DNA of 33,379 bases. It comes from Bryobacterales bacterium (GTDB lineage: Bacteria > Acidobacteriota > Terriglobia > Bryobacterales > Bryobacteraceae). Made by a program: the position numbers and the translations under genes. The notes under the pieces were generated by a model that ran no database searches, had not been told where the DNA came from, and saw only the letters and a program-made list of their open reading frames with translations. Location: assembly GCA_020847315.1 (NCBI GenBank), contig JADLCF010000240.1, positions 1 to 33,379 on the forward strand. The letters are read 5' to 3'. Each line of letters starts with the position of its first letter. Within the stretch, counting starts at the first letter, position 1. This document shows positions 1-33,379 of the stretch, one piece after another.

Positions 1-547
1 GCGCGAAGTGCTCCACGGTCTCCATCCGGAAATAGGCCTGAAAGACGTCTTTGCCGTAACAGACGGCGCCGTGGTTGGCCATCAGCAGCGCATCGTACTT
101 GGGGATCAACGGCAGCATCGGGTCAGTCAACTCATCGGTCCCAGGCAGCCCGTATCCCGCCAACGGCACGCAGCCCATGGAGATCACCACTTCCGGCAGC
201 AGCGCCAGGCTGAGGCTTCGCCCCGCGGTGGCGTAGCCCGTGGCCACGGGCGGGTGCGCGTGCACGACGCTCATGATATCGGGGCGCAGGTTGTACACCG
301 TGAGATGCATCATGATCTCCGAAGTACGCTCCTTGCGGCCCTGGACCTTGTTCCCCTGCATGTCGACGATAATCAGATCGTCTACGTGCAGCATGCCCTT
401 GCACGTCGCGGTGGGCGTGCAAAGGATGCGTTCGTCGTCCAGCCGGATGGAGATATTGCCGTCGTTGGCGGCGACCCATCCTTTTTCAAAGACGAGCCGG
501 CCAACCTGGACAATATCCTCGCGTAGCTCTCGTTCTGTCTTGTGCAT
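1..547 (-). CDS. Class II aldolase/adducin family protein (partial, C-terminus off the left edge)
   Basis: This is the N-terminal 182 residues of a zinc-dependent class II aldolase of the FucA/RhaD/AraD type. These enzymes cleave or epimerise sugar phosphates in the cytoplasm. The start is the ATG at 547 on the minus strand, and the reading frame stays open to the window edge. The family glycine/asparagine loop GNISIRL lies near residue 30. A Glu in SEIMMH near residue 77 is the likely catalytic acid. The zinc-ligand pair HAH, followed by two prolines, is near residues 96-98. The last visible residues (ANHGAVCYG and a following helix) also fit the family. The substrate cannot be told from this part. 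It is divergent from the rhomboid gene, with about 147 bases between the two starts. Confidence 0.85.
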   Translation of the reverse strand, partial: MHKTERELREDIVQVGRLVFEKGWVAANDGNISIRLDDERILCTPTATCKGMLHVDDLIIVDMQGNKVQGRKERTSEIMMHLTVYNLRPDIMSVVHAHPPVATGYATAGRSLSLALLPEVVISMGCVPLAGYGLPGTDELTDPMLPLIPKYDALLMANHGAVCYGKDVFQAYFRMETVEHFA

Positions 548-694
548 CTGAAACTGAGATTGTATCATCGCGCGAAGCGGCCGTCGAAACGGCGAGACAC
601 CGGGCGGCAGGAGTTTCGATCTCCGCATGGAGCGATCGAACTTCGTTGCCTTTCAGCCAATCGCTCGCGGGTTTCGTACCATGGAAACGGACCT

Positions 695-1528
695 ATGTCG
701 AACCTTCGTATGTGCTCGCATTGCCGGGCATTCCTCCCGCCGAACGAGAAAGTCTGCCCGTATTGCGGAAACCCGATGGACGCGAAGCCGAAGCCGGTGC
801 ATGGCGACGACCGCGTAGCTGGCTTCGTGCTGAGTTCGCGCCTGGTGAGTTCCACCTTGCTGCTGCTGAATTTCGGGTTCTTCCTTTTCAGCATCGTGCT
901 GACCTACCAGGCAACAGGCCAGATGGGGTTCTGGAGCTTCCCAGGGCAGGTGCTCGATGTTCTCGGGGCCAAGAGCCCGGCAATTCGCCTGCACGGCGAA
1001 TGGTGGCGGCTGGTTACGGCAGGAGTGCTGCACGGAGGCCTGATTCACATCGGGATGAACATGTGGGTGCTCTACGACATCGGTCCGCTGGTGGAGGAGT
1101 TCTTCGGCTCTTACCGCATGGTGCTGATTTACGTGCTCGGCTCCGTGGTGGGCTTCGGAGCGAGCTATCTGTGGAATTGGCAGGCGCTCAGCATCGGCGC
1201 TTCCGCGGGGATCTGCGCGTTGATCGGGGCCATGATCGCGTATGGATTCCAGTACAAGTCGCCCATGGCGGGGGCGATTCGCGCTCATTTCGTGCGCTGG
1301 GCCATATACCTGGTCATCATCGGGCTTATGATCCCGGTGATCGACAACGCCGCGCACATCGGCGGCTTGGCCGGCGGCTTCGCGATCGCGTACCTCACCG
1401 GGGCCAAGTCGCTCTTTGACGACTGGAAGGAAACGCTCGTCAAGATCGCGTTCTACCTCACCTGCGCCGTGGTCGCGTACTCGTTTTTTCAGGTTTTTCA
1501 GAACCTCGCGCGAGGCATGGGCGCCTGA
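695..1528 (+). CDS. Rhomboid family intramembrane serine protease with N-terminal zinc ribbon
   Basis: A polytopic inner-membrane protein of 277 residues. I chose the ATG at 695 because the zinc ribbon begins there. An upstream ATG in frame at 542 would add 51 residues without family character. The N-terminus holds a zinc ribbon (C7, C10, C21, C24), followed by about six hydrophobic segments. The rhomboid catalytic dyad is visible: Ser170 in GASAG and His221 in AAHIGG. The HxxxN-type motif HIGMNMW is near residue 118, and a WWR motif is near 103-105. Rhomboids cut transmembrane substrates within the bilayer; no substrate is implied by the neighbours. The ribosome binding site is weak. Confidence 0.87.
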   Translation: MSNLRMCSHCRAFLPPNEKVCPYCGNPMDAKPKPVHGDDRVAGFVLSSRLVSSTLLLLNFGFFLFSIVLTYQATGQMGFWSFPGQVLDVLGAKSPAIRLHGEWWRLVTAGVLHGGLIHIGMNMWVLYDIGPLVEEFFGSYRMVLIYVLGSVVGFGASYLWNWQALSIGASAGICALIGAMIAYGFQYKSPMAGAIRAHFVRWAIYLVIIGLMIPVIDNAAHIGGLAGGFAIAYLTGAKSLFDDWKETLVKIAFYLTCAVVAYSFFQVFQNLARGMGA

Positions 1529-1570
1529 TCGCGTTCAACGCGCGGCCGGCCACGCATGCCCCTCCGGGTA

Positions 1571-2092
1571 TCAACCCTGGGCTTTCAACACCTGGAGGCA
1601 GGCTTTCATGAAGGCGGGCAGATCGTCCGGCTTGCGGGAACTAACCAGGTTCTTATCCACGACGACTTCGGCATCGGTATAGTCCGCTCCGGCGTGGATC
1701 ACATCGTCTTTGATCGCGAAGAAGCAGGTCGCCTTCCGGCCCTTCAGCATGCCGTGCGCGGAACAGAGCACCCAGGCGCCGTGACAGATGGACGCCACGA
1801 GCTTGCCCTCGTCGTCCATGTACTTCACGAACCGGTTCGCCCGGTCGTGACGCCGGATATAGTCCGGCGCCATTCCGCCTGGAACGACGACGCCGTCGAA
1901 CCGGGATACGTCCAGTTCGTCATATCCGATGTCGGCCTTGCACGGGTAGCCGAGCTTGCTGGGGTACGATTTCCCCGCTTCCGGACCGGCGACCACAACC
2001 TCGTAGCCAGCCTCCCGAAGGCGGTAAAGCGGGTACCAGATTTCCATTTCCTGGTACATCTGTTCCGCGAGAATCACAATCCGGTTGGTCAT
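1571..2092 (-). CDS. DJ-1/PfpI family cysteine hydrolase-like protein
   Basis: A 173-residue protein with the flavodoxin-like fold of the DJ-1/PfpI superfamily (class I glutamine amidotransferase-like). Members act as deglycases, chaperones or intracellular proteases, so the exact activity is open. The nucleophile elbow ASICHGAW places the reactive Cys at about residue 103 followed by His104. An acidic residue in EMEIW near residue 15-17 fits the conserved Glu. The core motif GVVVPGGMAPD near residues 67-77 is typical. The start is the ATG at 2092; an upstream extension in frame to 2140 lacks family sequence. The gene is divergent from truA with 76 bases between the starts, and convergent with the rhomboid gene. 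Confidence 0.88.
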   Translation of the reverse strand: MTNRIVILAEQMYQEMEIWYPLYRLREAGYEVVVAGPEAGKSYPSKLGYPCKADIGYDELDVSRFDGVVVPGGMAPDYIRRHDRANRFVKYMDDEGKLVASICHGAWVLCSAHGMLKGRKATCFFAIKDDVIHAGADYTDAEVVVDKNLVSSRKPDDLPAFMKACLQVLKAQG

Positions 2093-2168
2093 ACCTACTA
2101 TTCTACGAAGAGACGGGCGGTGGTCTGAGCGGCCCGCCACCCGGGATTCCCCGGACAGGAGCGCGTGT

Positions 2169-2912
2169 GTGCGGCGGATTCGCCTGGAACTGAGCTACGA
2201 CGGAACGGCCTACTCCGGTTGGCAGGTGCAGCCCGGTCAGGCAACCATTCAGGGGGAGTTGCAGCGGGTGCTGTCGCGGATCGAGGAGGCGCCGGTTACC
2301 GTGCATGGCTCCGGCCGCACCGACGCCGGCGTGCATGCTCTGGCCCAGGTGGCCGCGTTCGACCTGCGGAATCCGATTCCCCCGGAGAACTTACAGCGCG
2401 CGATGAACCGGCTGCTGCCCAGGGACATCCGTGTGAACGCGGCAAGCGAAGCGCCGCTCGACTTTCACCCGCGGCATCATGCCACGGCGAAGACGTACCG
2501 CTATCGCATCTACCGGGAGCAGGTTTGTCCGCCGTTTGAGCGCTTTTTCGTTTGGCGCCAGCACGCCACGCTCGATGAGACTGCGATGGAGCGATGCGCC
2601 CGCCTCTTCGTGGGCTGCCACAACTTCCGCGCCTTCGCCGCCGCGGACGAGCGCTATACGCCGGAAGCCGACATGCGCCGCACGATCTTTTCGACGGAGC
2701 TTCGTCGCGAGGGCGCCATTCTTTGCTTTGAGGTGCGCGGCTCCGGATTTCTGAAGCACATGGTGCGGAATCTGGTGGGCGCGCTCGTCGAAGTGAGCGT
2801 GGGGAACCTCAGCGAAGACGACCTGGCGGCCATGCTCCAGAGCGGGCGGCGCCACCTGGGCATCCGCACGGCCCCGCCCAGCGGCCTGTTCCTGGTGAGC
2901 GTGGAATACTAG
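2169..2912 (+). CDS. truA: tRNA pseudouridine(38-40) synthase TruA
   Basis: TruA converts uridines 38, 39 and 40 in the anticodon stem-loop of many tRNAs to pseudouridine. The protein is 247 residues, the usual size. The catalytic Asp sits in GSGRTDAGVHA near residue 43-53, and the N-terminal LSYDGTAYSGWQ and the C-terminal GSGFLKHMVRNLVG are family signatures. I place the start at the GTG at 2169, because a GGACAGGAG Shine-Dalgarno lies just upstream and family homology begins there. The in-frame ATG at 2085 would add 28 non-homologous residues. It precedes the ROK kinase by 72 bases, so the two may or may not be co-transcribed. Confidence 0.95.
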   Translation: MRRIRLELSYDGTAYSGWQVQPGQATIQGELQRVLSRIEEAPVTVHGSGRTDAGVHALAQVAAFDLRNPIPPENLQRAMNRLLPRDIRVNAASEAPLDFHPRHHATAKTYRYRIYREQVCPPFERFFVWRQHATLDETAMERCARLFVGCHNFRAFAAADERYTPEADMRRTIFSTELRREGAILCFEVRGSGFLKHMVRNLVGALVEVSVGNLSEDDLAAMLQSGRRHLGIRTAPPSGLFLVSVEY

Positions 2913-2984
2913 CCCTTTTTGTCCACGAGAATCCTGCTAATCTGAGGCTTCGCGGTGAATCCGCGACTTTCAGAGGAGAACCCA

Positions 2985-4004
2985 ATGCGTGTCGTAGCCG
3001 GCGTGGATCTCGGGGGCACCGCCATTAACTACACCCTGCTCAATGGCGAGGAGCAGTTCTTGATCGAATCGCTTTTCGAGCATCCCGCCCGATCGAAGGA
3101 GGGCCCCGAGATTTGCCTTCAACAGATCGCCGACGGGCTCGGGCTGGCGATCGAGCGGACGGGCGTCGCCAGCGGCGATGTCGTCGTGATCGGCCTCGAT
3201 ACGCCCGGCCCAGCCAGCGCCGCGGGCGTGCTAAGCGCGAAAGGCTCCACGAACTTCGTTCATGCGGATTGGGCCGGTTTCGACATTCGCGATGGGTTGG
3301 CCCGAAAGCTCGGCAAACCGGTCTGCTACTTGAACGACGGCAACGCCGGGGCGTTGTGGGGCCACTTCTCGATCTTCGGGGCTTCGAACCGGGCTACGTC
3401 GATCTCGGCGGTTATCGGGACGGGCCTGGGCGGGGGCGTCATCGTGGGGGGTGACGTGGTGAAGGGCCGCGCCGGGTTTGGCGGAGAGTTGGGGCATGTG
3501 TTGCTGCCGTGGCGCAGCATCCCGGGCGCGGAGACGATGGTGCCCCGGTGCAATTGCGGGAGAACGGGCGATCTCGAATCCGTCTGCTCTCTCACCGCGA
3601 TCACCAATACGCTTCTGCCCCACTTTTTGGCGAAGGAGCCGGAGCACGAACTGGCGAGGCTCAACGATATCGTGAAGGCCGCCAAACTCGTGCGCGGGCT
3701 CGCGGAGAAGGGCGATCCGCTCTGCCGGGAGATCTTCCGTATCCAGGCCAATGCGCTGGGCTTGTTCTATGACCAGATGATCAACACTTTCGACCCCGAC
3801 GCGCTGATCGTCGGCGGCGGCGCGGTCGAAACCGGAGAAGCGTTCCAGCAGTGGTTCCTCGAGCAGATCCGCGCCGGCATGCCCGCGCAGCGGGACGAGC
3901 AGAAAGATATCCCCCTCTATGTGATGCCCAACGGGGATACCGCGGGCGCGCGCGGAGCGGCCATCGAGGCGCTGAAACTGGCACGGGATGGCGGGCTCAT
4001 CTAG
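2985..4004 (+). CDS. ROK family sugar kinase (glucokinase-like)
   Basis: A 339-residue cytoplasmic sugar kinase of the ROK family, probably phosphorylating glucose or a related hexose; the sugar cannot be read from sequence. The N-terminal phosphate-binding motif GVDLGGT is at residues 6-12. The catalytic base is Asp118 in LNDGNAGALWG. The second nucleotide motif GTGLGGG is at 145-151, and the substrate-binding EGH equivalent ELGH ends at His171. The zinc cluster CxCGxxGCxE appears as C189-N-C191-G-R-T-G-D196-L-E: the third Cys is Asp, with another Cys at 201. The ATG at 2985 was chosen for the AGAGGAG Shine-Dalgarno at 2972-2978 and because the fold begins immediately. Confidence 0.9.
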   Translation: MRVVAGVDLGGTAINYTLLNGEEQFLIESLFEHPARSKEGPEICLQQIADGLGLAIERTGVASGDVVVIGLDTPGPASAAGVLSAKGSTNFVHADWAGFDIRDGLARKLGKPVCYLNDGNAGALWGHFSIFGASNRATSISAVIGTGLGGGVIVGGDVVKGRAGFGGELGHVLLPWRSIPGAETMVPRCNCGRTGDLESVCSLTAITNTLLPHFLAKEPEHELARLNDIVKAAKLVRGLAEKGDPLCREIFRIQANALGLFYDQMINTFDPDALIVGGGAVETGEAFQQWFLEQIRAGMPAQRDEQKDIPLYVMPNGDTAGARGAAIEALKLARDGGLI

Positions 4005-4036
4005 ACGCTCCGCAAGCCTCGCCAACCTGCGCGCTT

Positions 4037-5431
4037 CTAGGCCAGTTCCTTGACTGCGGCGATGATGTCGTTCACGGCTTTCTTGCCGTCCGAGAAGAAC
4101 ATCAGAGTATTATCCGCCGCGAAAAGCGGGTTGGGAATCCCGGCGAAACCGGGGCTGAGGCTGCGCTTCACGACAACCACCGTGTGTGCTTTATCCACGT
4201 CGAGGATGGGCATGCCGGCGATAGGAGAATTGGGGTCGGTGCGCGCGAGCGGATTCACCACGTCGTTCGCGCCGATCACGATGGCAACGTCGGTTTGCGC
4301 AAAAGTGGGGTTCACCTCGTCCATTTCCTTGAGCGCTTCGTAGGGTACGTCGGCCTCGGCCAGCAGCACGTTCATGTGGCCGGGCATGCGGCCCGCCACC
4401 GGGTGAATGCCATACACGACTTCCGTACCGCGGGCTTCAAGCAATTGGGCGAGCGCCCGCACGGTGTGCTGCGCCTGGGAAACGGCAAGCCCGTAGCCGG
4501 GCACGATCACGACGCGGCGCGCATTCTCGAGCAGCATTGCAATTTCTTCGGCGGAGGTGCTCTTCACCTTGCCCGCGTAAACATCCTCGCCCTTCTCCTT
4601 GGATGCCGGGGCCGCGCCCAAGCCTCCGAACAGGACGTTCGTCAGCGAGCGGTTCATCGCCTTGCACATGATCTGCGTGAGGATGATGCCCGACGCGCCG
4701 ACGAGCGAGCCGGCGATGATCAACATGTTGTTGCTCAGGACGAAGCCGGTTGCCGCCGCGGCCAGACCCGAATAGGAGTTAAGGAGGGAGATTACGACCG
4801 GCATGTCGGCCCCGCCGATGCCGATGGTGGCAAGGATGCCAAGCACCGACGACGCGACGACCAGCACCCAATAGTAGGAGATCGATTCCGGCTGCAGCAC
4901 CACCAGGACGCAGAGCGCCACGCTCGCCAAGGCGATCAGAGCGCTCAGGAGATGTTGGCCGGGGAAGACGATGGCATTGCCGCTCATGATTTCCTGCAGC
5001 TTGGCAAACGCAACGAGGCTGCCCCAGAAGGTGACTGCGCCAATCAGGCCCGAAAGCGCCGTGGCCACCGTCATCTGGAGGTCAAAGGCCGCTCCCGCGC
5101 TTTGCACCTCGATGAGCGCCGCGCCCGCCACGAGGACCGAAGCCGCGCCGCCGAACCCGTTGAGCAGCGCGACCATCTGCGGCATGCCCGTCATCTGGAT
5201 GCGCACGGCCAATAGCCATCCGATGAGGGACCCGACGACGAGCCCCGCCAGGATCACTTCATAGCCGACAATCGCGCGGTCCAGCATCGTGGCGACGATG
5301 GCGATCAGCATGCCGATCGCGCCCAGCAGATTGCCGCGCACCGCCTTGCGCGGGTGAGAGAGGCCCTTCAGCCCGAAAATAAAGAGGGCCGAGGCGATCA
5401 GATAGGCGAAATTGATGGCAACCGGGGGCAT
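4037..5431 (-). CDS. pntB: NAD(P)(+) transhydrogenase subunit beta
   Basis: A 464-residue inner-membrane subunit of the proton-translocating transhydrogenase, which uses the proton motive force to drive hydride transfer from NADH to NADP+. About nine hydrophobic segments fill the first 260 residues (domain II). The C-terminal 180 residues form the cytoplasmic NADP(H)-binding domain III: VVIVPGYGLAVSQAQH, then HPVAGRMPGHMNVLLAEA, and IGANDVVNP. It is the last gene of the three-gene pnt operon, starting five bases after the stop of pntAB. Length and motifs are normal. Confidence 0.97.
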   Translation of the reverse strand: MPPVAINFAYLIASALFIFGLKGLSHPRKAVRGNLLGAIGMLIAIVATMLDRAIVGYEVILAGLVVGSLIGWLLAVRIQMTGMPQMVALLNGFGGAASVLVAGAALIEVQSAGAAFDLQMTVATALSGLIGAVTFWGSLVAFAKLQEIMSGNAIVFPGQHLLSALIALASVALCVLVVLQPESISYYWVLVVASSVLGILATIGIGGADMPVVISLLNSYSGLAAAATGFVLSNNMLIIAGSLVGASGIILTQIMCKAMNRSLTNVLFGGLGAAPASKEKGEDVYAGKVKSTSAEEIAMLLENARRVVIVPGYGLAVSQAQHTVRALAQLLEARGTEVVYGIHPVAGRMPGHMNVLLAEADVPYEALKEMDEVNPTFAQTDVAIVIGANDVVNPLARTDPNSPIAGMPILDVDKAHTVVVVKRSLSPGFAGIPNPLFAADNTLMFFSDGKKAVNDIIAAVKELA

Positions 5432-5436
5432 CGTCG

Positions 5437-5718
5437 TTACTTTCTCCGGAACATCGCTAGCATTCGATGGGTTACCCAGAAGCCTCCCACCACGTTGATC
5501 ATGGCGAAGACAACCGAGAGGAACCCGAGGATCGTGGTGAGGGTGGTGTGCTGGGTGCCCGCGGATAGAATCGCGCCCACCACGGTGATGCCGGAGATGG
5601 CGTTCGAGCCCGACATCAGGGGTGTGTGCAGCGTCGGCGGCACCTTATTGATCACTTCAAAACCAATGAAAATCGACAGTACGAAAATCGTGAGTGCGGC
5701 GACGAAAATTTCCATCAT
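5437..5718 (-). CDS. pntAB: NAD(P) transhydrogenase subunit alpha, part 2 (membrane piece)
   Basis: A 93-residue membrane protein corresponding to the C-terminal membrane section of the E. coli alpha subunit, encoded here as a separate gene as in Rhodospirillum rubrum and many other bacteria. It has three to four hydrophobic segments, and the conserved TLHTPLMSGSNAISGI stretch is characteristic. With PntB it forms the proton channel. Its ATG (5716-5718) overlaps the TGA of pntAA by four bases, so translation is probably coupled. The three-gene split is ordinary in this family. Confidence 0.95.
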   Translation of the reverse strand: MMEIFVAALTIFVLSIFIGFEVINKVPPTLHTPLMSGSNAISGITVVGAILSAGTQHTTLTTILGFLSVVFAMINVVGGFWVTHRMLAMFRRK

Positions 5719-6896
5719 CCCTCCTGCGCCGGCGCGCCTGCTTCCGGCAATCCCAGCAATCCGCGAACGCGCGGTTCCACGACGGCGCCGTCGCGGGTGA
5801 GTAAGGTCTCGCGAAGAATCTGGTCGTCCGCATCAAGGGCCAGTTTGCCTTCCTTCGCCAGGTGCAGCAGGAAGGTGACGATATTCTTGGCGTAGAGTTG
5901 GCTGGCGTGGTGGGGTACGGTGGATGGCAGGTTGAGCGGCCCGTGAATGGCGACGCCATGCTCGACCACGACCTCGCCCGGGCGCGTCAATTCGCAATTC
6001 CCGCCCCGCTCGGCGGCCAGATCGACGATGACGGAACCCGGCATCATCCCGCGCACCATCTCCGCCGTGACGAGCACCGGGGCCTTCCTGCCGGGGATCG
6101 CCGCCGTCGTGATGACCACATCGCACTCGGCGACGACGCGCGCCATTAACTCGCGCTGCTTGCGGTAGAAGGCTTCATCCTGGGCCTTGGCATAGCCGCC
6201 CTGGCCCTCGGCGGCCTCGGTATCGAGCGGCAACTCCACGAAACGGGCGCCGACGCTCTCGACCTGCTCTTTCACCGCCGGGCGAACGTCATAGGCTTGC
6301 ACGACCGCGCCCAGGCGGCGCGCGGTGGCGATGGCCTGCAAACCGGCCACGCCGACGCCGACAATGAACACCTTGGCCGGGGCCACGGTGCCCGCGGCGG
6401 TCATGAGCATTGGGAACATTTTCGGCAGAGCATTCGCCGCCACGAGCACGGCCTTGTAGCCAGCGACAGTGGCCATCGAGGAGAGCGCATCCATGCTTTG
6501 CGCGCGGGTGATGCGGGGCATCAATTCCATCGAAAGGGCGCAGGCTCCGGTAGCGGCGATGGCGGCGACCTCGTCGGGATTCGACAGCGGATCAAAAAAG
6601 CCGATCACGGCCTGGCCGGGCCGCAAGCGCGCCAGTTCCCCGGCGCTTGTATCCGGGTTGCTCCCCGCTCCGCGCACCTGGAACACCACTTCGGCTTCCC
6701 GCCAGAGGGCCTCCGGCGAGGGGGCAAGCCGCGCTCCCTTCTCCACGAATGCGGCGTCGGAAAACCCGGCGGCTTCTCCCGCGCCCGCTTCCACCAGCAC
6801 GTCAAAGCCCGCCTTCACGAGCGACGGGACAAGCGCGGGCACGAGCGCCACGCGGCGTTCGCCCGCATCGGTCTCCTTTGGAACACCGGCGATCAT
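5715..6896 (-). CDS. pntAA: NAD(P) transhydrogenase subunit alpha, part 1 (NAD-binding)
   Basis: A 393-residue cytoplasmic NAD(H)-binding domain I of the proton-translocating transhydrogenase, related to alanine dehydrogenase. The N-terminal GVPKETDAGERRVALVP is the family signature. The nucleotide-binding loop FIVGVGVAGLQAIATA lies near residue 173-188, followed by an acidic residue in QAYDVRPA. The mobile loop AQDEAFYRKQ is present. The ATG at 6896 is preceded by a clear GGAGGAG Shine-Dalgarno at 6906-6912. It is the first gene of pntAA-pntAB-pntB and is divergent from the dienelactone hydrolase gene with a shared 189-base upstream region. Confidence 0.97.
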   Translation of the reverse strand: MIAGVPKETDAGERRVALVPALVPSLVKAGFDVLVEAGAGEAAGFSDAAFVEKGARLAPSPEALWREAEVVFQVRGAGSNPDTSAGELARLRPGQAVIGFFDPLSNPDEVAAIAATGACALSMELMPRITRAQSMDALSSMATVAGYKAVLVAANALPKMFPMLMTAAGTVAPAKVFIVGVGVAGLQAIATARRLGAVVQAYDVRPAVKEQVESVGARFVELPLDTEAAEGQGGYAKAQDEAFYRKQRELMARVVAECDVVITTAAIPGRKAPVLVTAEMVRGMMPGSVIVDLAAERGGNCELTRPGEVVVEHGVAIHGPLNLPSTVPHHASQLYAKNIVTFLLHLAKEGKLALDADDQILRETLLTRDGAVVEPRVRGLLGLPEAGAPAQEG

Positions 6897-7085
6897 GGAT
6901 CGGACTCCTCCATAGCCAAAGTAAAAGGATACCCAAAATCAGAGTGACACTGCTGAAATTCCACGATAGCGGCTCAACATTTCCAGCCGCGCGGCGTGGA
7001 GCGAGAGCGTCAGAACGCGACGGCTGCACGGCTACTCCGCCTCCCCGCGCTATGCTATGCTTCGCTCAACGGGGAGGGACTTCCG

Positions 7086-7979
7086 ATGATCGAGCGCAAG
7101 AAGGCTTCCGAATTTCCGCAGGAACTGCTGAATCTGTTTGACCTGTATGTGCATGGGGATATTGACCGTCGCGCTTTCTTCGAGGGCGCCAAGAAGTTCG
7201 CCGTGGGCGGGGTGAGCGTGGCGGCGCTGGTCGAGAGCCTTTCCCCGAATTTCGCCTGGGCGCAGCAGGTGGCCAAAGATGACCCGCGCATCAAGACGGA
7301 GTGGGCGGAAGTACCCTCGCCCAACGGGCTCGGCCGCATTCGAGGGTATCTGGTGAAGCCGGCCAACGCGACAGGCAAGCTCCCCGGCGTGCTCGTGGTA
7401 CATGAGAACCGGGGTTTGAACCCCTACATTGAAGATGTTGCGCGGCGGGTGGCCACGGCGAACTTCATTGCGTTTGCGCCGGATGGGCTGACCACCGTGG
7501 GCGGGTACCCCGGAGATGAGGATAAGGGGCGCGAAGAGTTCGCCAAACTCGACCGCGACAAGATGATGGAAGATTTCGTGGCGGCGGCCCGGTGGCTGAA
7601 AGCGCGGCCGGATTGCACGGGCAAAATCGGCGTTGTGGGCTTCTGCTACGGCGGCGGCGTCGCCAACATGCTGGCGGTGAAACTGGGCGGCGATCTCGCG
7701 GCGGCCGTGCCCTTCTATGGCGGGCAGGCGCGAGGGGAAGATGTCGCAAAGATCCAGGCGCCGCTATTGCTTCAGTATGCGAGCCTCGATACGCGCGTGA
7801 ACGCCGGGTGGCCCGCCTATGAGGAGGCGCTGAAGGCCAACGGCAAGAAGTACACGATGTACATGTACGAGAATACGAACCACGGCTTCCATAACGACAC
7901 GACACCCCGCTACGACGAGGCGGCGGCCAAGCTGGCGTGGAGCCGGACGATCGATTTCTTCAACGCGAATCTGCGCTGA
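7086..7979 (+). CDS. Dienelactone hydrolase family protein with a Tat-like leader
   Basis: A 297-residue alpha/beta hydrolase. The N-terminal 60 residues carry a DRRAFFEG twin-arginine-like motif (Arg28-Arg29) followed by a weakly hydrophobic segment ending in AWAQ, which suggests Tat export, although the leader is long. The catalytic set of dienelactone hydrolases is visible: Cys187 in VGFCYGGG, Asp235 in SLDTR and His266 in NHGFH, plus the partner Glu107 in VVHENRG. The natural substrate is unknown; carboxymethylenebutenolidase activity is only the family type reaction. The ATG at 7086 follows a GGGGAGGGA Shine-Dalgarno at 7071-7079. The gene stands alone between pntAA (divergent) and the MerC gene. 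Confidence 0.88.
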
Positions 7980-7999
7980 ATGAAACTTTGACGGCGGCC

Positions 8000-8044
8000 T
8001 TGACAGACACAATGGCGCCGAATCATACTGAGAATGATAAATCA
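8000..8044 (+). promoter_or_regulatory. Candidate promoter with Fur/Zur-like operator upstream of the MerC gene
   Basis: A perfect TTGACA (8000-8005) is followed after 18 bases by CATACT (8024-8029), four of six matches to the -10 consensus. Overlapping the -10 end and the expected start of transcription is TGAGAATGATAAATCA (8029-8044), an AT-rich imperfect inverted repeat resembling the 7-1-7 Fur-family box. A Fur, Zur or Mur-type repressor bound here would block transcription. The element stands out because the surrounding DNA is GC-rich. The assignment is by eye and no regulator gene is in the window. Confidence 0.4.
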
Positions 8045-8091
8045 CTCGTAGAGAGCGGCCTCATCGCGCGCTCCTGCGTTATTTTTCTGTG

Positions 8092-8523
8092 ATGAGTACC
8101 GTTCCCGCTTCTCCGAACGTATCTGTCGCCCTGCCTCGCCGCGCCAAGGGCGGGCTTGACCGCGTCGGCATGATCATCTCCTCCACGTGCGCCGTCCATT
8201 GCGTGCTGATGCCCTTCGTTATTGGCTATCTGACCTACCTGGGGCACGGGTGGGTGGCTTCCGAATCCACGGAATTGCTGCTGGTTGGTTCCGCGTTTCT
8301 GGTAGCGATGGGCAGCCTTGTGCCCAGCTACACCAAGCATCGCAATCCGGCCGCGCTGGCGCTCTTCGCGCTGGGCTTGGCGGTGATCGCGGCCCTGCAC
8401 CTCGCGCAGGTGAACCATGGCGCCGCTTATGGCGTTGCCATGGCCGCTGGAGGCGTTCTGATCGCCGGAGCCCATTGGTGGAACCACCGGTTGTGCGCCT
8501 GCTGCCAGCGGCACGACCACTAA
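8092..8523 (+). CDS. MerC domain-containing membrane protein
   Basis: A 143-residue protein with four hydrophobic segments and the MerC signature: a Cys pair in the first transmembrane helix (STCAVHCVLMP near residues 32-42). The C-terminal tail ends in LCACCQRHDH, three Cys and two His that could bind a soft metal. MerC proteins of mercury operons carry Hg(II), but most chromosomal homologues have no mer genes nearby and are probably involved with other metals. No merA, merR or merT is present here. The ATG at 8092 was chosen; a GTG one codon upstream is equally possible. The Fur-like operator upstream supports a link to metal homeostasis. Confidence 0.82.
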   Translation: MSTVPASPNVSVALPRRAKGGLDRVGMIISSTCAVHCVLMPFVIGYLTYLGHGWVASESTELLLVGSAFLVAMGSLVPSYTKHRNPAALALFALGLAVIAALHLAQVNHGAAYGVAMAAGGVLIAGAHWWNHRLCACCQRHDH

Positions 8524-8561
8524 CCGGGCCGACCGGGAAGATTCACTCCCTGAAACACAAC

Positions 8562-9470
8562 TCAAGAAGGCTGGAGTGGCTTTGGAGCCAGGGGAAGGTC
8601 TGTGCCCAGTTGCCCAGCTCCGGGGAGATAGTTTTGCAGGAAGTGCCGCAGGATTTCCTGCTCCGTGCGGCCTTGCCGGCGGATGGGCGAAGGGAATCGC
8701 AGCAGCATTTCGATACAGCGCGGATCTGCCACGCGCAAGTAGACGCGCGGATCCGCCGATGGGGAGTGGATGAAATTGTGAGTATGCTCCAGGCTCTCCA
8801 TCCAGTCATGCGCGGGCTCCAGAAACTCCCGGCAAACCTCATGGATACTGTCTAGCGCGACTTTCTCGGCGCGGGCCAGATCAAGTTCCGGCGTTAGTTC
8901 CAAGGGAATGCGGAGGGTGTGCACCACGTAGCGGCCAATCTTCGATTCATTGAAGACGGGCGTATCAAGCAGCTTGGAATTGGGCACGATGATGGAGCGC
9001 CCGGTGGGCATGTGGAAGTCGTGGCCCGGACCCACTTCAAGCAGCGTCGTCGTGAGCAGCGAAATATCGATCACGTCGCCGCGCACGGCGCCCCACTCGA
9101 TGCGATCCCCCAAGCTGTAGGAGCTGCCGATGGCGCGCACGGCGGAGCCGCTCAAGCAGAGGATGAGTTCTTTGGTCGCGATCACCATGGCGGCGGCAAG
9201 CGCGACCACGGAGAGCAGGAAGGAATGGATCGCATTGGCCCAGACGGCCGCAAGGCCCAGAAACACGAGCAGCGCCGTGGTATTGCGGGAGCCGGCAAGC
9301 CAGCGCGTCCGCTCCTCCGCACTGCCGAGCCGGGGCATGACGATGCGGTTCGCGATGGTGCGAATCACAATCAGCGTCGCGACGAGGAGGATGGAGAAGA
9401 TCAGGTTCCGGAGGTGGTCATTCGCCAGAAATGGCGGCCATTCTTCGCCCAGATTGATTAGTGTATCCAC
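8562..9470 (-). CDS. MscS-type mechanosensitive ion channel family protein
   Basis: A 302-residue inner-membrane protein: three to four hydrophobic helices in the first 130 residues, then the MscS beta domain (YSLGDRIEWGAVRGDVIDISLLTTTL, with the IVPNSKLLDTPV loop following) and a C-terminal alpha/beta domain. Small-conductance channels release solutes under membrane tension, but many homologues have other gating signals. I chose the GTG at 9470 because GAGG sits six bases upstream (9477-9480). A TTG at 9506 in frame would overlap the end of the E2 gene by 14 bases. With the GTG the gap to the E2 stop is 22 bases, so this gene is probably the last member of the Ubl operon. Confidence 0.88.
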   Translation of the reverse strand: MDTLINLGEEWPPFLANDHLRNLIFSILLVATLIVIRTIANRIVMPRLGSAEERTRWLAGSRNTTALLVFLGLAAVWANAIHSFLLSVVALAAAMVIATKELILCLSGSAVRAIGSSYSLGDRIEWGAVRGDVIDISLLTTTLLEVGPGHDFHMPTGRSIIVPNSKLLDTPVFNESKIGRYVVHTLRIPLELTPELDLARAEKVALDSIHEVCREFLEPAHDWMESLEHTHNFIHSPSADPRVYLRVADPRCIEMLLRFPSPIRRQGRTEQEILRHFLQNYLPGAGQLGTDLPLAPKPLQPS

Positions 9471-9492
9471 GCAGAGCCTCGTTGTTGCCGCG

Positions 9493-10095
9493 TCATGGGA
9501 TGACAATCTTTCCGCGCCAGGGGTCGCCCGCTACCGTTTCGCGCGGCCCGGGCTCCGATGCAGGCCTCGGCGTCATCTCACCGATGGAAGGAGCTAGAGC
9601 AATGGGCGGTGGCGGCGGCGCAGCTTCCCGTAACGGCGGAGCGATCTCCCGTGAATCCACCGGAAGCAAATGAGCATGTTCGGCGGCCCAGCGCGCGGCA
9701 AGCCCGTTTAGCGGGCTTTTCACATTGTATTCCTGATAGGCGATCATGCGCCCGATGCGGATGATCAGATCGTCGAGGCCTTCCGAGGCGGCCCAAAAAT
9801 CCCCGATGCAGACGGTGGTGTGATCAAAATTCGGATGAAAGAGCGGGGTGAGAATCCTGCACTGGGGAGCGCGGCGCGGGTAGCCGAGCGAGAGGTTGAC
9901 TTCCACCAGGTGCTCGCCGCGCTCGACGATATCGCCACCCGGGGCGACGGCGAGACCCTTTACGGAAAGAGCGAAGCGGTAGTGCTCCGGCGGTTGCCCT
10001 TGCTGGGCTACCAGACGGATGACCGGCCATCCGTCAAAGCGGCGGATGAGGGTTTCATAATCGAGGGCGAGGCGGCGTATCCGTGGAGAGATCAT
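9493..10095 (-). CDS. Bacterial E2 ubiquitin-conjugating enzyme-like (UBC fold) protein with proline-rich tail
   Basis: A 200-residue protein whose first 145 residues read as a UBC/E2 fold. The central strands VEVNLSLGYPRRAPQCRIL match the E2 YPxxPP region. They are followed by H87-P88-N89 and, seven residues after the Asn, Cys96 in VCIGDFW, the position of the thioester Cys in eukaryotic E2s. The downstream NVKSPLNGLAARW matches the E2 helix that begins NPLN. Residues about 151-190 form a proline-rich tail containing five prolines in a row near 160-164. E2s take the Ubl from E1 as a thioester and pass it to a target. The gene starts 22 bases after the DUF2752 stop. There is no good Shine-Dalgarno, so translation is probably coupled. 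The E2 assignment is from motifs by eye. Confidence 0.85.
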   Translation of the reverse strand: MISPRIRRLALDYETLIRRFDGWPVIRLVAQQGQPPEHYRFALSVKGLAVAPGGDIVERGEHLVEVNLSLGYPRRAPQCRILTPLFHPNFDHTTVCIGDFWAASEGLDDLIIRIGRMIAYQEYNVKSPLNGLAARWAAEHAHLLPVDSREIAPPLREAAPPPPPIALAPSIGEMTPRPASEPGPRETVAGDPWRGKIVIP

Positions 10096-10117
10096 GAGGC
10101 AAATGGGAGCCGCGGCG

Positions 10118-10561
10118 CTACGGGGCGAGATAGCCTACCCACCCCAGAAAGGGCAACGTATCCGGCAGGTTGCGGAGGATGGTAAACAGCGTTGCCGCCA
10201 CCACCAACCCAAACGAAATCCGGGAAGGCACGCGCAGGTCCCGAACACGATTGTCGCGAACGGCATCGGCAAAAAGCAAAACCCCGAACCACGCGAGCCC
10301 CGGCAGCAGCGCGACGAGTAGCAAGTTCGCATCCATCGCTTCCGCGAGTTGCCCGTGCAATAGCGCGTGCAATGAGCGCGCACTCCCGCAGCCGGGGCAG
10401 AAGAATCCTGTGGCGGCATGGATCGGGCAGGCGGGCAGGTACCACGATTGCCGGGGCGGCGAGGCATAGAGCACGCTCGCGCCCGCCACGCCAAGGGCCG
10501 CCAGCAGCCAAGCCACACGGCGCGGGGAAGAGGCGAGAGATTGAGCTGAGAGCGGCATCAT
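10118..10561 (-). CDS. DUF2752 family membrane protein
   Basis: A 147-residue protein with about three transmembrane helices and the DUF2752 signature: CPIHAATGFFCPGCGSAR (residues 45-62) and a following HALLHGQ. The four conserved Cys/His residues look like a metal- or thiol-reactive site at the membrane surface, but no function is known for the family. The first ATG (10559-10561) overlaps the TGA of the preceding GYF gene by four bases (ATGA), so it is tightly coupled to the operon. DUF2752 genes often sit near TM2-domain genes, and a TM2 protein is encoded in this same operon. Its role in conjugation is unknown. Confidence 0.86.
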   Translation of the reverse strand: MMPLSAQSLASSPRRVAWLLAALGVAGASVLYASPPRQSWYLPACPIHAATGFFCPGCGSARSLHALLHGQLAEAMDANLLLVALLPGLAWFGVLLFADAVRDNRVRDLRVPSRISFGLVVAATLFTILRNLPDTLPFLGWVGYLAP

Positions 10562-11388
10562 CGTGGCCGGGCGCCTCCCCAGGTTTGCAGCCTCCGCACT
10601 TCGTCGAGGCGGTATTGGATCCAGACTGGCGCAATCAAAAAAATGAGGTTGGTGAGCCAGCCAATCACCACAAAGACAGTGAAGATCCCGCCGAGATCGA
10701 TGCGGGCCGCGCCCCAATGCGCAGTGGCTTCCGAGAGGCTGCTACTCATGGAGATAAATCCGGCAATGGAGGCGATGGCGGCGCCAAGGGAAAGCACGAG
10801 GACGGGAATGGCCATCAACCCGCCGATCACCTCGTCCCCATGGCCCGCTACCTCGCCGGCGATGCCGCCGCCGATCGCAATGGCGATCACAGCGGGGATC
10901 AGCAGCAGGGGCAACAGCAGATACAGCGTGGCCCGGCTGCCGGGATCGAGCTTCTTGACCCATCGGGATTGCACAATGGACCAGATGTATCCGAAAAGGG
11001 TGCAGGTGCAGATGGAAAGGATCAGAACCAGCCACCAATCCATTCCAGGGGGCGGCGGGATTTGAGCGGGGATGGCAGAGACCATGGGCTGCATGGGGTA
11101 GCCCGCGCCGAAACCGGGCGCGCCGAGCGCCTGGGGGGCGCGATGAAAGCCGCCATCCAAGCCGGCACCGCCCATGGGTTCCGCCACGCCGGATTCCGCG
11201 AACGGTGCATTCTGGAATGGCTGCGCCACCGCCAGTTGCGTGAGTTGGGCGGCGGTGAGCGGCAATCCCCCTCCCTCCGGTTCCAGGCGGTCTTCCGGAG
11301 CGATGTTCCCGGACGCCAGGTAGCGCCGCACGTCGTCTGGCGTGTAGGGGCCGTAGCGTGTTCCGCCACGGTTGAGAAAATACATCAT
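10558..11388 (-). CDS. GYF_2 domain membrane protein, third paralogue (most diverged)
   Basis: A 276-residue protein: an N-terminal GYF_2 (DUF4339-like) domain (YFLNRGG, then RYGPYTPDDVRRYLASGNI, residues 3-30), a flexible Pro/Gly-rich linker to residue 115, and four or so transmembrane segments. The linker ends in PPPPG (residues 111-115) just before the first helix, which is the kind of motif eukaryotic GYF domains bind. The membrane part is more diverged than in the two upstream paralogues. ATG at 11388 (a second ATG follows at 11385) with GGGAG nine bases upstream. The stop overlaps the DUF2752 start. Function unknown; a docking or scaffold role in the Ubl system is inferred from context. 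Confidence 0.82.
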   Translation of the reverse strand: MMYFLNRGGTRYGPYTPDDVRRYLASGNIAPEDRLEPEGGGLPLTAAQLTQLAVAQPFQNAPFAESGVAEPMGGAGLDGGFHRAPQALGAPGFGAGYPMQPMVSAIPAQIPPPPGMDWWLVLILSICTCTLFGYIWSIVQSRWVKKLDPGSRATLYLLLPLLLIPAVIAIAIGGGIAGEVAGHGDEVIGGLMAIPVLVLSLGAAIASIAGFISMSSSLSEATAHWGAARIDLGGIFTVFVVIGWLTNLIFLIAPVWIQYRLDEVRRLQTWGGARPR

Positions 11389-11486
11389 CCGCGCAGTCTC
11401 CCATCTCCACCCTGGGCGTGGAAACGCCGTCAAACAAGCCTATGTCCGGCCGCGGAAACGCTTATTTCCGAGCGGCTTCATCCCTA

Positions 11487-12185
11487 TTACGGTGCGAGCG
11501 CTCCGGTCTTTTTCCATTCCACGATTCGTGACATATGATACTGCAGATAATACATTCCCACGAAGACGGTGAGCACCGGATTCAACCGGAGCTGGATATT
11601 TTCGACGGTATTGAAGTAGGTCAGCATCTCCTTTCGCATGGCCAGCTCCGCCGCGAAGAAGAGGCCCAACCCGGCCAAGGAAATCAGAACCGCGATTCCA
11701 AGGAAGAAGAACATGATTGGCAGACTCAGATCCGGGTCCTTGGGAGCGGTCTCCACCAAGGGAGAGAAGGCGCTCAGGGCGATCGACGCAACATAGGTGA
11801 TCCCGAAGGAAGCGGTGAGCAGCCAAATGGACCGGTTGGCGGGATGCAACTGCTTCAGCCACCAAGCCTGCATCAGCATCCAGATCATAGAGAAGAACCC
11901 GCAGGTGAGGATGGTGAACAAGAGAACCAGCCCCCAATGAAGATTCGGGGGAAGCGGCGCGCCGTTCGCCATTTGCGGACGCAGATACGCAGGGGCGTAA
12001 GCGCCGGGTGGGATGGCGGGCGCGGCTGCCGACGACATCCATTGGGAGAGTGGGCGATGCGCTTGCTCATCCTCCCGCCTTACGAGATCGTGCGGGAAAA
12101 GATGGCCGCTTGCGAGGTAGCGGCGCAGATCCCCTTCCGTGTAGGGGCCATACTCCCGCTGTTCCCGCTGGACGAAGTAGTTCAT
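11487..12185 (-). CDS. GYF_2 domain membrane protein, second paralogue
   Basis: A 232-residue protein: GYF_2 domain at residues 1-50 (YFVQREQREYGPYTEGDLRR), a short proline-containing linker with IPPGAY near 58-63, then four hydrophobic segments. Its C-terminal part (YFNTVENIQLRLNP, and a QYHMSRIVEWKKTG ending) matches the first paralogue closely enough to show tandem duplication. Only 69 bases separate it from that gene. The membrane part resembles DUF4234-type regions often found behind GYF_2 domains. No function is known; cytoplasmic display of the GYF domain at the membrane is inferred. Confidence 0.83.
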   Translation of the reverse strand: MNYFVQREQREYGPYTEGDLRRYLASGHLFPHDLVRREDEQAHRPLSQWMSSAAAPAIPPGAYAPAYLRPQMANGAPLPPNLHWGLVLLFTILTCGFFSMIWMLMQAWWLKQLHPANRSIWLLTASFGITYVASIALSAFSPLVETAPKDPDLSLPIMFFFLGIAVLISLAGLGLFFAAELAMRKEMLTYFNTVENIQLRLNPVLTVFVGMYYLQYHMSRIVEWKKTGALAP

Positions 12186-12254
12186 GGAGACCCGAACCGG
12201 GCGGCGCTCGCGATGGAAACTGCCGCCCGGTTGAAGAGGAATGTAAGGCGCGGC

Positions 12255-13175
12255 TCAGGAAAGGCTTCCCGTGGTCTTCCAGGTATTGATCCGATTGAAG
12301 TGGTACTGGAAATAGAACACCGCGAAGAAGATTACCAGGATGGGATTGAGCTTCAGATTGATGGGCTCCACGTTATTGAAGTAACCTTCGAGCGAAGCTT
12401 TCATATTGAACACCGCCAGAATGTAAAGAACCAGCAGCCCGATGCTCACGAGCGAACCCATGCTTGAGACCAGCGTTCCCAATGAAGAATCCGGCATGGC
12501 GATCGAGAGTCCAACTCCGCCGAACGTCAGCGCGAGCACGCCAACGTATCCCACGAGGTATAGGATCAGGAACTTCTGCCCTTTGCTCTGAGGGTCGAGC
12601 TTCTTGAACCATGCGGCTTGAATGAAGAGCCAGATGAGGGCGAAAAGGCCACAGGTCAGAATTGCGCCCACGACCACGATCACCCAGTTCATGTTGGGAG
12701 GCAGCGGCGCGCCGTTCTTGAGCGTACCGGCCCCGCCCACGCCGGCGGCGCCCCCGAACTGCTGAACGGCGGGCTCCGGCGCGCCCCAGGCGGGAGTGAC
12801 CGGAGCGGGGGAAGAAAACCCGGGGTCACTGCCGTAAGCGGGAGCGCCACCGTAGGCCGGTCCGGCGCTGGTTCCAAAACCGGGAGAAGGGGATGGAGCA
12901 GCATAGGATGGGGGCGTCGGGGTGGGCTCATACGAAGGCGCTGGAGAGGGAGCGGGAGTGGGAGTATAGGCAGGCTGGGATGCCGGAGCGGGTGTTGCCG
13001 CTTGCGGCTGGGCCGCCTTGCCGCCCACAATATCCTGCACGGTCAGCCAGCGATCCGTGCCCTCCGCGCGCACCAGATCCGTCTCGACGATATTCCCCGA
13101 GCTTAGGTACTGGCGGATATCGGCGCCCGAGTACGGTCCGAACTCCTGATCGCCCCGCTTAATCATGAACATCAT
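12255..13175 (-). CDS. GYF_2 domain membrane protein, first paralogue with long proline-rich linker
   Basis: A 306-residue protein: GYF_2 domain at residues 1-50 (MIKRGDQEFGPYSGADIRQY), a roughly 100-residue linker rich in Pro, Ala, Ser, Thr and Tyr (about residues 55-160), then four transmembrane segments and a C-terminal YFNNVEPINLKLNP and WKTTG ending shared with the second paralogue. I start it at the ATG at 13175, where the domain begins; an upstream in-frame start at 13226 would add a non-homologous leader. The gene follows the RING-TM2 gene after 85 bases. The disordered linker would let the GYF domain reach away from the membrane. Confidence 0.83.
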   Translation of the reverse strand: MMFMIKRGDQEFGPYSGADIRQYLSSGNIVETDLVRAEGTDRWLTVQDIVGGKAAQPQAATPAPASQPAYTPTPAPSPAPSYEPTPTPPSYAAPSPSPGFGTSAGPAYGGAPAYGSDPGFSSPAPVTPAWGAPEPAVQQFGGAAGVGGAGTLKNGAPLPPNMNWVIVVVGAILTCGLFALIWLFIQAAWFKKLDPQSKGQKFLILYLVGYVGVLALTFGGVGLSIAMPDSSLGTLVSSMGSLVSIGLLVLYILAVFNMKASLEGYFNNVEPINLKLNPILVIFFAVFYFQYHFNRINTWKTTGSLS

Positions 13176-13260
13176 GGCAGATGATTTCCCTTCGATGCGT
13201 ATTGCGGCTCCCTTCGCCGCGCTCACACCCGACCGGCTGAAATCCTATTCAGCACAAACC

Positions 13261-13923
13261 TCATAGCATGGGGTGGCCGCTGCCATCCCGTTCCACCTTG
13301 CAGATTTCCACCAGAGCCCAGATCCAAACGGCGGGCGCAGCCAGAAAGCAAGTAAAGGCACTCACGCAGAGTTGAATAATACCAACACTCATGCGATTTG
13401 CATACAGGTTATGCACGCCCAGATAACCAAAAAAGAACCCAAGCAGCGTGTATGTCCGCCGATCGGTACTAGGCGCGACTTCTATGGCAGTTAGCGAGAA
13501 CGAGGACCTATCCGGCTCGGAGAGGCCAAAAATTGCGTTTGCCGCGCTGGGCAGAGGGACGTAGGGCTGCGCTGTATCGTAGGGCTGCGCTGTATCGTAG
13601 GGCTGCGCTGTGGCGTTGGGATCCGCTGTGGCGTTGGGATCCGCTGTGAGGGGAGGATCGCCCGGCCCGCTGGGCGGCGGGGGCACGCCGGTGGTGGCGG
13701 ATTCCGGCCTCGAGGGGCTCCAGACATAAGGCGGCCCGAGTTCGCTGCCGCTGACGACGACTTTGGCTTCTTCCACAGGCGCTTCGGCACAGCCGAATAC
13801 CGTACATCCGCCGTTCTCCTCCCAGCACTCGGCGTGGTGAGGGGTTGCGCAGCCGGGGCAGACGATGAGCGCCGCTTCGTCTTCCATCGGCGCGCGACAG
13901 TATGGGCAGACGGAGTTGCTCAT
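13261..13923 (-). CDS. Prokaryotic RING finger fused to a TM2 membrane domain (E3-like candidate)
   Basis: A 220-residue protein. The N-terminus is a binuclear treble-clef zinc finger of the prokaryotic RING type: C6/C9, C22/C25, H29 or H30 with C33, and C40/C45, including the hallmark HHAECWEENGGC. A Pro/Ala-rich linker follows, with PPPP near 81-84 and five near-identical hexapeptides (residues about 93-121). The C-terminal 60 residues are a TM2 domain with two membrane helices (LLGFFFGYLGVHNLY and a later WIWALVEI). RING fingers bind E2s and promote transfer, so an E3 or scaffold role beside E2, E1 and Ubl is a reasonable inference. Its ATG overlaps the stop of the FHA gene by four bases. 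Confidence 0.87.
   Translation of the reverse strand: MSNSVCPYCRAPMEDEAALIVCPGCATPHHAECWEENGGCTVFGCAEAPVEEAKVVVSGSELGPPYVWSPSRPESATTGVPPPPSGPGDPPLTADPNATADPNATAQPYDTAQPYDTAQPYVPLPSAANAIFGLSEPDRSSFSLTAIEVAPSTDRRTYTLLGFFFGYLGVHNLYANRMSVGIIQLCVSAFTCFLAAPAVWIWALVEICKVERDGSGHPML
13561..13650 (-). repeat. Five tandem 18-base repeats within the RING-TM2 gene
   Basis: Five consecutive 18-base units (13561-13578, 13579-13596, 13597-13614, 13615-13632, 13633-13650). The first two are identical, the third differs at its last bases, and the last two form a second subtype. On the coding strand they encode hexapeptides of the type AQPYDT and ADPNAT in the linker between zinc finger and membrane domain. 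The in-frame period means copy-number change would lengthen or shorten the linker without a frameshift. Confidence 0.9.
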
Positions 13924-14987
13924 TGGCGCTGCCGCTCCTGATAGAGGAAGCTATAGCGGCCGATCCGCAGCAACTCGCGATTCTCCAGCAGTTTCTGCTT
14001 GATGGGCTGACCGGAGGCGTAAACAGGGCCATGCGCCACCACCCAGACGCGCGAGCCACGCAATTCGAACGTGGCGTGCAGTTCCTGGATGGCGAGATCC
14101 TTGAAGAGATAGATGTCACACCCCTGGCTGCGGCCGAGCGTGGTGAGAGGCTTGTAGAGGATGAATTGCTTGCCGGCGAGCGGCCCGGCGGAGACGTAGA
14201 GCCATCGATCTTTGAGCGCGCTCTCGACGAGGCCGATCGCCACGCCGGTGGCCAGGCCGAACAACCCAAACCCGACGCCGCGGGATAACGCGCCGGAATC
14301 CATGGCCATGGCGATGGGATCGAAGAGCACGCCTCCGATGCCGGCCCCGAGCATCCCCCCCAGCAAGCCATAGAGCAGTTTTTTTCCGCTCAGCCCGACC
14401 ACCCCATACACCAAGCCTGCGCTCGCGCCGAACAGAACCCAAGCGAGCGCGCGGCAGGCCCACCAAGCGGGCGATTCCGGCGTCAGCGTGCCAGACCCCG
14501 CGACGATTGCAAGCAGGATGTTGTAGAAGATGTTCGCGATGAAGTTGAAGATGAACCCGAGCGGGATGCCGAGGCCCAGGGCAATCGCGCCGCGAATGAG
14601 CGCCTTGCGGGTGGAACGCTCCACGACGCTTTCCGCCATGGCGCAACCGGTGCACAACACCGCCACCACGGACGGAATCATCAGCAGATCCGCCCAGTTG
14701 GATTCGAGGCCGTCTTGAAAGAAAGGTTCGACAATGCCCCATCCCGCCAGTGCGCCGAGCAAGCCCGCCGCGCCAAGGTAGAACCAGCTCCGCAGGAAGA
14801 GCTTGCCTTTCCCTTCAGCCTGAATCAGGTCCGGCGATGCCGTATCCCGGATGTTGCCATAGGAACGAGACGCCGTAGCGGTTTCGGCCGTGGGGACTTC
14901 CGCCAGGGGATCGTTCGAGGGACTGACGATTGCAATCTGTTCGAGGTCTTCGGCGGTGATGCGAATTCTACCGGACTCTTCGTTCAT
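13920..14987 (-). CDS. Polytopic membrane protein with C-terminal degenerate FHA domain
   Basis: A 355-residue protein: an acidic N-terminal tail of about 60 residues, six or more glycine-rich hydrophobic segments (about residues 65-255), and a cytoplasmic FHA domain from about 267 to the end. In the FHA domain the GRS motif (285-287) and His304 are present, but the Ser expected three residues before that His is Gln301, and the Asn loop reads ASGQPI, so phosphothreonine binding is uncertain. The ATG at 14987 was chosen because GGAGGAG lies nine bases upstream; the in-frame ATG at 15005 overlaps that site. Stop and RING start overlap (ATGA). The gene follows the JAMM gene by 69 bases. Confidence 0.85.
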   Translation of the reverse strand: MNEESGRIRITAEDLEQIAIVSPSNDPLAEVPTAETATASRSYGNIRDTASPDLIQAEGKGKLFLRSWFYLGAAGLLGALAGWGIVEPFFQDGLESNWADLLMIPSVVAVLCTGCAMAESVVERSTRKALIRGAIALGLGIPLGFIFNFIANIFYNILLAIVAGSGTLTPESPAWWACRALAWVLFGASAGLVYGVVGLSGKKLLYGLLGGMLGAGIGGVLFDPIAMAMDSGALSRGVGFGLFGLATGVAIGLVESALKDRWLYVSAGPLAGKQFILYKPLTTLGRSQGCDIYLFKDLAIQELHATFELRGSRVWVVAHGPVYASGQPIKQKLLENRELLRIGRYSFLYQERQRQ

Positions 14988-15056
14988 GCGGCCTCTCTCC
15001 TCCATCGATGGCGCGCCCTCCCAAAGGCAACTCGCGCCCCACGGGCAAGCGTTAGG

Positions 15057-15929
15057 TCACGGCGTTCTCGCGGGCGCGCCGGCGGGCGGCTCCTCCGGTG
15101 GGCGCTGTTCTTCCAACTGGCGCTGCCGCGCGCGATCAAGAGCGGACTGCACCTCCCTAGGAGAGAGCAGACGCCCGTCGGGCAAGGAATACATCACGAT
15201 CGTGCGGGGCAGCAGAAGGACGCCGCCAGCGACGCCGGCGATGAACACAACGCCGAGCGCGAGCAACAAGAACAGCTTGCGGCTGAGCGAAGACTTGCGG
15301 GATTTCGGCAAGGCTTCCGGCGCATTCGTCCCTAACCTGCGCTGCGCGGGTTCTTCCTCCACGCTCACGATTTCGTCGGGTTCTTCGCCCTCGACGGGAG
15401 CATCCGCGGCGGTGGTCTCGATCAGGCGAATCTCGCGCACCCGGGTCACTTTGCCATCCACCCAGCCGAAGCAGCCTTCTTCATCCGAGTGCGGATCATA
15501 GACCCAGGCTACCTGGGCCGGGGAGGAGAAGAAATTCTCGTGAATAAACAGGTCTTGCCGCGAAAGGAAGATGCCGAAGCCGGGATGTGAGTGATACCAG
15601 CCAACGATCCGTTTCTCGGGGAACTCGCGATCCTTGACAGCGTAGATGTGTGCCCAGGTGTCCTGGGTAAAGGTGACATGAGCGCCGCCCTTCGCCGCCC
15701 CCTCCCCTTCGATGGACGCTTCAATCAGGGTAACGCCATCCACTTCCTCGCCGATCAGCACGCCGCAAATTTCCGCGTTCATCTCGGAGCGGGCATGGCG
15801 GTGGATGCGCTGCGCAACGCCGGCCGCGATGGCGACGCGCGCGCTGGCCGCCAGCATTTCCGGGGTGATCTCCGCAGGTGGATTGACCGGCGCCGGGCTC
15901 GAGTCCGCACCATTCTTCCGCTCTTTCAT
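15057..15929 (-). CDS. Membrane-anchored JAMM/JAB metalloprotease (deubiquitinase-like)
   Basis: A 290-residue protein. The JAB/MPN domain spans about residues 25-170 and has a complete JAMM zinc site: Glu53 in NAEICGVLIG and H113-S-H115-PGFGIFL-S123-RQ-D126. Such enzymes hydrolyse the isopeptide bond after the C-terminal Gly of a Ubl. A basic stretch and a single membrane helix follow (about 217-240), then about 50 residues ending in a proline-rich tail. By the positive-inside rule the catalytic domain should be cytoplasmic. The ATG overlaps the TGA of the E1 gene by four bases (15926-15929). In this operon it is the natural deconjugating enzyme; the target is unknown. Confidence 0.9.
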   Translation of the reverse strand: MKERKNGADSSPAPVNPPAEITPEMLAASARVAIAAGVAQRIHRHARSEMNAEICGVLIGEEVDGVTLIEASIEGEGAAKGGAHVTFTQDTWAHIYAVKDREFPEKRIVGWYHSHPGFGIFLSRQDLFIHENFFSSPAQVAWVYDPHSDEEGCFGWVDGKVTRVREIRLIETTAADAPVEGEEPDEIVSVEEEPAQRRLGTNAPEALPKSRKSSLSRKLFLLLALGVVFIAGVAGGVLLLPRTIVMYSLPDGRLLSPREVQSALDRARQRQLEEQRPPEEPPAGAPARTP

Positions 15930-17143
15930 ACCGCCTCCCCCACGAGCAATTGCAGCACTTGCGGAGCATCCCCTTCCATGATGTACGCGACCTCCGCATC
16001 GGCGGAACGCGCAACGAACACATCGTACAGCGGCAGGCCCCACTCGGATAGCGGCCGTGCGGCCCATTCTGGATTCGCGGCGAGATCCCGCCGGGTGAAC
16101 CCGTGGCGGGTGACCACTTCCCGGACGGCTCCATCGGCGGGGTCGCGCCCCTGTTCGTAAGAGATGCTGCCGAGAGGGGCGAAGCACTCCTGGGTGGCTC
16201 CCGTCCCAGGATGCACCAGCTTCCAGATGATATCCCGGCTGAACTCGATGGTGACGTCGTCCGACCCCAGTTCCCCGGCGGCCAGATTCACAAGCGCCTC
16301 CGCCGTGAGGCGATCGGAGCGCTCGTTCAGCCGCACCACGCGGTCAAACACGTAGTGGCTTTGGCAATCCGGGTCCGCAGTGTACTCGGTAAGGTAGCTC
16401 GTGTGGTGGAGCCCCTCGAACACATATCCTTTACCGCTGAGAGTGGGAAGCCCGTGCAACAATTTCAGCGCTTCCTGCACCTGGATTCCCGCGATCACCG
16501 ACGAGGTGGTGGGCGTGGTGGGCACCTTCCCCTGTTCCTCGTCGGCGCGCGTTAGCAAGTTGCAAGACATCCGACGCTCAAGGATCGCCCAATCCACTTC
16601 GCCGAGCGTGCATTCGTAGCATGCGGGCTTGCCGGATTCAAAGACACGGGCCACGCCGTTTAGTCCTTCGATCGCGCCATCCACCCAGGGCTTGCCCAAC
16701 TTCCAGGCGGAGCGGTTGAGGAAAAGGCGTGCCTCGCGATTATCCAGGCCGCCCAGAATGAGATCCGCCCAATCGAACACGCCGAGCCCAAGTTGCTGCA
16801 CCACGTTGGCGCGCATCCCCAGCACTTGCGCCTGGGGGTAGAGCGCACGGACGGATGCCGCCGCGGCTTCGGCCTTATCTCGCCCGATGTCACTCTCGCG
16901 GAAGAGAACGCCTCGGGAGAGATTGGAAACCTCGATCCGGTCCAGATCCACGACCAGGATCCGCCGGAAGCCGAGCAGCGCGAGGTTCTTGAGGATCTCA
17001 TTGCCGAGCGCGCCGGCGCCCACCACGAGCACTCGGGCCGAGGCGATGCGTTCCTGATTCCACCAGCCCAGAAGGCGGAGGCGGCTGAATCGGTCTTCCG
17101 CGATCTCACCGGGAGAGACGCGGATCGGCTCAGGTGGCGGCAT
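15926..17143 (-). CDS. E1-like ubiquitin-activating enzyme (ThiF/UBA fold)
   Basis: A 405-residue adenylating enzyme. The ATP-binding loop VGAGALGNEI (41-50), the acidic VDLDRIEVSNLSRG stretch with Asp67, and an Arg/Lys pair in GRDKAEAAA fit the E1 superfamily. A zinc knuckle C175-YE-C178 is followed by Cys194 in MSCNLL, which sits where the catalytic Cys of NEDD8 E1 (UBA3) sits. The second zinc half is probably C260-QS-H263 rather than CxxC. PTTPTTSSVIAGIQVQEALKLL-like sequence (208-229) matches the crossover region. A further 120 residues at the C-terminus may be an E2- or Ubl-binding part. It adenylates the Ubl C-terminus and forms a thioester. The gene starts five bases after the Ubl stop. 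Confidence 0.92.
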   Translation of the reverse strand: MPPPEPIRVSPGEIAEDRFSRLRLLGWWNQERIASARVLVVGAGALGNEILKNLALLGFRRILVVDLDRIEVSNLSRGVLFRESDIGRDKAEAAAASVRALYPQAQVLGMRANVVQQLGLGVFDWADLILGGLDNREARLFLNRSAWKLGKPWVDGAIEGLNGVARVFESGKPACYECTLGEVDWAILERRMSCNLLTRADEEQGKVPTTPTTSSVIAGIQVQEALKLLHGLPTLSGKGYVFEGLHHTSYLTEYTADPDCQSHYVFDRVVRLNERSDRLTAEALVNLAAGELGSDDVTIEFSRDIIWKLVHPGTGATQECFAPLGSISYEQGRDPADGAVREVVTRHGFTRRDLAANPEWAARPLSEWGLPLYDVFVARSADAEVAYIMEGDAPQVLQLLVGEAV

Positions 17144-17148
17144 GGAGG

Positions 17149-17418
17149 TTACCCGGCGGTGATTTCCGGTTGCAGGCGCAGAATATCTCCGTCGGCGACG
17201 GCGGCTTCGGCGAGAGTTTGCGCATCGAGAATCTGCCGGCCGCTGTTCTTGTGGTGAAACTTGTAGCTAAGCGGCGCGCCATCGGGTCCGTTCTTCGGCA
17301 ATTGCAGCTTATCGACGAGCACCGCGATGATCTTGCTGGCGACGGCGTCGTCGGGCAATTCCACGGGCACCCGTTTGTTCTCCGTGGAGTCATAAACGGT
17401 TACATTGATTACGGCCAT
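17149..17418 (-). CDS. Ubiquitin-like protein, YukD/EsaB type, ending in Gly
   Basis: An 89-residue beta-grasp protein: INVTVYDST at the N-terminus, a central helix (DDAVASKIIAVLVDKL, residues 24-37), and a final strand GDILRLQPEITAG. It closely resembles the YukD/EsaB Ubls associated with WXG100 secretion, but no secretion ATPase or WXG100 gene is near. The chain ends in a free Gly directly after the last strand, so no processing is needed before adenylation by the E1 encoded next door. There is no GG pair. Several Lys residues could accept chains. It is preceded by the protease gene (23 bases) and followed by E1 (5 bases). Confidence 0.9.
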   Translation of the reverse strand: MAVINVTVYDSTENKRVPVELPDDAVASKIIAVLVDKLQLPKNGPDGAPLSYKFHHKNSGRQILDAQTLAEAAVADGDILRLQPEITAG

Positions 17419-17441
17419 CCAACGATCCCTTTCATCTGTGG

Positions 17442-18551
17442 CTAACGGCCTTCAGCGGCCGGCGTGAGTTGTGCGCTTTTTGGCCCGAACGCCGCCTGGT
17501 GCGCGCTTATCCAGCTTGCCATCAACTCCTTGCCATTGGCTTGAAAATCCCAAGGCCCGCTATCGAGCAGGGCGTCGGCGCGCACGGCAAAATTCAAATT
17601 CTCCGCATTGGGGTTGAAGCGACGGTCTACTTTATAGCTGACGACTCCAAGCAGTTCGCCACGGTCATCATAGACCGGTCCTCCACTATTGCCGGGACTC
17701 ACGGGCGCGGAAATCTGCACCATTTTATCTTCATGCGTGCGCATGACGATGCCCGTGCTGAGCGAAAAGAAGTAGCGCTCCGGATGGCCGATGACGAACA
17801 CGTTCCTGCCTGCCTCGGCCTGGCTGAAGGGCGCGATGGGCTGCACGAACGCACTCTCGCCCGCGCCACGCTTCATCCACACGAGGGCCAGATCGAGGTC
17901 TTTATGCCGCGCCACCACCCGCGCCTGGCCGTAATCGCCCGCCTTTGAGAAGACGAGTATCGTCTCCGGCCGGCCGCCCGGGTTCAACCAACTCTCTCCA
18001 TCCACCACGTGCCGGTTGGTCGCCAGCAGAAAACCGGCCTTGTCCGCATGGAGCAGTAGGCCCGCACCTACGGCGGCCGTCTCCAAATAGCTATCGGGCA
18101 GCTTCCAATTTCCGGAATCCGGGCTGAGGACGAACACGAGCGGCGCGGTGCGCTGCGCCACTTGCTGGGCGTTCATCGGTTCGGCGGAGGGAAGCTTCGG
18201 GAACTCCGGCAGATACTCCAGAGCGGGCAGGGACGACACAAAACGCATCGGCCGGGGCGCCAAGAAGTATGCCATGCTAAAAAGAAGCGTTGTCAGCAGG
18301 CCGCTGGCGATCAGCAGGGAATTCAGCCATGCCGCCCAGGCGTGCCTGGGTTTTGGAGAGTGGTTGCGGAGCGCGAGGCGAACCGCGAGAGCCACCAGGC
18401 AAAGCACCGGAAGCACAAGCACGAGTGGCAATGTGGCAAGGCGCAATCCCAGCGAGAGTGGAGGCTTTTGCGCCGTCGGCTCGGGCGTAGTCCCGGCTGG
18501 CGGAACAATGACGTCCCGCACCTCTCGCGTTGTGACGACAATTTTCTCCAT
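17442..18551 (-). CDS. Membrane-anchored trypsin-like serine protease
   Basis: A 369-residue protein and the first gene of the Ubl operon. An N-terminal tail with proline-rich patches (residues 16-32) leads into two transmembrane helices (about 38-60 and 76-97). The trypsin-like domain follows with the full triad: His181 in TNRHVVDG, Asp220 in KDLDLALV and Ser289 in SPGNSGGPV. The basic loop between the helices suggests that the protease domain lies outside the cytoplasm, but this is inference. HtrA-like catalytic motifs are present, but no PDZ domain. A Shine-Dalgarno AAGGA lies seven bases before the ATG. It may act on membrane or envelope proteins, possibly downstream of Ubl signalling. 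Confidence 0.88.
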   Translation of the reverse strand: MEKIVVTTREVRDVIVPPAGTTPEPTAQKPPLSLGLRLATLPLVLVLPVLCLVALAVRLALRNHSPKPRHAWAAWLNSLLIASGLLTTLLFSMAYFLAPRPMRFVSSLPALEYLPEFPKLPSAEPMNAQQVAQRTAPLVFVLSPDSGNWKLPDSYLETAAVGAGLLLHADKAGFLLATNRHVVDGESWLNPGGRPETILVFSKAGDYGQARVVARHKDLDLALVWMKRGAGESAFVQPIAPFSQAEAGRNVFVIGHPERYFFSLSTGIVMRTHEDKMVQISAPVSPGNSGGPVYDDRGELLGVVSYKVDRRFNPNAENLNFAVRADALLDSGPWDFQANGKELMASWISAHQAAFGPKSAQLTPAAEGR

Positions 18552-18561
18552 CGCCTCGTCC

Positions 18562-18609
18562 TTGAGGATAGTCTCCTTTGAGGATAGTCGAGGAGCAGCA
18601 TTCCCTCAA
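18562..18609 (-). promoter_or_regulatory. Candidate promoter and repeated leader of the Ubl operon
   Basis: On the minus strand TTGAGG (18604-18609) and TATCCT (18581-18586) are separated by 17 bases, each matching four of six consensus bases. The 12-base string GACTATCCTCAA occurs twice with a 16-base period (18578-18589 and 18562-18573). The downstream copy abuts the AAGGA Shine-Dalgarno of the protease gene, and the upstream copy overlaps the -10 box. The repeat is certain; its role as promoter, operator or slipped duplication is inferred. Confidence 0.35.
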
Positions 18610-18703
18610 CGAGGCGGAATGATGCCGGTTTGAGAAAGCTAGTCCGTCACGAAGGAAGCGAGTTTCGCGATCCCCCCGAATCTGAGCCAGTGAGGTAGCC
18701 CGT

Positions 18704-19852
18704 TTGAACGCAAATGGATCCGGCATTGAGAGTGCGGAGAGGGCACTTGAATCCTTGGAGAGGGGCGCGCTGCTGCTCACCGGCGCCACGGGACTAGTGG
18801 GCGAGGCGCTGATTCCCTTGCTGCGCGTCGCGCATCCGCAACGGCCCATCGTGGCATTGACGCGCAACCCGGCCACATACCACGCCGCGGAGGTGCTCGC
18901 GATCCGGGCGGATCTCTCGCTCCCCGGCCTCGGGTTACCCACGAGCGTGCGCGTGTTGCTGCGGGACCGTGTGACGCAGATCGTTCACTCCGCCGCCGAT
19001 ATCCGCTTCCGGATCTCCGTCGAGGAATCCCGGCAAACCAACGTTGCCGGCACGCAGGAGATGCTAGCCCTCGCCGCGGAGTGCAAGCACCTGGAGCGAT
19101 TCCTGCAAGTGAGCACGATTTACGCCGCCGGCAAGACGCCGGGCACAATCTACGAAGAGCCTCTCGATGGGCGCGCGGGCTTCGTGAACGCGTATCAACA
19201 GACGAAGAATGAGGCGGAAGGGCTGGTGCTCGAAGCGATGGCGCGAATCCCCGCCGCCATCACCCGTCTCAGCAGCTTGATCGGCGCGAGTTCCGGGCGC
19301 GTCCACCAGTTCAACTATTTTCACCAGACCATCAAAGCCATTCCGTGGAATCCGCTGCCCGCCATTCCGGCAGATCCGACGGCGATCATCGACATGGCTG
19401 CCTCCGATTGGACGGGCAGAGCGCTCCACCATCTCTACGAACATTGCTTCGAGCCAGGGCGCATCTACCACGTCTGCGCGGGTCCGGATCGCGCCTGGAG
19501 CGTCGCCCAACTGCTCGACAGCACCTACGAGGTCTTTGAGAGCCACCATCCGACGCTACGCTTGCGCCGCCGCCCGCGCATGGTGAGCTTCGAGGAATTC
19601 GAAGGGGTGCTGGCCAAGATCCGGCATCGCATCCCATCGGCCCTGGACCAGTGGCTGGATGCGCTCTTTTCGTTCCTGCCGCACCTCTCGATGCAGCAGC
19701 GTTTCGACAACTCGCGTACCGAGCCGCTTCTCGCGCGACAAGTGCCCTTTCCGTCGCTCGATTCCTACTACAAACAGGTGGTGGAATACTGCGTGACGAG
19801 CAATTGGGGCCGCAGCGAACCGGCGCCGGAAGCGGTGATGGCAGGCGGCTGA
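18704..19852 (+). CDS. Extended SDR family NAD(P)-binding oxidoreductase (NAD_binding_4-like)
   Basis: A 382-residue Rossmann-fold protein. The dinucleotide-binding loop TGATGLVGEAL is at 26-36, the active-site Ser in VSTIYAAG at 137, and the YxxxK pair is Tyr164 and Lys168 in NAYQQTKNEAE. The family includes thioester/fatty acyl reductases and nucleotide-sugar epimerases, and the substrate cannot be chosen. The start is a TTG at 18704 with GAGGT at 18692-18696; no ATG lies before the Rossmann motif in this frame. It is divergent from the Ubl operon, with 152 bases between the starts, so the two could share regulatory DNA. Confidence 0.82.
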   Translation: MNANGSGIESAERALESLERGALLLTGATGLVGEALIPLLRVAHPQRPIVALTRNPATYHAAEVLAIRADLSLPGLGLPTSVRVLLRDRVTQIVHSAADIRFRISVEESRQTNVAGTQEMLALAAECKHLERFLQVSTIYAAGKTPGTIYEEPLDGRAGFVNAYQQTKNEAEGLVLEAMARIPAAITRLSSLIGASSGRVHQFNYFHQTIKAIPWNPLPAIPADPTAIIDMAASDWTGRALHHLYEHCFEPGRIYHVCAGPDRAWSVAQLLDSTYEVFESHHPTLRLRRRPRMVSFEEFEGVLAKIRHRIPSALDQWLDALFSFLPHLSMQQRFDNSRTEPLLARQVPFPSLDSYYKQVVEYCVTSNWGRSEPAPEAVMAGG

Positions 19853-20015
19853 CGCTGCGCCGGTTGAGAATAGGTGGCGACGGTCAAGCGAACCCGATGC
19901 CGCCGCGCGCAATTAGCTGGTCCGGGTGAGACGCACGGGCGCACCGATGGAGATGGTCCCCCGGGGAAAGCTCCGGTCCCGGGCCAGTGCAATCCCGTCC
20001 GCTATCCTTGAGCTT

Positions 20016-21176
20016 ATGCACACGGTTTTGGTGAATCGCCGCGCCGCCGCGCGAGTGGAGCGGGGCCACCCTTGGATTTTCCGTTCCGATCTCGCGGGGG
20101 AACCGGATTCGCCGGCCGCCGCCGTGGTGCGCGTGCAGCTAGCCTCCGGCAAGCCCCTGGGCACGGCCCACTACAGCAGTACCTCACAAATCGCCCTTCG
20201 GATGCTGGCGGAACGGGACACGCTGATTGACGAAGCGTTTCTCTCGCAACGCATCGCCGCCGCGTTTACCCTACGCCAGCGGATTGTGCACGATTCGGAC
20301 TCCTATCGCCTGGTCTATGGCGAAGCGGACTTTCTGCCCGGCCTGGTGGTGGATCGCTATGCGGATTGCCTCGCAATCCAGACACTCAACCAGGGGATGG
20401 ATGCCCTGCAGCCGCTCGTCGTGAAGGTGCTTCGCGATCTGCTTCAGCCCCGGGCAGTCGTCGAGAAGAACGAAGCGCAAACGCGCTCACTCGAAGGGCT
20501 CCCGCTGCGATCCGACGTGGTAGACGGCACGCTCGACGGCCCGGTCGCGATTACGCTCAACGGCCTTCGTTTCGAAGTGGATCTGCTAGGCGGGCAAAAG
20601 ACGGGATTCTTTCTCGATCAACGCGAAAATTATGCCGCCATCCGGCGCTTCGGGCGCGGCCGGGCGCTTGACTGCTTCACGTATGGGGGCGGCTTCGCGC
20701 TGCATTTGGCATCGGTCTGCGAATCGGTGGAGGCCGTGGATTCCTCCGCCGGGGCCGTCGCGCGCGCTCGCCGGAATGCGGAAGAGAACGGGCTCGGCAA
20801 TGTGAGCGTCCGCGAGGCCGACGTCTTCCAACTGCTGGCCAGCTATCAAGTGGCGCGCCGCAGTTTCGAAACAATCGTTCTCGACCCCCCCGCCTTCACG
20901 AAGAGCCGCAACCGCAAGGAGGAAGCTGCGCGCGGTTACAAGGAAATCAATCTGCGGGCGCTCAAATTGCTCGCGCCGGGCGGCGTGCTGGTGAGTTGTT
21001 CCTGCTCTCACCACGTTTCAGGAGCCGAATTACTGGCCGCGATTCACGAAGCCTCGCTAGACGCACGGCGCCCGCTGCGGTTGCTCGAGACGCGCTCGCA
21101 AGCTTCCTGCCACCCCATTCGGCTGGGCGTGCCGGAGACGGAGTATCTGAAATGCTTCACTCTCGAAGCGGCGTAA
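20016..21176 (+). CDS. Class I SAM-dependent rRNA methyltransferase, RlmI-like (PUA plus methyltransferase)
   Basis: A 386-residue protein of the COG1092 type. The N-terminal about 75 residues look like a PUA RNA-binding domain (RGHPWIFRSD near 16-25). The Rossmann methyltransferase domain has ALDCFTYGGGFALHLA as the SAM-binding motif and LDPPAFTKSR near residue 290 as motif IV. E. coli RlmI makes m5C1962 in 23S rRNA, and this protein probably does a similar job. Cys residues in VSCSCSHHVS are in the expected place for m5C chemistry. The ATG at 20016 was chosen because homology starts there; an earlier in-frame ATG at 19926 would add 30 unrelated residues. Its stop is six bases from that of ileS (convergent). 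Confidence 0.9.
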   Translation: MHTVLVNRRAAARVERGHPWIFRSDLAGEPDSPAAAVVRVQLASGKPLGTAHYSSTSQIALRMLAERDTLIDEAFLSQRIAAAFTLRQRIVHDSDSYRLVYGEADFLPGLVVDRYADCLAIQTLNQGMDALQPLVVKVLRDLLQPRAVVEKNEAQTRSLEGLPLRSDVVDGTLDGPVAITLNGLRFEVDLLGGQKTGFFLDQRENYAAIRRFGRGRALDCFTYGGGFALHLASVCESVEAVDSSAGAVARARRNAEENGLGNVSVREADVFQLLASYQVARRSFETIVLDPPAFTKSRNRKEEAARGYKEINLRALKLLAPGGVLVSCSCSHHVSGAELLAAIHEASLDARRPLRLLETRSQASCHPIRLGVPETEYLKCFTLEAA

Positions 21177-21182
21177 CAACGC

Positions 21183-24100
21183 CTATTCCGGTAGCAGCGT
21201 AACGCGCAGCTTCTCGCCATCGAGATCGTATTCCCGCACCGGGTGGTTCCCGTTGCCACCATCCAGTTCCGGCGTTCCCGTCCACAGTCGCGCGCACAGC
21301 GTTTCCGCCATGAAATGCGATCGCCGCGATTCGAGCACTCGTTCCACCCGCTCCGAACCCTGCACGGCCAGGCCGATGCGCTGGGTGTACTCGAGTTCGA
21401 GTTCTTTACGCAGAGTCTGCACCCGGTTCAGCACGTCGCGGTAAAGCCCCTCGTCCACGAGTTCCTCCGAGAGTTCCGTGCGCAGAATGACCACCGCCGC
21501 GGAATCGCCCGCCGCCGCGAAGCCCTCGCGCTCCACGATCTGGATCTCGATATCTTCGCTGTCGAACGAGATCCATTCGCCGGCGACTTCGAGGCGCGCT
21601 TCGCCATTTGTTAAGATCGCCTGCCGAAGCGCGGCTGCATCGGCCCCTTCGAGGGCCTTCTTCACCGCCGGCATCAATTTGCCCACGCGAGCGCCCACGC
21701 GGCGGAAGTTGGGCTTCGCCTTATAGTGGACAAACTCGTCGGCGCTTTCGAGGAAGCGCACTTCCTTGACGTTCAGTTCATCGGCGATGAGGCTGGCGTA
21801 TGCCGACACCCTGGTCCGCAACCCTTCGTTCGCGACGACAACGGAGGCCTCAGAGAGGGGCTGCCGCACCTTAAGCTTATGGTCATTGCGCACGCGCAAG
21901 CCCAGCGAGACGATGGCGCGCACCATCGCCATCTCTTCGAGGAGACCCCGGTCAATGCGGGAGAGATCCGCTGCGGGGTAGTCACACAGGTGAACACTCT
22001 CGGGCGCCTCTGTCCCGAACGGGCGCGCCACCAAATTCTGATACAACTCTTCCGTCTGGAAGGGCGTGAAGGGCGCGGCGAGTTGGATCACCGTGGTGAG
22101 GCATTCGTAGAGCGTAGCGTAGGCGTCAAGCTTCGATGCGTCCATCCCCGCGGCCCAGAAACGGTCACGGCTTCTGCGAAGCCACCAGTTCGAGAGACCC
22201 TCGACGAATTCCGACAACTCCCGCGTGGCTTCATACGAGGCGTAATTATCCATCAACTGGGTGACCGAATCGGTCAATCGGGAGAGTTCCGAGAGGATCC
22301 AACGGTCAAGCAGCGCCCGTTCCGGCACGGGCCGGCCATGGTGTTCTTTCGGTTCAAACCCGTCGATATTGGCGTAAATCGTGAAGAACGAATACACGTT
22401 GCGCAGCTTGAGCGGGAATTCCTTTTGCAGGCCGCGCACGTTGCTCAAACTATGCCTGGTTGAGTTCCATGGAGGATTCGACGCCAGGAAAAACCAACGG
22501 AAGGCATCCGCGCCGGGCGCGGGCATCGCCGCGTTTTCCACGCGAATCCGCTCGTCCACCGGCAATCGCGGAACGGCGGCCGGCATCACGTCCAAGCCAT
22601 TGGCGTTCGGCTTCACGCACAGCCTGCGTTGCGTTTCCGCGTCGATGACTACAACGCGGCGGGGCAACTTCTTCGCGGGCTTCAGGGCCACATCCACGGT
22701 GACGCCCTCCCCCCCCGGGCAACTCAGCCTCACGGTCGCACCCGGGCTGAGGTCAAGCCCCTCCAGGTCTTCACGGGCAATGAACGCGGTACCCGCTTCG
22801 GGCTCCACGCCCACGGGCGAACCGTCTACCACCGCGAAATCCATCGCCACGCGTTCGAGAATCACCTCTGGTGGGGTGTAGTTGCCTTTCGATTTCGATT
22901 CCTTCTTCCCCTCCGCGTCCGTTACGTGGCCGAGCACGATGCAGGTCTTGAAAGGCAGCGGGTACTCGCGGACTTCCATCCCCAGCCTCTGCTGGGTTTC
23001 CTTGCGGAAGACGAGCGTGGCGATCATCATCTGCGAATAGAACCAGCCGCGCGTCTGGTCAATTGCTTCGCTGATGAAATCCGCCGGGAACGCCTCGTTA
23101 AACTCGTGCTGACCCGTGTGCGGGAAACCCCACTGGGCGAAGGGCATCGCGCCGGAATCAAACCAGCAATCGATCACCTCGCTCACCCGCCGGTAGACGC
23201 CTTCCTCGCCGGGAACGGTGAAGGTTACCTTATCGATCCAAGGCTTATGCACCATCAAGTGCTCGGACAGCGTGGGATCGGCCGCCTTTGCTTCATCCCA
23301 GTGGGCGAAGGCTTCGGGGTTATACGAAAGGATCTCCTTGACGCTGGCTGGCGCGAGCATGGCGCCGCTCACGTCATTCACCCAGACATTGAGCGGCGTG
23401 CCCCAGTATCGCTCGCGAGAGAGAGCCCAATCGACGTTGTTATTGAGGAAGTCGCCGAAGCGGCCGTCCTTGATGTGCTCCGGCAACCAATGAAAGGTCT
23501 GGTTGTTGGCCTTGGCCTCATCAAGCATCGCCGTGGTGCGGATGACCCACGTGGGGCGCGCCATCTGGATGAGGGGATCGTCGTCCGCCCGCCAGCAATA
23601 GGGATACTCGTGGCGATAGGTTTCCCGGTGAACGAGCACGCCGCGTTCCCGCATGTCATGGATCAGGTCGCGGTCCGCCTCCTTCACCCATACGCCCCGA
23701 TACTTGGGGAAATCTTCGTTGAAGCTGCCATCGGGCGCCACCGCGCAGAGCAACGGCACACTCAATGGGTCCTTGTACGTCTGCACGAGGGCGCGGTGCA
23801 GGTCATGATCCACCTCGCCGAACGCCGAAGCGATGTGCACGATGCCCGTGCCGGAATCGAGTTCCACGAAATCGGCCGGTAATACTTTCCAAAAGAGCGG
23901 CGTGGTTCCGCCGGCCGCCAGTTCCACCGCGCTCGCGCCATAGCGATCCCAATAGATATCGAACGGAGGCCGGTATGTGCGTCCGAGCAATTCCTTGCCC
24001 TTGAACTCGCGCAGAACCGGGAGCGTCTCGCCGGTCTTCTGGGCGATCTGCTCCCGCAGCGCCGCGGCCAGCACCAGTTTCCCGTGGCTGCTTTCCACCT

Positions 24101-24848
24101 CGACGTAATCGACATCCGCGCCTACGGCCGCGTACATGTTCGAGGGCAGCGTCCACGGGGTGGTGGTCCAGATGAGGAGCGCGGAATCCGGTGTATCCGT
24201 GAAGGGGAAGGCCACATAGACGGAGGGGTCATCCACCGTCTTATAGTTCAGGCCGACCTCGGCGGAAGAGAGGGCTGTACCGCCTTGCGGCCACCACCAG
24301 ATCACCTTGTGGCCGCGGTAGAGCAACCCGGCCTTGAAAAGCTCGCTTAGTGCCCACCAGACGCTCTCGATGTAGCTCTTGTGGTAAGTGACGTAGGCGT
24401 CCTCAAGGTTCACCCAGAAGCCGATCTTCTCGGTGAGCCTTTCCCACTCGTTGGTATAGCGAAAGACGCTTTCAATGCAGCGCTTCACAAACGCCTCGAC
24501 GCCGTATTCTTCGATGGCCGCCTTGCCGTGAATCCCCAGTTCCTTCTCGACTTCCACTTCCACGGGCAGGCCGTGCGTATCCCAGCCGGCCTTGCGCGGC
24601 ACGTGGTAACCGCGCATGGTGCGGTAGCGGGGAAACAGGTCCTTGATCACGCGCGTCAGCACGTGCCCGTTGTGGGGCAGGCCGTTCGCGGTGGGCGGAC
24701 CTTCGTAAAAAACGAACGGTTTGCCTTCTTTGCGAAGCAGGAGGCTCTTCTCAAAAATTCCGTGCTCTTTCCAGAATTGAAGGATCTCCGCTTCCACCTC
24801 GGGAAACGGCACAAGGGTCTCGGCTTTCAGGAACTTGGGTTCAGGCAT
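21183..24848 (-). CDS. ileS: Isoleucyl-tRNA synthetase, long eukaryote-like form with an unusual insertion
   Basis: A 1221-residue class I synthetase that charges tRNA-Ile. The HIGH motif reads H59-N-G-H62 in PPTANGLPHNGHVLT. The editing domain (CP1) follows, with GWDTHGLPVE and the HIASAFGEVDHDL type signature. The KMSKS motif reads K649-E-S-K-S653 followed by KGN. The sequence resembles the longer bacterial form related to eukaryotic cytosolic IleRS rather than the E. coli form. Between KGN656 and the GADAFRWFF helix (779) there are about 120 residues instead of about 14, making this protein longer than usual. The anticodon-binding domain (RSRDRFWAAG) and a C-terminal domain are complete. 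ATG at 24848. Confidence 0.95.
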   Translation of the reverse strand: MPEPKFLKAETLVPFPEVEAEILQFWKEHGIFEKSLLLRKEGKPFVFYEGPPTANGLPHNGHVLTRVIKDLFPRYRTMRGYHVPRKAGWDTHGLPVEVEVEKELGIHGKAAIEEYGVEAFVKRCIESVFRYTNEWERLTEKIGFWVNLEDAYVTYHKSYIESVWWALSELFKAGLLYRGHKVIWWWPQGGTALSSAEVGLNYKTVDDPSVYVAFPFTDTPDSALLIWTTTPWTLPSNMYAAVGADVDYVEVESSHGKLVLAAALREQIAQKTGETLPVLREFKGKELLGRTYRPPFDIYWDRYGASAVELAAGGTTPLFWKVLPADFVELDSGTGIVHIASAFGEVDHDLHRALVQTYKDPLSVPLLCAVAPDGSFNEDFPKYRGVWVKEADRDLIHDMRERGVLVHRETYRHEYPYCWRADDDPLIQMARPTWVIRTTAMLDEAKANNQTFHWLPEHIKDGRFGDFLNNNVDWALSRERYWGTPLNVWVNDVSGAMLAPASVKEILSYNPEAFAHWDEAKAADPTLSEHLMVHKPWIDKVTFTVPGEEGVYRRVSEVIDCWFDSGAMPFAQWGFPHTGQHEFNEAFPADFISEAIDQTRGWFYSQMMIATLVFRKETQQRLGMEVREYPLPFKTCIVLGHVTDAEGKKESKSKGNYTPPEVILERVAMDFAVVDGSPVGVEPEAGTAFIAREDLEGLDLSPGATVRLSCPGGEGVTVDVALKPAKKLPRRVVVIDAETQRRLCVKPNANGLDVMPAAVPRLPVDERIRVENAAMPAPGADAFRWFFLASNPPWNSTRHSLSNVRGLQKEFPLKLRNVYSFFTIYANIDGFEPKEHHGRPVPERALLDRWILSELSRLTDSVTQLMDNYASYEATRELSEFVEGLSNWWLRRSRDRFWAAGMDASKLDAYATLYECLTTVIQLAAPFTPFQTEELYQNLVARPFGTEAPESVHLCDYPAADLSRIDRGLLEEMAMVRAIVSLGLRVRNDHKLKVRQPLSEASVVVANEGLRTRVSAYASLIADELNVKEVRFLESADEFVHYKAKPNFRRVGARVGKLMPAVKKALEGADAAALRQAILTNGEARLEVAGEWISFDSEDIEIQIVEREGFAAAGDSAAVVILRTELSEELVDEGLYRDVLNRVQTLRKELELEYTQRIGLAVQGSERVERVLESRRSHFMAETLCARLWTGTPELDGGNGNHPVREYDLDGEKLRVTLLPE

Positions 24849-25166
24849 GGATGGCTATATTCGGTTGCGATGGGTCTCCCGCGCGAACGCCCGCGCTCAA
24901 CGGAGCGCTAGCAATGAGCGGGAAACCTTCATTGTAGCGCCGGGAGGCGGATCCGCTTCATCCAGCGGGCCGCAGCACTAAGAGATTGGAGGTTGGCGGC
25001 CATTCCGATCACGAGATTCGGGAAGGATTTCGCGCGGAGGCGGGCCATCCTGAAGGCGCCCGCAGGGCAGCCGGAGCCGAGAAGGGCAGGTGGCTTGCAA
25101 TTCTGAAACTATATCTCTTAGTCTAATTTCACGAACAAGCGGCGCCAAAACTAGAATGACACTCCA

Positions 25167-25182
25167 GTTCTGGTACCAGAAC
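25167..25182. repeat. Perfect 16-base palindrome
   Basis: GTTCTGGTACCAGAAC is its own reverse complement over all 16 bases and lies in an otherwise unexplained, AT-richer interval. The size fits a homodimeric operator such as a LexA- or LacI-class site. No regulator is encoded nearby, so the partner is unknown. Confidence 0.6.
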
Positions 25183-25255
25183 AGCACTGGACCGAACAAG
25201 ATGGCCCATTCTCTCGTAACGCCAACTTTCTATTGGCCTTCGACGCAGGATTCAA

Positions 25256-25276
25256 TCTCCGGTTCTTAACCGGAGA
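25256..25276. repeat. Inverted repeat (hairpin), nine-base arms
   Basis: TCTCCGGTT and AACCGGAGA flank a three-base CTT loop. No T-tract follows on either strand, so it is not a standard intrinsic terminator. It could be an operator or an RNA hairpin in the leader of the PEP-CTERM transcript. Confidence 0.55.
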
Positions 25277-25549
25277 CACCGTTCCGCTTGCAACTATTCC
25301 AATCCTGCTAGATAATTACACATGTGAGATGAACTTAGGACTACTGATCTTTTGAGCACTTCGTTTGGAGCTTGTCGTCATCGAATCTTTCGTTACGACT
25401 CACCACTCTCGAGGGATTCATTCCGGGTTGGCGCGTAAGTTTAGGTCACATTTTCCTCAATCTCGAGGACTGCGTGGGCAGGGTTTCTTCCGTGGAATCT
25501 TCGCTTGCCAATCCGATGCTTGAGGGTGGACTTTAGGGGAGATTGGCAA

Positions 25550-26266
25550 ATGAGAAAGTTAAAATTCTTGGGCAGTAAGATTTTTCTCGCAACCGCCTTA
25601 TTGGTTGCATTCACGGGTCTCGTCTCGGCGACGCCCATCTTGAGCTTCTCGAGCGTGGATGGCGCTTCGATCGCCTTTACCGGCGCTACCAACACGTTCC
25701 AGTTCATGCCAGGCCCAGACGGCATGGATTTCCGGGTAACGTTGAACAACGCGGACTGGCCGGGAGGAACGAATTCACTCATCGGCTATCTTGGAGACGT
25801 CGATGGAACGTGGACGATCGCCAACACGGGCGATCCCGCGGCTGTGTCTGGACCTGGGAAGATGACGATCTATAACCCCACGCAGACGGCGTCGGTGACG
25901 GGTGATTTGGAATGGCTCTCCATTGGCTCCGTCGGCGTCGGTGGCACCATCAACGTGGGCGGCAGCCTGAACTTCTTCAACCTCGTCCTCTCCGGCGTGG
26001 ACGCGAACCTGCAGAGACTCGCGGATGCGGGCGGCGCTAAGGCGTCTGTCACTTTCCAAACGTTCAGCGGTGACGGGATCCTCGCTCCGGATGGACCGGA
26101 AGAATGCACCGGCCTGATCGGCCAAGTGCGTTGCGATGCGAACACCAGTGCGAGCTACTCCGGGATCCTCGAAGCGCAGGTTCCTGAGCCTTCCACCATC
26201 CTCCTCAGCGGCGTTGCCCTGCTCGCCCTGGGCCTGATGCGGAAGCGCGGCGCAAAGCTCTCCTAG
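25550..26266 (+). CDS. PEP-CTERM sorting domain-containing exported protein
   Basis: A 238-residue secreted protein. Residues 1-27 form a Sec signal peptide (basic MRKLKFLGSK, hydrophobic FLATALLVAF, and SAT near the cleavage site). The mature part is low in charge and rich in Gly, Ser, Thr and Asn, as expected of exopolymer-associated surface proteins. The C-terminus has the PEP-CTERM tripartite signal: VPEPST, a hydrophobic helix ILLSGVALLALGLM, then RKRGAK. This signal is cleaved by exosortase, which is not encoded here. Two Cys (in ECTG and VRCDA) may form a disulfide. The ATG at 25550 follows an AGGGGAG Shine-Dalgarno. It is monocistronic, with a strong hairpin just downstream. Confidence 0.9.
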   Translation: MRKLKFLGSKIFLATALLVAFTGLVSATPILSFSSVDGASIAFTGATNTFQFMPGPDGMDFRVTLNNADWPGGTNSLIGYLGDVDGTWTIANTGDPAAVSGPGKMTIYNPTQTASVTGDLEWLSIGSVGVGGTINVGGSLNFFNLVLSGVDANLQRLADAGGAKASVTFQTFSGDGILAPDGPEECTGLIGQVRCDANTSASYSGILEAQVPEPSTILLSGVALLALGLMRKRGAKLS

Positions 26267-26299
26267 ATCCTCAACGCGAATACACCCGCTATTGAGACG

Positions 26300-26330
26300 A
26301 ACAGCCAACCGCGAAGGCGGTTGGCTGTTT
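26300..26330 (+). terminator. Stem-loop terminator after the PEP-CTERM gene
   Basis: A perfect 13-base-pair stem (26300-26312 with 26317-26329) closes a four-base GAAG loop. It is 34 bases after the PEP-CTERM stop. Only TTT follows the stem before CTGCG, so it is a strong hairpin with a weak U-tract; termination or mRNA 3' end protection is likely. Confidence 0.75.
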
Positions 26331-27002
26331 CTGCGTTGAGGCATGCCGTGGCCGATCCGGTCTCAGCGGAGATGGATCTATCGGGGGCCTCAACCATTTG
26401 CTCAACGCCTACGCGGCTACTGGCTCCTTTAGAGTTGCTCGCGCACCAGTTGGGAGCACTACCGATCCGCGCCGACTCCCATGAGTCGCCTTGCACCGTT
26501 TCATCAAGCGCAACTTCATCAACCGCAACGGGACGCATTGCTGACAACCGCGAAATCCACGAGCGTCACGGAAGCGAAGAACGGTTCTCTGGATCTTCGG
26601 CCCACTGCGTCAGTTATGCGGTCTCCGCCTTGCAGCTAAGCCATGGAGGAGTGGGGGCTTTGAGCTATCGGTTTGCCATCGGTTCGGCGGTGATCGTGCA
26701 ACATGCACGTGGACGGGCCATTCGTTTGAGTGATTCTGGAGGATGCTCCGGCGTGGACTTACCCGTTCATCGAAACCAAGCACGCCCGGACGACACGGAG
26801 GCGGAGTGGCCCACGGACAAGCCTGGGGCGAGGCAGAATGCCGGCGATTCGAGGACGGAACGGTCTTTTCAACCGGCAGCGTCCCGCAGGAATCAAGCGA
26901 GGCCGTCAGCGTCCAAGCGGATTGGGACTATAACGATCTTAAGAGGCTGTAACGATTCTGAGAGGCTGTCTCGAAAGATAAGCCGTCATGATCGCAGGAG
27001 GG
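26331..27002. other. Gene-free interval downstream of the tRNA-Arg 3' end
   Basis: About 670 bases with no gene I can support. The longest forward frame (26321-27073) runs through the terminator and the tRNA and has no family character. Short pieces in two forward frames near 26730-26950 read slightly protein-like but switch frame, so a decayed gene is possible though not shown. A 19-base imperfect tandem repeat lies at its right end. Confidence 0.5.
26931..26968 (+). repeat. Imperfect tandem repeat, two 19-base units
   Basis: The units at 26931-26949 and 26950-26968 share 16 of 19 bases (TAACGAT at the start, AGAGGCTG at the end). The 14-base string CTGTAACGATTCTG at the junction (26947-26960) occurs again at 31361-31374 in another intergenic region. 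Confidence 0.6.
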
Positions 27003-27079
<77 letters not shown>

Positions 27080-27327
27080 GCAAGCTCTTAGTATACCGCA
27101 TTCGCAGGTGGGTCGCGTTTGGTGTTTTCCGGAAATTTGAGGCTTCCTCACACAGTAGCGGGATGGCAAATACGCATTCCTGCCGAGGCGTTCGATCACG
27201 AGGTGGAATTGGTGGAGCCAGGAAACGAAATGCCACGAGTGCGTCATGCTTTCGCACTCGTGGCCAGCGAGGAATTACCCGCACAAAACTCAAATTCCGC
27301 CCACGCGGTGCGCCTCCCGGTCGGCGC

Positions 27328-27684
27328 CTAGGAACCGCGCTGGATTTCGCAACGATCCATCGTTGCGGCTACGATGTACATGCCCGGATCCTTCGGATCC
27401 CGGGAAACTTCGCGCACCGATCTCACCACCCTGCCCTGGCCGCGCATGCTCACGCGCGCATCGTCCGCCAGTTTCTCAGGAAAATCGACAAAGAATTCAA
27501 TCGGCGTGCCCAACTCCATTTGCTCGTTCAGCGCGAAAAGTACTCCCCCCCGGCTGATGTTCTTGGTAATCGCATCCCACGAAGAGCCCTGACGGCCGTA
27601 TCGGGTTACCCGCAGAGTGAGCTGCATCGGATACCGCCGAAAGCGCCTTCGTTCCATTCCGGAAGCTTTTGCTGCCAATTCCAT
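27328..27684 (-). CDS. PilZ domain protein (cyclic-di-GMP receptor candidate)
   Basis: A small protein of 118 residues consisting of one PilZ domain. The RxxxR motif lies in the run RRRFRRYP, and the second motif NISRGGVLF matches the D/NxSxxG element; together these bind c-di-GMP in known PilZ proteins. The rest, with VDFPEKL and RGQGRVVR, fits the beta barrel. The ATG at 27684 is taken as the start, but there is no strong Shine-Dalgarno; ATG 27657 or a TTG at 27744 are alternatives. It stands alone, so its output pathway is unknown. Confidence 0.83.
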   Translation of the reverse strand: MELAAKASGMERRRFRRYPMQLTLRVTRYGRQGSSWDAITKNISRGGVLFALNEQMELGTPIEFFVDFPEKLADDARVSMRGQGRVVRSVREVSRDPKDPGMYIVAATMDRCEIQRGS

Positions 27685-27965
27685 AACGTTCCCAGGTTTC
27701 CGTGATTGCTGGCTTCTCCGTAAGGGAGCCGCTTCTTTCACCAATGTCCGTCCATCGGCTGGTGAGGTTCGGCGCGATAGATCGAACGCTCGATTTCTTG
27801 CTCAGAGAGAGGCTTAGGATTTCCCTCACCCTCTCGTGCAGTACTAACAGGCCCAGGGAATTGCTTCCCCGTTCATTTGCCTTATCGATTCTGAGGATAT
27901 CAGAAAAACCGCGAAATGTAGCTAGAATCTACATACGAACGCGTTTTAGTACCAAACTAAACTTA

Positions 27966-28280
27966 GTGGCTTCTCTACGACATCTCGCCCGGATGCTGCT
28001 CGGGATTGCTCTCGTCGCGCTCGGAGTCACGGGTTTGATTCTGCCCGTGATGCCCGGCTGGATCTTCCTCATCCCAGGATTGGTGATTCTGGCGGACTAC
28101 TTCCCCCCGATTCGACGCCTTGTGGATGCCCTCAAGGCGCGTTTCCAGGAAGCTGAGGCCGCATTTCTCAACAGAAAGAAGGGCGGACACGAAGGCTCGG
28201 AGCCTCCAAACGCGGACCTCGGGGCGGATACCGGCTCTGCGGAAAGCGCTTCGACCACTGACTCCGGACAAGTTCCGTGA
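27966..28280 (+). CDS. Small PGPGW-type transmembrane protein
   Basis: About 104 residues: a short basic N-terminus, two adjacent hydrophobic segments around the motif LPVMPGWIFLIPGLVIL, a basic amphipathic helix, and an acidic Ser/Thr-rich tail. This matches the family of small membrane proteins named for a PGPGW motif (here MPGW), whose function is unknown. The start is uncertain: GTG at 27966 or ATG at 27993; neither has a good Shine-Dalgarno. The longer frame to 27702 has no family sequence. It ends 28 bases before the oxidoreductase start and could be co-transcribed with it. Confidence 0.7.
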   Translation: MASLRHLARMLLGIALVALGVTGLILPVMPGWIFLIPGLVILADYFPPIRRLVDALKARFQEAEAAFLNRKKGGHEGSEPPNADLGADTGSAESASTTDSGQVP

Positions 28281-28308
28281 GAATCTAGATCGAGGAAAGG
28301 TTGTTCCC

Positions 28309-29265
28309 ATGATTTCACTCTCCCGTTTGCTGCCGGCGCTAGCGCTGGCGGCGCTCCTGCTGCCGGCCCAGGATCTGAAGCTGGGCATTATCGGCACCGA
28401 CACTTCCCATGTCACGGCATTCCCGGCCATACTCCACGATGCCTCCAGAGCGGACCACGTCCCCGGAGCACGGATTGTGGCCGCCTTCAAGGGTGGATCT
28501 CCAGATCTACCGTCAAGCGCCGACCGCGTGGATAAGTTCGCCGAAGAACTCAAAACAAAGCACAACGTCCGGTTCGTGGACCATATCGCCGATCTGTGCC
28601 CTCTCGTGGACGCGTTGCTGCTCGAAAGCGTCGATGGCCGCACGCACTTGGCGCAGTTTCGCGAAGCCGCCCGCTGTGGCAAGCCGGTGTTCATTGACAA
28701 GCCTCTGGCGGCAAGCTGGAAAGACGCCCTGGAGATTGCCCGCATAGCCCGCCAAGCGAATGTCCCCTGGTTCAGCACCTCCTCCCTACGCTATCAGCAG
28801 TGGGTTACCGATCTGAGCGGGAAAGCCGCGCGGGGCGCCATCACCTGGGGACCCGGGCCGACCGAGAAGACGCACGAACTCGATCTCGGCTGGTACGCCA
28901 TCCACCCCATCGAAGTGTTGTTCGCGATCATGGGACCGGGCTGCGAAAAGGTGAGCCGGATCTCCTCCCCTTCGGGCGAGGTGCTCACCGGGTACTGGAA
29001 GGACGGCCGTATTGGCGCGGTGCGGACACTGATGCCCTATGGCGATTACGGCGCCGCGGTGTTTGGAGAGAAATCGACCCTGCAGAGCCCGTCGAAGGCA
29101 GACAGCAGCTACGCGCCGATGCTCACCTCGATCCTCCGCTTTTTCCGGGATAAGCAACCGCCGGTTCCGAACGACGTCACGATGGAGATTTTCGCCTTCA
29201 TGGAAGCCGCCAACCGGAGCCGCGCCAAGAACGGCGCGCTCGCCAACCTGCCATCCTGGAAGTAA
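28309..29265 (+). CDS. Gfo/Idh/MocA family oxidoreductase with N-terminal signal peptide
   Basis: A 318-residue Rossmann-fold oxidoreductase. The first 20 residues (basic-poor MISLSRLLPA, then a hydrophobic stretch ending LLPAQ) look like a Sec signal peptide. The dinucleotide loop KLGIIGTDTSHV follows at residue 24. The family EKP motif appears as DKP in PVFIDKPLAAS, and a WYAIHPIEVLF helix carries a likely catalytic His. Substrates in this family are sugars and related polyols, and the one here is unknown. The ATG at 28309 follows GAGGAAAGG at 28292-28300. A GC-rich hairpin follows the stop. Confidence 0.87.
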   Translation: MISLSRLLPALALAALLLPAQDLKLGIIGTDTSHVTAFPAILHDASRADHVPGARIVAAFKGGSPDLPSSADRVDKFAEELKTKHNVRFVDHIADLCPLVDALLLESVDGRTHLAQFREAARCGKPVFIDKPLAASWKDALEIARIARQANVPWFSTSSLRYQQWVTDLSGKAARGAITWGPGPTEKTHELDLGWYAIHPIEVLFAIMGPGCEKVSRISSPSGEVLTGYWKDGRIGAVRTLMPYGDYGAAVFGEKSTLQSPSKADSSYAPMLTSILRFFRDKQPPVPNDVTMEIFAFMEAANRSRAKNGALANLPSWK

Positions 29266-29281
29266 CCGCTAACCGCCCTAA

Positions 29282-29321
29282 GGGGCGCGTCCCAGCCTTG
29301 AGATGAGCTGGGCCGCGCCCC
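29282..29321 (+). terminator. GC-rich stem-loop after the oxidoreductase gene
   Basis: Arms 29282-29296 and 29307-29321 pair over 14 of 15 positions (one T/C mismatch) around a ten-base loop, 16 bases after the stop. There is no T-tract, so it may act as a Rho-independent-like barrier or a 3' protective hairpin. It lies upstream of the helicase gene. Confidence 0.55.
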
Positions 29322-29346
29322 CGCGAGTGGGGCCGTTTACCGCAGT

Positions 29347-31293
29347 ATGTCCACGAGCGCACCTACCCGCCGGGAACCCGCCTCGCAAGTCTACGAGTTC
29401 TTTTCGAGGGATGGCCTCCTTTCGCGCTGGCATCCGAACTTTGAGTTCCGGCCGGGCCAATTGCAGATGGCAAGGGCCGTCGAAGCCGCGATGCGGGAGC
29501 GGCGGCATCTGATTGTCGAAGCGGGCACCGGCACGGGCAAGACGCTCGCCTACCTGGTTCCGGCGCTGCTTTCCGGCAAGCGGGTGGTGATCTCCACCGG
29601 CACGAAGAACCTGCAGGAGCAGCTCTTTTTCAAGGACATCCCCTTCCTACAGCAGCACATCGAGCGGCCCTTGAAGGTCTGCTACATGAAGGGGCGCTCC
29701 AATTACCTCTGCAAAGCGAAACTGTATGACGCGCGCACTTTGCCCATTCTCGACGGGCTCTCCGAGGTCAGTGAGTTCGAAACCATCGCCCAATGGGAGC
29801 CAGAAACCCAAACCGGAGACCGCGCGGAACTGACGGCGCTTCCCGAGGATAGCCGGGTCTGGCCGAAGATCGACGCTCGCGGCGACCGCTGTGCCGGGCA
29901 GCGCTGCCCGCACTTCGATTCCTGCTTCATCACGGCCATGCACCGCCGCGCGTATGAGAGCGATGTGATCATCGTCAATCATCACCTCTTCTTCGCGGAT
30001 CTGGCGGTGAAAGACATTGAGTTCGGCGCGATCATCCCGGAGTATTCCGTGGTTGTCTTCGACGAAGCGCATGAAGTGGAAGACACCGCCGCGCAGTACT
30101 TCGGGAATTCCGTCTCAAACTTGCAGGTGCTCGACCTCACCCGGGACATTCGGAGCGTGATGCGCGCCCGCAAGCTGGATTTGCCCAACCTCGCCAGGGC
30201 GGCCGACTGGCTGGATGAAGCGAGTGCGCGCTTCTTTCAGATCTTCCGCGGCCCGGATGCGCGCGTGGGGTTCCGCGGATTTGACCAGCTCACGCAATCC
30301 CATTTGGAGCCGTATCAGCAATTACAAACGGCTCTTTCCCTCATCGGGAACAGCATGCGGAAAGAAAGTGAAGCGATTGGGGACTTTCTTCCGCTGTTCC
30401 GCCGGGCGGGAACGGTTTCCAGCAATCTGCAACTTTGGGTGGAGAGCCCGGACCGGGAACAAGTCCACTGGGTGGAGCGCCGCGGGAAGAGCATCGCGCT
30501 GCAAGCCTGCCCTATCGATGTGGGCCCCATTCTCCGCGAGAAGCTTTTCGGCAACATCGAGACGGTGATCATGACCTCGGCCACCCTCGCCGTCTCCGGC
30601 TCCTTCGATTTCATCGCAAACCGCGTGGGCCTGGAGAACCCGAAGACGCTCATCGTGGACGGCGGCTTTGATTATGAGAAGCAGGCACTGCTCTACACTC
30701 CGCCGGATCTTCCCGACCCCCGGAGCGACCTTTTCGTCGAGCGCGCGGCCGAAGCCATCTCCCAAATCCTGGCCATCACCGAAGGGCGCGCGTTTCTGCT
30801 CTTCACGAGCCACCAGCAGATGCGGCTGCTCTATGACTTGCTCGCGCCCGCGCTTCCCTACCCCTGTCTCTTGCAGGGAGACGCACCCAAGAACCACTTG
30901 CTCGAGCGGTTCAAAGAAACGCCAAACGCGGTGCTCTTCGCCACGTCGTCTTTTTGGCAGGGCGTGGACGTTCCGGGCGACCAGCTCTCCTGCGTGGTGA
31001 TCGACAAGCTCCCGTTCGCGGTCCCCAGCGACCCTGTGGTCTCGGCACGGATTGAGAAAATGCGGGAGGAGGGGCGCGCGCCTTTCTTTGACTACCAGAT
31101 TCCCCAAGCTGCCATCGCCCTTAAACAGGGGTTCGGGCGCCTCATCCGCAGCGGCTCCGACCGGGGTCTGCTCGCGATTCTCGATAACCGGATTCGCAGC
31201 AAAGCGTACGGCCGCATCTTCCTTGAGAGCCTTCCCTCCTATCGACTCACTGCCAGCCTCCATGAAGTGAAAGAGTTCTTCACGCCGAGGTAG
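29347..31293 (+). CDS. DinG/XPD-family iron-sulfur ATP-dependent DNA helicase
   Basis: A 648-residue superfamily 2 helicase of the DinG/YoaA type, a 5'-3' enzyme that resolves R-loops, D-loops and stalled forks. The Q-like region FRPGQLQM (35-41), Walker A EAGTGTGKT (58-66), and DEAH box (239-242) are clear. The Fe-S cluster ligands are probably Cys122, Cys182, Cys187 and Cys193. Motif III-like TSATL and the C-terminal motifs FWQGVDVPGD and QGFGRLIRSGSDRG are complete. The ATG at 29347 is used; it lacks a strong Shine-Dalgarno. It is larger than Fe-S-less DinGs only in the expected region. Confidence 0.92.
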   Translation: MSTSAPTRREPASQVYEFFSRDGLLSRWHPNFEFRPGQLQMARAVEAAMRERRHLIVEAGTGTGKTLAYLVPALLSGKRVVISTGTKNLQEQLFFKDIPFLQQHIERPLKVCYMKGRSNYLCKAKLYDARTLPILDGLSEVSEFETIAQWEPETQTGDRAELTALPEDSRVWPKIDARGDRCAGQRCPHFDSCFITAMHRRAYESDVIIVNHHLFFADLAVKDIEFGAIIPEYSVVVFDEAHEVEDTAAQYFGNSVSNLQVLDLTRDIRSVMRARKLDLPNLARAADWLDEASARFFQIFRGPDARVGFRGFDQLTQSHLEPYQQLQTALSLIGNSMRKESEAIGDFLPLFRRAGTVSSNLQLWVESPDREQVHWVERRGKSIALQACPIDVGPILREKLFGNIETVIMTSATLAVSGSFDFIANRVGLENPKTLIVDGGFDYEKQALLYTPPDLPDPRSDLFVERAAEAISQILAITEGRAFLLFTSHQQMRLLYDLLAPALPYPCLLQGDAPKNHLLERFKETPNAVLFATSSFWQGVDVPGDQLSCVVIDKLPFAVPSDPVVSARIEKMREEGRAPFFDYQIPQAAIALKQGFGRLIRSGSDRGLLAILDNRIRSKAYGRIFLESLPSYRLTASLHEVKEFFTPR

Positions 31294-31318
31294 TACTAAT
31301 CGTCCTGGGTCGAGAGAG

Positions 31319-31338
31319 CTATTCCATTCGAGGAATAG
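31319..31338. repeat. Small hairpin after the helicase gene
   Basis: CTATTCC and GGAATAG (seven bases each) flank a six-base loop, 25 bases after the helicase stop. No T-run follows, so it is at best a weak terminator. The rest of the 237-base interval to the next gene shows nothing else except the 14-base string shared with 26947-26960. Confidence 0.4.
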
Positions 31339-31530
31339 TTGATACAGAATGAGAAAGAACCTGTAACGATTCTGCGTCTGCGATTCCCCATCGCTCTGTG
31401 GGAACAAATGGGGAAGAAACTAGCGCTGGAATGCGTAACACATGTGACTTCAGAGAGTTGGGAAAACATTCCGGCTTTCTGAGAAGCTAGCTGCGGTGAG
31501 TTTGACGATTGTGGAACGGAGAGGCGAATT

Positions 31531-32601
31531 ATGCCACGGTACCTGGTAGACCTAAGGCCAAGGCTAGTAGAAGTTGAGCCCTTACCAAGAGTGGAGAGCG
31601 AACCGGCCAGGGAACCGGCCTCCAGCGAGCGCATAGACCGTTCGGCCGAGGCGGGGCCAATGGTGGTGGAGGAATCGCTCGAAGCCATGCTGAACGCCGC
31701 GAAGGAAGAACCGGCTCCGCAGAAACGCATTCTGATCGCGGGAGCAAGCGGCGCCATCGGGTATCCCCTGCTGAGAATGGCAAAGGACGCCGGCTACTGG
31801 GTTCGCAGCCTCTCGAAGAGCCGCTGGCGCGCGCCGAAAGTGAGCCTGCTGGCGGATGAACTTTGGTTGCGGGACGCCATGGATCGCGAGGCAATCCGTG
31901 GGATTTGCCAGGGGGCCGAAGTGGTGATCTCCTGCCTTGGCGGCAGCCTGGACCCTCGTGTTGAGGAGAAGCGCGGGTTCAACCATCTCGACTTTGACGC
32001 CAATCGCCACCTGCTCGACGAAGCCGTTGAGGCGAAGGTCCGGCGCTTTGTCTACGTCTCCGTCTACGGGACGAAATACTCGGAGAGCTCGGCCTTTGTG
32101 CGCGCGCATCGCCGGTTTGAGAACGCATTGAAGGAATCCGGACTGGAGTATACGATCCTTCGCTTTGCAGGCATTCACGCCACGCCGGACACCCTCATCA
32201 GCAATGTTCGGGAAGGGTACAAGCCCGTCTTTGGCGATAACAACTCCCGAACAAACCCGATTCATCCGGAGGACGCGGCAGAGATCTGCTTCAAGCACTT
32301 GAACGGGGGTCCGGAGATTGTGGAAGCGGGCGGACCGGACATCCTCACGCGACGGGAACTCTCGGAGATGGTGTTTGGCTACGCAGGAGTGACGCCGAAG
32401 TCATACCGGATGCCGCCGATTCTGAGCCGAATCGCGAGCGGCCTCGCCCGGCCGTTCAACCCTCGAAGGGCAAACTCGCGGGAATTCGCATTCCGTACTT
32501 CCCGCGCGGATGTCATCGCTCCTCGCGTGGGCACGCGCTCCCTGAGCAGTTACCTGCTGACGCATCGGAGCACAGCCTCACTGGCGCAGGAATCCGCCTG
32601 A
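31531..32601 (+). CDS. Atypical SDR, NAD(P)H-binding protein
   Basis: A 356-residue protein. The N-terminal 65 residues are acidic and proline-containing and look disordered. An atypical SDR/NmrA-like Rossmann domain follows, with ILIAGASGAIGYPLL as the nucleotide loop (about 67-81), VVISCLGGS, and FVYVSVYGTKYSES, where the Tyr/Lys pair is not canonical. Family members include NAD(P)H-binding redox sensors and quinone reductases, and no substrate can be assigned. The ATG at 31531 is preceded by GGAGAGG. It stands alone; the downstream sulfatase is convergent. Confidence 0.83.
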   Translation: MPRYLVDLRPRLVEVEPLPRVESEPAREPASSERIDRSAEAGPMVVEESLEAMLNAAKEEPAPQKRILIAGASGAIGYPLLRMAKDAGYWVRSLSKSRWRAPKVSLLADELWLRDAMDREAIRGICQGAEVVISCLGGSLDPRVEEKRGFNHLDFDANRHLLDEAVEAKVRRFVYVSVYGTKYSESSAFVRAHRRFENALKESGLEYTILRFAGIHATPDTLISNVREGYKPVFGDNNSRTNPIHPEDAAEICFKHLNGGPEIVEAGGPDILTRRELSEMVFGYAGVTPKSYRMPPILSRIASGLARPFNPRRANSREFAFRTSRADVIAPRVGTRSLSSYLLTHRSTASLAQESA

Positions 32602-32662
32602 ATGAGGATCCTGACTACTGGCGCGCGCGGTTGGCCGCGCCACCGGGTGTGAGTCGCCGCGC

Positions 32663-33379
32663 CTATGGGTTCTGATGCTTGAGCCAGGTATCGTAGGCGT
32701 GTTTTCGCCCGCTTACGTACCGGATGGTTTCAAAGTATTCTTCCTGCCCGAGGGCGCGCGGATCCCCTTCTTCCCGCAGAAGGCGGTTCATGCGCTCCTG
32801 CAACTCCCGCTTGGTCTGCGCGAATGCGAGGTCTTCCGCAAGGTTCTTGAGGCATTCCGAGTCTTCGGAGACCCGGTACAATTCCTCCGCCGGGCGTTTA
32901 CCGAAGGAGAGCCGGTAATACTCATCGAAGGTGTTGAGCAGGAAGTCCTTTGTGGGGCTGGCATCCACGTTCCGGTAGCCGGTTTCGGGGTTGCCCGCGG
33001 GCCAGCGCTCCGGATGATAATTCCGCACGTAGAGAAATTCGTGGGTGCGGATGGCGCGGACAGGGTATCCCCAGTCATGCGGCCGGCCGAGATCATGGCG
33101 CTCCTTGCCAATGAGCATCACATCGCGGGTTTGGTCGACAATGCCGGATTTCGTCGACTTGAGCACATCGAGGAAACTCTTGCCCGTCATCGTCGGAGCC
33201 GGCGGAAGGCCCGCGGCTTCGCAGAAGGTGGGCGCAAGATCGCGGAAATTGATGAAGTCGTCCACCGTGCGGCCACCCTTGACTTGGGCGCCCCAGCGGG
33301 CGGCCATCGTGATGTGGAAGGCATCTTCGTAGATCTGCCCCTTCACGCGCGGGAAGGGCATGCCGTGGTCTGAGGTAAC
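32663..33379 (-). CDS. Sulfatase (arylsulfatase-type), C-terminal part, runs off the right edge
   Basis: The last 238 residues of a type I sulfatase. The reading frame is open through the window edge and begins with TSDHGMPFPR, the conserved metal-site Asp-His of the alkaline phosphatase superfamily, followed by VKGQIYEDAFHI. INFRDLAPTFCEAAGL and GKSFLDVL are the usual following motifs. The C-terminal part, YRVSEDSECLKNLAED and the basic helix after it, matches family C-termini. The Cys that becomes formylglycine lies outside the window. Substrates are probably sulfated polysaccharides or aryl sulfates. The ATG at 33361 is internal, not the start. Confidence 0.9.
   Translation of the reverse strand, partial: VTSDHGMPFPRVKGQIYEDAFHITMAARWGAQVKGGRTVDDFINFRDLAPTFCEAAGLPPAPTMTGKSFLDVLKSTKSGIVDQTRDVMLIGKERHDLGRPHDWGYPVRAIRTHEFLYVRNYHPERWPAGNPETGYRNVDASPTKDFLLNTFDEYYRLSFGKRPAEELYRVSEDSECLKNLAEDLAFAQTKRELQERMNRLLREEGDPRALGQEEYFETIRYVSGRKHAYDTWLKHQNP

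Follow-up and report, generated by a model that had tools for sequence, protein, structure and literature searches.

A RING-TM2 protein encoded with E1, E2, JAB, and a YukD-like ubiquitin-like protein in a Bryobacterales genome: a candidate membrane-bound partner of the E2

Do bacteria have true RING E3s? The locus described here raises this question, as it belongs to a bacterium carrying a complete gene set that resembles the ubiquitin tagging machinery, including a RING fixed to the membrane. To our knowledge, none of the bench-studied bacterial ubiquitin-like (Ubl) pathways, namely Bil, Bub, and CBASS, uses a RING E3. A conserved RING that is tied to an E2 in many phyla and is usually membrane-bound provides a set of proteins with which to ask the question, and the same set bears on whether the architecture of membrane E3s has multiple origins. 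We analyzed a window of 33,379 nucleotides (contig JADLCF010000240.1 of assembly GCA_020847315.1, from a Bryobacterales bacterium), in which a first-pass annotation had proposed a candidate membrane-bound E3. The RING-TM2 protein probably serves a membrane-associated bacterial Ubl conjugation pathway as an E3-like partner of the E2.

The protein is 220 amino acids long and is encoded at positions 13261-13923. The first-pass annotation had these coordinates right and gave no strand; the gene lies on the minus strand, and the plus strand over this interval is interrupted by stops. The reading frame begins with ATG, has an AGGAG-like site upstream, and overlaps the end of the FHA gene by four bases (ATGA). 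The fusion of a RING with TM2 in a single protein is borne out, as both domains score above their Pfam cut-offs and AF2 models both confidently. A Prok-RING_1 zinc finger (PF14446; aa 3-43, E 4.6e-12, 46.1 bits against a cut-off of 29.1), within a RING spanning aa 3-45, is connected by a proline-rich linker (aa ~50-150, with PPPP) to a TM2 membrane domain (PF05154; aa 157-205, E 4.3e-8, 33.7 bits against 27.9). With 27 relatives in the alignment, the AF2 model reached pLDDT 83-94 over residues 1-50 and 91-97 over the TM2 part, and the linker was modeled at low confidence. The earlier wording, a two-helix TM2, matches the description of the Pfam family but not the model, in which the membrane part has three helices (155-168, 178-190, and 196-209). 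A search of solved structures with the protein sequence found no relative, and the topology, judged by eye from charge, showed no clear orientation; the RING domain would presumably face the cytosol.

The gene sits in a run of 11 genes, all on the minus strand. The run opens with a membrane-anchored trypsin/HtrA-like protease (17442-18551; Trypsin_2 E 4.8e-22, two N-terminal hydrophobic segments), followed by a YukD-like Ubl (17149-17418; PF08817 E 3.7e-13), a ThiF-type E1 (15926-17143; PF00899 E 1.1e-51) whose nearest solved structures are of the SUMO-E1 subunit UBA2 (3kyd_B, E 2.8e-29), and a JAB/Prok-JAB peptidase (15057-15929; PF01398 and PF14464) that has one C-terminal hydrophobic segment and overlaps the E1 gene at an ATGA. 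A multi-pass membrane protein with a C-terminal FHA domain (13920-15005; FHA at the Pfam cut-off, six hydrophobic segments) precedes the RING-TM2 gene. Behind the latter lie three genes for GYF_2 membrane proteins, two with PF14237 (12255-13226, with four hydrophobic segments, and 11487-12185, called a membrane protein by hydropathy) and one GYF_2-like protein below the Pfam cut-off (10558-11433, likewise by hydropathy). The DUF2752 membrane protein that comes next (10118-10717; PF10825 E 1.4e-17) has an uncertain start, since its listed open reading frame overlaps the third GYF gene by 160 bases. The last gene encodes an E2 with a UBC fold (9493-10095; PF00179), an HPN motif at residues 87-89, the catalytic Cys96, and a proline-rich tail. 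Its AF2 model (pLDDT 86) aligns in VIA with UBE2S at Z 14.7, and both C96 and HPN are invariant in 29 relatives. The RING is therefore co-encoded with E2 and Ubl, as had been claimed, and the same run adds E1 and JAB. The window flanks that we examined hold ordinary metabolic and RNA-modification genes and thus give no sign of a defense island.

The Ubl ends in LQPEITAG, a tail that is almost unchanged in lineages ranging from Acidobacteria to Clostridia. Many loci encode a further 1-10 residues after the AG, as in ubiquitin precursors, and there the Ubl would need processing. A simple hydropathy count across loci found Ubl and E2 to be soluble in almost all cases and E1 in most, with hydrophobic segments in 88-97% of the protease, FHA, RING, GYF, and DUF2752 frames and in 64% of JAB proteins. 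The proteins outside the conjugation core are thus mostly membrane proteins, and the whole pathway looks membrane-associated. For the RING itself, the membrane-bound state noted earlier is well supported by the TM2 match and by a hydrophobic segment C-terminal of the RING in 61 of 69 RING proteins. Alternatively, the operon might encode an assembly or secretion device with a YukD/EccD-type Ubl as in type VII secretion, the RING protein being a structural component in the membrane. The Ubl belongs to the Pfam YukD family and weakly matches EccD, and the abundance of membrane proteins would fit such a device. Against this stand the presence and conservation of E1, JAB, and an E2 with its catalytic Cys, as well as the conserved glycine of the Ubl tail with its occasional extensions, a mark of C-terminal activation; moreover, no WXG100- or EccC-like gene was seen in the 11-gene run. 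We consider a secretion device very improbable.

Scanning a genome collection with the E2 sequence only retrieved 80 loci, in which RINGs were counted by a strict ligand motif because at many loci an iterated RING HMM strayed to zinc ribbons. The motif recurs in 60 of these 80 loci, in many phyla, and its presence near an E2 is not a matter of chance. The RING is on the strand of the E2 in 59 of the 60, at a median gap of 493 bp, and the two frames overlap or lie at most 100 bp apart in 23 loci, with one more (L090) at 95 bp. The other 20 loci include several that run into contig ends, one with a variant RING (L100), and four from Asgard archaea; six with distant E2s (L109, L115, L119, L120, L128, and L129) showed no clear RING on the scanned contigs, some of which are short. 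Among 396 evenly sampled Acidobacteriota genomes, 12 have an E2, and all six with an above-cut-off RING belong to these 12 (hypergeometric 1.8e-10, relatedness not corrected). At a looser threshold, eight of 10 RING genomes have the E2 (1.6e-12, again uncorrected for relatedness). Putative orphan RINGs in three genomes without E2 (G036, G049, and G107) were rejected, as the full ligand pattern is absent, and a fourth such genome (G394) has a divergent pattern. No fusion of RING and E2 genes was found. The tight genetic coupling of the RING to E2, E1, Ubl, and JAB across phyla is well supported.

The conjugation system is patchily distributed among near relatives. Within 61 near-relative genomes, a close E2 occurs only in the genus of the window and in two others (G007 and G057); G044 has an E2 that is more distant. 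The E2 tree places Verrucomicrobia, KSB1, and a deltaproteobacterium among Acidobacteria, which suggests transfer between phyla, although some of these are MAG contigs and could be misbinned. One Acidobacteriota genome (G086) yields 14 Prok-RING_1 matches spread over many contigs (e.g., L134 and L143-L152), some of them C-terminal in larger frames, and may represent a bacterial RING expansion. Three tandem RING genes immediately precede the E2 in L095 (6636-8835). The E2 shares one open frame with TPR repeats in Acidobacteriaceae (L070:2679-4835 and L068) and with an FHA domain in Spartobacteria (L085:9854-11008 and L072), and operons of the Armatimonadota type (L104, L112, and L122) have an additional, divergent E2 encoded upstream of the protease. 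Clostridial operons (L108, L117, and L127) have the compact order Ubl-E1-E2-JAB-RING, with a small RING protein containing one hydrophobic segment.

How constant is the membrane anchor? RING-TM2 is the rule in Acidobacteria and is also found in L077 (Verrucomicrobia) and L094 (Sumerlaeota). In other lineages, the RING is fused instead to DUF805 (Planctomycetes, L098), to GYF (Spartobacteria, L072 and L085), or to domains matched below cut-off, DUF4190 in L104 and DUF4234 in L090. TM2 as a constant feature was accordingly rejected, and the emphasis placed on a TM2 anchor by the first-pass annotation, right for this genome, is too narrow for a family that uses several modules. Because the membrane partner differs by lineage, what stays constant is the RING with its E2; the membrane module can be exchanged. 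The three GYF_2 membrane paralogues of the window (10558-13226, minus strand) lie beside a RING protein whose linker contains PPPP and an E2 with PPPPP in its tail. PPPP follows the RING in 20 of 25 RING proteins whose locus has a separate GYF gene and in none of the 34 without one, and RING proteins with a fused GYF also have no PPPP after the RING. This pattern was not relied upon, since nearly all GYF loci are from Acidobacteria and represent few independent events, and some loci without GYF have PPPP elsewhere in the RING protein.

Is the zinc finger a RING at all? Only ten positions are invariant over 30 divergent relatives (C6, C9, C22, C25, H30, C33, N37, C40, G44, and C45). They include all eight ligands named in the first-pass annotation, and C6, C9, C22, C25, H30, C33, C40, and C45 form a complete cross-brace with H30 as ligand 5. 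The annotation had left this ligand as H29/H30; H30 stands, whereas H29, the residue before it, is replaced in 13 of 69 RINGs and is not a ligand. Read from the alignment, the ligand order is C4HC3, which is RINGv/PHD-like, and not the classical C3HC4; a review has noted this order for prokaryotic RINGs (PMC11354881). The best VIA-align match to the model is the RNF165 RING from a UbcH5b~Ub complex (Z 5.0, 1.5 A over 42 residues). Behind it, other RINGs are mixed with PHD fingers that score nearly as high, and several of the top matches are RINGs from E2 complexes. Foldseek alone ranked the EL5 RING-H2 first and then PHDs, with no significant match. The predicted structure is thus of the RING/PHD cross-brace type and cannot separate RING from PHD. 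Pfam profiles favor RING, as the PHD profile falls below its cut-off (17.8 against 24 bits, E 0.0035); the Pfam hits, taken up to E 0.1, included no RINGv match.

Judging from the alignments, only some of the residues on which canonical RING-E2 pairs depend are present. Between ligands 1 and 2, all 69 RINGs have Y, F, V, I, or L (Y8 here), and the corresponding archaeal residue, I30, is required in vitro (PMC5654768). Four residues past ligand 6, where c-Cbl has Trp, all 69 have Asn, an equivalence by position only; directly after ligand 6 comes an aromatic W, Y, or F, or Leu in two RINGs. The linchpin position after the last ligand is A46 here, and only 17 of the 69 RINGs have K or R there; F or Y is kept two residues before ligand 8. 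On the E2 side, the loop-4 Phe of the canonical YPFKPP is replaced, with YPRRAP in the window and YPREKP, YPRQAP, and similar motifs in bacterial E2s; YPF is absent from the bacterial E2 motifs listed, and three Asgard E2s have YPFKQP. As loop-4 Phe, RING Trp, and linchpin Arg/Lys are not conserved, we do not class the protein as a canonical RING E3. The idea of a membrane-bound E3 is partly supported: membrane anchoring and the coupling to E2, E1, Ubl, and JAB hold well, and E3 activity is a prediction.

These missing contacts also bear on another reading, in which the zinc finger is a non-catalytic PHD/treble-clef adaptor, binding peptides or serving as a membrane-protein scaffold, and the E2 transfers Ubl without an E3, as in RING-less bacterial pathways. 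The closeness of PHD fingers in fold, the weak PHD profile match, and the few E2 loci without a RING all point the same way. An adaptor would leave unexplained why the near-universal partner of the finger is the E2 and not any one membrane module, given that the module changes from lineage to lineage, and Pfam places RING, not PHD, above the cut-off. On balance, we find an adaptor unlikely, though a more serious contender than a secretion device.

Returning to the E3-like reading, the E1 would activate a Ubl that already ends in a single glycine, which in some relatives would be exposed only after removal of the short extension, and the charged Ubl would pass from E1 to Cys96 of the E2. The RING-TM2 protein may then dock the charged E2 at the inner membrane, allowing Ubl transfer to membrane-proximal targets, with the FHA and GYF membrane proteins probably acting as scaffolds and JAB reversing or processing the conjugates by trimming or removal. 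We infer E3 activity for the RING, along with its binding to the E2, its stimulation of transfer, and the nature of the targets. A further possibility, which we regard as doubtful, is that the pathway is confined to the membrane, that the RING activates the E2 through a non-eukaryotic contact that dispenses with loop-4 Phe, helix Trp, and linchpin, that the GYF proteins keep the enzymes together by gripping the proline-rich RING linker and perhaps the E2 tail, and that swaps of the membrane module change the site or the target. If the conjugation reading is true, YukD-like Ubls would join the conjugated modifiers.

Much of this has precedents. Burroughs, Iyer and Aravind reportedly predicted RING E3s with E1, E2, JAB, and YukD-like Ubls in bacteria in 2011, and the Pfam entry Prok-RING_1 (PF14446) reportedly describes bacterial versions as carrying transmembrane helices. 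The window operon belongs to these predicted RING-bearing Ubl operons, Acidobacteria included, so the notion of a bacterial RING E3 is not new; the survey of membrane-module swaps and of individual residues was made in this analysis. In eukaryotes, MARCH (RING-CH/RINGv) E3s carry a C4HC3 RING at the N-terminus and, behind it, a short membrane hairpin. RING-TM2 shares the N-terminal C4HC3 RING and the membrane part but has no RINGv Pfam match, and we treat the likeness as an analogy rather than as shown homology. A review (PMC4197634) cites Burroughs 2011 for related operons that occur sporadically in Actinobacteria, Planctomycetes, and Acidobacteria and are frequently absent from close relatives; RING family (PF14446), partner genes, phyla, and sporadic distribution all agree with the window operon. 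Our full-text literature searches found no experimental paper on this RING or on RING-TM2.

Among experimentally studied systems, the ubiquitination-like Bil and Bub pathways are likewise bacterial operons of Ubl, E1, E2, and protease, but their parts differ from those of the window (PMC12687455). In PADLOC, the window E1 matches BilD/E1-E2 defense models over part of its length only (E 2.4e-10 for BilD); for the Ubl, E2, and RING, PADLOC gave no match. The archaeon Caldiarchaeum subterraneum encodes Ub, E1, E2, a RING protein, and a peptidase of the JAB family in a compact operon, and in its E1/E2/srfp(RING) cascade the RING is needed for substrate modification in vitro (PMC5654768). That RING is a RING-H2 in which I30, W58, and R69 are important, whereas the window RING has no equivalents of the Trp and Arg. 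Also unlike the archaeal system, the window RING protein is membrane-bound and its Ubl is YukD-like with a single-Gly tail.

Follow-up and report, generated by a model that had tools for sequence, protein, structure and literature searches.

Few signatures of class I synthetases are as conserved as the KMSKS motif. Among the described systems close to the locus analyzed here, two belong to leucyl-tRNA synthetase (LeuRS). One is AgnB2, a LeuRS that gives self-immunity to a biocontrol Agrobacterium: the Met of KMSKS is Gln573, which forms a hydrogen bond to Thr581 at +8, and the loop is shifted; sensitive enzymes have a hydrophobic residue at the position of Thr581 (PMC5059758). The other is the leucine-specific (LS) domain, found N-terminal to KMSKS and probably derived from a zinc ribbon (PMC6588880), for which a role in supporting the mobile KMSKS loop and in guiding tRNA has been described (PMC5059758). 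The locus described below encodes an isoleucyl-tRNA synthetase (IleRS) that has a KESKS signature, a Thr at +8 and, just after this segment, a predicted double-psi beta-barrel (DPBB). Its features within the window (the whole stretch of DNA that was analyzed, 33,379 nucleotides) are as follows.

21183..24848, minus strand: ileS, isoleucyl-tRNA synthetase, IleRS2-like, 1221 aa (TIGR00392, PF00133, PF08264, PF19302 and PDB match).
24663..24674, minus strand: HXGH signature as HNGH, canonical (sequence; invariant in the alignment).
22890..22904, minus strand: KMSKS signature as KESKS, aa 649–653 (K, E, S and K of KESK invariant in 63 rows).
22875..22877, minus strand: Thr658, eight residues past the Glu of KESKS (Glu/Thr pair in related sequences).
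22521..22859, minus strand: predicted double-psi beta-barrel insert, about aa 664–776 (AlphaFold2 pLDDT, VIA-align and homologous inserts).
22494..22514, minus strand: GADAFRW at aa 779, with which the segment following the insert begins (sequence; the PDB match restarts here).

The frame is open throughout, and its 1221 aa correspond to a full-length IleRS. Although the canonical KMSKS is absent, the product passes the TIGR00392 family cut-off (783.5 bits against 621.4), and it contains the Pfam domains PF00133, PF08264 and PF19302. Its top PDB match is the IleRS2 of Priestia megaterium (8c8v, 831 bits), with Thermus IleRS (1ile) also among the best, and far behind these stand 1ffy (260.8 bits) and 8c9e (245.9 bits), which we take to be IleRS1 chains, consistent with PMC10485003. 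Judged from its sequence, the window enzyme is of the eukaryote-like IleRS2 type, and the IleRS1 of family neighbors is a gene type separate from it. The HXGH signature is conserved, with H46, N47, G48 and H49 invariant in 49 aligned rows. The enzyme belongs to the IleRS family, as a variant set apart by its KESKS/Thr pair and its DPBB. The neighboring gene at 19926–21176 (plus strand) encodes a PUA and SAM-methyltransferase protein of RlmI-like composition and is convergent with ileS, with 6 bases between its end and the ileS stop codon. Elsewhere in the window, at 4037–6896 (minus strand), a PNTB gene (pyridine nucleotide transhydrogenase beta) adjoins a gene of the alanine dehydrogenase/PNT alpha type.

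The initial annotation had placed KESKSKGN at residues 649–656 and GADAFRW at residue 779, and had read the stretch between them as an insertion of about 110 residues after the KMSKS loop. Both positions are correct in the 1221-aa frame, and the interval from GN to GAD is 122 residues compared with 11 in insert-less relatives, which leaves ~111 residues extra in the window enzyme. Alignment to other IleRS enzymes, which the same annotation had proposed, also marks the insertion: matches to TIGR00392 and to PDB IleRS chains, including that from Thermus, stop at about residues 661–670 and restart at residue 779. A sequencing error, which had been named as a possible objection, or a frameshift can be dismissed: many genomes conserve the stretch as an open frame, with relatives at at least 227 loci, and in three further members of the genus it is stop-free and 94, 81 and 78% identical. 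An intein or intron seems unlikely, given the predicted DPBB fold, and splice-junction residues were not seen by eye. Known inteins are also longer than this insert.

The insert is very probably a complete DPBB, located at the turn where the post-KMSKS segment passes into GAD(A/L)xRW; the IleRS2 enzymes that carry it form part of a clade with KESKS and Thr at +8. AlphaFold2 prediction on 63 aligned insert regions gave pLDDT block means of 84–95 over residues 31–130 of 161 (aa 670–769), and within this range six strands and short helices were predicted. The first Foldseek matches of the model were the DPBB isolated from a VCP-like ATPase (7dg9; E 5.8e-6, TM-score by target 0.76) and designed DPBBs, and VIA-align superposed it on the N-domain of p97/CDC48 (5epp) with a Z of 14.4 and an rmsd of 1.5 over 87 aligned residues. 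In a 599-residue context the insert stayed confident, while the linkers before (residues 225–251) and after it (363–394) fell below a pLDDT of 50, with a pTM of 0.41. The insert is thus predicted to fold on its own, as the initial annotation had suggested examining by structure prediction, with low-confidence hinges at both ends; the model leaves its placement relative to the active site unfixed. The initial interpretation, a small domain rich in beta strands at a site sensitive for catalysis, is supported by these models, which predict a DPBB adjoining the KMSKS-loop segment.

Sequence comparisons agree with this fold. Inserts of an acidobacterial family (f8), which are of a short type, matched DPBB chains in the PDB (7di0, E 0.0014; 7dg9, E 0.038) and the Pfam families CDC48_N (E 9.8e-5) and MazE_antitoxin (E 1.3e-4); for CDC48_N (PF02359), the first short-type member scored 21.6 bits, below the gathering score of 35.1. 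A match to Molydop_binding was found in 12 of the 63 long-type insert regions (best E 5.1e-6). With the window's insert alone, no Pfam family was matched, including Molydop_binding (PF01568, gathering score 26.8 bits), and a PDB profile search with the window-type insert returned nothing relevant, with one match at E 0.77.

The replacement of the usual Met by Glu, also pointed out initially, is common to the whole clade sampled. Thr stands at +8 from the Glu in 137 of 138 distinct KESK contexts, which are related sequences rather than independent events, and the sole exception (L190) has Val. KMSKS-type IleRS enzymes have V, I or L at the position of the Thr (seven sequences: L152–L154 and L212–L215), and 16 IleRS1 of neighboring genera, with AMSKS-type motifs, have I or V. 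Three insert-less relatives with the usual spacing of 11 residues (L162, L209 and L211) nevertheless carry KESKS and the Thr, which rules out a strict coupling of the Glu to the insert. Both features named in the initial reading are real; the Glu is the wider of the two, and they are not strictly tied. The parallel with AgnB2 is at the level of sequence, and from this analogy we infer a Glu–Thr contact in the window-type IleRS. As a separate observation, another unusual signature occurs in this family: the IleRS1 enzymes read from further genera of the family and of the order (L027–L042) have Ala for the first Lys of KMSKS in 16 of 16 cases (AMSKS, with one AMHKS).

All inserts lie at the same insertion point, with GN-to-GAD lengths of 89–136 residues overall, and they fall into three sub-types. 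A long type (116–136 residues, 113 in one) occurs in Myxococcota and in Acidobacteriota of this order, an f8 type (99–102 residues) in other Acidobacteriota, and a short type (89–101 residues) in relatives from the phylum of Sorangium; by profile comparison the three are homologous (hhalign E 9e-13, 2.1e-8 and 2.5e-8). In a quick tree of 68 rows, from which the insert was cut out and L212 left out, and whose outgroup consisted of only three KMSKS-type IleRS2 rows, each sub-type formed one group and the insert-less clade stood beside the long-insert clade (SH-aLRT 93). Neither a single clade of all 62 insert-bearing rows (AU p 0.077) nor one clade of the short-insert rows (AU p 0.156) was rejected. 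The insert may have been gained once and lost once, gained once alone, or gained several times.

For the insert, dN/dS was below 1 in eight of eight pairs (0.04–0.60) and exceeded that of the catalytic part in six of the eight, dS being near saturation in several pairs. Core positions are conserved, and an Arg-Arg and an Asp are invariant in 63 rows. The fast change in most pairs, together with the three KESKS relatives without the insert, indicates that some lineages can do without the insert in catalysis. One could regard it as a neutral elaboration, in which a surface turn that tolerates insertions took up a barrel and kept it since it folds well, with no task of its own. The fast divergence, the wide range of GN-to-GAD lengths (89–136 residues) and the three insert-less relatives fit such a history, but the insert has been kept in two phyla with its invariant residues, and dN/dS is below 1 in every pair, although this would be expected of any folded domain. 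We consider neutral elaboration distinctly improbable.

The mean net charge is −3.7 for 31 long inserts, −3.6 for eight f8 inserts and −1.2 for 23 short inserts. This negative charge makes a simple contact with the tRNA backbone through a basic patch less likely. It bears also on a second alternative, in which the DPBB is a docking module that binds another protein or the same enzyme in oligomers, like the p97 N-domain with its adaptors or the appended domains of eukaryotic synthetases, any effect on the loop being incidental. An acidic, fast-evolving surface, hinges at both ends and a nearest fold that is the adaptor-binding N-domain of p97/CDC48 all speak for docking, as does the existence of insert-less KESKS relatives, in which catalysis is possible without the DPBB. 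Yet the KMSKS loop would be an odd site for a mere tag, and likeness of fold shows no function. Docking fits the data about as well as a role at the catalytic loop; taken as a whole, we regard it as rather unlikely.

A scan of genome contigs found relatives of the enzyme at at least 227 loci, and the composition is known for the best 80 of the 227: these are mostly Myxococcota (Myxococcus, Corallococcus, Sorangium, Minicystis and Polyangiaceae MAGs), with some Acidobacteriota. The initial annotation had allowed that the insertion might be standard in a large, already described IleRS clade. The insertion is indeed standard in a large clade, made up of Myxococcota and some Acidobacteriota, rather than peculiar to this genome; a published description of the clade was not found in the literature searched. 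Among the nearest relatives, the insert stretch is present in 18 of 41 genomes, that of the window included. Within the genus 4 of 5 genomes have it, and the sister family f3 has it in 14 of 14, but it is absent from the 20 genomes of the family's remaining genera and from the 2 genomes of a third family; the genus member without the insert enzyme is a genome that is 74% complete. A broader sample of Acidobacteriota yielded it in 11 of 396 genomes, namely that of the window and ten others, all in family f8. The enzyme was found in 68 of 195 genomes sampled from the phylum of M. xanthus, one of the 68 being insert-less, and in 48 of 188 from that of Sorangium, where the 48 comprise 23 long inserts (sorted by E-value), 23 short and 2 insert-less. 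The phylum of a MAG labeled Gammaproteobacteria (Pseudomonadota) gave 1 of 299, namely that MAG, which had been used as the center of the sample. On viral contigs, a search with a degenerate pattern for KESK..GNYTPP had no matches. Insert-type IleRS is also carried by Comamonas sp. KCTC 72670 (L074) and Gammaproteobacteria SG8_30 (L110); the Comamonas label looks wrong, as the genome fell in the Myxococcaceae sample, and SG8_30 may be mis-binned.

A second IleRS was not found in the 14 of 14 f3 genomes or the 4 genus genomes that carry the insert enzyme, which shows that a cell can rely on it as its sole IleRS. In the remaining genera of the family, 17 of 20 genomes have an IleRS1-type gene above the cut-off and the other three have none. 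Among 59 Myxococcaceae genomes, 28 have the insert enzyme: it is accompanied by an IleRS1 in 24 of the 28 and by a divergent homologue below the cut-off in two, and in the last two nothing else was seen. In two Myxococcus relatives (G545 and G547), an IleRS homologue of 812–817 aa that scores 371–393 bits, below the family cut-off, is found as a divergent paralogue beside the DPBB-bearing IleRS.

The 24 of 28 Myxococcaceae genomes that keep IleRS1 as well, and the patchy spread among genera of the family, invite a further explanation, namely antibiotic tolerance: the KESKS/Thr pair, with the DPBB in some lineages, would hold the loop such that adenylate-mimic inhibitors of IleRS bind badly, and the spread and duplication of the gene would follow from this. 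AgnB2 offers a precedent, as a self-immunity LeuRS with Met changed to Gln at the same place, Thr at +8 and a shifted loop (PMC5059758), and IleRS2 as a type is reported to resist mupirocin through a closed KMSKS loop (PMC10485003). Against this, the A/GXHH hyper-resistance motif is absent from the window enzyme, which has HNGH at the HXGH site, and its scores with the MupA and MupB NCBIfam models (775.6 and 778.1 bits) do not reach the cut-off of 1900. The enzyme is, moreover, the only IleRS found in the acidobacterial carriers. We hold tolerance to be quite improbable as the explanation.

We favor, tentatively and at somewhat less than an even chance for the statement as a whole, mechanism included, that the insert is a rigid, hinged DPBB on the catalytic loop that tunes the motion of the KMSKS loop, alongside a Glu–Thr contact, in an enzyme of ordinary isoleucylation. 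In such a mechanism, the DPBB would be a rigid module, hinged where it joins the catalytic loop, and would buttress the KMSKS loop in a manner comparable to the leucine-specific domain, thereby tuning its opening and closing in adenylate formation and in the entry of the tRNA 3' end. A side-chain contact between the Glu and the Thr would shift the resting position of the loop, as the contact between Gln573 and Thr581 may do in AgnB2. The enzyme would perform ordinary cellular isoleucylation, and it is the only IleRS found in its carriers among Acidobacteriota of this order. The precedent of the LS domain, together with the flexible attachment just past the catalytic loop, modestly favors buttressing of the loop over docking. 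Against it stand the acidic charge and fast divergence of the insert, which suit docking too, and the insert-less KESKS relatives, whose catalysis has no need of a barrel. A more speculative proposal, to which we give little credence, combines these elements: the KESKS IleRS would be a distinct type in which the Glu/Thr pair locks the loop in a shifted rest state and the captured DPBB is an external handle, giving tolerance to adenylate mimics and gating via the barrel, a solution that AgnB2 would have reached independently in LeuRS.

For the insert, for KESKS in a synthetase and for a double-psi barrel within a synthetase, no paper was found among the matches listed in open-licence full text, which is weak evidence of absence. 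As far as the literature searched goes, a DPBB beside KMSKS is an unreported domain architecture of class I synthetases. Throughout this clade the Met of KMSKS has been swapped and its replacement paired with a Thr, and most members hang a barrel on the loop. The insert-less relatives are natural controls for how KMSKS dynamics are tuned, and the clade gives a test of whether shifting the loop is a repeated route to inhibitor tolerance.

Compared with known IleRS2 enzymes (8c8v and Thermus 1ile), the window enzyme aligns end to end in the catalytic core, the CP1 editing domain and the anticodon-binding domain and shares the canonical HXGH, but it differs by KESKS in place of KMSKS, by the Thr at +8 and by a ~111-residue predicted DPBB that is missing from the solved chains. 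With AgnB2 of Agrobacterium radiobacter K84 (KQSKS and Thr) it shares a polar residue for the KMSKS Met and a Thr eight residues on; AgnB2, however, is a LeuRS with Gln rather than Glu and has no extra loop domain (PMC5059758), whereas here an IleRS has gained one. The N-terminal DPBB of p97/CDC48 and other DPBBs (CDC48_N, Molydop_binding) have the predicted fold of the insert, and the sequence matches to them are weak but consistent; here, by contrast, the barrel would be an internal domain of a synthetase, not part of an ATPase or oxidoreductase, and Pfam gathering scores were not reached where bits were given. As in LeuRS with its LS domain, a small, flexibly linked domain adjoins the KMSKS loop in a class Ia enzyme and is missing in some relatives. 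The LS domain, however, precedes KMSKS and probably derives from a zinc ribbon (PMC6588880), whereas the domain described here lies C-terminal to KESKS and is predicted to be a DPBB.
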